Positions 1 through 39,138 of a stretch of DNA of 39,138 bases are shown one piece after another. Made by a program: the position numbers and the translations under genes. Position 1 is the first letter of the stretch. Each line of letters starts with the position of its first letter. The stretch is from Clostridia bacterium (GTDB lineage: Bacteria; Bacillota; Clostridia; Oscillospirales; CAG-272), in contig JAGBCA010000040.1 in the NCBI GenBank assembly GCA_017938205.1, forward strand, positions 1-39,138. Direction: 5' to 3'. Under the pieces are notes generated by a model. The model worked only from the letters and a program-made list of their open reading frames with translations. It was not told where the DNA came from and made no database searches.

Positions 1-66
1 AAAACGGAAATAGAAAATGACTAAAATTTGATGGAGAAATTCGCAGAATTTCAACCTTAGATCATA
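1..66 (-). repeat. Intergenic repeat family, copy R1 (cut by window edge)
   Basis: Read on the minus strand, this stretch matches the middle of two other intergenic segments, near 36170-36245 (plus) and 26330-26405 (minus). Shared blocks are AAGGTTG near the start, a C-G-TTTC-TCC block, and TCTATTTCCGTTTT at the end. The copy continues beyond the window. The remaining bases up to 157 are AT-rich, then carry a GC-rich imperfect hairpin with a T7 run (130-153) that could terminate plus-strand transcripts. I see no gene in 1-157. Confidence 0.6.
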
Positions 67-157
67 TTTTTTAGCTCATTTATCAAAAAAAGTGAGTTTT
101 CATTTGATTTTCGTCATTTTCGCTTGCGCGGGGAGGCGCCAGCCCCTTTTTTTCGGA

Positions 158-379
158 TCATGGCGCGGATACGTCCTCGTCCTTCACATACGCAAGGATA
201 TCGCAGAGGTCGCATTCCAAAGCCATGCATATACGATCTAAAATATAACTGTCGTAGCGAACAACGCGATTTTTATAGTAGCGGTCTATCGTTTGAAATT
301 TAATCTCGGTTCGCTTTGCCAGCTCATATCGCGTAATGCCACGCTGATTCAAATATCGATCTATCGTCAGTCGTACCAT
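158..379 (-). CDS. Small XRE-family helix-turn-helix regulator
   Basis: A 73-residue single-domain Cro/CI-type DNA-binding protein. The helix-turn-helix spans about residues 8-45 (YELAKRTEIKFQTIDRYYKN is the turn and recognition region), followed by the family ending LDRICMALECDLCDILAY. It resembles the short YozG-like group. The ATG at 379 is preferred over the upstream GTG at 385 because AGGAGG lies 8 bases before the ATG and almost touches the GTG. It starts 24 bases after the stop of the SGNH hydrolase gene on the same strand, so the two are probably co-transcribed. The target is unknown. Confidence 0.85.
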   Translation of the reverse strand: MVRLTIDRYLNQRGITRYELAKRTEIKFQTIDRYYKNRVVRYDSYILDRICMALECDLCDILAYVKDEDVSAP

Positions 380-403
380 GAACACTCCTCCTTTGATATC
401 ATT

Positions 404-1432
404 TCAAGCATCGCAACCCTCAAGATACGCCTTGATCTTCCCGATCAGATTCTCCGCATAGAGATCAAAGCCCTCGTCGCGGGGATGGAGGCGCAGATCC
501 GCAAAAAGTGCCGTATCGTGCGGTACAAGATCGATTCCGTCGATCAGCGTGACGTTCGAAAGCCCCTGCACTGCCTGGGAAAGCTTTTCCTTCACGCTTT
601 CAAATGGGCCGAAGGGCTTTGCTTCATCTGTATTTGCACGCCAGATCGGCGTAATGGCAAAAATCTTCGCCTGCGCGTAACGCTTTGAAAGCGCGGAATA
701 AAAGGCTCTCGCCTCCGAGAGAAAATCTTCCCCATCTGTGGTGGACCAATCGTTGGTGCCGTAAGCAACCGTGATATAATCAATGTTTTCTTCGTCCGAA
801 AGCTCTGCAAGCCCTGCGCAGAACACTTCGCCGCCGATGGCCTTATTGATCTCCTCGGCATCCAGCGCCTCGGCAAGGCGCATCGCATAGCGGCGGGCAG
901 GATAGCGCGCATCATACCCCTGTGTGATCGAATCGCCGTAAACGAGAAGCCGTTTTGCAGGCTTGATGGGAATCACGCTCGCGCCATCCGCAAGCGTGAG
1001 AGCAAAATCGGTGACGCGCACCAAGGCAGGGAAATACACGGCAACGGTCTTTTCGCCCGCACCGAGAGAAAATTCCTTTTCAAAGCGGCCGAGGGGATAG
1101 TTTTCCACGGTGTAATCCACGGGGAGCGTTTCCTCGGAAAAATTCGATAAACTGCCAAGATACGCACCGTTGACGGTCACGTCAAACGAAAAATAAGTAC
1201 GCGATGAACGCTTCTCGGTCTCGGCCACGAGCCCGAGGGTTTCGCTGTTGGTTTTAAAAAGAAGCTTCACGCCCGCGCAGCAAAGCGAGCGATCGTGAAA
1301 ACTCGTGTTTCTTTCGTTGTAAAATGCATCTTCCGCCTCGGAAAAGCGGTAAAAGCGCAGATTTCCATCCTCTATCGGCATACGCACGGCGCCAAGCGCC
1401 ACTGCACGCAGCTGTTCTTCCGTCAATTTCAT
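404..1432 (-). CDS. SGNH/GDSL hydrolase with N-terminal beta-sandwich (carbohydrate esterase-like)
   Basis: A predicted cytoplasmic esterase of 342 residues. Residues 1-155 look like the jelly-roll domain seen in CE2-type acetyl-xylan esterases, and residues 160-342 are the SGNH domain. Block I is GDSITQG with the nucleophile Ser168, block II is IGGE, block III is YGTND, and block V is DLRLHP with the catalytic Asp and His. No signal peptide is visible. The ATG at 1432 follows AAAGGA at 6 bases; a GTG five codons upstream overlaps that ribosome binding site and is less likely. Family knowledge suggests removal of acetyl groups from oligosaccharides; the substrate here is inferred only from the glycan genes elsewhere in the window. 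Confidence 0.85.
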   Translation of the reverse strand: MKLTEEQLRAVALGAVRMPIEDGNLRFYRFSEAEDAFYNERNTSFHDRSLCCAGVKLLFKTNSETLGLVAETEKRSSRTYFSFDVTVNGAYLGSLSNFSEETLPVDYTVENYPLGRFEKEFSLGAGEKTVAVYFPALVRVTDFALTLADGASVIPIKPAKRLLVYGDSITQGYDARYPARRYAMRLAEALDAEEINKAIGGEVFCAGLAELSDEENIDYITVAYGTNDWSTTDGEDFLSEARAFYSALSKRYAQAKIFAITPIWRANTDEAKPFGPFESVKEKLSQAVQGLSNVTLIDGIDLVPHDTALFADLRLHPRDEGFDLYAENLIGKIKAYLEGCDA

Positions 1433-1522
1433 TCGTTGTCCTTTCACGCCTTCAAAGCGAATCTATCACAAACGTTGAGGCGTTCCATATACGCCTTGAC
1501 CGTCACGCGGCACAGCGTATTT

Positions 1523-2215
1523 TTAGACCGTCTTAATAGCAAACACAGTTTCTTCCCTCGCCGCAAGCTCGGAAAGGATCTGCTCCTCGGAAAGCTGTGT
1601 TTGTCTTGCAAACACGATGATATTGATACCAACGTGCGAGGAATGGCCGCTGTTGGGCTTGGTGATCTCCACCTCCTGCACGGGGTAATTTTTTTCAAGA
1701 CTATCCACAAAGCGCTGCACGTCATAGACCGAGGCGATCTCCACGTAGAAAACGTAGGAAACACGGCTCAGCTTGTAGCGGTATTCGATCTTCGGCAAAA
1801 GTCCGTTGACCAAAATCGCGATCAGCGTACCGAGCATACCGCCCTCGTAGAAGCCCGCGCCAAAGGAAAGACCGATGGCCGCCGCCGCCCAAAGGCCTGC
1901 CGCCGTGGTCAAGCCGATGACCTGGCTCTTTCCGCGCACCATGATCGTACCAACGCCGAGAAAGCCGATGCCCGAGATGGTTTGTGCGGCGATACGCGTG
2001 GCATCCTGGCCAATGCCAAGCTCGTCAACAACGAAAAGACCGATCAGTATCGTCAGCGCAGAGCCAACGCAGACGAGGATGTGCGTTCTCATTCCCGCAA
2101 CGCGCCCGTGCTTACCTCTCTCTACGCCCAGAATGAAGCCCGCCAAGCAAGCAAGAAAAATTCTCGCAAAGACCGTTACCAAATTGAAGTCACGCATATA
2201 CGTAATAAAAGCCAT
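1523..2215 (-). CDS. MgtC/SapB family membrane protein
   Basis: A 230-residue protein with about four to five N-terminal membrane segments (residues 12-145) and a soluble C-terminal ACT-like domain (150-230). The family signature is clear: FILGVERG, RTHILVCVGSAL, TISGIGFLGVGTIM and GLTTAAGLWAAAAIG. MgtC-like proteins are linked to magnesium homeostasis and, in some bacteria, to inhibition of the F-type ATPase; in commensal Clostridia the role is unproven. The ribosome binding site AAAGGAG lies 9 bases before the ATG. The gene sits 90 bases upstream of the SGNH hydrolase and 36 bases downstream of the EamA transporter, all on the minus strand, so read-through transcription is possible. Confidence 0.9.
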   Translation of the reverse strand: MAFITYMRDFNLVTVFARIFLACLAGFILGVERGKHGRVAGMRTHILVCVGSALTILIGLFVVDELGIGQDATRIAAQTISGIGFLGVGTIMVRGKSQVIGLTTAAGLWAAAAIGLSFGAGFYEGGMLGTLIAILVNGLLPKIEYRYKLSRVSYVFYVEIASVYDVQRFVDSLEKNYPVQEVEITKPNSGHSSHVGINIIVFARQTQLSEEQILSELAAREETVFAIKTV

Positions 2216-2251
2216 CTTCCGATCTCCTTTTCATGATTTGACTATATTTGT

Positions 2252-3175
2252 TTACTTTTTGTTTATTCTTCTCTTATCTATCCATTCCTTTACGGGAAGC
2301 TGAGAAAGAATTACCGCAAGGAACACGATCGCACAGCCGAGCAACTCTCTGCCCGTCAGCGTCTCATGGAGCACCACGGCGCCGCCCAATACGCCGAACA
2401 CGGATTCCATCGATAGGAGCACCGAGGCCACGGCCGGATTTGCCCCCTTCTGGCCGAGGATCTGCGCCGTATAGGCGATGCCGCTTGAGCCGATACCGAG
2501 GAAAAGAATGGGAAACACGTTTCCCCACAAGCACGAAAGAGATGCTCCGTGCTCAAAGATCAGCGAGAGCACGGTGCCCACCGCGCCCACGGTGAAAAAC
2601 TGAATGCAGGACATTCGGATGCCGTCGCATCTTTCGCCGAAACGGTCGATCACCATGATATGCAGAGCGAAGATCAGCGCGCAGATCAGCACCAAAAGAT
2701 CCGAGGGAGCAAGCGAGAAGCTCTCGGTGATACAAAGGAAATAGAAGCCGATCACCGCGATCCCCACGCTGATCCAAACGTGCAGAGGCGATCTGCGGCC
2801 GAGAAAGAGCGCATAGATCGGAACGATCACCACGTAGAGCGCGGTAATGAATGCGGTCTTGCCCGCATCCGTGCCAACGATGCCGAACTGCTGAAAGGCG
2901 CTGGCCGAGGCCAGCACGAGGCCGCAAACCACGCCGCCGATCCATTCGATCCTCGTCACGTCAAGGCCCTTTTTCGAAAAGAGCCGCCGCTCGCCGCCGC
3001 GCAGCTTATCAAACAGCAGGATCACCAAAATCAAAAAAAGCCCCGCGATCCATCCGCGCGCAGCCGTCAGCATAAACGGCGGAACGGCGGCCGCCGCCTT
3101 CTGTGCCGTGAAGGCGAAGCCCCAGATGGCCGCCGCCAAAAGGCACAAAAGCGAGGATACGGTGCTTTTTTTCAT
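2252..3175 (-). CDS. EamA/DMT-superfamily transporter
   Basis: A 307-residue inner-membrane protein with about ten transmembrane helices arranged as two EamA repeats (residues 6-150 and 160-297). The first begins LLAAAIWGFAFTAQK, the second ends with the typical SMESVFGVLGGAVVLHETLT segment containing the conserved helix-nine glutamate. Members export amino acids, nucleosides or other metabolites; the substrate cannot be read from sequence. Transcription can start from the near-perfect promoter at 3230-3258. The C-terminal tail is short and basic. Confidence 0.9.
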   Translation of the reverse strand: MKKSTVSSLLCLLAAAIWGFAFTAQKAAAAVPPFMLTAARGWIAGLFLILVILLFDKLRGGERRLFSKKGLDVTRIEWIGGVVCGLVLASASAFQQFGIVGTDAGKTAFITALYVVIVPIYALFLGRRSPLHVWISVGIAVIGFYFLCITESFSLAPSDLLVLICALIFALHIMVIDRFGERCDGIRMSCIQFFTVGAVGTVLSLIFEHGASLSCLWGNVFPILFLGIGSSGIAYTAQILGQKGANPAVASVLLSMESVFGVLGGAVVLHETLTGRELLGCAIVFLAVILSQLPVKEWIDKRRINKK

Positions 3176-3229
3176 CTTATTTTCACTTCCCTGCGTAGTT
3201 TTTTCTCTTCCAAAAATAGAAATATAGAC

Positions 3230-3258
3230 ATTGTATCACATCTTATGCAAATTGTCAA
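3230..3258 (-). promoter_or_regulatory. Sigma-A promoter of the EamA transporter gene
   Basis: On the minus strand TTGACA (3253-3258), 17 bases, then TACAAT (3230-3235). The ATG of the transporter lies 55 bases downstream. It could also drive the MgtC and SGNH genes by read-through. Confidence 0.85.
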
Positions 3259-3295
3259 GCGAAAGAGAACCTTTATTATCGGCGCAGTGTGCGGT

Positions 3296-4090
3296 TTATT
3301 TTTTTCGTATGGTCTTGACCTTTTCGATCACGGCATTGCCCTTGAGGATCAGTTTTTCCTTGTTTTTGCGCAGGAAGCGGCGCAGCTGACTTTTGTGGTG
3401 GCAGAGCTTTTCCTTGCAATTTTTGCAGGAGAGGCACTCGTTCGTTTGCTCGCGGAAGCGCTCGGGATGTAAAAGCTCCGTGATCTCCCACACCAGCATC
3501 AGAAGAAGCGCCACACCGAGCAGTCCCCAGGTGAAGAAGTGCGGAATGAAGATCAAGGGCGTGAACATCATGGCGTAATCCCAGTTATAAATACGGCAGC
3601 TGCCGCAGCATTTGTTCTTCATAAACCAGGTCTGGAAGGGACAGAAAAAGAGAATGCAGATCATGTCGCAGACCGAGTAAAAGAGGCTGATGAGAAGCAG
3701 GATGCCTTGGTCGATCCAGCCGATGAAGTAGGCCGCGCCGATCACGGCGTTCAGGCCGATCCAACAAAGAGCGACGGCAAGTGTGGAGCGAAAGGTGCTT
3801 TTTCTCTCCCCCGCCGTCTCCGCGGGGATATAATTGCGCGCAAACTGCTTTTGGCAGCCCATGCTCTCAAGGCCGGACGGGAAGAAGCGCAGAATCATCT
3901 CCGAAAGAAAGACGATACCGATCACCGCCAGAATCACGGGGCGGTTTTCCACGTCGTCAAATGAAAATCGTGAACCGCGCACGCGGTTCACGATATAATA
4001 CGCCAGCACGCTGAGAAAGAGTGCCGACCGAAAAATAAGCTTAAAGAAATGCAGGCGCGAGATAAGCGAAATTTTCGTTTTTTTGGGCAT
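3296..4090 (-). CDS. Conserved membrane protein with Cys-rich loops, function unknown
   Basis: A 264-residue protein with about five hydrophobic segments (near residues 18-35, 52-70, 105-125, 130-150 and 175-200). It has two cysteine clusters: KNKCCGSCR between membrane segments, and CLSCKNCKEKLCHHK (C-x2-C-x2-C-x4-C followed by two His) in the basic C-terminal tail. The spacing suggests metal or Fe-S binding, which is inference. I do not recognise a named family. It starts 39 bases after the end of the DUF4190-like gene on the same strand, so both are probably transcribed from the promoter at 4613-4641. AAGGA precedes the ATG by 8 bases. Confidence 0.75.
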   Translation of the reverse strand: MPKKTKISLISRLHFFKLIFRSALFLSVLAYYIVNRVRGSRFSFDDVENRPVILAVIGIVFLSEMILRFFPSGLESMGCQKQFARNYIPAETAGERKSTFRSTLAVALCWIGLNAVIGAAYFIGWIDQGILLLISLFYSVCDMICILFFCPFQTWFMKNKCCGSCRIYNWDYAMMFTPLIFIPHFFTWGLLGVALLLMLVWEITELLHPERFREQTNECLSCKNCKEKLCHHKSQLRRFLRKNKEKLILKGNAVIEKVKTIRKK

Positions 4091-4129
4091 AGGTCCATCC
4101 TTATCGTTTCGTTTGTGGGCTGTCAGCCA

Positions 4130-4573
4130 TTAAAATTCATCGGTGGGAAAACCGCCTCCGAGATCCTCCTCCATTTCAAGGAAGAATTGCTCCAGATACG
4201 CATCGAGCACACCGCTCGCGGTCAAAAATTCCAATGCCACGACGACGAGGCCGAACACCGTGCCGCAAATGCCGAGCACGAGTCCCGCGATCGACATACC
4301 GTCAAAATACCCGAGATGGCGGCGGGAAACGATTGAAAACACGATCGCAAGCACGCCGAGACCAAGGCCAAACCAGCCGCCGCAGCAGCAAAGAATAAAG
4401 GAGGCAATGCCAAGGATCAGTGAAAGAATGGAATAGATCATCGTGCGCGGCTTGGAAAGATTTTCGATCACTTCCGAAATGTTTTCCGCATCTGCTTGCG
4501 CGCTTTGGTATGCTCCGCCATCCTCGGGGCCTCGATTTTGATTCTGATCATATCCGAAATCTTCGTTGTTCAT
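4130..4573 (-). CDS. DUF4190-like small membrane protein
   Basis: A 147-residue protein. Residues 1-40 form a hydrophilic, Asn/Gln- and Glu-rich tail, residues 45-75 and 88-120 are two long hydrophobic hairpins rich in Gly (SLILGIASFILCCCGGWFGL and SIAGLVLGICGTVFGLVVVA), and the end is acidic. This matches the DUF4190 pattern of two glycine-rich membrane helices often found with DUF4339 or zinc-ribbon proteins in Firmicutes. Function unknown. A strong AAAGGAG site precedes the ATG, and the promoter at 4613-4641 lies 40 bases upstream. Confidence 0.75.
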   Translation of the reverse strand: MNNEDFGYDQNQNRGPEDGGAYQSAQADAENISEVIENLSKPRTMIYSILSLILGIASFILCCCGGWFGLGLGVLAIVFSIVSRRHLGYFDGMSIAGLVLGICGTVFGLVVVALEFLTASGVLDAYLEQFFLEMEEDLGGGFPTDEF

Positions 4574-4612
4574 GGATAACTCCTTTCTGCGAGTCTCGTT
4601 GTAATTTATATT

Positions 4613-4641
4613 ATTTTAACATATTTTGCGCAAAGTTGCAA
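4613..4641 (-). promoter_or_regulatory. Promoter of the DUF4190-like gene (one of a divergent pair)
   Basis: On the minus strand TTGCAA (4636-4641), 17 bases, TAAAAT (4613-4618). Its -35 box is only 7 bases from the -35 box of the plus-strand promoter at 4649-4677, which has identical hexamers and spacing. Confidence 0.75.
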
Positions 4642-4648
4642 GATGGGA

Positions 4649-4677
4649 TTGCAAGTTTTTTTATTTTATGATAAAAT
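4649..4677 (+). promoter_or_regulatory. Promoter of the DUF2752 gene (one of a divergent pair)
   Basis: TTGCAA (4649-4654), 17 bases, TAAAAT (4672-4677). It is the mirror partner of the minus-strand promoter at 4613-4641. AGGAGG and the ATG of the DUF2752 gene follow about 45 bases downstream. Confidence 0.75.
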
Positions 4678-4722
4678 GAAGAAAAACGCGCATACAAAAA
4701 CCAAAAAGAGGAGGAAACGCCC

Positions 4723-5154
4723 ATGGAAAAGCAATCTGCCTTCGCGCGGCGATGGCTGCTTTTGCAGCTGCCGTTTTTTCTCTTCGTTCTCGCTTATGCG
4801 ACCGCCGTTTACTTTTCGCAGAAAAACGGCTGGGGGCTTTTCTCCTGCCGCGTGGCAAGCGAGCTTCATTTTTATTGCCCCGGCTGCGGCGGCTCGCGCG
4901 CGGTGCTCGCGCTCTGCAGAGGGCGCATCCTTTCAGCTCTGCGCTTCTATGCGCCTCTGCCGATCACGGCCGCACTCCTGCTTCTCTCGGATGCCCGAAT
5001 GCTCCTTTTTTTGCTTGGCAAGGGGCGCTTTCCAACGCGCCGCTTCGGCTACACCTGCATGGTGATCTGCCTTGCAGCCGTTTTTCTGCAATTTATTCTT
5101 CGCAACGCCCTTCTTTTCTTTGGGATCGATCTTTTAGGCGATATTATCCATTAA
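4723..5154 (+). CDS. DUF2752 family membrane protein
   Basis: A 143-residue protein with three hydrophobic segments (about residues 13-32, 75-95 and 112-135). The family signature CPGCGGSRA lies at residues 49-57 after the first segment, with the pattern HFYCPGCGGSRAVLALCRG that defines DUF2752. The paired cysteines suggest metal binding or redox activity, but no function is established. Start chosen for the AGGAGG site 8 bases upstream. It is convergent with galT, with a 22-base palindrome between them. Confidence 0.85.
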   Translation: MEKQSAFARRWLLLQLPFFLFVLAYATAVYFSQKNGWGLFSCRVASELHFYCPGCGGSRAVLALCRGRILSALRFYAPLPITAALLLLSDARMLLFLLGKGRFPTRRFGYTCMVICLAAVFLQFILRNALLFFGIDLLGDIIH

Positions 5155-5176
5155 AATGCAAATAATTGTTTGCATT
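5155..5176. repeat. 22-base palindrome containing motif TGCAAATAATTGTTT
   Basis: Arms AATGCAAATAA and TTGTTTGCATT match at 10 of 11 positions. It sits exactly between the convergent 3' ends of the DUF2752 gene and galT, and includes two bases of the galT stop codon. The core is one of five exact copies of TGCAAAYAATYGTTT in this window. It has no T-run and is not a standard terminator. Confidence 0.7.
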
Positions 5177-6677
5177 ATGCGTTTACTGCATCGATAAAGC
5201 GCAAAAATGCGCGGTCTCCTGCCTCGGTGTTTTTATAAACACCCGCATCCTCAAGAACGCGTACGAAGGTTTTTCCGATCTCGGCAAAAAGAACATCGCG
5301 TACGTTCTCCTTCGTGATCGAATAGCCGCCGATGAAGGATGCAACCCATGCCTTATGCTTTGCGGTTTTTTCCGAAAGCGCAAGATCCTTGCCCGTAAGA
5401 ATGGCATCGGCAACGGCCTCCATCTCATCCTTCAGACGGGCGGGGAGCACGGCAAGACCCATGACCTCGATCAGACCGATATTTTCCTTTTTTATATTAT
5501 GCAGCTCGGCGTGGGGATGGAAGAGGCCGAGCGGATGCTCCGCCGTTGTGCGGTTGTTGCGAAGCACGATATCGAGTTGATACGCATCTTTCACGCGCCT
5601 TGCGATAGGCGTAACGGTGTTATGCGGCTCGCCCTGCGACCGGGCAAGGATCTGTGCACTCTCGTCGCTATACTCTCTCCATACGCCGAGGATCTTATCC
5701 GCAAGACGGACGAGGTCCTCCTTTTTTTCGCTCTCCAGACGGATGACGGACATCGGCCAGGCAACGATGCCTGCACGCACGCCCGAAAATCCCGCAAAGC
5801 AAAGCTCTTTTTTGATCGGCGCCTTTGCCATTGCAAAGGTGTACGCTCCGCCCTGCATATGGTCGTGCGAGAGGATCGAGCCGCCAACGATCGGAAGATC
5901 CGCGTTCTGGCCGATAAAATAATGCGGGAACACGGTGACGAAATCCAAAGCCTTCTCAAAGCTCGAGCGATCGATGCGCATCGGCTCGTGTGCCGCGGAG
6001 AGCGCAATGCAATGCTCGTTATAATATACGTAGGGGGAATACTGTAAATACCAGCGTTTTCCTGCCATTTCCACGGGGATCTGGCGCAGATTTTGTCTTG
6101 CGGGGCGCGTAATATCCCCCGCAAAGCCCTCGCACTCGTGGCAAAGCAGGCACTTCGGATAGCCGGATGCCTTCTGCAGCTTGGCGGCGGCAATGGCCTT
6201 CGGATCCTTTTCGGGCTTGGAAAGATTGATCGTAATATCCATCACGCCGTACGGCGACTCCACCTGCCATTTGAGATCCTTTGCCACGCGCGCGGTGCGT
6301 ATGTAATTCACAAGCCCCTGCATACGGTAAAAATCCGTGGTGGCGGCCTTCGGATCCTTTTCATAGAGCGTGTAGAAGCGATCGATCACCTCGGAGGGAC
6401 GAGGCGTGAGAACGCCCATCAGCGCAGTATCCAGCAGCTCGCGCTCCGCGGTGCTCTCCTTGTCGATCACACCGTTCTCGCCCGCAAGGTCGCAAAGCTC
6501 CGAGAGGATCTCCTCGGCAGAGCGTGCCTCACACGCACGCTCCTCGGAAAGCTCGCCCGCGTGCAGAAGCGAAAGCCACGCGTTCATCACGTAGGTCTCA
6601 TCCTCCGCGCGAAGAAGTCCGCTTTTTTGCGCGTACAGCGCAAGCTCCGATAAAAGATAAGTCAAAGAATGCTTCAT
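5175..6677 (-). CDS. galT: UDP-glucose--hexose-1-phosphate uridylyltransferase (class II GalT)
   Basis: A 500-residue cytoplasmic enzyme of the Leloir pathway that transfers UMP between UDP-glucose and galactose-1-phosphate. Length and sequence fit the long Gram-positive class II GalT family rather than the 350-residue E. coli type. Visible landmarks are YPKCLLCHECEGFAGD (residues 173-188, likely metal-binding cysteines), LRQIPVEMAGKRWYLQYSPY, and the active-site stretch SILSHDHMQGGAYTF with His271-Asp272-His273. AAAGGA lies 7 bases before the ATG. It begins 21 bases after the stop of birA and is probably in one operon with it. No galK or galE occurs in the window, so the rest of the pathway is elsewhere. 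Confidence 0.95.
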   Translation of the reverse strand: MKHSLTYLLSELALYAQKSGLLRAEDETYVMNAWLSLLHAGELSEERACEARSAEEILSELCDLAGENGVIDKESTAERELLDTALMGVLTPRPSEVIDRFYTLYEKDPKAATTDFYRMQGLVNYIRTARVAKDLKWQVESPYGVMDITINLSKPEKDPKAIAAAKLQKASGYPKCLLCHECEGFAGDITRPARQNLRQIPVEMAGKRWYLQYSPYVYYNEHCIALSAAHEPMRIDRSSFEKALDFVTVFPHYFIGQNADLPIVGGSILSHDHMQGGAYTFAMAKAPIKKELCFAGFSGVRAGIVAWPMSVIRLESEKKEDLVRLADKILGVWREYSDESAQILARSQGEPHNTVTPIARRVKDAYQLDIVLRNNRTTAEHPLGLFHPHAELHNIKKENIGLIEVMGLAVLPARLKDEMEAVADAILTGKDLALSEKTAKHKAWVASFIGGYSITKENVRDVLFAEIGKTFVRVLEDAGVYKNTEAGDRAFLRFIDAVNA

Positions 6678-6698
6678 TTTTTCGTCCTTTATATGCTT

Positions 6699-7493
6699 TT
6701 ACTTTTCTCTGATAGAAATTTCACCCGAGGAGAGGCAGAGGGTCTCGCCGTCCCTTGAAAGGCGCAGAGCGCCGTCGTCCTCGATGTGCTCCACCGTGGC
6801 AAAAAAGCACTCCTCGCCGCGCATCACAGTGACCTCCCGTCCCACGATCGGGCAAAGTGCGCGATAGGCCTCGATCTGCGCCGCACCGTCCTCGGAGAGG
6901 CTCTCCAAAATGCGCGCGATCATCCGTGCGGCGAGAAGCTCCCGGTCCACGGGCTCTGCCGCGTGCGCATCCAGCGCGGTAGCAATATCGGCAACCTCGG
7001 GCGGCACGGCGCGAACGTTGATGCCAACGCCGATCACCGCATAGCGAAAGCATCCGCTTTCGGGATCGATCTCCCCCTCGGTAAGAATACCGCAGAGCTT
7101 TTTGCCGCCAAGCTTCAGATCGTTTACCCACTTGATCTCGGGAAGGACCCCCGCCGCATCCTGAACGGCACGGCACATGGCGACAGCCGCCCCCGTGGTG
7201 AGCAAAACACCGTCTCCCGCACCGTGCGAGGGATATACGAGCAGACTCATATAGATGCCGCCGCCCGCAGGGGAGGAAAAGCTTCGGCCGCGCCGCCCGC
7301 GCCCCGCCGTTTGCCGCTCGGCAATAAAAACGGCCGAGCCGCCGCCCGCAAGCGCATGCGCCCTTGCGGCATCGTTTGTGGAGGATATCTCCTCGTAAAC
7401 GAAGATCGGAGGCGCGTCCGCACTGAGATGGGCGCGAATGCCTGTCTCGCTGATGCGATCCGGGCAGGATCTACCCTCGTGCTTATTTTTCAT
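6699..7493 (-). CDS. birA: Biotin--[acetyl-CoA-carboxylase] ligase, single-domain type
   Basis: A 264-residue ligase that activates biotin to biotinyl-AMP and attaches it to carrier proteins. Motifs are SSTN (37-40), AERQTAGRGRRGR (58-70, the biotinyl-AMP loop), KWVNDLKLGGKKLCGIL (111-127) and a short C-terminal SH3-like domain. There is no N-terminal winged helix, so unlike E. coli BirA it should not repress biotin genes. The ATG at 7493 has AAAGGGAG 8 bases upstream and lies just downstream of the promoter at 7524-7553; longer versions would start inside that promoter. It is the first gene of a birA-galT unit. Confidence 0.93.
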   Translation of the reverse strand: MKNKHEGRSCPDRISETGIRAHLSADAPPIFVYEEISSTNDAARAHALAGGGSAVFIAERQTAGRGRRGRSFSSPAGGGIYMSLLVYPSHGAGDGVLLTTGAAVAMCRAVQDAAGVLPEIKWVNDLKLGGKKLCGILTEGEIDPESGCFRYAVIGVGINVRAVPPEVADIATALDAHAAEPVDRELLAARMIARILESLSEDGAAQIEAYRALCPIVGREVTVMRGEECFFATVEHIEDDGALRLSRDGETLCLSSGEISIREK

Positions 7494-7523
7494 GCGCACA
7501 GTCTCCCTTTCTTTTATATATGT

Positions 7524-7553
7524 ATTGTAGCACACGCATTTCCCCTTTGTCAA
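7524..7553 (-). promoter_or_regulatory. Sigma-A promoter of birA-galT
   Basis: On the minus strand TTGACA (7548-7553), 18 bases, TACAAT (7524-7529). It lies 31 bases before the birA ATG and settles the choice of start codon. Confidence 0.85.
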
Positions 7554-7681
7554 GGAATGCGGGGCGTTTTTCAGGGAGGTTCTTTCCGATTATTTCGCAA
7601 GCATCGCGTTTTTATATTAAATTTTTAAATAAGTTTATAAAAAGTACCCTGCTTCGTCACATAGGTTTCACAAAAAAAGAT

Positions 7682-7695
7682 TATACTATAGCCAA
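7682..7695 (+). promoter_or_regulatory. -10 box with overlapping half-operator upstream of the HtrA-like gene
   Basis: TATACT (7682-7687) overlaps TATAGCCAA (7687-7695), which matches the half-site TTGGCTATA found repeatedly upstream of the XRE and AbrB genes near 15.1 and 15.6 kb. No convincing -35 box is seen at the right distance. AAAGGAG and the ATG follow about 20-35 bases later. Confidence 0.4.
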
Positions 7696-7721
7696 CGAAA
7701 AATCCCTTAAAGGAGTTACTT

Positions 7722-8948
7722 ATGAAAAAAACAGCGTTTTCGCTTTGCCTTTTGATCTGCACGCTGCTGCTTTGCGGCTGCTCTCTGATCCCCTCGGATT
7801 TTGCCACGAAGGCAGACCTTGAGGCCCTGAAGGAGCTGCAGACCTCCGCCGCAGGCGACGAGTATAATGTCACCATCAACGCCACGGAGGATGCCTCCCG
7901 TCTCGGTGCGGCCAAGGCCTTGCTCTCGGTGGTAAGCATCGAATGCGGCTTTGAGGAGCTTGTCTCCTCCGGCTGGTTCGGCTCGCCTCAGACCTCCCTG
8001 CGCGAAACGCTCTATTACGGCTCGGGCGTGATCTATCGGCTCGATAAGGAAAAGGGCGATGCCTTCATTATCACGAATTACCACGTGGTATACAACAGTG
8101 CCGCCACCACGGAGGATCACATCAGCGACGACATCAAGCTCTATCTCTACGGGCAGGAGAACGAGGCAGATGCCATTCCTGCCGAATTTGTGGGCGGCTC
8201 GGCCAACTACGACATTGCCGTTCTGAAGGTAACGAGCTCCGCCGTTCTGAAGCAGAGCATTGCCGCTCCCGCCACCTTTGCCAACTCGGACAAGGTCTCG
8301 GTGCTGGACACTGCGATCGCGATCGGAAACCCTGCGGGCATGGGCATTTCCGCCACGGCAGGCTACGTCAGCGTGGATAGCGAGGAGATCACTCTTTCGG
8401 TGACGAGCACGAGCTACGTGAGTATGCGCGTGATGCGTGTGGATACGGCAGTCAACGGAGGCAACTCCGGCGGCGGCCTCTTTGACGAAAGCGGATGCCT
8501 GATCGGCATCGTGAACGCCAAGATCGCAGATTCCGATATTGAAAACATTGCCTACGCGATCCCCTCCAACGTTGCAAAGCATCTGACCGAGAGCATCCTC
8601 TCAAGTGAGGATGGCGTTGCCACGCGTTGCGTTCTCGGCGTTGTTCCCTCCGTTTCCTCCTCCAAGGCGGTATACGATACCGAGAGCGGCAAGATCGCCA
8701 TTATCGAAACCGTTGCGATCTCCTCTCTCTCGGACGGAAGCTTTGCCGAGGGCAAGCTTTCCGAGGGCGACGTGATCCGCTCGATCACGATCGACGGCAA
8801 TACCATCGAGATCCAAAGAAAGTTTCAGCTGATCGAAAATATGTTTGCCGCACGCGTTGGAAGCACGGTGGTTTTCGGGATCGAGAGAAACGGTGTTGCT
8901 ATGAGCGTTTCCTTTACGATTACTGAAAATATGGTAACGATTATGTGA
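7722..8948 (+). CDS. HtrA/DegP-like trypsin-family serine protease, predicted lipoprotein
   Basis: A 408-residue S1C-type protease. Residues 1-20 are a lipoprotein signal peptide with lipobox LLCGC and modified Cys20, so the protein is probably anchored outside the membrane. The protease domain spans about 60-290 with the full catalytic triad: His121 in TNYHVV, Asp164 in NYDIAVL and Ser249 in GGNSGGGL. A single divergent PDZ-like domain follows (about 295-408, with LSEGDVIRSITIDG). Family role: quality control of misfolded envelope proteins. The ribosome binding site is AAAGGAG. The promoter region carries a possible TTGGCTATA-type half-site. The HAD gene starts 78 bases downstream. Confidence 0.92.
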   Translation: MKKTAFSLCLLICTLLLCGCSLIPSDFATKADLEALKELQTSAAGDEYNVTINATEDASRLGAAKALLSVVSIECGFEELVSSGWFGSPQTSLRETLYYGSGVIYRLDKEKGDAFIITNYHVVYNSAATTEDHISDDIKLYLYGQENEADAIPAEFVGGSANYDIAVLKVTSSAVLKQSIAAPATFANSDKVSVLDTAIAIGNPAGMGISATAGYVSVDSEEITLSVTSTSYVSMRVMRVDTAVNGGNSGGGLFDESGCLIGIVNAKIADSDIENIAYAIPSNVAKHLTESILSSEDGVATRCVLGVVPSVSSSKAVYDTESGKIAIIETVAISSLSDGSFAEGKLSEGDVIRSITIDGNTIEIQRKFQLIENMFAARVGSTVVFGIERNGVAMSVSFTITENMVTIM

Positions 8949-9026
8949 TTTTGGGATGTCATATTCGGCGAGAACGAAAACGATGTTTTTTTATATTATT
9001 CTTAGCATCACAAAGGATACATGACA

Positions 9027-9674
9027 ATGAAGGATTTGGTTTTTGATTTTGACGGAACGCTCGTGGACTCCATGCCCACCTGGGGCGGAAAGATGCTCCG
9101 CATCCTCATAGAGGAGGGCGTTTCTTATCCCGAAAATATTATAGAGATCATCACCCCCTTGGGGGATGCGGGCACGGCGCGGTATTTCCGCGAGACCTTC
9201 GGCGTGAAGGCCTCCTTTGAGGAGCTGATCGGCCGCATGGATGCATACGCTTTACCGAAATACCGTAACGAGATCCCCGAAAAGGAGGGCGTGGGGGACA
9301 CGCTACGCACCTTGAAGGCGCGGGGACACCGCCTTTTCGTGCTCACGGCCTCGCCGCACCATATGCTGGACCCTTGCCTTGCACGCCTGGGGTTCACGCC
9401 GCTCTTCGACGGCGTTTTCAGCTGTGACGATTTTTCCACAACGAAGGCCGATCCCGCCATCTACGACCGCCTTTGCGCACGCACGGGCTGCAAAAAGGAA
9501 AACCTCGTTTTCTTTGATGACAATCTCGGCGCCTGCGAAACGGCAAAGGCCGCCGGTGTTTTCACCGTCGGCGTATACGACGACTCCGGCAAGGCCTCCT
9601 TTGAACGGCTGAAGACCGCCACGGACAAAAGCGTTCTCGCTCTGTCCGAGATCTTGGATCTTGACTTATCATAA
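9027..9674 (+). CDS. HAD-superfamily hydrolase (phosphatase)
   Basis: A 215-residue soluble phosphatase of HAD subfamily IA. Motif I is DFDGTLVDS with the nucleophile Asp near the N-terminus, motif II is the Thr in FVLTAS, motif III the Lys before ENLVFFDD, and motif IV FFDDN. The cap domain is alpha-helical (about residues 20-90). It resembles phosphoglycolate phosphatase-like and beta-phosphoglucomutase-like proteins; the substrate cannot be fixed. AAAGGA lies 9 bases before the ATG at 9027; an in-frame ATG at 9021 is too close to that site. It ends 13 bases before the AGE epimerase gene, so a sugar phosphate substrate is plausible. Confidence 0.88.
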   Translation: MKDLVFDFDGTLVDSMPTWGGKMLRILIEEGVSYPENIIEIITPLGDAGTARYFRETFGVKASFEELIGRMDAYALPKYRNEIPEKEGVGDTLRTLKARGHRLFVLTASPHHMLDPCLARLGFTPLFDGVFSCDDFSTTKADPAIYDRLCARTGCKKENLVFFDDNLGACETAKAAGVFTVGVYDDSGKASFERLKTATDKSVLALSEILDLDLS

Positions 9675-9687
9675 GAGGAATTACGAC

Positions 9688-10968
9688 ATGAAAAGAAACG
9701 ATATCCGAAAGCTGCACGGCTTCTTTGAAAACGAATTAAGAAGCGGGATCCTTTCCTTCTGGATGCAAAGATGCGAGGACAAGGAATACGGCGGATTTTT
9801 AAACTGCTTTGATAACAAGGGCGAGAGGCTCGTTTCCTACGACAAATACACTTGGAGCCAGGGTCGCTTCGTTTGGATGTTCGCTAAGCTCTCCGCCACA
9901 CAGGGCGTAGACTTCAGCAAAGCGGAGCGCGCGGAATTTCTCCGCCTTGCAGAGCAGGGTGCAAAATTTCTCATGCGGCACTGCCTGATGGGCGAAAACG
10001 ATCTGCGCTGTGTGTTCTTAATGAACCGTGACGGCTCTCCGAAAAGAGTGGAGGGCTACGAGGCGCTTGATATGAGCATCTACGCGGACTGCTTTGCCGT
10101 GATCGGCATTGCACGCTATGCGCTTACGAGCGGTGACAGGGAGGCCTACGAATTTGCGAAAAAGCTCCACGCCTCCTGCGCTTCGCGCATTGAAGATGGC
10201 AGCTTTAACACCCTGCCCTATCCGCTCTCGAAAAAGTATCGCGCGCACGGCATCCCCATGATCATGTCCAACACGACAAAGGAGCTTTGCCTTGCGGCGG
10301 ATGCAATGGATGCACCGTACGGTGCGTATCTGCGTACGCTCGTGCGCGGCTACACCGAGGATATCCTTGACCACTTCGTGGACGAGCAAAGCGTGATGCA
10401 CGAGGTGATCCTCTCGGAGAGCAACGCCTTCTTTCCGCAGATCCTCGGCCAGCACATGAACCCCGGCCATACGATCGAGGATATGTGGTTTATGCACGAG
10501 GCGGGCGAGCTTTGCGGCGAAGCAAAATGGAACGAAAAAATTGCCGCCGTTGCAAAAAAAGCCTTCGAAAACGGCTGGGACGAGAAATACGGCGGCATTC
10601 TCCACTTCTCGGGCATCGAGGGCGGTGAGCCGCTCGGCGACTATACGGGCGTGGAGACCGAAAAAATGACCGATCAGCTCTCGGATTGGGGCAGTAAGCT
10701 CTGGTGGGTGCATTCCGAGGCACTCTACACCTCGCTTCTCTTCTATTTTGAAAGCAAAGATGCAGACTTCCTTGCCTGGTTTGAAAGGGTGTTTGCCTAT
10801 ACCTTCGATACCTTCCCGAGCAAGGATCCCGAGATCCGCGAATGGATCCAGATCCGCACCCGCGAGGGCGCACCGCAGGACAAGGTGGTGGCTCTCCCCG
10901 TCAAGGACCCCTTCCATATCACGAGAAACCTCGTGCTAATCCTGGAGCTGTTGCAATCCAAAATGTAA
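9688..10968 (+). CDS. AGE-family sugar epimerase/isomerase (N-acylglucosamine 2-epimerase-like)
   Basis: A 426-residue protein with the (alpha/alpha)6-barrel pattern of N-acetylglucosamine 2-epimerases and cellobiose 2-epimerases. Landmarks are SQGRFVWMFAKL near residue 60, the catalytic-region histidines in MHEVILSES and NPGHTIEDMWFMHEAG, and KLWWVHSEALY. Known activities of the family interconvert N-acylglucosamine/N-acylmannosamine, epimerise cellobiose, or isomerise mannose/glucose; which applies is open. The ATG at 9688 has AAGAGGAA 7 bases upstream; the longer frame would start at a TTG inside the HAD gene. It is followed by a strong terminator at 10997-11052 and probably forms a two-gene unit with the HAD phosphatase. 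Confidence 0.88.
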   Translation: MKRNDIRKLHGFFENELRSGILSFWMQRCEDKEYGGFLNCFDNKGERLVSYDKYTWSQGRFVWMFAKLSATQGVDFSKAERAEFLRLAEQGAKFLMRHCLMGENDLRCVFLMNRDGSPKRVEGYEALDMSIYADCFAVIGIARYALTSGDREAYEFAKKLHASCASRIEDGSFNTLPYPLSKKYRAHGIPMIMSNTTKELCLAADAMDAPYGAYLRTLVRGYTEDILDHFVDEQSVMHEVILSESNAFFPQILGQHMNPGHTIEDMWFMHEAGELCGEAKWNEKIAAVAKKAFENGWDEKYGGILHFSGIEGGEPLGDYTGVETEKMTDQLSDWGSKLWWVHSEALYTSLLFYFESKDADFLAWFERVFAYTFDTFPSKDPEIREWIQIRTREGAPQDKVVALPVKDPFHITRNLVLILELLQSKM

Positions 10969-10996
10969 TTATCCAAAAGCTCCTTATATAGCAAGA

Positions 10997-11052
10997 ACAG
11001 AGCCTTCTGTGATGGAATACAAGACCATCGCAGAAGGCTCTGTGTTTTATTT
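10997..11052 (+). terminator. Rho-independent terminator after the AGE epimerase gene
   Basis: A 19-base stem (10997-11015 with 11025-11043) has one mismatch and is followed by a T-rich tail. It separates the plus-strand epimerase unit from the convergent AbrB gene. Confidence 0.9.
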
Positions 11053-11073
11053 TTATAATAACTGCAAATATAA

Positions 11074-11253
11074 TCATTCCTTGCTTTCATTTTCGATCTT
11101 TATTAAGATGTACTTTGGTTTTTTGATCAGTAGTCCCTCGGTTGTATTTATAAGTGCAACCTCGCCCTGAAGATGGTACAATTCCCTGATCTCTTTTGGA
11201 ATCTGCAATCTTCCCAATTTATCTATTTCCTTTTTTACACCGATATCTTTCAT
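11074..11253 (-). CDS. AbrB/MazE/SpoVT-type small DNA-binding protein (pair 1)
   Basis: A 59-residue swapped-hairpin DNA-binding protein. The core VKKEIDKLGRLQIPKEIREL followed by V-x-L-I-N-T-x-E-G-LLIKKP is the AbrB fold signature. It is transcribed divergently from the XRE gene at 11359. The ATG at 11253 has AAAGGG 7 bases upstream; a longer version would begin in the operator region. A paralogue with the same D-x-LGR, PK, RE-x-Y and EG-x-LIKK pattern lies at 15650, again beside an XRE gene. Such proteins can be transition-state regulators or antitoxins; no toxin gene is adjacent. Confidence 0.85.
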   Translation of the reverse strand: MKDIGVKKEIDKLGRLQIPKEIRELYHLQGEVALINTTEGLLIKKPKYILIKIENESKE

Positions 11254-11280
11254 ACTTACACCCTTTAAATTTTTTCTTTG

Positions 11281-11340
11281 TCTTATCATAAGACAAAGTT
11301 TTCTTGAATTTAGTATATCATAAGATATGTCCTATGTCAA
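11281..11340 (-). promoter_or_regulatory. AbrB promoter with overlapping palindromes in the divergent abrB/xre region
   Basis: On the minus strand TTGACA (11335-11340), 17 bases, TATACT (11312-11317). The palindrome ATATC-ATAA-GATAT (11315-11328) lies between and over these boxes, and a second one, TCTTATCATAAGA (11281-11293), lies downstream. Both contain TATCATAAGA, as expected for two binding sites of one repressor. A clear promoter for the plus-strand XRE gene was not found. Confidence 0.65.
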
Positions 11341-11358
11341 GACAAAGGGAGATATTTT

Positions 11359-11598
11359 ATGGCAAGAATTATAGATACGGAGAAAAAGAATCTCATTGGT
11401 GAAAATCTTAAAAAGCTCCGCACACAGCGTAATATGAGTCAGCAGGCACTTTCGGATAAGCTGGAGCTTTACGGCGTGTACGTTTGTCGCGGCTCGGTTT
11501 CCAGAATTGAAGACTATTCCAGAACCGTAACGGATATTGAGCTTTATGCGATCGCAGACGTATTATCGGTGGATATCCACGAGCTTTTAAAGCAATAA
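11359..11598 (+). CDS. XRE-family helix-turn-helix regulator (pair 1)
   Basis: A 79-residue Cro/CI-like protein. The helix-turn-helix covers residues 12-60 (IGENLKKLRTQRNMSQQALS, then CRGSVSRIED), with the usual ending LYAIADVLSVDIHELLK. An unusual insert, LELYGVYVCRG, lengthens the turn compared with standard XRE domains but is seen in related small clostridial regulators. It is divergent from the AbrB gene across a 105-base region with palindromic operators and probably regulates that region. GGGAGA lies 8 bases before the ATG. A bidirectional terminator follows. Confidence 0.85.
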   Translation: MARIIDTEKKNLIGENLKKLRTQRNMSQQALSDKLELYGVYVCRGSVSRIEDYSRTVTDIELYAIADVLSVDIHELLKQ

Positions 11599-11641
11599 CA
11601 ATACGCAGGGGGCCTTCACATTCAGGTGTAACCGAATAAAA

Positions 11642-11684
11642 ACGCGGAGATGCTATTTTCACATAGCACCTCCGTGTTTTCTTG
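11642..11684. terminator. Bidirectional rho-independent terminator
   Basis: A stem of about 15 base pairs (arms 11642-11656 and 11663-11676, loop TTTCAC, one A-C mismatch) has T-rich tracts on both strands: TGTTTTCTTG on plus, and GTTTTTATT on minus. It ends the XRE transcript and the opposing small-ORF transcript. Confidence 0.8.
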
Positions 11685-11696
11685 TTATTAAATTTT

Positions 11697-11858
11697 TTAT
11701 GTTTTTTGCGGCGCATCGTCACGCTCGGCTTGCTCCTTCATTTCCTTTTCTGCCGCCTTGCGCGCTCTTTTTGAGGCAAGCCGCTTGATAAATTTATTAC
11801 CCCACCAATAAAGCATATGCCCCGAGGCGGTTTCAATCTTTCTTTTTTTATTTCTCAT
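11697..11858 (-). CDS. Small basic protein, 53 residues, unrecognised
   Basis: The reading frame starts at an ATG at 11858, with AAGGGA about 9 bases upstream, and ends at 11697. The protein is lysine/arginine-rich throughout, with a short aromatic stretch (GHMLYWWGNKF, residues 13-23) and a helical charged tail (RLASKRARKAAEKEMKEQAE). It lies 28 bases downstream of tcdA on the same strand and just before a terminator, so it could be the last gene of the araC-tcdA unit. No family recognised; a function cannot be given. Confidence 0.5.
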   Translation of the reverse strand: MRNKKRKIETASGHMLYWWGNKFIKRLASKRARKAAEKEMKEQAERDDAPQKT

Positions 11859-11879
11859 GATCCAAATTCCCTTATTTGG

Positions 11880-11896
11880 TAAACAATTATTTGCAA
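11880..11896 (-). repeat. Copy of motif TGCAAATAATTGTTT at the tcdA stop
   Basis: On the minus strand TTGCAAATAATTGTTTA. The bases TGC AAA TAA are the last codons and stop of tcdA. It is the same 15-base core as the palindrome at 5155-5176. Confidence 0.6.
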
Positions 11897-12591
11897 TTTG
11901 CTATATTTCTGATGATTTCGCCCGCCATCATAAGCCCCGCAACGGAAGGAACGAAGGACACGCTTCCAACCACTCTTTCGCCGTTTTCGGCGGCAGGGCG
12001 GATCGGTTCCTCCTTGGAATATACCACCTTCAAGTGATGGATGCCGCGCTTTCTCAGCTCCGTGCGCATCACACGCGCCAAGGGGCAGACCGAGGTTTTG
12101 GAAATATCCGCGAGCTCTAACATCTCCGGGTGGAGCTTATTGCCCGTGCCCATTGCGCTGATCAGCGGCGTTCCCGTGCGGTCGGCCTCACAGGCAAGCG
12201 AAAGCTTTGCGCTCACGTTATCGATCGCATCCGCTATATAATCGTAGGAAGAAAAATCAAATTCGCCGCTGTTTTCGGGAAGGTAGAGCATTTTGCGCAC
12301 CTCTACGCGGCATTCGGGGTTCACGGCGCGCACGCGCGCCCTTGCCACCTCAACCTTATCCTTTCCCACGGTGGAAAGATCTGCCACGAGCTGGCGGTTG
12401 ATATTCGTTATATCCACGACGTCCGCATCCACGAGCGTCAGAGCGCCGATGCCGCTGCGCGCAAGCGCCTCCACAAGATAGCTGCCAACGCCGCCGAGAC
12501 CGAACACGAGCACGTGGGCATTTTCAAGGCGCTTCATGCCCTCGGCGCCGAGCAGGCGTTCGGTGCGTAGATAGAGATCCTCTCTTCTCAT
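11887..12591 (-). CDS. tcdA: tRNA threonylcarbamoyladenosine dehydratase (E1-like)
   Basis: A 234-residue ThiF/MoeB/E1-like enzyme that uses ATP to cyclise t6A37 to ct6A37 in ANN-decoding tRNAs. Visible features are the nucleotide-binding loop GLGGVGS (31-37), LVDADVVD-x-TNINRQ with the ATP-contacting Asp and Arg, DAIDNV-x-AKLSL, and ISAMGTGNKLHPEMLELADISKT typical of TcdA/CsdL. It has no MoeB-type zinc CxxC pairs. Its ATG overlaps the AraC-gene stop as ATGA, so translation is coupled. It ends in a Cys-Lys-stop that forms part of the recurrent TGCAAATAATTGTTT motif. Confidence 0.92.
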   Translation of the reverse strand: MRREDLYLRTERLLGAEGMKRLENAHVLVFGLGGVGSYLVEALARSGIGALTLVDADVVDITNINRQLVADLSTVGKDKVEVARARVRAVNPECRVEVRKMLYLPENSGEFDFSSYDYIADAIDNVSAKLSLACEADRTGTPLISAMGTGNKLHPEMLELADISKTSVCPLARVMRTELRKRGIHHLKVVYSKEEPIRPAAENGERVVGSVSFVPSVAGLMMAGEIIRNIANCK

Positions 12592-13415
12592 CTTTTCTCC
12601 CTCTCCCTTCTGCTTTTCTGATACTCAAGGGGCGTTTGACGCATCTGCTCCTTAAACACCTTGCAAAAATAAGCACTGGAATTGAAGCCGCAGGAAAGCG
12701 CAAGCGCCGTGATGTTTCGCTCCCCATCATCCAAAGCACGGCAGGCCGCGCGCACGCGGATCATATTTATATAGGAAACGATCGAAAGACCGAGGTGCTT
12801 CGTGAACAAGTGGCACAGATGGTATTTGGAGATAAAAAACTCGTCTGCCAGCTGACCGATGCTGCGGATGCTTGCATAATTTTCATGAATATAGCGAACG
12901 ATCTCCTCCATGCGTCTCGGCGCGTGCTCCTCCTGCTCGCCGATCCTCTCCTTGTCCGAAAGGAGAAACAAGATCTCAAAGGTATAGCCGGCAAGCAGTG
13001 CCTCCTGCCCGCCCTGCGCGATCTGCCTGTCATAGCACACAAGCAGGGACTGAAAAAGCGCCGAAAGCCGCGCCGCATCCTCGCCCGCGGGGTGCAAGAC
13101 CGAAACGCCGTCAAGGCAGGAAAGGCTCTCTACGATCGCGGGTGAAAAATACCGCGAAAGATACCCTTCGTCAATATGCAAAAGCGTTCGGTGCGCAATG
13201 CCGCCAACGGTGCGGTGCAAAACGCACGGCGGGATCAGAACGATCTGCGATCCCTTTATCTTATAAAAGCGATCGCCGACGAAGTATTCTCTTTCTCCCT
13301 TCTCAAGAAAAAAGATCTCGTAATACGTATGGTCGTGCATTTCAAGCATTGAGCTTTTGCCGATGCGCCGATTCACGTAAATACCGAGGCTCTCCACGGA
13401 TTCATCCGAAGTCAC
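12588..13415 (-). CDS. AraC-family regulator with cupin sensor domain
   Basis: A 275-residue one-component regulator. Residues 15-110 are an AraC-type cupin (HDHTYYEIFFLEKGE, then GSQIVLIPPCVLHR), and residues 165-270 hold the double helix-turn-helix (IGQLADEFFISKYHLCHLFTKHLG and NITALALSCGFNSSAYFCKVFK). The start is a GTG preceded by a GGGGGG-type ribosome binding site 7 bases upstream. It is divergent from the GH4 gene across 185 bases and has its own consensus promoter (13445-13473); it likely senses a sugar released by this pathway and controls the GH4 gene. It overlaps tcdA by four bases, an unlikely functional partner. Confidence 0.92.
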   Translation of the reverse strand: MTSDESVESLGIYVNRRIGKSSMLEMHDHTYYEIFFLEKGEREYFVGDRFYKIKGSQIVLIPPCVLHRTVGGIAHRTLLHIDEGYLSRYFSPAIVESLSCLDGVSVLHPAGEDAARLSALFQSLLVCYDRQIAQGGQEALLAGYTFEILFLLSDKERIGEQEEHAPRRMEEIVRYIHENYASIRSIGQLADEFFISKYHLCHLFTKHLGLSIVSYINMIRVRAACRALDDGERNITALALSCGFNSSAYFCKVFKEQMRQTPLEYQKSRREREKR

Positions 13416-13444
13416 AGTGATCCCCCCCTTCGCTTTCTACTTTG

Positions 13445-13473
13445 ATTGTAGCGCAAAACGCCGCCGATGTCAA
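13445..13473 (-). promoter_or_regulatory. Sigma-A promoter of the AraC regulator gene
   Basis: On the minus strand TTGACA (13468-13473), 17 bases, TACAAT (13445-13450). The GTG start lies 30 bases downstream. Confidence 0.85.
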
Positions 13474-13555
13474 CGGATTTTTTGAAATAAAAGCGCAAGA
13501 TTTTTATATTTTTTTGTTTTTTGACAAAATATTGATAGATTTTTTTGGAAAGATG

Positions 13556-13564
13556 TGCTACAAT
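13556..13564 (+). promoter_or_regulatory. Extended -10 promoter of the GH4 gene
   Basis: TGCTACAAT fits the extended -10 pattern TGn-TATAAT. The best -35 candidate, TTGATA at 13532, is 21 bases away, too far, so activation by the divergent AraC regulator is plausible. AAGGAGA and the GTG start follow 22-37 bases downstream. Confidence 0.6.
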
Positions 13565-13600
13565 AGTGGCATAAATAAAAAGCACAAGGAGATTTTTTCC

Positions 13601-14980
13601 GTGATCTACGAAAACAATACTGTAAAAGATTTGAAGATCGCCTACGTTGGCGGCGGCTCCCGCGGCTGGGCATGGAACCTGATGAAGGACCTTGCAGGCG
13701 CAGAGGATTTTTCCGGCGAGGTTGCACTCTACGATATTGATTTTGAGGCAGCGAAGCATAACGAGCAGATCGGCAACGAGCGCGTTCCCGCAAAGAACTT
13801 CAAGTACGTAGCATACAAGACCATCGGCGAGGCGCTCACGGGCGCAGCCTTCGTGGTCGTTTCCATCCTTCCCGGCACCTTTGACGAAATGGAGAGCGAC
13901 GTGCACGCGCCCGAGAAGTACGGCGTTTGGCAGTCGGTGGGTGATACGGCAGGCCCCGGCGGTCTGATCCGCGCCATGCGTACCATTCCCATGTTCCAGG
14001 AGATCGCCCTTGCGGTGAAGGAATATTGCCCCAACGCTTGGGTCATCAACTACACCAACCCCATGGCCATCTGCGTGAAGGCGCTTTACAAGGCATTCCC
14101 CGAGATCAAGGCCTTCGGCTGCTGCCACGAGGTATTCGGCACGCAGAAGCTGCTCTCTGCCGCTCTGAAGGAGATCAAGGGCATCGATGGCGCAACGAAG
14201 GACGATATCCGCGTTGAGGTTACCGGCGTGAACCACTTCACCTGGCTGACCAAGGCACAGTACAAGAATATCGACCTCTTCCCCGTTTACGCCGAGTTTG
14301 CCGCGAAGCACTATAACGAGGGCTTCTCCGAGAGCGGCACAGGCAACTGGCTCAACGATTTCTTCGCTTGCGGCCACAAGGTGAAGTTCGACCTCTTCCA
14401 AAAGTACGGCGTGATTGCCGCCGCAGGTGACCGCCACCTGGCAGAGTTCATGCCTCCCCACGCATATCTCAAGAATCCCGAGCAGGTGAAGAGCTGGCTC
14501 TTCGGCCTTACCCCCGTTTCGTGGAGAAAGCAGGCACTTCTTGATCGTCTGCAGAAGAGCGAGGACTACCGCAGTGGCAAGGAGGAGTTTACCCTTGACA
14601 TCACGGGCGAGGAGGGCGTTCGCCAGATGCGTGCGATCCTCGGCCTTTGCCCCTTCGTTACCAACGTAAACCTTCCCAACATGGGCCAGATCCCGAACCT
14701 TCCTCTCGGCTCGATCGTTGAGACCAACGCCGTATTCGAGTCCGGCAACGTAACTCCCGTATTCGCAGGTAACGTGCCCGAGAGCATCTATCCTCTCATC
14801 GTGACCGCGAACAAGGAGAACGACGAAATCGTGGACGCTTGCTTTGAGCGCAGCCTCGACAAGTGCTATAAGGCGTTCGCCGCAAACCACGCCCTCGTAA
14901 ATCTCTCCGATGCAGAGAAGAAGGCACTCTTCGACGAGATGGTTGCAAACACCAAGACCTACCTCGGCGAGTATAAATAA
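13601..14980 (+). CDS. GH4 family glycosidase, CHEV type (probable alpha-galacturonidase)
   Basis: A 459-residue NAD- and Mn-dependent glycosidase. The dinucleotide loop is VGGGSRG (16-22); YTNPMA (151-156), CCHEVFG (174-180) and GVNHF (209-213) form the active site, with Cys175 and His212 as expected metal ligands. GH4 enzymes with CHEV at this place, such as LplD, are alpha-galacturonidases, while CHS-type members act on alpha-galactosides or alpha-glucosides; I assign galacturonidase by this motif. The start is a GTG at 13601 with AAGGAGA 8 bases upstream; the open frame extends upstream through the promoter. It is divergent from the AraC gene and ends at a perfect terminator. Confidence 0.9.
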   Translation: MIYENNTVKDLKIAYVGGGSRGWAWNLMKDLAGAEDFSGEVALYDIDFEAAKHNEQIGNERVPAKNFKYVAYKTIGEALTGAAFVVVSILPGTFDEMESDVHAPEKYGVWQSVGDTAGPGGLIRAMRTIPMFQEIALAVKEYCPNAWVINYTNPMAICVKALYKAFPEIKAFGCCHEVFGTQKLLSAALKEIKGIDGATKDDIRVEVTGVNHFTWLTKAQYKNIDLFPVYAEFAAKHYNEGFSESGTGNWLNDFFACGHKVKFDLFQKYGVIAAAGDRHLAEFMPPHAYLKNPEQVKSWLFGLTPVSWRKQALLDRLQKSEDYRSGKEEFTLDITGEEGVRQMRAILGLCPFVTNVNLPNMGQIPNLPLGSIVETNAVFESGNVTPVFAGNVPESIYPLIVTANKENDEIVDACFERSLDKCYKAFAANHALVNLSDAEKKALFDEMVANTKTYLGEYK

Positions 14981-14998
14981 TTCCATTCGATCATAATC

Positions 14999-15040
14999 GC
15001 GGCAGGGATGCCGGCAATGCATCCCTGCCGCAGCTTTTTT
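14999..15040 (+). terminator. Rho-independent terminator after the GH4 gene
   Basis: A perfect 13-base-pair GC-rich stem (14999-15011 with 15019-15031), a 7-base loop and a T6 run (15035-15040), 18 bases after the stop codon. Confidence 0.95.
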
Positions 15041-15055
15041 ATTTCAAATCATATA

Positions 15056-15151
15056 TTGGCTATAAGCCATTATTATATTCTTATAGCCAATTCATATTTT
15101 TGCTCTTTCCATCTATAATATTGGCATAGATACTTTGCCAATATTATTGGC
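15056..15151 (+). promoter_or_regulatory. XRE gene promoter with multiple TTGGC/GCCAA operator candidates
   Basis: Promoter: TTCATA (15091-15096), 17 bases, TATAAT (15114-15119). Operator candidates: TTGGCTATAAGCCA (15056-15069), TTCTTATAGCCAA (15078-15090) just upstream of the -35 box, TTGGC-N11-GCCAA (15121-15141) over the start point, and the perfect 15-base palindrome GCCAATATTATTGGC (15137-15151) before the ribosome binding site. The same half-sites occur upstream of the AbrB gene at 15.6 kb, so one repressor probably controls both. Confidence 0.7.
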
Positions 15152-15167
15152 TTTTATGGAGGGGCTT

Positions 15168-15515
15168 ATGGACAACCTGACACTCGGTAAAAGAATACGC
15201 GAAGCAAGACGGGCAAAAAAATTCACACAGGAATATCTGTCTGAAAAAGCAGGTATTGCTCCTTATTATCTCGGAGAGATCGAACGCGGCATAAAAGCCC
15301 CCAGTCTAAAAGTCTTTATCGCCATCACCGAAGCCCTTAAAGTTTCTGCCGATTCACTTCTACGGGATTCTATCACAGCAGGCAGCCTTTGCATCAACAA
15401 TGAAATCTCTGAACTCCTCGACACACTCACGCCAAAACAAAGAGCCTGCGCGGTGGATGTTCTCAAGGCCTATATCCGCGCCATTCAATCTGCCGGAGCG
15501 AACGAGAGCGTTTAA
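15168..15515 (+). CDS. XRE-family helix-turn-helix regulator (pair 2)
   Basis: A 115-residue regulator. Residues 5-60 are a standard XRE domain (LGKRIREARRAKKFTQEYLS, then APYYLGEIERGIKAPSLK), and residues 65-115 form a helical C-terminal part, perhaps for dimerisation, with ISELLDTLTPKQRACAVDVL as seen in clostridial XRE proteins. The ATG at 15168 has GGAGG 5 bases upstream; the longer frame starts in the operator. The gene is AT-richer than its GC-rich neighbours. The dense palindromic sites upstream suggest autoregulation. Confidence 0.88.
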   Translation: MDNLTLGKRIREARRAKKFTQEYLSEKAGIAPYYLGEIERGIKAPSLKVFIAITEALKVSADSLLRDSITAGSLCINNEISELLDTLTPKQRACAVDVLKAYIRAIQSAGANESV

Positions 15516-15590
15516 AACGCCCTCGTTTTTGTTTTTCTTTCAAAAAAAATTTGAATGCAACAAGTTTCGACATTTTTCTCCGTTTTGTTA

Positions 15591-15628
15591 TGCTATAATT
15601 GGCTCATAGCCAACATTTTTGGCATATA
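15591..15628 (+). promoter_or_regulatory. AbrB gene promoter with perfect TTGGCT/AGCCAA operator
   Basis: An extended -10, TGCTATAAT (15591-15599), is followed directly by the perfect inverted repeat TTGGCT-CAT-AGCCAA (15599-15613), which covers the expected start point, and by a half-site TTGGCATATA (15619-15628). These match the sites upstream of the XRE gene at 15168. Confidence 0.7.
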
Positions 15629-15649
15629 TAACAACAAGGAGAAGAAAAA

Positions 15650-15838
15650 ATGAAAAACGAAATGACACGTCAAGTAGATGTGCTTGGAAGAATCGTATTA
15701 CCAAAAAGCGCAAGAGAACATTATGGAATCCATGAAAATGATACGGTTGAAATCGAAGAAACGGCAGAAGGTATTCTGATCAAAAAAGCACCAACAAAAA
15801 ACGCAATAAAACAATTAAACAATAAAACTACACCATAA
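15650..15838 (+). CDS. AbrB/MazE/SpoVT-type small DNA-binding protein (pair 2)
   Basis: A 62-residue protein with the AbrB core TRQVDVLGRIVLPKSAREHY and V-E-I-x-E-T-x-EG-ILIKK, then a short Asn/Lys-rich tail. It has a strong AAGGAGAAG site. It lies 134 bases downstream of the XRE gene with its own promoter and operator, and is followed by a perfect terminator. It is a paralogue of the AbrB gene at 11074-11253. Role unknown; likely a partner or target of the adjacent XRE regulator. Confidence 0.88.
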   Translation: MKNEMTRQVDVLGRIVLPKSAREHYGIHENDTVEIEETAEGILIKKAPTKNAIKQLNNKTTP

Positions 15839-15845
15839 AAGATTT

Positions 15846-15902
15846 ATGCCCAAAGGCGCGACATTTTTAAAGATAAGAATCGCGCCTTTGGGCATATTTT
15901 TT
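15846..15902 (+). terminator. Rho-independent terminator after the AbrB gene
   Basis: A perfect 16-base-pair stem (15846-15861 with 15880-15895) and a T6 run (15897-15902). Confidence 0.93.
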
Positions 15903-15920
15903 GTGTTGAACCGATTTTTT

Positions 15921-15949
15921 TGCAAATATGAAAACAATCGTTTGCAAAC
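15921..15949 (-). repeat. Degenerate copy of the TGCAAAYAATYGTTT motif
   Basis: On the minus strand TGCAAACGATTGTTT differs at one position from the consensus, and a second TTTGCA lies just beyond it. It sits in the otherwise empty space between the AbrB terminator and the small ORF upstream of rnf. Confidence 0.45.
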
Positions 15950-16026
15950 AGACAAAGTTTTTGACCGTTATCATAAGGAACTTGATGCTCTTACACAATT
16001 ATAAGGATCTATGTGGTTTTACACTT

Positions 16027-16116
16027 TTATACATCTCCGGATGATCTTGTTCTTGCCTTCCCTTGCAAGAGAATAGGCCGCGCGGCCGTATGCAGGTGCG
16101 TTTCGGTTTTTAACAT
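16027..16116 (-). CDS. Possible 29-residue ORF (leader peptide, microprotein or gene remnant)
   Basis: An ATG at 16116 is preceded by AAGGAG at 7 bases and by a promoter, TTGTAA-N17-TAAAAT (16145-16173), so the expression signals are better than chance. The peptide begins MLKTETHLHTAARP, which resembles the first beta-strand of PHP-family hydrolases (TETHLHT), and ends after 29 residues. A shifted frame continues as YSLAREGKNKIIRRC, so this may be a broken gene. It is divergent from the rnf operon. Bases 15950-16026 hold nothing I recognise. Confidence 0.35.
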   Translation of the reverse strand: MLKTETHLHTAARPILLQGKARTRSSGDV

Positions 16117-16144
16117 CCCTTTTCTCCTTTTTATCTGTGTCATT

Positions 16145-16173
16145 ATTTTAACATAATTTTCTATTTCTTACAA
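16145..16173 (-). promoter_or_regulatory. Promoter upstream of the 29-residue ORF
   Basis: On the minus strand TTGTAA (16168-16173), 17 bases, TAAAAT (16145-16150), followed by AAGGAG about 20 bases later. Confidence 0.55.
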
Positions 16174-16283
16174 TCCCTCTCTTTCAAATTCTGTATTTTT
16201 GTGTTTTTTGCCCTATTTGTTAAAATCTTGTCAGAATAAACAAAACTTTACTTGCGATTTCCGACGAAAGTGTACAATTTGCC

Positions 16284-16312
16284 TTGACTTTCGCGCCGTT
16301 TTATGGTATATT
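16284..16312 (+). promoter_or_regulatory. Sigma-A promoter of the rnf operon
   Basis: TTGACT (16284-16289), 17 bases, TATATT (16307-16312). The leader to the rnfC ATG is about 85 bases and contains a 20-base palindrome. Confidence 0.8.
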
Positions 16313-16327
16313 TAATATGTTAACTGT

Positions 16328-16347
16328 ATATATTAAATTTAATATAT
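16328..16347. promoter_or_regulatory. 20-base perfect AT palindrome in the rnf leader
   Basis: The arms ATATATTAAA and TTTAATATAT are perfect complements. The position, about 10 bases downstream of the predicted start point, suits a repressor site. It does not match the Rex consensus. As RNA it would be a weak hairpin without GC pairs. Confidence 0.45.
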
Positions 16348-16402
16348 TACAGAAGTATCTTTTTCCTATTACGCCTTCCGGCAAGAAACGAAAGGAAATT
16401 CC

Positions 16403-17752
16403 ATGCCACTTTTCAAATTGGGCACGACCCACATTCCCCACAGAAAAAATACCGCAGACAGTATGCCCCTGCGCATGCCTCCTCCCGCCGAGGTTCTGAT
16501 CCCGATGGTTCAGCACATCGGTGCACCCGCCGCCCCGACCGTGAAGGAGGGCGACTTCGTGTATCTCGGCCAGAAGATCGGAGAGGCAGGCAGCTACGTC
16601 AGCGCACCGATCCATTCCTCGGTCTCCGGAACGGTGAAAAAGCTTGAGACCCTGATGCGCACGGACGGCAGGACCGTTCCCGCGATCCGCATTGCATCGG
16701 ACGGGCTGATGACGCCGGATCCCTCGATCACGGTTCCCGTACCGACCGATTTTGAAAGCTTCTCTGCCGCCGTGCGCGAGAGCGGTGCCGTTGGTCTCGG
16801 CGGCGCAGGCTTCCCCACGAGCGTGAAGCTGGATGCCGAAAAGAAGGGCCTGATCCGCACCGTTATCATCAACGGCGCAGAGTGCGAGCCCTACATTACC
16901 TCGGATACGCAGACGATGCTGAATGACGGCGCGGATATCTACGACGGTATGATGCTTCTCAAGCGCTTCATCAGCGCAGAGGAGTTTTTCATCGGTATTG
17001 AGAAAAACAAGCCGAAGTGCATCGAAAAGATGCGTATGCTCTTCGCGGAGGAGGAGAATGCCGACGTTTCCGTGGTTGCCCTTCCCTCCACCTATCCGCA
17101 GGGCGGAGAAAAGATCCTCATTTATAACCTCACGGGGCGCGAGGTGCCCGAGGGCAAGCTGCCCGCGGACGTTGGATGCCTCGTTCTGAACGTGACCACG
17201 CTGGCCTTTATCGGCCGCTATTTCCGCACGGGAATGCCCCTCGTGGAAAAATGCGTAACGGTGGACGGCTCCGCCGTGCTCCATCCGAAAAATCTGATCG
17301 TCCCGATCGGCACGCCGATCGATGCGGTATTTGAATATGCGGGCGGCGTTTCGGAGGATCTCGGCAAGGTGCTTTACGGCGGCCCCATGATGGGTCTTGC
17401 CATCTGCAAAACGAGCGATCCCATTCTCAAAACCACGAACGCGATCACGGCCCTCAAGGCCAAGGACGCGCTCCCCAAGCCCACAACCCCCTGCATCCAT
17501 TGCGGCCGCTGCGTTGCCGCCTGCCCGATGCGCCTCAATCCCACGCAGTTTTCCAAGGCTCTGCGCCTGCCTGCCGACGATATGATGGAGCTTTTGAAGA
17601 GCACGAAGCTCGGCCTTTGCATTGAGTGCGGCTGCTGCTCCTTCGTTTGCCCCGCGGGCAGACCTCTCGTGGAAAACAACCGCATTGCAAAAGCAAAATT
17701 CAAGGCACACCTTTCGGCAAATCCCGTTGCCGTAAAAAATCAGAAAGCATGA
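16403..17752 (+). CDS. rnfC: Rnf complex subunit C (NADH-binding, 4Fe-4S)
   Basis: A 449-residue peripheral subunit that carries the NAD/FMN site of the ferredoxin:NAD+ oxidoreductase. Landmarks are the N-terminal barrel-sandwich domain (residues 30-95), the Gly-rich loop GLGGAGFPTSVK near 132-143, NGAECEPY, and two 4Fe-4S motifs: CIHCGRCVAACP from Cys364 and CIECGCCSFVCP from Cys406. Length is normal for clostridial RnfC. AAAGGAAA precedes the ATG. It is the first gene of the operon, under the promoter at 16284-16312, and 13 bases upstream of rnfD. Confidence 0.96.
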   Translation: MPLFKLGTTHIPHRKNTADSMPLRMPPPAEVLIPMVQHIGAPAAPTVKEGDFVYLGQKIGEAGSYVSAPIHSSVSGTVKKLETLMRTDGRTVPAIRIASDGLMTPDPSITVPVPTDFESFSAAVRESGAVGLGGAGFPTSVKLDAEKKGLIRTVIINGAECEPYITSDTQTMLNDGADIYDGMMLLKRFISAEEFFIGIEKNKPKCIEKMRMLFAEEENADVSVVALPSTYPQGGEKILIYNLTGREVPEGKLPADVGCLVLNVTTLAFIGRYFRTGMPLVEKCVTVDGSAVLHPKNLIVPIGTPIDAVFEYAGGVSEDLGKVLYGGPMMGLAICKTSDPILKTTNAITALKAKDALPKPTTPCIHCGRCVAACPMRLNPTQFSKALRLPADDMMELLKSTKLGLCIECGCCSFVCPAGRPLVENNRIAKAKFKAHLSANPVAVKNQKA

Positions 17753-17765
17753 GGAGGAAAGACAA

Positions 17766-18737
17766 ATGAATAAGCTGATCGTATCCTCCTCTCCCCATAT
17801 CCGCTCGTCCCTGACCACACAGCGCATCATGCTGGACGTGCTGATCGCCCTGCTGCCGACAACGGTAGCATCGATCGTTCTCTTCCGCCTGAAGGCGCTT
17901 TGGCTGATCCTCACCTGCTGTCTGACCGCGCTTGCCACGGAAGCACTCTTCCAGCTGATCGCAAAGCGTGAGCAGACCATCACGGACGGCTCCGCTCTCG
18001 TAACGGGACTTCTGCTTGCGCTGAGCCTGCACGCCAACGTGCCTCTCTGGCAGGCGGCCGTGGGAACGGCGTTCGCCATCGCGGTCGTGAAGCTCTGCTT
18101 CGGCGGCCTCGGCAAAAACTTTGCCAACCCCGCGCTCACGGGCCGTATCTTTATGCTGATCGCCTTTGCCGAAGCAGCGGGCGGCGCATATTCGCACAAA
18201 ACCGTTCTGAACAACTCCGCCTCGGTCATCGAGACCATGGCAACCCCCCTCAACAAGATCAATGAAGCAAGTGCAAAGTATCTGCCCCCTCTGAAGGATA
18301 TGTTCCTCGGCACGGGCAACTGCGGCGGCGCGATCGGCGAGGTCTGCTCGCTGGCTCTGCTCATCGGCTTTGCATATCTTATGATCCGCCGCGTGATCTC
18401 CTGGCACACCCCCGTAACGGTCGTGGGAACGGTATTCGTTCTTTCCTGGATCCTGACAGGGCGCATCGATTTCGCGCTCTACCACGTGCTTGGCGGCGGC
18501 CTTCTTCTCGCCGCGATCTTCATGGCGACCGACTACGTGACCACACCCATCAATAAGACGGGCAAGCTCGTGTTCGGCTTCGGCTGCGGTCTGATCACCG
18601 TTCTGATCCGCTTCTTCGGTGCATACCCTGAGGGTATTTCCTTCGCGATCCTCTTTATGAACATTCTGACGCCTTATATTGAAAAATGGACGGCGGCGCG
18701 CCCGCTCGGCGCGAAAAAGGGAGGTGCAAAGAAATGA
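17766..18737 (+). CDS. rnfD: Rnf complex subunit D (membrane flavoprotein)
   Basis: A 323-residue membrane subunit with about nine to ten helices. It starts with SSSPHIRSSLTTQRIMLDV, the usual RnfD/NqrB opening. DGSALVTGLLLAL, KNFANPALTGRIF and FMATDYVTTPIN are conserved blocks. Thr160 in MATPL fits the covalent FMN attachment site. The ribosome binding site is AGGAGGAAAG. Its stop overlaps the rnfG start as ATGA. Confidence 0.95.
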   Translation: MNKLIVSSSPHIRSSLTTQRIMLDVLIALLPTTVASIVLFRLKALWLILTCCLTALATEALFQLIAKREQTITDGSALVTGLLLALSLHANVPLWQAAVGTAFAIAVVKLCFGGLGKNFANPALTGRIFMLIAFAEAAGGAYSHKTVLNNSASVIETMATPLNKINEASAKYLPPLKDMFLGTGNCGGAIGEVCSLALLIGFAYLMIRRVISWHTPVTVVGTVFVLSWILTGRIDFALYHVLGGGLLLAAIFMATDYVTTPINKTGKLVFGFGCGLITVLIRFFGAYPEGISFAILFMNILTPYIEKWTAARPLGAKKGGAKK

Positions 18738-19270
18738 AAAACAAAACGCTTGCACTTCTGAAGCCCGCCATCGTGCTGACCGTGATCTGCATCGTCAGCG
18801 CCGCGCTTCTTGCGGTGGTAAATAAATTCGCCGCCCCCTTGATCGAAAAGGCGGAGCACGATAAGCAGATGGCCACGCTCGGCGTGGTTCTCCCCGAGGC
18901 CGAGGGCTTTGAGGAGCTCAAAATCGAAAACGCTCCGAAAACCGTGAAAAAGGTTTATAAGGAAACGAGCGGAAAGGGCTATGCCCTTCTGATGACCGCG
19001 GAGAGCGGCTATCACACGCTGGAGTTTTCGCTCGGCATCGATGCCGAGGGCAAGATCGCAGGCCTGAAAATGACCTCCACCTTCCATTCCGGCGGTGACA
19101 GCGGTCTCGGCAGCGCTCTGCCCACCTTCCTCGACTCCTACAAGGGTGTCGGTGAAGATCTTGAGGGAAGCGTGGATAAGGTCACCAATGCGACCAGATC
19201 CTCTGCCGCCATTCGCTCTGCCATGGCGGACGCCTTCAAGCTCGTTGAAGATCTGAAAGGAGGCGCGTAA
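18734..19270 (+). CDS. rnfG: Rnf complex subunit G (covalent FMN protein)
   Basis: A 178-residue subunit with one N-terminal membrane helix (residues 11-30) and an FMN-binding domain outside. The flavinylation motif is TNATRSSAA with Thr154 as the FMN acceptor (S/T-x-A-T family pattern), so an ApbE flavin transferase is needed and must lie elsewhere. The ATG at 18734 overlaps the rnfD stop and has GGGAGG upstream. RnfE follows after two bases. Confidence 0.94.
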   Translation: MKNKTLALLKPAIVLTVICIVSAALLAVVNKFAAPLIEKAEHDKQMATLGVVLPEAEGFEELKIENAPKTVKKVYKETSGKGYALLMTAESGYHTLEFSLGIDAEGKIAGLKMTSTFHSGGDSGLGSALPTFLDSYKGVGEDLEGSVDKVTNATRSSAAIRSAMADAFKLVEDLKGGA

Positions 19271-19272
19271 GG

Positions 19273-20013
19273 ATGAAAAACAATAAAATGATGATCTTTT
19301 TGCGTGGCCTCATTCTTGAAAATCCCGTGCTCGTTCTGGTGCTCGGCACCTGTCCCACCCTTGCGCAGACCACGAGCGTGATCGGCGCACTCGGCATGGG
19401 CATTGCCGCAACGCTGGTGCTGATCGGCTCCAATGTGGTGATCTCTGCCCTGCGCAGGCTGATCCCCGACATCGTGCGCATTCCCTGCTATATCGTTATC
19501 ATCGCCACCTTCGTAACGGTGGTACAGCTTCTGATGCACGCCTATCTGCCCGATCTTTACGAAATGATGGGTGTTTATCTCGCCCTGATCGTCGTGAACT
19601 GCATCATTCTCGGCCGCGCCGAGATGTTTGCAAGAAAGAACGGCGTTTTAGACTCGGCGGTGGACGGCCTCGGCATGGGCCTTGGCTTCCTGCTTGCCCT
19701 GCTTTGCATGGCAACCGTCCGCGAGGTGCTCGGTGCGGGCACGTTTGCGGGACTTGCCGTTCCCTTCTTTAAAACCTATCATATCCCGATCCTCACGAAG
19801 GCCCCCGGCGGCTTCCTCGTGTTCGGTATCCTGATCGCGATCATGAACAAGATCAAGGAAAAGGATGGCGGCGTGAAGCGCAAGTCCTTCTCCTGCGAGG
19901 GCTGCCCCTCTGCGGCGCATTGCAAAAAGGCCTCCTGCCCCGAAATGATCGATATGCACACGCAGCTCGCAAACGATAACACCGCAAAGGAGGAAACCGA
20001 AAATGACGCTTAA
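19273..20013 (+). CDS. rnfE: Rnf complex subunit E with Cys-rich C-terminal tail
   Basis: A 246-residue membrane subunit with about six helices (residues 1-195). Cys27 in GTCPTLAQT and Cys110 in VVNCIILGR are the half-sites that, with those of RnfA, hold the intramembrane Fe-S cluster. After the last helix there is a soluble tail of about 50 residues, with cysteines at 208, 211, 217 and 222 (CEGCPSAAHCKKASCPE) and an acidic end. The tail makes this protein longer than E. coli RsxE. AAAGGAGG lies 9 bases before the ATG. It overlaps rnfA by 11 bases. Confidence 0.94.
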   Translation: MKNNKMMIFLRGLILENPVLVLVLGTCPTLAQTTSVIGALGMGIAATLVLIGSNVVISALRRLIPDIVRIPCYIVIIATFVTVVQLLMHAYLPDLYEMMGVYLALIVVNCIILGRAEMFARKNGVLDSAVDGLGMGLGFLLALLCMATVREVLGAGTFAGLAVPFFKTYHIPILTKAPGGFLVFGILIAIMNKIKEKDGGVKRKSFSCEGCPSAAHCKKASCPEMIDMHTQLANDNTAKEETENDA

Positions 20014-20596
20014 ATCCCTGATCCTCATTCTGATGAGTGGCGTTCTGGTCAACAACTACGTGCTTCAGCGCTTCCTCGGTATCTGCCCCTTCCTCGGTGT
20101 TTCCAAGAAGTTTCAGCAGGCCTCGGGCATGGGCATCGCAGTTACCTTCGTTATGCTTTGTGCCACGGCAGTGACCTGGCCGATCCAGACCTATATCCTG
20201 GGCGAAAAGCTTGCATATTTGCAAACAATCGTTTTCATTTTGGTAATAGCCGCGCTCGTGCAGTTTGTAGAGCTGGTGCTGAAAAAGTTCATCCCCGCTC
20301 TGCACGCATCGCTCGGTGTGTACCTTCCTCTGATCACAACGAACTGCGCCGTTTTAGGCGTTACCATCAACAACATCACGGACGGCTACAATTTTCTTGA
20401 GTCTATGGTATCCTCGCTCGGCGTGGGACTCGGATTTTTGCTTGCCATGGTGCTCTTCGCGGGCGTGCGCTCGAAGATCGACAATTCCGCGCCCCCGAAA
20501 TGCCTGCAGGGCTTGCCCGTCACGCTGATCGCGGCCGCCATCGTCTCCCTTTCCTTCTACGGATTTGCGGGCGTGGTGGAAAATCTCTTGAAGTGA
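20003..20596 (+). CDS. rnfA: Rnf complex subunit A
   Basis: A 197-residue membrane subunit with six helices, homologous to RnfE in inverted topology. Cys28 in GICPFLGVSKK and Cys115 in TTNCAVLGV are the cluster ligands. The sequence MSGVLVNNYVLQRFLGICPF is highly typical. The ribosome binding site GGAGGAAA lies inside the rnfE end. The codons for LQTIV at 20218-20237 form an exact copy of the motif TGCAAACAATCGTTT that also occurs in non-coding places in this window. Confidence 0.95.
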   Translation: MTLKSLILILMSGVLVNNYVLQRFLGICPFLGVSKKFQQASGMGIAVTFVMLCATAVTWPIQTYILGEKLAYLQTIVFILVIAALVQFVELVLKKFIPALHASLGVYLPLITTNCAVLGVTINNITDGYNFLESMVSSLGVGLGFLLAMVLFAGVRSKIDNSAPPKCLQGLPVTLIAAAIVSLSFYGFAGVVENLLK

Positions 20597-20606
20597 GGTG
20601 GAATGA

Positions 20607-21431
20607 ATGCTTGATATTTTAATTCCCCTTTTGATACTTTCGGGCGTTGGCCTTCTCTGCTCGGCGCTTCTCGTTGTGGCGGCAAAATATTTCTCCACCG
20701 AGGAAAACGAGCAGCAGGCCGCCCTGCGCGAATGCCTCCCGGGTGCCAACTGCGGCGCCTGCGGCTACAGCGGCTGTGACGGCTATGCAAAGGCACTCGC
20801 TGACGGCGAGACCGAAAAAACCAACCTCTGCGTTCCCGGCGGCGATAAAACCGCGCGGGAGCTTGCCGAGATCCTCGGTACGGAGGCTGAGGACGTCGTG
20901 GAGCTCGTTGCCTACGTTGCCTGCGGCGGCACCTGTGACGCCTCGGGAAGAAAATACGATTATCGCGGAACGCCCTCCTGCGTTTCGGCAAGCGCCGCCT
21001 TTAACGGCGACCGCTTCTGCTCCTTTGCCTGCCTCGGCTACGGCGACTGCATGAAGGTCTGCCCCAGAGGCGCCATTTCCATTGAGGGCGGTATTGCAAG
21101 GATCGAATCCTCGAAGTGCATCGGCTGCGGCCTTTGCGCAAAGACCTGCCCCCACGGCATTATCCATCTTGTGAAGGACACAACGCGCGTTGTTGTGAAG
21201 TGCTCGAACAAGGACAAGGGCGCAGAGGTAAGAAAGATCTGTAAGAGCGGCTGTATCGGCTGCGGCAAGTGCGAGAAGAACTGCCCCTCCGGCGCTATCA
21301 CCGTGAAGGACAATCTCGCAACGATCGATTACGAAAAATGCACCGCCTGCGGCCTTTGCGTGGAGGTTTGCCCCGTGCATTGTCTGGAGGAAGGAAGCTT
21401 TCTCTGCGGAAGCCGCTTTTCCGTGGAATAA
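20607..21431 (+). CDS. rnfB: Rnf complex subunit B (multi-cluster ferredoxin subunit)
   Basis: A 274-residue subunit, the likely entry point for electrons from reduced ferredoxin. It has one N-terminal membrane helix (3-26), a 4Fe-4S domain with Cys43, Cys49, Cys52 and Cys57 plus Cys75, then a ferredoxin-like part with motifs starting at Cys138, Cys171 (CIGCGLCAKTCP), Cys216 (CIGCGKCEKNCP) and Cys245 (CTACGLCVEVCP). This is the extended clostridial form, with more clusters than the E. coli protein. The second of two overlapping ATGs is used; the first meets a stop at once. GAGGTGG precedes it by 5 bases. Confidence 0.95.
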   Translation: MLDILIPLLILSGVGLLCSALLVVAAKYFSTEENEQQAALRECLPGANCGACGYSGCDGYAKALADGETEKTNLCVPGGDKTARELAEILGTEAEDVVELVAYVACGGTCDASGRKYDYRGTPSCVSASAAFNGDRFCSFACLGYGDCMKVCPRGAISIEGGIARIESSKCIGCGLCAKTCPHGIIHLVKDTTRVVVKCSNKDKGAEVRKICKSGCIGCGKCEKNCPSGAITVKDNLATIDYEKCTACGLCVEVCPVHCLEEGSFLCGSRFSVE

Positions 21432-21443
21432 CCAAATTACATC

Positions 21444-21785
21444 ATGAAAAACGAAACGAAGATGCGCACGCGCCGTGACCTGATCCTTATTCTCTCTTTG
21501 CTCGCCATCGGCCTTTTGCTTTTTCTCCTTCTGCGCCTCACGGCAAGGGAGGGGGAGCGCGTGGCGGTGATTCTCGAAAACACCACGGTGGCGGAATATC
21601 CCCTCAACGTGGACGGAGAGTTCCCTCTCCTCGGAGGAAAAAACACCCTCGTGATCGAAAACGGAGAGGCATATATAAAGGACAGCCAATGTCCCGACCA
21701 CACCTGTGAGCGGACGGGGCGCATATCCAAGGTGCGTGAGCGCATCGTTTGTTTGCCACATAGGTTGACCGTCAAAGTTGTTTGA
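21444..21785 (+). CDS. NusG-domain-II membrane-anchored protein of the rnf operon
   Basis: A 113-residue protein with one membrane helix (about 13-32) and an external NusG-domain-II fold containing SQCPDHTCERTGRI and ERIVCLPHRL, that is, C-x4-C and C-x2-H. This family usually sits beside rnf or FMN-related genes in Clostridia, but its role is not established; the conserved Cys/His suggests metal or thiol chemistry. It follows rnfB after 12 bases. No clear ribosome binding site precedes the ATG at 21444; translation may be coupled, or start at the ATG at 21462. Confidence 0.88.
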   Translation: MKNETKMRTRRDLILILSLLAIGLLLFLLLRLTAREGERVAVILENTTVAEYPLNVDGEFPLLGGKNTLVIENGEAYIKDSQCPDHTCERTGRISKVRERIVCLPHRLTVKVV

Positions 21786-21789
21786 AAAC

Positions 21790-21832
21790 AAAGGGGCTGC
21801 CTCAAATTCTCGTTTGAGTCGGCCTCTTTCAT
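21790..21832 (+). terminator. Hairpin terminator within the rnf operon, before the Gx transporter gene
   Basis: A 17-base stem with two G-U pairs and one mismatch (21790-21806 with 21813-21829), TTCTCG loop, weak T-rich tail. It may attenuate rather than end transcription. Confidence 0.6.
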
Positions 21833-21857
21833 TTAAAATCAGGAAAGGAGAAAAGGC

Positions 21858-22364
21858 ATGAAAAACAGCACGCGGCTTCGCCGCATGACAACGCTTTCTC
21901 TCCTTTTTGCTTTGGCAATGATCTTTTCCTTTGTGGAGAGCCGCTTGCCGACCTTTATCCCGATCCCCGGCGTGAAGCTCGGGCTTTGCAACGTGGTCAT
22001 TATCTTCACGCTGCTATCTCTCGGCGCACCGTCTGCCATTGCCGTTTCGCTTCTTCGCGTGCTTCTCTCTTCGATCCTTTTCGGCAACGCGGCCGCCTTT
22101 TTCTATAGCCTTGCGGGCGCGATCCTCTCACTTGCCGTGATGATCCTTTCGAAGCATTTTCGCCTCTTCTCGGCCGTTGGCATCAGCGTGCTCGGCGGCG
22201 TGATGCACAACATCGGCCAGCTTCTGATGGCGTGGATCCTTCTCGGCACGGCGGGCGTGATGTACTATCTGCCCGTGCTCCTGATCGCAGGCACGGTGGC
22301 AGGTGCGCTGATCGGCCTTCTCGCCGCCTATCTTTCAAAGCGCGCCGAGAGCTTGAAATTATAA
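21858..22364 (+). CDS. Gx transporter family membrane protein (HepS-I-like)
   Basis: A 168-residue protein with about five membrane helices and the pattern FVESRLPTFIPIPGVKLGLCN, IFTLLSLG and HNIGQLLMAW. It belongs to the group annotated as Gx transporter or heptaprenyl diphosphate synthase component I, which in many Clostridia follows rnf and NusG-II genes and resembles ECF S-components. A role in uptake of a quinone, flavin or prenyl precursor has been proposed but not shown. The ribosome binding site is AAAGGAG. A strong terminator follows. Confidence 0.88.
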   Translation: MKNSTRLRRMTTLSLLFALAMIFSFVESRLPTFIPIPGVKLGLCNVVIIFTLLSLGAPSAIAVSLLRVLLSSILFGNAAAFFYSLAGAILSLAVMILSKHFRLFSAVGISVLGGVMHNIGQLLMAWILLGTAGVMYYLPVLLIAGTVAGALIGLLAAYLSKRAESLKL

Positions 22365-22401
22365 CCTTACCCTTGCCGCGCTTTCGCAAAAAGAACGAAG
22401 C

Positions 22402-22440
22402 AAAATGCGCCCTTTCGCATTTTTTAGGGCGCATTTTTTG
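22402..22440 (+). terminator. Rho-independent terminator after the Gx transporter gene
   Basis: A 12-base-pair stem (22402-22413 with 22426-22437), GC-rich in the centre, with a T6 tail. Confidence 0.9.
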
Positions 22441-22447
22441 TTTTTTA

Positions 22448-22476
22448 TTGACATACCGAGAAAAGCATGATATCAT
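22448..22476 (+). promoter_or_regulatory. Sigma-A promoter of the SDR operon
   Basis: TTGACA (22448-22453), 17 bases, TATCAT (22471-22476). AAAAGGAG and the ATG follow within about 35 bases. Confidence 0.85.
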
Positions 22477-22508
22477 AAATACATATAATTATAAAAGGAG
22501 AAACCAAC

Positions 22509-23315
22509 ATGAGCATTGCACTGATCACGGGCGCATCCAGCGGCATCGGCCGCGAATTTGCAAGGCAATTAAAGGAGCGCGGCGATATAGAAGAGTTCTG
22601 GCTGATCGCAAGAAGAAGGGAGCGCATGGAGGTGCTGGCCGAGGAGCTCGGCATTCGCGCGCGCATCATCTGTGCCGACCTTTGCACCGAGGAGGGCATC
22701 TGCGCCGTGCGCACGGCGTTAGAAAGCGAAAGGCCTCAGATCCGCGTACTGATCAACGCAGCGGGATTCGGCCGCTTCGGCGCACACGATCAGATCTCCG
22801 AGCGTGACACGGTTCGTATGATCGACCTCAACGTCAAGGCCCTCGTTTTGATCACGCACATGGCTCTGCCCTATATGGAAAAAGGCGGCCGCATCATCGA
22901 GATGGGAAGCGGCTCCTGCTTTACACCTCTGCCAAACTTCAACGTGTACGCATCCTCCAAGGCCTTCGTTCTGCATTATACCAAGGCTCTGCAATACGAG
23001 ATCAAAAAATACGGTGTACGCGCCACGGCCTTCTGCCCCGGCTACGTGCATACCGAGTTTTTGGATGCGGCAGGCACGGATAAGGCCGTCAACCGCCCGA
23101 AGAAAACGAAGCCCCTGCTCTCGGTGGAAAAGGTGGTGCGCGGCTGTTTGCGCGCCTCGGAGAAGGGGCGCACCATGTATGTGACGAATTGGTACACGAA
23201 GATGCAGCATGTGCTCTTCAAGCTCCTGCCCGATCGCATTCTCACCACGCTCTGGATGGGGATGCAGATCGAGGCAGACACAGAGAAAGTGAGCGAAAAT
23301 GAAAACAAAGATTGA
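22509..23315 (+). CDS. Short-chain dehydrogenase/reductase
   Basis: A 268-residue classical SDR. The NADP/NAD-binding TGASSGIG is at residues 7-14, with IARRRER at the end of strand two suggesting NADP preference. NAAGFG follows, and the catalytic set is Ser in MGSGS and YASSK. The C-terminus (about 215-245) is hydrophobic and basic, like DltE-type or YqjQ-type SDRs; the substrate is unknown. It is the first of five closely spaced genes, and its last 17 bases overlap the flavin reductase-like gene, so translation is probably coupled. Confidence 0.9.
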   Translation: MSIALITGASSGIGREFARQLKERGDIEEFWLIARRRERMEVLAEELGIRARIICADLCTEEGICAVRTALESERPQIRVLINAAGFGRFGAHDQISERDTVRMIDLNVKALVLITHMALPYMEKGGRIIEMGSGSCFTPLPNFNVYASSKAFVLHYTKALQYEIKKYGVRATAFCPGYVHTEFLDAAGTDKAVNRPKKTKPLLSVEKVVRGCLRASEKGRTMYVTNWYTKMQHVLFKLLPDRILTTLWMGMQIEADTEKVSENENKD

Positions 23316-23928
23316 CAAAAATGCCACGAAAGAAGCCCCTTCGCGCAAGGGCTTTGCACCGGGAACGCTGACTGCGCCCCTGCCTCCCGCGCTCGTTACC
23401 GTGGGAGAGGGAGAGAGTGCGAACGTGCTGACCGTGGCCTGGACGGGCATTCTTGCCTCCACGCCGCCAAAAACCTACGTTTCCATCCGCCCCTCGCGCC
23501 ATTCGTATAAGATCTTAAAGGAGACGGGACAGTTCGTTCTGCATCTGCCGAGTGCCGATCAGGCAAGAGCGGTGGACTATGCGGGCATCTTTACGGGCGC
23601 GAAGGTAAATAAGTTCGAAAAATGCGGCTTTGAAAAAACGGAGAGTGAGACCGTCGCACCGCCGACGATCGCAGGCTGCCCCCTGGCGCTGGAATGCCGC
23701 GTGACCGAGGTGATCCCGATGGGCTCGCACGACGTTTTTATGGCAGACATTCTGCGCATTACCTGCCACGAAACTCTGCTTGACGAAAAGGGAAAGATCC
23801 ATATGGAAAAGGCCAACCTTCTTGCCTACGCGCACGGCGAATATTATACGCTTGGCAAGCGCGTTGGTGCCTTCGGCTTCTCGGCGGCAAAAAAGAAAAA
23901 GCGCCCGCCGAAGTCCGTAAAGAAATAA
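23299..23928 (+). CDS. Flavin reductase-like FMN-binding protein
   Basis: A 209-residue protein of the flavin reductase/HpaC-like split-barrel family. Typical patterns are ANVLTVAWTGILASTPPKTYVSIRPSRHSY near residues 42-70, TGQFVLHLPS, VDYAGIFTGAKVNKFEKCGF and PLALECRV. It could reduce flavin, serve as a flavoprotein reductase, or be a redox sensor. The C-terminal tail is very basic (KKKKRPPKSVKK), unusual for the family. It overlaps the SDR gene by 17 bases and precedes the XRE gene by 18 bases. Confidence 0.88.
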   Translation: MKTKIDKNATKEAPSRKGFAPGTLTAPLPPALVTVGEGESANVLTVAWTGILASTPPKTYVSIRPSRHSYKILKETGQFVLHLPSADQARAVDYAGIFTGAKVNKFEKCGFEKTESETVAPPTIAGCPLALECRVTEVIPMGSHDVFMADILRITCHETLLDEKGKIHMEKANLLAYAHGEYYTLGKRVGAFGFSAAKKKKRPPKSVKK

Positions 23929-23946
23929 AGGAAGGGAGCATCACCG

Positions 23947-24357
23947 ATGAAAAACCAAACAACGGAAAGCACAAGAGAGATGCTTCTCTCCCTGATCGAG
24001 GCGGAATATGAGAGTGACGCCGCGTTTGAGCGCGCTACCGGTTTGCCCGAAAAGACCGTAAACAACTGGCGGCGCGGCCGCAGCGCCTCCTTTATGAAAA
24101 TGCTGCCGATGCTCTCGGAGCGCTTCGGCGTGCACGTCGGCGCACTGATGGATATGCCCTTGAAGGGCGAGGCGGCAGAGCTTTCCGAAGAGGAATTGCA
24201 TCTGTTGCATCTTTACAGAAGATCCCGCACCCTGCCAAAGGAGATGCGCTCCGCGCTGATCGAAACCGTGGAGACCACGATCCGCCTTTACATTGAAAGT
24301 GCGGAAGCCCTTGCCGCAGATGGCGGCAAAAAACGCAAGACAAGCACGAAAAAATAA
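23947..24357 (+). CDS. XRE-like helix-turn-helix regulator in the SDR operon
   Basis: A 136-residue protein. The helix-turn-helix is at about residues 20-62 (ERATGLPEKTVNNWRRGRSAS, then LSERFGVHVGALMD), followed by a helical region (75-120) and a Lys/Ser/Thr-rich tail. The strong GGAAGGGAG site and its place as third gene of five suggest local regulation, but its target is unknown. Confidence 0.85.
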   Translation: MKNQTTESTREMLLSLIEAEYESDAAFERATGLPEKTVNNWRRGRSASFMKMLPMLSERFGVHVGALMDMPLKGEAAELSEEELHLLHLYRRSRTLPKEMRSALIETVETTIRLYIESAEALAADGGKKRKTSTKK

Positions 24358-24374
24358 AAAAGAGGAAAACTACA

Positions 24375-25259
24375 ATGCTTTTAACCAACGGAATTTCGCC
24401 GATGTCGCACCGCTTCGGCCTCTACCGCGCCATTGAGCTTTGCTGCGAGGCAGGCTTTCGCTCGCTCGATATTGATTTTTGTGATGTAAAAACGCCGCTT
24501 CTTTCAGAGAACAATCGGCAGGCCATTGCGGAGGTGAAGAGCCGCCTTGCGCATTACGGTGCGATCGCGCATCAGGCGCACGCACCCTTCCCGATCGGCA
24601 AGGATGCCTACCGCATCCCCGAGGAAAACATAGACGAGCTGCTTCGCCGCACGCTGGAGGCTTGCGGTGAACTCGGCGTTTCGCAGGTGATCTTCCACCC
24701 CCTTCGCGCCTATGATACCACCGCGGAGGAGCGTATCGAAGCCAACCGCAAAGCGCTTGCTCCCTACGGCGCATACGCAAAGAAATGCGGCGTTAAGATC
24801 GCGGTGGAAAACCTCTTCTGCCAGCACAAGGAAAACAAGAAGAAGCTCACCGCCAACGCCTGCTCCACGGGCGCAGAGCTTGCTGCCACGGTGGATGCTC
24901 TGGGGGATGGCTTCGTTGCCTGCCTCGACGTTGGGCATTCGGGACTCGCGGGGCAATCGGCGGCCGAGATGATCCGTATTCTCGGAAAAAACCGCCTTCA
25001 CGCTCTGCACGTGCACGACAACGATTACTTCTCGGATCTGCACCTGCCGCCCTATTTCGGAGAGATGGATTGGGATTCGATCATCGAGGCGCTCGCCGAG
25101 ATCGGCTATAACGACAGCTTCACCTTTGAGATCGTCGGCAAGCCTCTGACCTCTCTGCCGGATTCGCTCATTCCCTCGGGACTTCGCTTCTGCTACGACA
25201 TCGGCATGGACTTCGTAAATAAGATCGAAGCAAGAAAAAAAGAGCTCGGAACTTTGTAA
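24375..25259 (+). CDS. Sugar phosphate isomerase/epimerase, TIM barrel (first of tandem pair)
   Basis: A 294-residue member of the xylose-isomerase-like TIM-barrel family (AP endonuclease 2 superfamily). Metal-site landmarks are HAPF after strand two, VENLF with the first Glu, CLDVGHSGL, ALHVHDNDYFSDLHLPP and FTFEIVG with the last Glu. Family members act as inosose dehydratases, hydroxypyruvate isomerases or ketose 3-epimerases; this one cannot be assigned. It starts 17 bases after the XRE gene and ends 18 bases before a paralogue. Confidence 0.88.
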   Translation: MLLTNGISPMSHRFGLYRAIELCCEAGFRSLDIDFCDVKTPLLSENNRQAIAEVKSRLAHYGAIAHQAHAPFPIGKDAYRIPEENIDELLRRTLEACGELGVSQVIFHPLRAYDTTAEERIEANRKALAPYGAYAKKCGVKIAVENLFCQHKENKKKLTANACSTGAELAATVDALGDGFVACLDVGHSGLAGQSAAEMIRILGKNRLHALHVHDNDYFSDLHLPPYFGEMDWDSIIEALAEIGYNDSFTFEIVGKPLTSLPDSLIPSGLRFCYDIGMDFVNKIEARKKELGTL

Positions 25260-25277
25260 AAAAGGAGAACGTACATC

Positions 25278-26153
25278 ATGCTTTTAACCATCAATTCAAA
25301 CTTCTTCCGCCCCTTCGGCATCCTCGGAGAGATCGAGAGATCCATCGAGGCGGGCTTCCGCTCCATTGATTTAAACCTCTGCCTCTACAAGGAGAACGTG
25401 CTCTATTTTTCCGAAAAGGATCATTACGTAAGGGAGATCAAGGCGCGCCTTGCAAACGGCGGCGCGGCGATCCATCAGACACACGCCCCCTTCCCCTCTT
25501 ACAGAGAAGGGGAGGACGACTACAACAAGCTCTTGAAGGAGCGCACCCTGCAGGCGATCGAGGTCTCCGCGGAGCTCGGCGCAAAGCAGGTGATCGTGCA
25601 TCCCATCTGGTTCAGAAACGACACCCCGGCCGTGCAGATGGAAAAAAACCTCGCACTCTACGAGCCCTACGGCAAGCGTGCCAAGGAATGCGGCATCAAG
25701 ATCGCGATCGAGAATATGTGGGGCTATATGCGTGACTGCTCCGACAAGATCTGCGCCAACGTGTGCTCCACAGCCGAGGAGCTTTGCGCCTATGCGGATG
25801 CGCTTGGCGAGCAATACACCGTTTGCCTCGACGTTGGCCACGCGGGGCTGACAGGCGAAATTGCGGACAGAATGGTGCGCGTGCTCGGCAAAAAGAGGCT
25901 CGGCGCGCTCCATATCCACGACAACGATTTTTATCACGACAGCCACACCGCCCCCTTCTACGGCAAGATGAACTGGGATGCGCTCACAAGCGCCCTCGCA
26001 GACATCGACTATAACGAGAGCTTCACCTTCGAGGTGGAGGGTGCCTTCTGGCCGCCCGTCAACGAGCTGCGTGTTCCCGCCGCAAAATATCTCTATGAAA
26101 TCGGCGCATATCTCGTCCGCGAGATCGAGAGAAAAAAGCAGAAGCTTCTGTAA
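25278..26153 (+). CDS. Sugar phosphate isomerase/epimerase, TIM barrel (second of tandem pair)
   Basis: A 291-residue paralogue of the preceding gene, arising by tandem duplication. The same metal-site blocks are present: HAPFPSY, IENMWGYM, CLDVGHAGLTG, LHIHDNDFYHDSHTAPF and FTFEVEG. Differences near the substrate side (MWGYMRDC against LFCQHKEN) suggest the two have different substrates. Keeping both in one operon with an SDR and a flavin reductase-like protein points to a multistep sugar or polyol conversion. AAAGGAG precedes the ATG. The repeat element at 26156 begins three bases after its stop. Confidence 0.88.
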   Translation: MLLTINSNFFRPFGILGEIERSIEAGFRSIDLNLCLYKENVLYFSEKDHYVREIKARLANGGAAIHQTHAPFPSYREGEDDYNKLLKERTLQAIEVSAELGAKQVIVHPIWFRNDTPAVQMEKNLALYEPYGKRAKECGIKIAIENMWGYMRDCSDKICANVCSTAEELCAYADALGEQYTVCLDVGHAGLTGEIADRMVRVLGKKRLGALHIHDNDFYHDSHTAPFYGKMNWDALTSALADIDYNESFTFEVEGAFWPPVNELRVPAAKYLYEIGAYLVREIERKKQKLL

Positions 26154-26155
26154 AT

Positions 26156-26487
26156 AAAAAGGGGCTGTCTCATTAAGAATCCAATAAAATCAAGGCAAAA
26201 AAGAGAAAAATGCAGTAAGATCTATAATCTTGGCGGATTCTTAATGAGAACACACCGGGGGGCGAACGGATTTAGAGGAGAAATCGTCGGATGACGAGCG
26301 AGAGGTGTACAAGGGTACACCGAGCGAGGAAACGGCGATAGAATAAAAAACAAATTCAAACGGAGAAAACCGTAGGTTTTCAACCTCGATACCATTTAAA
26401 TACCTATATAACAAAAGTGGAGGCACTATTTCAATGTCTCCACTCGTTTTTTTATTCGGTTATCCCTAAATGCGACAGCCCCTTTTT
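26156..26487. repeat. 332-base structured element with terminal inverted repeats (contains repeat copy R2)
   Basis: Ends AAAAAGGGGCTGTC (26156-26169) and its reverse complement (26474-26487) enclose no ORF. Inside are a 15-base inverted repeat (26168-26182 with 26235-26249), a hairpin GGTGTAC/GTACACC (26304-26321), a hairpin GAAAACC/GGTTTTC near 26375-26392 and a terminator (26416-26453). Bases 26272-26436, read on minus, are homologous to 36138-36296 (R3) and to the window start (R1). It has MITE-like form: inverted ends, no transposase. The space to 26529 holds nothing else. Confidence 0.65.
26416..26453 (+). terminator. Terminator at the right side of the repeat element
   Basis: The stem AGTGGAG (26416-26422) pairs with CTCCACT (26438-26444), followed by T7 (26447-26453). 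It would end transcripts of the SDR operon. Confidence 0.7.
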
Positions 26488-26529
26488 TGTATTTCTTTTC
26501 GAACACTCTCCGTGCTCGGCAGGTATCGG

Positions 26530-27540
26530 TTATTTTGTATTCAATACGCGGCGAATCATAAAGTCCACGTTCTCACACACGTTTTGCACGGTCAGATGAA
26601 TCTCGGGATTGCTCCTCTGCCAAACAACGAAGAGCTCATGCACAAAGGCTTGGCCAACCTCCTCCGTACCCGCAAAATCCAGCTCAACCTCTCTGAAGCC
26701 GGAAATTACCTCTCCGAGTCTTCTTGCCTCGGAGCGAGAAATGGGGTCCCCGTTCGGAAAGAAATGCGCAATCGGGATCGCAGTCCTCACAAATCCCTCC
26801 TCCACGTTTGAAAAACGGTCAAACACCTCGCGTGCGGTTTTTTTGCTACTGTTATATAGCGTCATCGCAACCAGCGTTCCGCCTGTTTTTTGAAGCGTCG
26901 AAAACAATTCGTCGTGAAAATTATCACGCGTAAAACGCACGTTATCCGAAACGATCAGAAAATCGTCCATCATATGCGAGGTGAAAAAGATTCCTTCGCC
27001 GGAATGCAGGCTCTTTGCGGTTGTAAATTTTCCTGCAAACAAAAGCGCCGCGCACTCATCGATCGGCAGATCCTCACCGGACTCCTTCATCACGTATTCA
27101 CGGATATTTTGGAAAATACCCACGCCGTCATCCTCGATCAGAAGGGTGGTTTTCACCGTATCCACACGCACCGTGAGGTAAATATTTTCCGATCGGGAAT
27201 GCTCAATGGCATTGTTCATCATTTCCATAAAAGCATACCGCCAGACCGAGATCACGTTTTTGGGAAACGCACGGATCAGCGGCTCAAAATCCGCCGAGCA
27301 GATGCGGCTCTCCGAAAGTGTACCGCCGTTTTTATATGCAAAACGATATTCCTTATAAGTTAGGGTAAAATCCTCCCCGTTTTTCGTAATATATCCATCC
27401 TCCAGCAGCTCGGAAAGGTAATTGTAAACGGTGGATCTCGCTTTACCGAAGGAATCCATTGTTTTTTTGACCAGCGCCTTATCTTTTACGCTGATCAAAC
27501 GAAGCATGTATTGCTTTACCTGTTCTTTTTCGGTTTTCAT
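26530..27540 (-). CDS. Winged-helix + HATPase_c + STAS-like DUF4325 protein
   Basis: A 336-residue cytoplasmic protein with three parts. Residues 1-65 form a winged helix (ALVKKTMDSFGKARSTVYNYLS and LLEDGYIT), residues 95-235 a GHKL ATPase with N-box EMMNNAIEHS, G1 box IEDDGVGIF and G2-like SGEGIFFTS, and residues 255-336 a STAS-like DUF4325 domain (DFAGTEEVGQAFVHELF). No phospho-accepting histidine or sensor is present, so it is not a normal histidine kinase. It may be an ATP-dependent transcription regulator resembling anti-sigma/anti-anti-sigma parts joined in one chain. The ATG at 27540 is 7 bases after AGGAGG; the GTG at 27546 is too close. Confidence 0.85.
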   Translation of the reverse strand: MKTEKEQVKQYMLRLISVKDKALVKKTMDSFGKARSTVYNYLSELLEDGYITKNGEDFTLTYKEYRFAYKNGGTLSESRICSADFEPLIRAFPKNVISVWRYAFMEMMNNAIEHSRSENIYLTVRVDTVKTTLLIEDDGVGIFQNIREYVMKESGEDLPIDECAALLFAGKFTTAKSLHSGEGIFFTSHMMDDFLIVSDNVRFTRDNFHDELFSTLQKTGGTLVAMTLYNSSKKTAREVFDRFSNVEEGFVRTAIPIAHFFPNGDPISRSEARRLGEVISGFREVELDFAGTEEVGQAFVHELFVVWQRSNPEIHLTVQNVCENVDFMIRRVLNTK

Positions 27541-27561
27541 TTTCACCCCTCCTTTTCTATT

Positions 27562-27590
27562 ATTTTATCATTCTTTTCCAAAAAAATCAA
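27562..27590 (-). promoter_or_regulatory. Promoter of the HATPase/STAS-like gene
   Basis: On the minus strand TTGATT (27585-27590), 17 bases, TAAAAT (27562-27567). The ATG follows 21 bases downstream with AAAGGAGG between. Confidence 0.7.
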
Positions 27591-27628
27591 GTCTTATTCT
27601 AAAAATTCAAAATTTATGATCCATTTCT

Positions 27629-30193
27629 TTATTTCTTACCGTTTAAAAATTCCTCTAATGCAACCGCGGCAGAAGCAAGCTCCTTTTCAAACTCGCGCAC
27701 ACTGACGCGCAGGGCGCCGTGCCCGAGGATCACGAACTGCTCATCCTTATCCGAGCTGACCACGCGCACGCGGTATTGCTCCGCCATATGGTAGGTGGTT
27801 TTCTCAATAAAGGTATCGGCGGTCTGCTTTTCCTTGGTGTAGACCACCGTGACGGGGCCGATCTGCTCCTCGCTTCCAAGCCCTTCCTTGCGCCGATAGG
27901 CATCAAAAACGATCAGCGCACGGCATTTTTTCGTCGCAGCAAGATTGCAGACCGTGCGGATGAGGGCATCTCTTGCATCCCCGATGTCCGCCTCTGCCAT
28001 TTTCTTAAGCGCAGGCATGGCAAAGATCACGTTATAGCCGTCCAGCACGAGGTATTCCTCCTTGGGCGGCTCTGCCTTTCGGGGCTTTTTCTTTTGCTCC
28101 GAGGGCGCGGCATTGACCTTTTTCTCCGAAACGGTGCGCGGCTTGATCTTTCCGTAGGTGCGCTCAAAGATCGCAACCCACTCCTTCTCGGAAACATTCT
28201 CCTGCTTTTTGGGAATAAAGACCTTAGCCTCGGCTTCTTCGGGCGCATCCTCCGCGCCGTAGCCCGTCGGCAGATGCATCATATCCTTGGCCTCGTACCA
28301 GGGAACGGCGTAGCCGCTGCCCGCCTTGCAGAACACCGAATCGGCAGTGTGCCGCTCGTCAAGATCGGGATCGTACCCTCTCGCAGAGATGACCTCCTCG
28401 GGGTTATGGCAGGGCGCGTACGGACCAACCGCAAGCGAGATCTTTCCCGCTCCCTTGGTGTAGGCGCGCAGGGTCGTCGGATAGGAGCGCAGGCAGACCA
28501 CAGGCGCGTTGCCGATCAGCACCGTCACACCGCCCTCGCTCGTGTGGCTCGTAACCGTGCCGCCCATCGTGGCAATATCCGTCAGCGCGCGGCCGACCGA
28601 TGCATCGGGCAGCTCCATCGTAAAATCAAAGGTCGGCTCCAAGATCACGCCCTCGGCCGAGCGGATGCCCTGGCGCACGGCGCGATAGGTTGCCTGGCGA
28701 AAATCTCCGCCCTGCGTGTGCTTCAGATGCGCCTTGCCGCGGATCAATGTGATGCGCACGTCCGTTAAGGGTGCGCCGAGAAGCGCCCCGCGATGCGCGC
28801 GCTCTTCAATGTGCGTTAAGATCAGGCGTTGCCAGGAGAGCGAAAGCGCATCCGTCTGGCAATCCGAGCCGCAAACGATCCCCGAGCCGACGGGAAGCGG
28901 CTCGATCAGAAGATGCACCTCGGCATAGTGGCGAAGCGGCTCAAAATGTCCGTAGCCCATCACGGGCTCTGCCACCGTTTCGCGGTACAACACCGTTCCC
29001 TCGTCAAAGCCGACCGAAAGCCCGAACCGCTCCTCGATCAGCGTTTTCAATACCTCCAGCTGGATCTCGCCCATCAGCCGCACGCGGATGCGCCCGGCCT
29101 CGTTATCGTAATGCAGATCCAAGGCGGGATCCTCCTCCGCAAGCGTGCGGATGCGCGCAAAGGCATCCACGGCACTCACGCCCTCAGGCAAAAGCATACA
29201 GTAATCGAGCACGGGTGTCAGCACGCTTTCTGCGCCTGCCTCTACGCCAAGTCCCATGCCTGCCATCAGCGCGCGCGTGCCGTAGAGCGCAACCATCGCC
29301 CCTGCCGCGGCCTCCTTGACGGGCTTTGACCTTTCGGCGGAAAATACGCGGATCTCCTCGATCTTTTCTCGCACCTCGCCCTCCGAGGTACGAACGGTGA
29401 TCTCCTCCTTCGGGCGCAGACTGCCGCCCGTGATCTTGGCAAAGGCGATGCGCCGCCCATCCGCATCTCTCGTGATCTTAAACACCCTTGCACCAAAGAT
29501 GGTTTCGGAATAGGGTGTTTCGATCGTATAGGCATCGATGCATGAAAGCAACGCATCTACACCTTGGTTCTTCAGCGCAGAGCCGAAAAGGCAGGGAAAC
29601 ACACGGCAGCGCTTGATCGCACGCGCGATCTCTTCCTTTCCGAGCCTGCCGCCCTCAAAATATTTTTCCATCAGGGCGGTATCGTGCGTGGCAACGTCCT
29701 CATAGAAGGAGTCGCTCTCGTCCGCCGTAAAATCCACGCAAGCAAGGGAAAGATGTGTGCGCAGATTTTCGATCATTTCGGCTCTTCTGCCGTCAAAAAG
29801 ATCACATTTGTTTACAAAAATGAAGGTTGGAATGCCTCTTTTGCGAAGAAGCTGCCATAAAGTTTTCGTATGCGGACGAACGCCCTCCGCGGCACTTACC
29901 ACCAAAACCGCATAGTCCTGCACCCAGAGCGTGCGCTCGGTCTCGCAGGAAAAGTCTACGTGCCCCGGGGTATCGAGCAGGGTGATCGCCGTGTCCTTAT
30001 ACTCCATCGTTGCCTGCGAGGAAAAGATGGTGATGCCGCGTTTTTTCTCCAAAGCGTGCGTATCCATAAAGGAATCTCCGCGGTCCACGCGCCCGAGCAC
30101 CTTCGTGATGCCTGCCGTATACAGCATGGCCTCGGAAAGCGTGGTCTTCCCCGCATCCACGTGCGCAAGAATACCGAGAACGATCCGTTTCAT
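27629..30193 (-). CDS. TetM/EF-G-like translational GTPase fused to a YacP/Rae1-type NYN nuclease
   Basis: An 854-residue fusion. Residues 1-640 follow the ribosomal-protection/EF-G layout: G1 AHVDAGKTT (10-18), G2 RGITI (52-56), G3 DTPGH (74-78), G4 NKCD (128-131), GSALKNQG, then domains II to V. A charged Lys/Glu/Pro linker (about 640-710) leads to an NYN domain (712-854) with LVLDGYN (Asp718), VFDAYR (Asp764), ADTFIE (Asp793) and SSDKDEQ (Asp815, Asp817), the acidic set of YacP. YacP/Rae1 of Bacillus subtilis cleaves mRNA in the ribosomal A site, so a ribosome-directed nuclease is the best hypothesis. Tetracycline resistance is not implied. The ATG at 30193 has AGAGGGGGTG upstream. Confidence 0.9.
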   Translation of the reverse strand: MKRIVLGILAHVDAGKTTLSEAMLYTAGITKVLGRVDRGDSFMDTHALEKKRGITIFSSQATMEYKDTAITLLDTPGHVDFSCETERTLWVQDYAVLVVSAAEGVRPHTKTLWQLLRKRGIPTFIFVNKCDLFDGRRAEMIENLRTHLSLACVDFTADESDSFYEDVATHDTALMEKYFEGGRLGKEEIARAIKRCRVFPCLFGSALKNQGVDALLSCIDAYTIETPYSETIFGARVFKITRDADGRRIAFAKITGGSLRPKEEITVRTSEGEVREKIEEIRVFSAERSKPVKEAAAGAMVALYGTRALMAGMGLGVEAGAESVLTPVLDYCMLLPEGVSAVDAFARIRTLAEEDPALDLHYDNEAGRIRVRLMGEIQLEVLKTLIEERFGLSVGFDEGTVLYRETVAEPVMGYGHFEPLRHYAEVHLLIEPLPVGSGIVCGSDCQTDALSLSWQRLILTHIEERAHRGALLGAPLTDVRITLIRGKAHLKHTQGGDFRQATYRAVRQGIRSAEGVILEPTFDFTMELPDASVGRALTDIATMGGTVTSHTSEGGVTVLIGNAPVVCLRSYPTTLRAYTKGAGKISLAVGPYAPCHNPEEVISARGYDPDLDERHTADSVFCKAGSGYAVPWYEAKDMMHLPTGYGAEDAPEEAEAKVFIPKKQENVSEKEWVAIFERTYGKIKPRTVSEKKVNAAPSEQKKKPRKAEPPKEEYLVLDGYNVIFAMPALKKMAEADIGDARDALIRTVCNLAATKKCRALIVFDAYRRKEGLGSEEQIGPVTVVYTKEKQTADTFIEKTTYHMAEQYRVRVVSSDKDEQFVILGHGALRVSVREFEKELASAAVALEEFLNGKK

Positions 30194-30231
30194 TTGCGAC
30201 ACCCCCTCTTTCTTTGCAGATTGTTTTTTAT

Positions 30232-30260
30232 AGTGTATCACATCGGAGAAAAAAAGTCAA
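30232..30260 (-). promoter_or_regulatory. Promoter of the GTPase-NYN gene
   Basis: On the minus strand TTGACT (30255-30260), 17 bases, TACACT (30232-30237). The ATG is 38 bases downstream. Confidence 0.7.
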
Positions 30261-30368
30261 TGTGCCTTCATTTTGTGTTTTTGTGCGCTTGCACGGTTCA
30301 CAAAACAAATTACCGTTTGCCCGCACGGTGCAGATAATAAAACAGTAGGAAAACAAACGAAAAATCCC

Positions 30369-30397
30369 TTGCAGTTTCTAAATACTTGTGCTATACT
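30369..30397 (+). promoter_or_regulatory. Promoter of the glycan-degradation cluster
   Basis: TTGCAG (30369-30374), 17 bases, TATACT (30392-30397), with an extended -10 TG at 30389-30390. The stretch TGTGCTATACT resembles TGTGCTACAAT at the GH4 promoter (13554-13564). AGGAG and the ATG follow. Confidence 0.75.
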
Positions 30398-30429
30398 TAA
30401 AGAAAAGCAAAATATAGGAGACGGTCTTT

Positions 30430-33400
30430 ATGAAAAAAAGCTATTGGATCTATAACGCGGGTGACTACGAGATCTATCACACCAATCTCGTCAACGCAAG
30501 GCGCCAGGAATTTGGGGTGGATTACCCCGTAGTCTGGAAGGTTTACGGCGTTGAGCCCAAGGTGGATTTTCATGCGGACGTTTATGCAGAGGAGGACACC
30601 ACCTTCGTTTTGCATCTTGAAGGAAAGGGCTACGTTTTCGTGGATTTCTTTGAAAAAGAATTCGCGGATGGCGCAATGTTAGACGTTGCAGATCAGGATG
30701 CACCGCCCGACAAGCGCTACCGTCCCGGCGTGCGCGTGCCGCTTTCCAAGGGCGAGCACCATCTGCACATTTGTTGCTTAAATCTAACAGGTCTTCCCGC
30801 CGCCTATATTGAAAGCGAGCACATTGTTTCGGACGGCTCGTTTTATACGGTTGGCCCGGCAGGCGAGCATATCCCCGTTGGCTTTAGCGAAATGCATGAC
30901 AGCCTCGAAAAGATCCCCTCGCGCTTTCTTTTCTCCTACGAAAGAAAATACCCCGTTTCCAAGGAAACGCGAAACGGCGGCACGCTCTTTGATTTCGGCA
31001 AGGAGCTCTACGGCTACCTTTACGTCAAGAATGTTTCGGCAGACGATGCGCTCCACGTCAGCTACGGCGAATCCATGGAGGAGGCCTTGGACGTAAAGCA
31101 CTCCATCGTTTGGGAAGAGGTTTCGGGAAAGAGCGAATATAAGCTCACGGGACGTGCCTTCCGCTATATTTTCATCACGGGGGCAAACGATCCTGCCGTG
31201 GAGGCGGACTACGAATACTTAGATCTTCCCTATCGCGGCTCTTTTTGCTGTGATGACGAGGCAGTCAACCGCATTTACGATATGTGCCGCTACACCCTGC
31301 ATCTCAATACGCGCGAGGTGCAAACCGAGGCGATCAAGCGCGATCGCTGGCTCTGGGGCGGCGATGCCTATCAGGGCTTCAAATTTCACGCGTATCTTTT
31401 TCACGAGCCGGACCTCGTGCGCCGCTCGCTGATCGGTATGCGCGGCAAGGACCCCGTCACCGAGCATATCAACACCATTGCGGACTACAGCCTTTATTTC
31501 ATTCTCGGAACGCTCGAATATTACGAAACCTACGGCGATCTTGATTTTATCCGCTTTATCTATCCGCGCTGCAAAACGCTGATGGACTTCTGCACCTCGC
31601 GCGAGGACGAGGACGGCTTCTTCGTGAAAAAGCTGGACGATTGGATCTTCGTGGACTGGGCAAACATCGACAAGGACGGTCCTGTCTGCGCCGAGCAGAT
31701 GCTCTATATCGCATCCCTGCGCGCCATGGCAAAAATGGCCGCGCTGATCGGACGGGACAGCAAGGAATACGCGCAAAAGGCGGAAAGGCTCATCACGCTG
31801 ACAAACGAGCGCTTCTGGTGCGAGAAAAAGGGCGCTTATATTTCATCCTTCACCTCCGGGCGCGAGCAGGTCACTCGCCATGCCAACATCCACGCAATTC
31901 TCTTCGGCATTGCAGATGAAAAGCAGACCGCCGCGATCATAAAGAACGTTCTCGAAAATGATGCGGTTCCCCCGATCACGACTCCCTTCTTCGGCGGCTT
32001 TGAGCTGGACGCCATGGCAAGGATCGGCCGCACCGATCTTGTAGAAAATCGTATCCGTACATATTGGAAGGGAATGCTCGACCTCGGTGCAACCACCGTC
32101 TGGGAGGAATACAATCCCGAATTTTCGGGTACCAAGCACTACGAAATGTATAACCACAAATACGGAAAATCCCTCTGCCATGCATGGGGAGCCTCCCCGA
32201 TCTATCTGCTTGGCCGTTACTTCCTCGGCGTTGCCCCGACGGACACGGCCTACAAGACCTTTGAGGTGCGGCCGCATCTTGGCGGCTTCGGCTTTATCGA
32301 GGGCACCGTTCCCGTCGGGGAGGGCGAGGTGCGCGTATATCTTTCGAAGGAGGTCCTGCGCGTATGCGCGACCAAGGAGGGCGGCACGCTGATCTACGGC
32401 GAAAAAACGCTTGCACTCCCCAAAAACGAAACTATAGAGATCAAATTGCAAACAATTGTTTTAAAAAGCAAACCTATCCAAGAAAGGTCAAGAAAAATGA
32501 AAATTTTTGCAGAGAAACTTCTCACCCCCTCCTATTTTACATACGTGGAGGACGAAACGCCCCTCGCACCCGACTCTGTCACAGCCGCGGGCGGCTATCA
32601 CTTTGCCTGGATGACTGCGTTTGACGTTGGCGTTGACGTGCATTTTGATCCCATCCCCAAGGCCTACATCGGCGCGATCTCGGTAAAATTCTCCGCTCCC
32701 GCCGTATCGGGTGTGGAGGTGCTCGTTGACGGCAAGACCGCAGGCTGCTATTTCGGAGAAAGCGGCTATCGGGTTGGCTCTGTTGCCGGCGAAAACACCA
32801 ATCTGATCGAAAAGGCAGAGATCACCGTGCCCGTCGGCGCATACGGCAGTGAGATCCTTCTGCGCCTGCACGGCGCAATGCAGGCGATCGATATTGAAAA
32901 GATCGAGCTCCTCGGTGCATCCCTTGATGACGAGCCTACGCTCTGGCCCGCCCCGAAAAGGGTCACCTTCCTTGGTGAAAATAAGCGCATCGCGGCCGTG
33001 AGTGCAAAGGGCGGCGCAGAGGCGGAATTTGCCGCCGATTTCTTTAAAGAAACGCTCGCCGAATGCTCCCCCCTGCCGCTTTGTGACTGCGGCATCACCG
33101 TTTGCTTTGAAGAGACCGCCGATCCCGCCTACGAGGGCGAGCGCTACACGATCGACTATAAGGACGGAACGCTGACCGTCACCGCCGCCGAGCGGCTCAC
33201 GCTTCTCTACGGTGCGGACACGCTAAGACAGGCGCTGAATGCCGAGGGGATTGCCCTTCTTTCGGTGGACGACAAGCCCACCTGTGCCTTCCGCGGCTTC
33301 CACCTCGGACTTCCGCACCTTGATTATTTTGAATTTGCCGAGAGATTTTTCCGCTACGTGCTTCTGCCTCTGCGCTACAACTCGATCATCGTTGAATTTG

Positions 33401-34896
33401 CGGGCGGTATGCACTTTGACAAGCACCCGGAGATTTTGGAGGCATGGCTGGAGGATCAGCGCCTGCGCGAGGCAGGAGAGATCATTGCCGCTCCCATCCA
33501 CAACGAAATGGGCGCGCGCGGCACGGTGCTCGAAAAGGCGGACGTGGCAAGATACCTTGCCTCTGCAAGAAAATACGGCCTCGACGTGATCCCCGAGGTG
33601 CAGTCGCTCTCACACGTACAGTATCTGACCGCCGCGCATCCCGAATTCGGAGAATATGACGCAGCACCTGCGAAGGAGATCGACACGCGCGGCGAGGACG
33701 AGCGCCCTGCCGAAACCGTTGCGCATTGCTATTGCCCCTCCTGCGAGGGCGTTTACGAGGTGATGTTTGACATCATTGACGAGATCGTGGAGGTCGCAAA
33801 GCCGAAGAAATACGTGCACCTCGGTCACGACGAGGTGTATCAGCTCGGCGTTTGCGAAAAATGCAAGGAGAAAACCCCTGCTGAGCTTTACTATTCCGAT
33901 CTGATGAAGCTCTACGGGCATCTGAAGGAAAAGGGACTGACCGCTATGATCTGGTCGGATATGCTCCATCCCGCCCCCACCACGCATTACGCCTGCGAGA
34001 GCGTGCGCGAAAGAATGCCCAAGGACATCGTGTATCTTGACTTCATCTGGTATTTCCACGTAGACAAGGACATTGAGGACGAGCTTTTGCCCTACGGCAA
34101 TCCCCTCATGATCGGAAACCTTTATTCCTCGCACTTCACGCGCTACAGAAGCCGCATGATGAAGCCGGGCGTGATCGGCGGCGAATGCTCCACCTGGGTA
34201 GCCGTTGGCGAGGAGGAATTTGGTGACAACGGCAAAATTTTCGACGTTGCCTACCTCTCCGAAATGCTCTGGAATCCCGAAAATTACGAGGAGAAGAACC
34301 GCCGCGCCTACACGGAGCTGATCGCAAAGCACGTGCTTCCCTATCTTAGATGCGGCCTGCACGGTGCGTTTGCGTCTGGAGGCTACGATAAAAAGGCGCT
34401 TACGCTTTCGGGCAAGAAGCCCGCGCTTCCCGCCGTTCTCTCCGAGGCGCGCCCCGAGGCGATCCTTGCCGAGGACTTTGCCTTTGACGGCTCTGCCACC
34501 TGCGACCGCCTGCTCCTTGAGCTGACGCTTTTACACCCGATGCGCCGCATCGTTTGGAAGGATCTGCCGCATCTCGGCTCTTACACCGTCACCTACGAGG
34601 ACGGAACGCAGAGCGAGATCGAGCTTCGCTACGGCAGAAACGTGATGGAGCTTTGCCACACCTACGGCATGCCGAAGCCTACGCAGTATTTCCGCCACAA
34701 CGGCTACGTCGGCACCTATTTCTCGGATCCGAAGGCGATCGGCAAAACCGATTGCGGCGAGGATCTGACGCTTCTCGTTTACCCCTGGGATAATCCCTGC
34801 CCCGAGAAAAAGATCACAAAGATCGCCTACAAAGCAGTCAACGAAAACGTTCACCCCATTCTCACGAATGCCGAGATTTTAACAAAAACAAAGTAA
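30430..34896 (+). CDS. GH78 alpha-L-rhamnosidase / GH20 hexosaminidase in one reading frame
   Basis: One uninterrupted frame of 1488 residues. Residues 1-670 are GH78-like: an N-terminal beta-sandwich, then the (alpha/alpha)6 barrel with AIKRDRWLWGGDAYQ, LDDWIFVDW, GATTVWEEY and SLCHAWGASPIYLLGRYFLG. Residues 690-1488 are a complete GH20 protein with TIM barrel and the catalytic pair Asp1134-Glu1135 in LGHDEVY; nearby cysteines (CYCPSC and CEKC) may bind zinc. The linker (about 674-689) reads like a translated intergenic spacer and contains an internal Shine-Dalgarno and ATG690. Products would remove rhamnose and N-acetylhexosamine from intracellular oligosaccharides. No signal peptide. Either a true bifunctional protein or two products arise. 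Confidence 0.88.
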   Translation: MKKSYWIYNAGDYEIYHTNLVNARRQEFGVDYPVVWKVYGVEPKVDFHADVYAEEDTTFVLHLEGKGYVFVDFFEKEFADGAMLDVADQDAPPDKRYRPGVRVPLSKGEHHLHICCLNLTGLPAAYIESEHIVSDGSFYTVGPAGEHIPVGFSEMHDSLEKIPSRFLFSYERKYPVSKETRNGGTLFDFGKELYGYLYVKNVSADDALHVSYGESMEEALDVKHSIVWEEVSGKSEYKLTGRAFRYIFITGANDPAVEADYEYLDLPYRGSFCCDDEAVNRIYDMCRYTLHLNTREVQTEAIKRDRWLWGGDAYQGFKFHAYLFHEPDLVRRSLIGMRGKDPVTEHINTIADYSLYFILGTLEYYETYGDLDFIRFIYPRCKTLMDFCTSREDEDGFFVKKLDDWIFVDWANIDKDGPVCAEQMLYIASLRAMAKMAALIGRDSKEYAQKAERLITLTNERFWCEKKGAYISSFTSGREQVTRHANIHAILFGIADEKQTAAIIKNVLENDAVPPITTPFFGGFELDAMARIGRTDLVENRIRTYWKGMLDLGATTVWEEYNPEFSGTKHYEMYNHKYGKSLCHAWGASPIYLLGRYFLGVAPTDTAYKTFEVRPHLGGFGFIEGTVPVGEGEVRVYLSKEVLRVCATKEGGTLIYGEKTLALPKNETIEIKLQTIVLKSKPIQERSRKMKIFAEKLLTPSYFTYVEDETPLAPDSVTAAGGYHFAWMTAFDVGVDVHFDPIPKAYIGAISVKFSAPAVSGVEVLVDGKTAGCYFGESGYRVGSVAGENTNLIEKAEITVPVGAYGSEILLRLHGAMQAIDIEKIELLGASLDDEPTLWPAPKRVTFLGENKRIAAVSAKGGAEAEFAADFFKETLAECSPLPLCDCGITVCFEETADPAYEGERYTIDYKDGTLTVTAAERLTLLYGADTLRQALNAEGIALLSVDDKPTCAFRGFHLGLPHLDYFEFAERFFRYVLLPLRYNSIIVEFAGGMHFDKHPEILEAWLEDQRLREAGEIIAAPIHNEMGARGTVLEKADVARYLASARKYGLDVIPEVQSLSHVQYLTAAHPEFGEYDAAPAKEIDTRGEDERPAETVAHCYCPSCEGVYEVMFDIIDEIVEVAKPKKYVHLGHDEVYQLGVCEKCKEKTPAELYYSDLMKLYGHLKEKGLTAMIWSDMLHPAPTTHYACESVRERMPKDIVYLDFIWYFHVDKDIEDELLPYGNPLMIGNLYSSHFTRYRSRMMKPGVIGGECSTWVAVGEEEFGDNGKIFDVAYLSEMLWNPENYEEKNRRAYTELIAKHVLPYLRCGLHGAFASGGYDKKALTLSGKKPALPAVLSEARPEAILAEDFAFDGSATCDRLLLELTLLHPMRRIVWKDLPHLGSYTVTYEDGTQSEIELRYGRNVMELCHTYGMPKPTQYFRHNGYVGTYFSDPKAIGKTDCGEDLTLLVYPWDNPCPEKKITKIAYKAVNENVHPILTNAEILTKTK
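32446..32463 (+). repeat. Copy of motif TGCAAACAATTGTTT at the GH78-GH20 junction
   Basis: TTGCAAACAATTGTTTTA includes the 12-base perfect palindrome AAACAATTGTTT. It lies in the translated linker, exactly where a spacer between two genes would be. Confidence 0.6.
32483..32499 (+). promoter_or_regulatory. Internal ribosome binding site and ATG for the GH20 half
   Basis: AAAGG (32483-32487) lies 9 bases before ATG 32497-32499 (Met690), which begins the first recognisable residues of the GH20 protein, MKIFAEKLL. A separate 799-residue GH20 product (32497-34896) is therefore plausible. Confidence 0.5.
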
Positions 34897-34927
34897 TTTG
34901 CAAATAAATATTTACAAGGAGAAAACT

Positions 34928-36088
34928 ATGAAGAACTACAAAGACATTCTGGCCGAGAACCGAGCCTTTGCGGAGAGCACCTTTGAGAAGCTGAACAAAA
35001 AGACCTTGCAGATGGCGATCCGTTCCCGCGAAAAGATCGTGGACGGCGTGGAGGCAAACGGCCTGCATCACGAGGTGGAGCCCACCTATTGGACGAGCGG
35101 CTTTTTCGGCAGTATGTGCTATATGCTCTACGCATATACGAAAAACGAGGAATATCTCAAAACGGGAAGGGCGCAGGAGCGTCTGCTGGACGCGGCGTTT
35201 ATGAGAGAGGATGAGCTTCACCACGACGTGGGCTTCCAGTGGCACATTCTTTCGGGCGCAAGTTATACTCTGACGGGCGACCGCGATTCGCGCCGCCGTG
35301 CCTTCTATGCCGCCACCATGCTCTTCTCCCGCTTCGTGATCGACGGAAAATACATCATCGCCTGGCCGGGGCAGAAGGAGAAGAACTGGACGATCATCGA
35401 CAGCATGATGAACGTTCCGCTTCTCTACCGTGCCTCAGAGCTCCAAAACGACGACCGCTTTGCCCGTGTGGCAATGGCACACGCCGACACCCTGATCCGC
35501 ACGCACCTGCGCGAGGACGGCTCGGTGGCCCACATCGTGGAGCATGACCGTGAGACGGGTGATGCTATCTGCTCCTATGCGGGACAGGGCTGCGCCGTTG
35601 GCTCCTCCTGGTCGCGCGGCCAGGCCTGGGGACTTTACGGCTTCATTCTTTCCTACATCCATACGAAGGAGCAGCGTTATCTCGATACCGCGCGCCGCAT
35701 TGCCGATTACTTCCTTTCCTCTGTGGAAAAGGACGGATACCTGCCGCGCGTGGACTTCCGCTCCCCTGCCGATGAGCCCGTTTACTATGATAGCACCGCG
35801 GGTGCTTGCGCGGCCTGCGGCCTGATCGAGCTTGCCAAGGCTCTGCCCGAAAATGAGGGTGGCTTCTATCTTGACGGCGCGGTCAAGATCCTGCGCGCAA
35901 TGGAAGAAAAATTTGTAGATTACAATACGGAAAACGACCACCTTCTCGGCTACGGCACGGTGCGCTACCCCATCAAGGGCGTGTACACCCCCGAAGAGGC
36001 GAAGGTGCATATCAGCATTATCTACGGCGACTTCTTCTTTACCGAAGCGATTTTGAAATTGTTGGAGGCGCCCTTCCTTCCTTGGTAA
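34928..36088 (+). CDS. GH88 unsaturated glucuronyl hydrolase
   Basis: A 386-residue (alpha/alpha)6-barrel enzyme that removes 4,5-unsaturated uronic acids from the ends of oligosaccharides made by polysaccharide lyases. The two catalytic-site aspartates are Asp100 in HHDVGFQ and Asp158 in IIDSMMN, matching the spacing in Bacillus UGL. SSWSRGQAWGLYGF and YYDSTAGACAACGL are strong family signatures. No signal peptide, so it acts in the cytoplasm. AAGGAG lies 6 bases before the ATG at 34928; it follows the GH20 stop by 31 bases and is in the same unit. The lyase-like gene next door would supply its substrate. Confidence 0.93.
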   Translation: MKNYKDILAENRAFAESTFEKLNKKTLQMAIRSREKIVDGVEANGLHHEVEPTYWTSGFFGSMCYMLYAYTKNEEYLKTGRAQERLLDAAFMREDELHHDVGFQWHILSGASYTLTGDRDSRRRAFYAATMLFSRFVIDGKYIIAWPGQKEKNWTIIDSMMNVPLLYRASELQNDDRFARVAMAHADTLIRTHLREDGSVAHIVEHDRETGDAICSYAGQGCAVGSSWSRGQAWGLYGFILSYIHTKEQRYLDTARRIADYFLSSVEKDGYLPRVDFRSPADEPVYYDSTAGACAACGLIELAKALPENEGGFYLDGAVKILRAMEEKFVDYNTENDHLLGYGTVRYPIKGVYTPEEAKVHISIIYGDFFFTEAILKLLEAPFLPW

Positions 36089-36137
36089 GACGAAAAAGGA
36101 ACCTTTTGGTGAGATCGAAAAGGATTGGGAATTTTTA

Positions 36138-36296
36138 TTGAATTGTGCCTCCTTGAAAATTGGCACGTATTTCATAAGGTATTAAGGTTGGAAAACTCCG
36201 TTTTCCTCCAATCTATTTAGAATCCTTTTCTATTTCCGTTTTCGGGATTCGTCGTACCTTTGTACGACTATCATCCCGAAGAACGAAAATTCTCCC
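36138..36296 (+). repeat. Intergenic repeat family, copy R3
   Basis: Homologous to minus-strand 26436-26272 and to the window start. It begins TTGAATTGTGCCTCC, contains a GTGCC/GGCAC hairpin, TAAGGTTGGAAAAC, CCGTTTTCCTCC, TCTATTTCCGTTTTC, and the hairpin GTCGTAC-CTTT-GTACGAC (36251-36268) inside a larger TTCGGGAT/ATCCCGAA stem. In the R2 copy the hairpin arms differ but still pair (GGTGTAC/GTACACC), which suggests selection for structure. Confidence 0.6.
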
Positions 36297-36297
36297 G

Positions 36298-36428
36298 CAA
36301 AACCCCTCCTTTTTCGGTTGCAAGCGTAGCCATAGCTATGTGCGAACATAGTTGAAAAGCTACAAAAGGAACCCCAAAACCCCTCCTTTTTTCAGTTGCA
36401 AGCGTAGCCATAGCTATGCGCGAACATA
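36298..36428 (+). repeat. Two 53-54-base direct repeats upstream of the lyase gene
   Basis: The units at 36298-36350 and 36375-36428 differ only by one inserted T and two or three substitutions. Each has AACCCCTCCTTTTT, GTTGCAAGCGTAGCC and the palindrome CATAGCTATG, then GCGAACATA. They fill the space between repeat R3 and the ribosome binding site of the heparinase-like gene. With only two units and a 24-base spacer this is not a CRISPR. Confidence 0.8.
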
Positions 36429-36462
36429 AAACACAGATAGATTGTAGATCGAGGAAAATCAA

Positions 36463-38160
36463 ATGATTGATTTTAGCAAAGCAAAATCCCCCGAATTCTG
36501 GAAAGAGGTACGCGAAAATGCGGCTTACGCGCCCCTGATCGAGCAGGTGCGCTCCTATTATAAGCCCGACGATGCGTTGGATTTTGGCGTTCTGAAATTT
36601 TCCGCTCGCTTCAAATACTATAAGGACGGCGACCGCAGCACCTTCGAAAAGCCGTATTTTCACCGCCGCCGTGATCTCTCTGCGCTTGCGATCCTTGCCT
36701 TGATCGAGCCGGAGAGAGAGGATTACATCGAGCGGATCAACGACCTTATGTTTGCCATCTGCGACGAATACAGCTGGTGTCTTGCCGCACATACGCGCAC
36801 AAGCCCCGGCGAGGCGGCGAAGGATCCCTATAACGTGGATCTTTTCAACGCGGAGACCGCCGCGATGATGACGCTGCTTTGCGAGGTTTTGGGGGATCGT
36901 ATCGCCCCCGCGGTGAAGGAGCGCACCGAGATCGAGGTGCGCCGCCGCGTGATCGAGCCCTTCAAGGCGTGCCCTCAGCCCGGCGAATTGAATCATAACA
37001 ACTGGTCTGCCGTTGTGTCGGGCGGAACTGCGATCTGCTTCCATTTTCTCGATCCCGAGAGCTTTGATGGGGTGATCGAACGCTTCAAGGCAAGCCTTTT
37101 TGATTTCATTGATAGCTATGAGAATGACGGTACCTGCACCGAGGGCTTTTCCTATTGGATATACGGCTTCGGATATTTCCTCTTTCTTGCCGATCTCGTG
37201 CGCGAGCATACGGGCGGCACGCTTGACGTTTTCAAGGAGGAAAAGGTGCAAAGGATGGCGACCTTCCCGCAGCGCTGCTTCCTGCCGCCCTCGAAAGAAA
37301 CTCTCAGCTTTGCGGATGGAACGACCAAGGGGCTTGTGGATATCGGCTGCTGGTATTTTCTCTGCAGGGAGTATCCCGATACGGTAACGCCCCTGACGCG
37401 AGAGCAGCTTTACCTTTGGCCGGGCAACGTTGGCTTCCAGTATTATCTGCGCAGCTTCCTCGCCTTTGATCCCGTGCTCTCCGTACCCGAGAAAAGCGAG
37501 ATCCGCGACTACGTTTTGCCCGATGCAAGGCAGGTCGTGATCCTAAAGGAAACTTACGCCTGCACCGCAAAAAGCGGAAACAACGCCGAGCAGCATAACC
37601 ATAACGACGTGGGACACTTCATTTTTGCGGACGAGGACGGCCAGGCGCTCTGCGACCTCGGCGCAGGACTTTATACGCGCGAATATTTCAAAAACGAAAC
37701 GCGCTATCAGATCTTCTGCAACCGCTCGAAGGGGCACAGCGTTCCGATCTTCGACGGCGCGGAGCAGAAGGCGGGCGCAGAGTTCCAAGGCAGCTTTGCC
37801 TACGAAAACAGCACGCTCACGATGGAGCTCGCCGCGGCCTACGGCCTCGATGCGCTGAAATCCTGCCTTCGAACGATCAATTTTGACGACACGGGTATCA
37901 CCCTCACCGACTGCTTTGATTACAAGGGACAGATGGTCACCGAGCGTTTTGTGACAAAGCGCGAGCCCTCCGTGGAAAAGGGCTGCATCACGATCGGAAG
38001 GACACGCCTCGTCTTTGATCCCGCCGTCACCCCCAAAGTGCACACCGAAACCCACGATCTTCACGGCTTCAAGGGTGATTCCGTTCCTGTTTATTGCATT
38101 GACTTTGACCTCCCCGCCACCGCAAAGGAATTTTCCCTGCGTGTGGAAGTGTGCAAATAA
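36463..38160 (+). CDS. Heparinase II/III-like polysaccharide lyase
   Basis: A 565-residue protein. Residues 1-320 form an (alpha/alpha) toroid with NHNNWSAVVSGG (expected catalytic Asn/His region) and GTCTEGFSYWIYGFGYF; residues 340-565 are the beta-sandwich of the heparinase II/III family with AEQHNHNDVGHFIF, whose His residues bind metal in relatives. Family members cleave uronate-containing polymers by beta-elimination and give the unsaturated ends that GH88 enzymes remove, which fits the neighbour. The actual polymer is unknown. No signal peptide. GAGG lies 8 bases before the ATG. Its end, Cys-Lys-stop, forms a copy of TGCAAATAATCGTTT. Confidence 0.88.
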   Translation: MIDFSKAKSPEFWKEVRENAAYAPLIEQVRSYYKPDDALDFGVLKFSARFKYYKDGDRSTFEKPYFHRRRDLSALAILALIEPEREDYIERINDLMFAICDEYSWCLAAHTRTSPGEAAKDPYNVDLFNAETAAMMTLLCEVLGDRIAPAVKERTEIEVRRRVIEPFKACPQPGELNHNNWSAVVSGGTAICFHFLDPESFDGVIERFKASLFDFIDSYENDGTCTEGFSYWIYGFGYFLFLADLVREHTGGTLDVFKEEKVQRMATFPQRCFLPPSKETLSFADGTTKGLVDIGCWYFLCREYPDTVTPLTREQLYLWPGNVGFQYYLRSFLAFDPVLSVPEKSEIRDYVLPDARQVVILKETYACTAKSGNNAEQHNHNDVGHFIFADEDGQALCDLGAGLYTREYFKNETRYQIFCNRSKGHSVPIFDGAEQKAGAEFQGSFAYENSTLTMELAAAYGLDALKSCLRTINFDDTGITLTDCFDYKGQMVTERFVTKREPSVEKGCITIGRTRLVFDPAVTPKVHTETHDLHGFKGDSVPVYCIDFDLPATAKEFSLRVEVCK

Positions 38161-38169
38161 TCGTTTTTG
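38152..38169 (+). repeat. Copy of motif TGCAAATAATCGTTT at the lyase stop
   Basis: TGC AAA TAA are the last codons and stop of the heparinase-like gene, as in tcdA at 11887. It is an exact match to TGCAAAYAATYGTTT. Confidence 0.6.
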
Positions 38170-38187
38170 AAAGCATTTTATCCATAG

Positions 38188-38216
38188 AAAAAGCGCCTGC
38201 GGCTTTTCTCTGTTGT
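38188..38216 (+). terminator. Weak hairpin terminator after the lyase gene
   Basis: AAAAGC and GCTTTT arms enclose a GC-rich loop, with flanking AGA/TCT pairs and only a broken T tail. Possible end of the glycan-degradation transcript. Confidence 0.45.
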
Positions 38217-38240
38217 TCTTAACGGAAAAATTACGGGCGC

Positions 38241-38287
38241 CACAAATCGGCAGAGATATTGTTTTCTCTGCCGATTTGTGGTATAAT
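38241..38287 (+). promoter_or_regulatory. 16-base-pair palindrome overlapping the DUF559 gene promoter
   Basis: The perfect arms CACAAATCGGCAGAGA (38241-38256) and TCTCTGCCGATTTGTG (38265-38280) enclose an 8-base loop. TTGTTT in the loop (38259-38264), 17 bases, and TATAAT (38282-38287) make a promoter whose spacer is the right arm. This suits an operator or a regulatory hairpin, or a terminator of the lyase transcript without T-run. Confidence 0.6.
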
Positions 38288-38316
38288 GAGTACGATAAAA
38301 CTTTGGAGGAGTAAAT

Positions 38317-38712
38317 ATGTCTCTTGATTATAATAAAAAGAATATTACTCTTGCCAAAAATCTTCGTAAAAATGCAACACCGCAAGAAAATCATTTGTGG
38401 TACGATTTTCTATCAAAATATGAGATCAGATTTCAAAGGCAAAAAGCCATAGACAATTTTATTGCAGACTTTTACTGTCACAAAGCAAGACTGATCATAG
38501 AAATTGATGGGTCACAGCATTATACCGAAGACGGCAAACAAAAGGATGAATTCCGAACAGAAATACTTGAAGGGTATGATCTAAAGGTCATACGGTTTAC
38601 AAACCGACAGATCAATACAAACTTTTCTGGTATCTGCGAGTATATTGATGCTACCGTAAGAGCCTCCCTCCGAGAGGTAGCGAAGCGGCAGAACGGTAGT
38701 GAATGGCGTTGA
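38317..38712 (+). CDS. DUF559 (Vsr-like endonuclease domain) protein
   Basis: A 131-residue protein. Residues 10-115 match DUF559: NLRKNATPQENHLWYDFL, FQRQKAIDNFIADFYC, LIIEIDGSQHY and GYDLKVIRFTNRQI, with the nuclease-type Asp in FIADFYC, Glu-x-Asp in IEIDG and Gln-His pair of the PD-(D/E)XK/Vsr fold. Function is unknown; the fold is that of a restriction-type endonuclease. The last 16 residues (RASLREVAKRQNGSEW region) are encoded by a REP-like GC-rich repeat, so the normal stop may have been lost. The gene is much AT-richer than its neighbours, suggesting transfer. GGAGGAG precedes the ATG. Confidence 0.88.
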   Translation: MSLDYNKKNITLAKNLRKNATPQENHLWYDFLSKYEIRFQRQKAIDNFIADFYCHKARLIIEIDGSQHYTEDGKQKDEFRTEILEGYDLKVIRFTNRQINTNFSGICEYIDATVRASLREVAKRQNGSEWR

Positions 38713-38921
38713 TAACGCCAGAGCCGTTCTGGACCGAGTCCGCAGACGAGACGGTGGCACGCGGCAGGGGTTTCCCGAAGCGAATGAAATGAGCTTTTTG
38801 GGGGGGCGCTGCAAAGCCGTGACGGAAGGAGCCTGCGTGACTTTAGGTTTGCGCTAACTTTATTGTAACGCGCTCTCCCTCACCCGACTTCGTCGGGAGC
38901 TCCCTCCCGGAGGGAGCCTTA
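38660..38921. repeat. REP-like palindromic repeat cluster
   Basis: Nested stems: CAGAACGG/CCGTTCTG enclosing TGGCGTT/AACGCCA (38689-38731), CCCGAC/GTCGGG (38883-38897) and GCTCCCTCC/GGAGGGAGC (38899-38917). The CTCCCTC/GAGGGAG pattern is of the kind found as dispersed repeats in gut Clostridia. It begins inside the DUF559 gene. Confidence 0.6.
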
Positions 38922-39138
38922 GAGAGTATGCAGCCATAGGGGTATGGGCTTTGCCCGAAGCCTACGCCGCTTGCAACGCTGTAATACAAAGGCGAAGCTG
39001 GCGATAAACAAAACAATAAACCTGTTACTGTTTGTCAAGAGCTTTTTGAAAAAATACAAATAAAAAAGGCGTAACAACAAAGCCGAAAAGCTCAAACAAT
39101 TTTGAGTGTTGAAAAAAGGGCATGACTAAAAGACCACC
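38922..39138. other. Non-coding tail of the window
   Basis: No supported gene. On the minus strand TTGACA occurs near 39034-39039 but lacks a good -10 box. An ATG at 39122 (reading MTKRP) is cut by the window edge and has a poorly spaced AAGGG; it could be the start of the next gene but cannot be judged. Confidence 0.4.

What the first reader, a model, noticed from the sequence alone, without database searches (positions are those of the whole stretch)
27629..30193. Translational GTPase fused to a Rae1/YacP-type ribosome nuclease
The sequence shows an EF-G/TetM-like GTPase with all G motifs, a charged linker and a C-terminal NYN domain that keeps the acidic residues of YacP. YacP (Rae1) in Bacillus subtilis is a ribosome-associated nuclease that cleaves mRNA in the A site, and TetM-type factors bind the A site region of stalled or drug-bound ribosomes. 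A single chain could dock on ribosomes, clear or remodel the A site by GTP hydrolysis and cut the mRNA. Automatic annotation as tetracycline resistance would hide this. The proposed joint mechanism is inference.
Basis: partly seen in the sequence, partly recalled or inferred. Interest (0 to 1): 0.78.

Follow-up and report, generated by a model that had tools for sequence, protein, structure and literature searches.

The report
EF-G-like GTPase fused to mRNA-cutting domain
This bacterial gene joins an EF-G-like ribosome factor to a ribosome-linked RNA-cutting domain; such fusions were reported in 2015, this one looks like a family of its own rather than a tetracycline-resistance gene, and it seems to stand in for the separate cutting-enzyme gene, but its activity is untested.

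Summary
Pfam finds a GTPase, EF-G domains II-V and NYN_YacP (715-847, 135.7 bits). Five nuclease acids are identical in 102 of 102 complete fusions read (101 distinct).

The architecture is not new: Atkinson 2015 (PMC4342817, passages read) reported Tet proteins of ten clostridial species with a YacP-like NYN domain and suggested a resistance role.

My data argue against calling it Tet: 420.8 bits against a 775-bit cut-off, outside the sampled Tet clade, and Lys491 where TetM has the drug-clashing Pro509. His489 aligns with the EF-G tip histidine.

Fused and separate yacP hardly co-occur: of 247 genomes read in a class sample, 128 are fused, 108 separate, one has both, 12 unclear. In 117 genomes of the window's order, 32 of 33 NYN domains are fused and one is cut by a contig end. 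Here the gene after rlmB is not yacP.

Best reading, inferred: a GTPase-delivered Rae1 that cuts mRNA on stalled ribosomes. Docking may have moved to the GTPase, as a C-terminal motif of free YacP (33 of 45) is mostly missing in fusions (4 of 102 match). No structure could be modelled; nothing is assayed.

The parts
27629..30193 (-). whole gene, 854 aa, trGTPase-NYN fusion (ATG at 30193)
30232..30260 (-). promoter-like site TTGACT-17-TACACT with TG before the second hexamer; would give a 5' leader of roughly 30 nt
   Evidence: (consensus match, 9 of 12; 6 such sites found in 27400-30500, shuffle mean 1.7)
30201..30210 (-). Shine-Dalgarno-like AAGAGGGGGT, 7 nt before ATG
   Evidence: read by eye
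29525..30184 (-). GTPase domain, residues 4-223, all G motifs
29258..29491 (-). EF-G domain II, residues 235-312
29009..29155 (-). EF-G domain III, residues 347-395
28655..28999 (-). EF-G domain IV, residues 399-513
28697..28738 (-). domain IV tip loop, residues 486-499 GKAHLKHTQGGDFR; H489 aligns with the E. coli EF-G tip His, K491 with TetM Pro509
28403..28645 (-). EF-G domain V, residues 517-597
28274..28402 (-). family-specific C-terminal element, residues 598-640, shared with unfused relatives, which end at or soon after it
28055..28273 (-). linker, residues 641-713
28142..28189 (-). conserved element in the linker, residues 669-684 EKEWVAIFERTYGKIK
27653..28051 (-). NYN_YacP nuclease domain, residues 715-847
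28040..28042 (-). Asp718 (aligns with YacP D7)
27902..27904 (-). Asp764 (aligns with YacP D53)
27815..27817 (-). Asp793 (aligns with YacP D81)
27803..27805 (-). Glu797 (aligns with YacP E85)
27749..27751 (-). Asp815 (aligns with YacP D104)

Best explanation
A ribosome-delivered Rae1: the EF-G-like GTPase half binds ribosomes whose A site is open or stalled, puts its domain IV tip into the decoding region, hydrolyses GTP and withdraws, and the NYN half, on a linker of about 75 residues, then cuts the mRNA in or near the vacated A site. Shown: the architecture, intact G motifs, invariant nuclease acids, a fusion clade, and near-exclusive occurrence with free yacP. Inferred: ribosome binding, A-site cutting, the order of steps (both parts are unlikely to fit in one A site together), and that the GTPase takes over docking that the missing YacP C-terminal motif may have served.
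For: Ten G-motif positions and the five NYN acids are kept in 102 of 102 fusions read (101 distinct), except that one has Thr for the NKxD Asn. Class sample: of 247 genomes read, 128 fused, 108 standalone, 1 both, 12 unclear; 35 'both' expected if independent (relatedness not corrected). Families f26, f27, f31, f32 and f54 hold both states in different genomes and no genome read there has both; f58 holds the one exception, G330. G059, in a genus whose other six members in the sample are fused, has no GTPase of this family at E 1e-60 and a standalone YacP that groups with the extra one of G330, which looks like replacement of one form by the other. In this genome rlmB is followed by a 901-aa gene without a Pfam match, not by yacP as in L197-L199. 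B. subtilis Rae1 is described as acting in, or proposed to enter, the ribosomal A site (PMC6613710, PMC10100781; passages). The C-terminal pattern L/F/M/I-E/D-x-x-R-R/K is in 33 of 45 free YacPs and 4 of 102 fusions; R166P in the C-terminal part of B. subtilis Rae1 is listed among loss-of-function suppressors.
Against: Domain IV and a Rae1 domain would compete for one A site. 14 of the 15 unfused relatives in the tree lie outside the fusion clade and 14 of 15 keep the tip His, and 15 of 80 searched genomes with separate yacP carry both genes apart, so the two halves can exist unjoined. Exclusivity partly reflects clade membership. The gene is dispensable: 33 of 117 genomes of the order have the domain, and of six genomes of the window's own family in that sample only the window's has it, while one other has the unfused GTPase.
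Confidence: 0.5

Rival explanations
1. Two separate jobs in one chain: the GTPase is an EF-G-like translation helper and the NYN half is an ordinary Rae1; fusion only couples their amounts or gives weak local concentration.
For: In 15 of 80 searched genomes (79 with standalone yacP, 1 unclear) the same GTPase family occurs unfused. The linker is long and varies (73-134 residues from H640 to D718 in 74 proteins). L. salivarius lies inside the fusion clade without the NYN domain.
Against: Near-absence of the C-terminal YacP motif in fusions and the conserved linker element suggest adaptation to the fused state.
Confidence: 0.2
2. Ribosomal RNA or tRNA processing or quality control: the GTPase presents ribosomal subunits or tRNA and the NYN half trims or destroys RNA other than mRNA.
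For: Anantharaman and Aravind's proposal for this domain, as cited in PMC4342817; free yacP sits beside rlmB, an rRNA methylase gene, in L197-L199.
Against: The studied YacP, Rae1, is reported as a translation-dependent nuclease that destabilises mRNA.
Confidence: 0.15
3. Tetracycline or other drug protection with an added RNase, the suggestion of Atkinson 2015.
For: TetM is the best solved relative; database products are named tetracycline resistance; published suggestion.
Against: 420.8 bits against the 775-bit cut-off that Tet(M) passes with 878. Separate from a clade of six Tet/OtrA-type proteins, 100/98 and 100/99 support. Pro509 of TetM is Lys in 101 of 102 fusions (role of Pro509 from PMC7456112, passages). 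Only 2 of 1304 plasmid records with a match cover at least 80% of the protein. A predicted short leader leaves no room for a tet(M)-like leader peptide (consensus promoter only).
Confidence: 0.1
4. A phage-defence or toxin-like device that cuts RNA when the ribosome is disturbed by infection.
For: A nuclease joined to a sensor-like GTPase; two unannotated faecal 'Bacteriophage sp.' records carry full-length relatives.
Against: No PADLOC match; no neighbour cluster touches more than 12 loci among the surroundings of 129 genes; broad distribution.
Confidence: 0.03

Closest known systems
Clostridial Tet-NYN fusions of Atkinson 2015 (PMC4342817)
   Same: trGTPase of the EF2 family with a C-terminal YacP-like NYN domain in Clostridia (passages read)
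   Different: Reported there in ten species and filed under Tet; here fused frames are in 128 of 247 genomes read of a class sample and the sampled fusions lie outside the Tet clade. The paper's list of proteins (Additional file 8) was not read, so identity of the two sets is likely, not checked.
Rae1/YacP of Bacillus subtilis (PDB 5mq8, 5mq9)
   Same: NYN_YacP domain and the five acidic residues
   Different: Joined to a GTPase, mostly lacks the C-terminal motif, not beside rlmB
Tet(M)/Tet(O) ribosome protection proteins
   Same: EF-G-like domains I-V in the same order, best PDB match
   Different: No Pro509-type tip, no passing Tet score, separate clade, shorter G4-G5 stretch (74 against 89 residues)
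EF-G
   Same: Domain order and a His at the domain IV tip
   Different: 273.4 bits against the 659.4-bit EF-G cut-off; G4-G5 stretch 74 against 122-123 residues; the genome has a second, more distant EF-G-like gene, probably its EF-G

Membership tests
Tet ribosomal protection proteins | NCBIfam Tet score over the curated cut-off | tested here: not met
   420.8 against 775 bits; control Tet(M) 878
Tet ribosomal protection proteins | Lies inside the Tet/OtrA clade | tested here: not met
   Searches (3 Tet rows; 6 Tet rows): Tet one clade, this family another
Tet ribosomal protection proteins | TetM-type tip of domain IV (Pro509, Val510) | tested here: not met
   K491, H492
Tet ribosomal protection proteins | Confers tetracycline resistance | not testable with these tools
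   needs susceptibility tests
EF-G | NCBIfam EF-G score over the cut-off | tested here: not met
   273.4 against 659.4 bits
trGTPase superfamily, EF2 family | G1-G5 motifs and domains II-V in order | tested here: met
Rae1/YacP nucleases | NYN_YacP domain over cut-off | tested here: met
   135.7 against 24.6 bits
Rae1/YacP nucleases | Conserved acidic residues | tested here: met
   102 of 102 fusions, 101 distinct; alignment to 5mq9
Rae1/YacP nucleases | C-terminal motif of most free YacPs (not known to be defining) | tested here: not met
   33 of 45 free, 4 of 102 fused; window tail is 40 residues from D815
Rae1/YacP nucleases | Ribosome-dependent mRNA cleavage | not testable with these tools
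   needs biochemistry
Atkinson 2015 trGTPase-NYN fusions | EF2-family GTPase followed by NYN_YacP in Clostridia | tested here: met
Known anti-phage systems | PADLOC model match | tested here: not met
   0 families

The most novel reading that the evidence does not exclude
A GTP-gated mRNA-cutting ribosome rescue factor: a translational GTPase subfamily outside EF-G and Tet that times the entry of a tethered Rae1 nuclease into the A site, and that has taken the place of free Rae1 in much of the Clostridia.
Probability: 0.35. Interest if true: 0.78.

Novelty: new member of a known kind. Interest (0 to 1): 0.5.

Why it matters
How Rae1 chooses its ribosomes is open as far as I know (recalled; not searched as such). 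A widespread natural fusion that nearly always excludes free Rae1 ties that nuclease to a known class of A-site factor and gives a direct experiment. It also suggests that naming these genes tetracycline resistance in genome annotation is misleading and could inflate resistance counts.

Tried and rejected
Tet membership: rejected on score, tree and tip loop. Frameshift or assembly chimaera: rejected by 100 other distinct complete fusions. Operon partners: in the surroundings of 129 genes (102 fusions, the rest unfused, Tet and EF-G rows, some of them repeats) the widest neighbour cluster touches 12 loci in mixed positions. RNA leader: no Rfam hit in the window, terminator-like sites at chance level (4 found, shuffle mean 4.1). 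Phage or viral spread: no relative confirmed in viral contigs with the window protein alone; two unannotated phage records match over the full length, not followed. Strict single origin of the fused NYN: the tree mixes in two free NYNs (L024, L200); one clade is not rejected (p-AU 0.309), so neither domain release nor a pre-fusion ancestor is settled. Structure: prediction switched off, so the reach of the NYN domain was not tested. Leroy 2017, Condon 2018 and three Tet papers are not held; I do not know whether Condon 2018, on Rae1 distribution, mentions the fusion. Print searches bearing on the fusion; only PMC4342817 was seen to describe it. The other hits were seen as listings, apart from passages of PMC6613710, PMC10100781 and PMC11780869.

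Full report
What is there. Window 27629-30193, minus strand, encodes 854 aa with GTPase and EF-G domains II-V (4-597) and a NYN_YacP domain (715-847). The start has a Shine-Dalgarno-like stretch and a promoter-like site close upstream, leaving a leader of about 30 nt (consensus match only). The G motifs are complete. The NYN part aligns with the solved YacP structures 5mq8 and 5mq9 (E 4.7e-19) with all five acidic positions kept.

How general it is. With 20 stretches, six, two plasmid-collection records and the window this makes 102 complete fusions. One search shows 101 distinct sequences: L118 and L168 are the same protein, and L048 and L144 are 99% identical. D718, D764, D793, E797 and D815 are identical in all.

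Exclusion with free yacP. Class sample: 391 genomes, 249 with a match, 248 over the cut-off. Frame lengths were read for 247 of these (G346 missed): 128 with a frame of 780 aa or more, 108 with 220 aa or less, one with both (G330), 12 in between. Frame length alone was used here; the fusion was confirmed by sequence only in the complete set above. 35 would be expected with both if independent; relatedness is not corrected for. One short frame, G224, belongs to a genus whose other listed members have long frames and may be a broken or cut copy. In the window's order 33 of 117 genomes have the domain; 32 are fused and the last, G482, is cut by the contig end. In a phylum sample, 133 of 249 genomes are over the cut-off; by frame length I count 16 fused and none with both (some of these genomes are also in the class sample). 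The window's genome is 84% complete and has one NYN_YacP match, this one. Against a core role near the window: of six genomes of its own family in the order sample, the other five lack the domain and one of them has an unfused GTPase.

Where free yacP lives. In L197, L198 and L199 it lies between rlmB (SpoU methylase) and a sigma-70-family gene, probably sigH; in the window's genome rlmB is followed by a 901-aa gene without a Pfam match.

The GTPase without the nuclease. A profile of domains III-V (A3, E 1e-60) finds the family in 38 of 117 genomes of the order: 32 fused, and 6 with unfused frames (634-660 aa) that lack NYN. Of 80 genomes with separate yacP (79 of the 108 standalone and one of the 12 unclear), 15 carry it, all with frames of 652-729 aa. 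Of 80 of the 142 genomes without a NYN match, 7 carry it, two of these with short frames of 605 and 293 aa, at least the first at a contig end, so that a lost NYN cannot be excluded there. Unfused proteins end at or soon after the conserved H640, where the linker begins.

Trees. EF-G (2 rows), Tet/OtrA-type (3, then 6 rows) and this family are three separate groups. All 49 sampled fusions fall together with one unfused protein, from L. salivarius, which probably lost its NYN domain; that fork has 92/96 support and 100/97 (16 fusions). The other unfused proteins (14, 11) form the sister group, with 95/77 and 94/83. The NYN tree puts 42 of 43 fused and 1 of 45 free domains on one side, with only 83/81 support; with one more free domain added, 43 fused and 2 free (L024, L200) group at 100/96, and a clade of fused alone is not rejected (p-AU 0.309). 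Both genomes with these two free domains (G243, G262) also carry an unfused GTPase. They may be relics of the state before fusion, or released domains.

Not Tet. Score 420.8 against 775 bits, with Tet(M) as control at 878. The tip loop is GKAHLKHTQGGDFR; TetM Pro509, which clashes with tetracycline (PMC7456112, passages), is Lys in 101 of 102 fusions and 14 of 15 unfused, while the EF-G tip His is kept in 100 of 102 and 14 of 15. Only 2 of 1304 plasmid records with a match cover at least 80% of the protein.

What changed in the nuclease. Most free YacPs end in a pattern L/F/M/I-E/D-x-x-R-R/K (33 of 45; the 12 that fail include related forms). 4 of 102 fusions match: L118 and L168 are one protein, and L059 matches outside the true tail, so the real number is smaller still. 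R166P in B. subtilis Rae1 is listed among loss-of-function suppressors (PMC6613710, passages); that R166 falls in this motif is my count from the 5mq8 alignment, not a stated fact. I infer that the GTPase half took over a docking role.

Mechanism. [quoted passage not shown] EF-G-like domain IV goes to the same place (TetM). Both are unlikely to be there at once, so I propose an order: GTPase docking, GTP hydrolysis and withdrawal, then NYN entry on the tether. The linker (73-134 residues from H640 to D718 in 74 proteins) is long enough in principle, but no model was made. This remains inference.

Prior art. Atkinson 2015 stated that Tet proteins of ten clostridial species gained a YacP-like NYN domain and proposed a test of RNase ability. 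The present contribution is the separation from Tet, the breadth of the fusion, the near-exclusion with free yacP, and the changed nuclease tail. No functional study was seen in the searches named in Tried and rejected.

Noticed in passing
window 30430-34896 +: A 1488-aa protein with an alpha-L-rhamnosidase-type region (270-596) followed by glycosyl hydrolase family 20 regions (836-948 and 1028-1183): two glycosidases in one chain.
   Followed up: partly
window 26530-27546 -: About 80 bp downstream of the fusion on the same strand: a 338-aa protein with a histidine-kinase-like ATPase region (just over the Pfam cut-off for one model, just under for another) and DUF4325; not seen as a shared neighbour.
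   Followed up: partly
L140 4001-5920 (Ligilactobacillus salivarius plasmid): Unfused relative inside the fusion clade, beside an rpsN gene; the tip His is Ser.
   Followed up: partly
phage records MT835563.1 5421-8018 and MT835514.1 15276-17798: Full-length fusions (47.1% and 43.5% identity) in unannotated faecal 'Bacteriophage sp.' records; may be host DNA mislabelled or phage-borne copies.
   Followed up: no
L024 1483-2004 and L200 2166-2681: Free NYN domains that group with the fused type; L200 lies beside a sigma-factor gene and keeps the C-terminal motif, as expected of a pre-fusion state.
   Followed up: partly
G330 (L047, L179) and G059 (L178): G330 has both fused and free forms; G059 has only a free form, related to that of G330, in a genus of fusion carriers.
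   Followed up: partly
window 24375-25259 + and 25278-26153 +: Two adjacent xylose-isomerase-like TIM-barrel genes, perhaps a tandem duplication.
   Followed up: no
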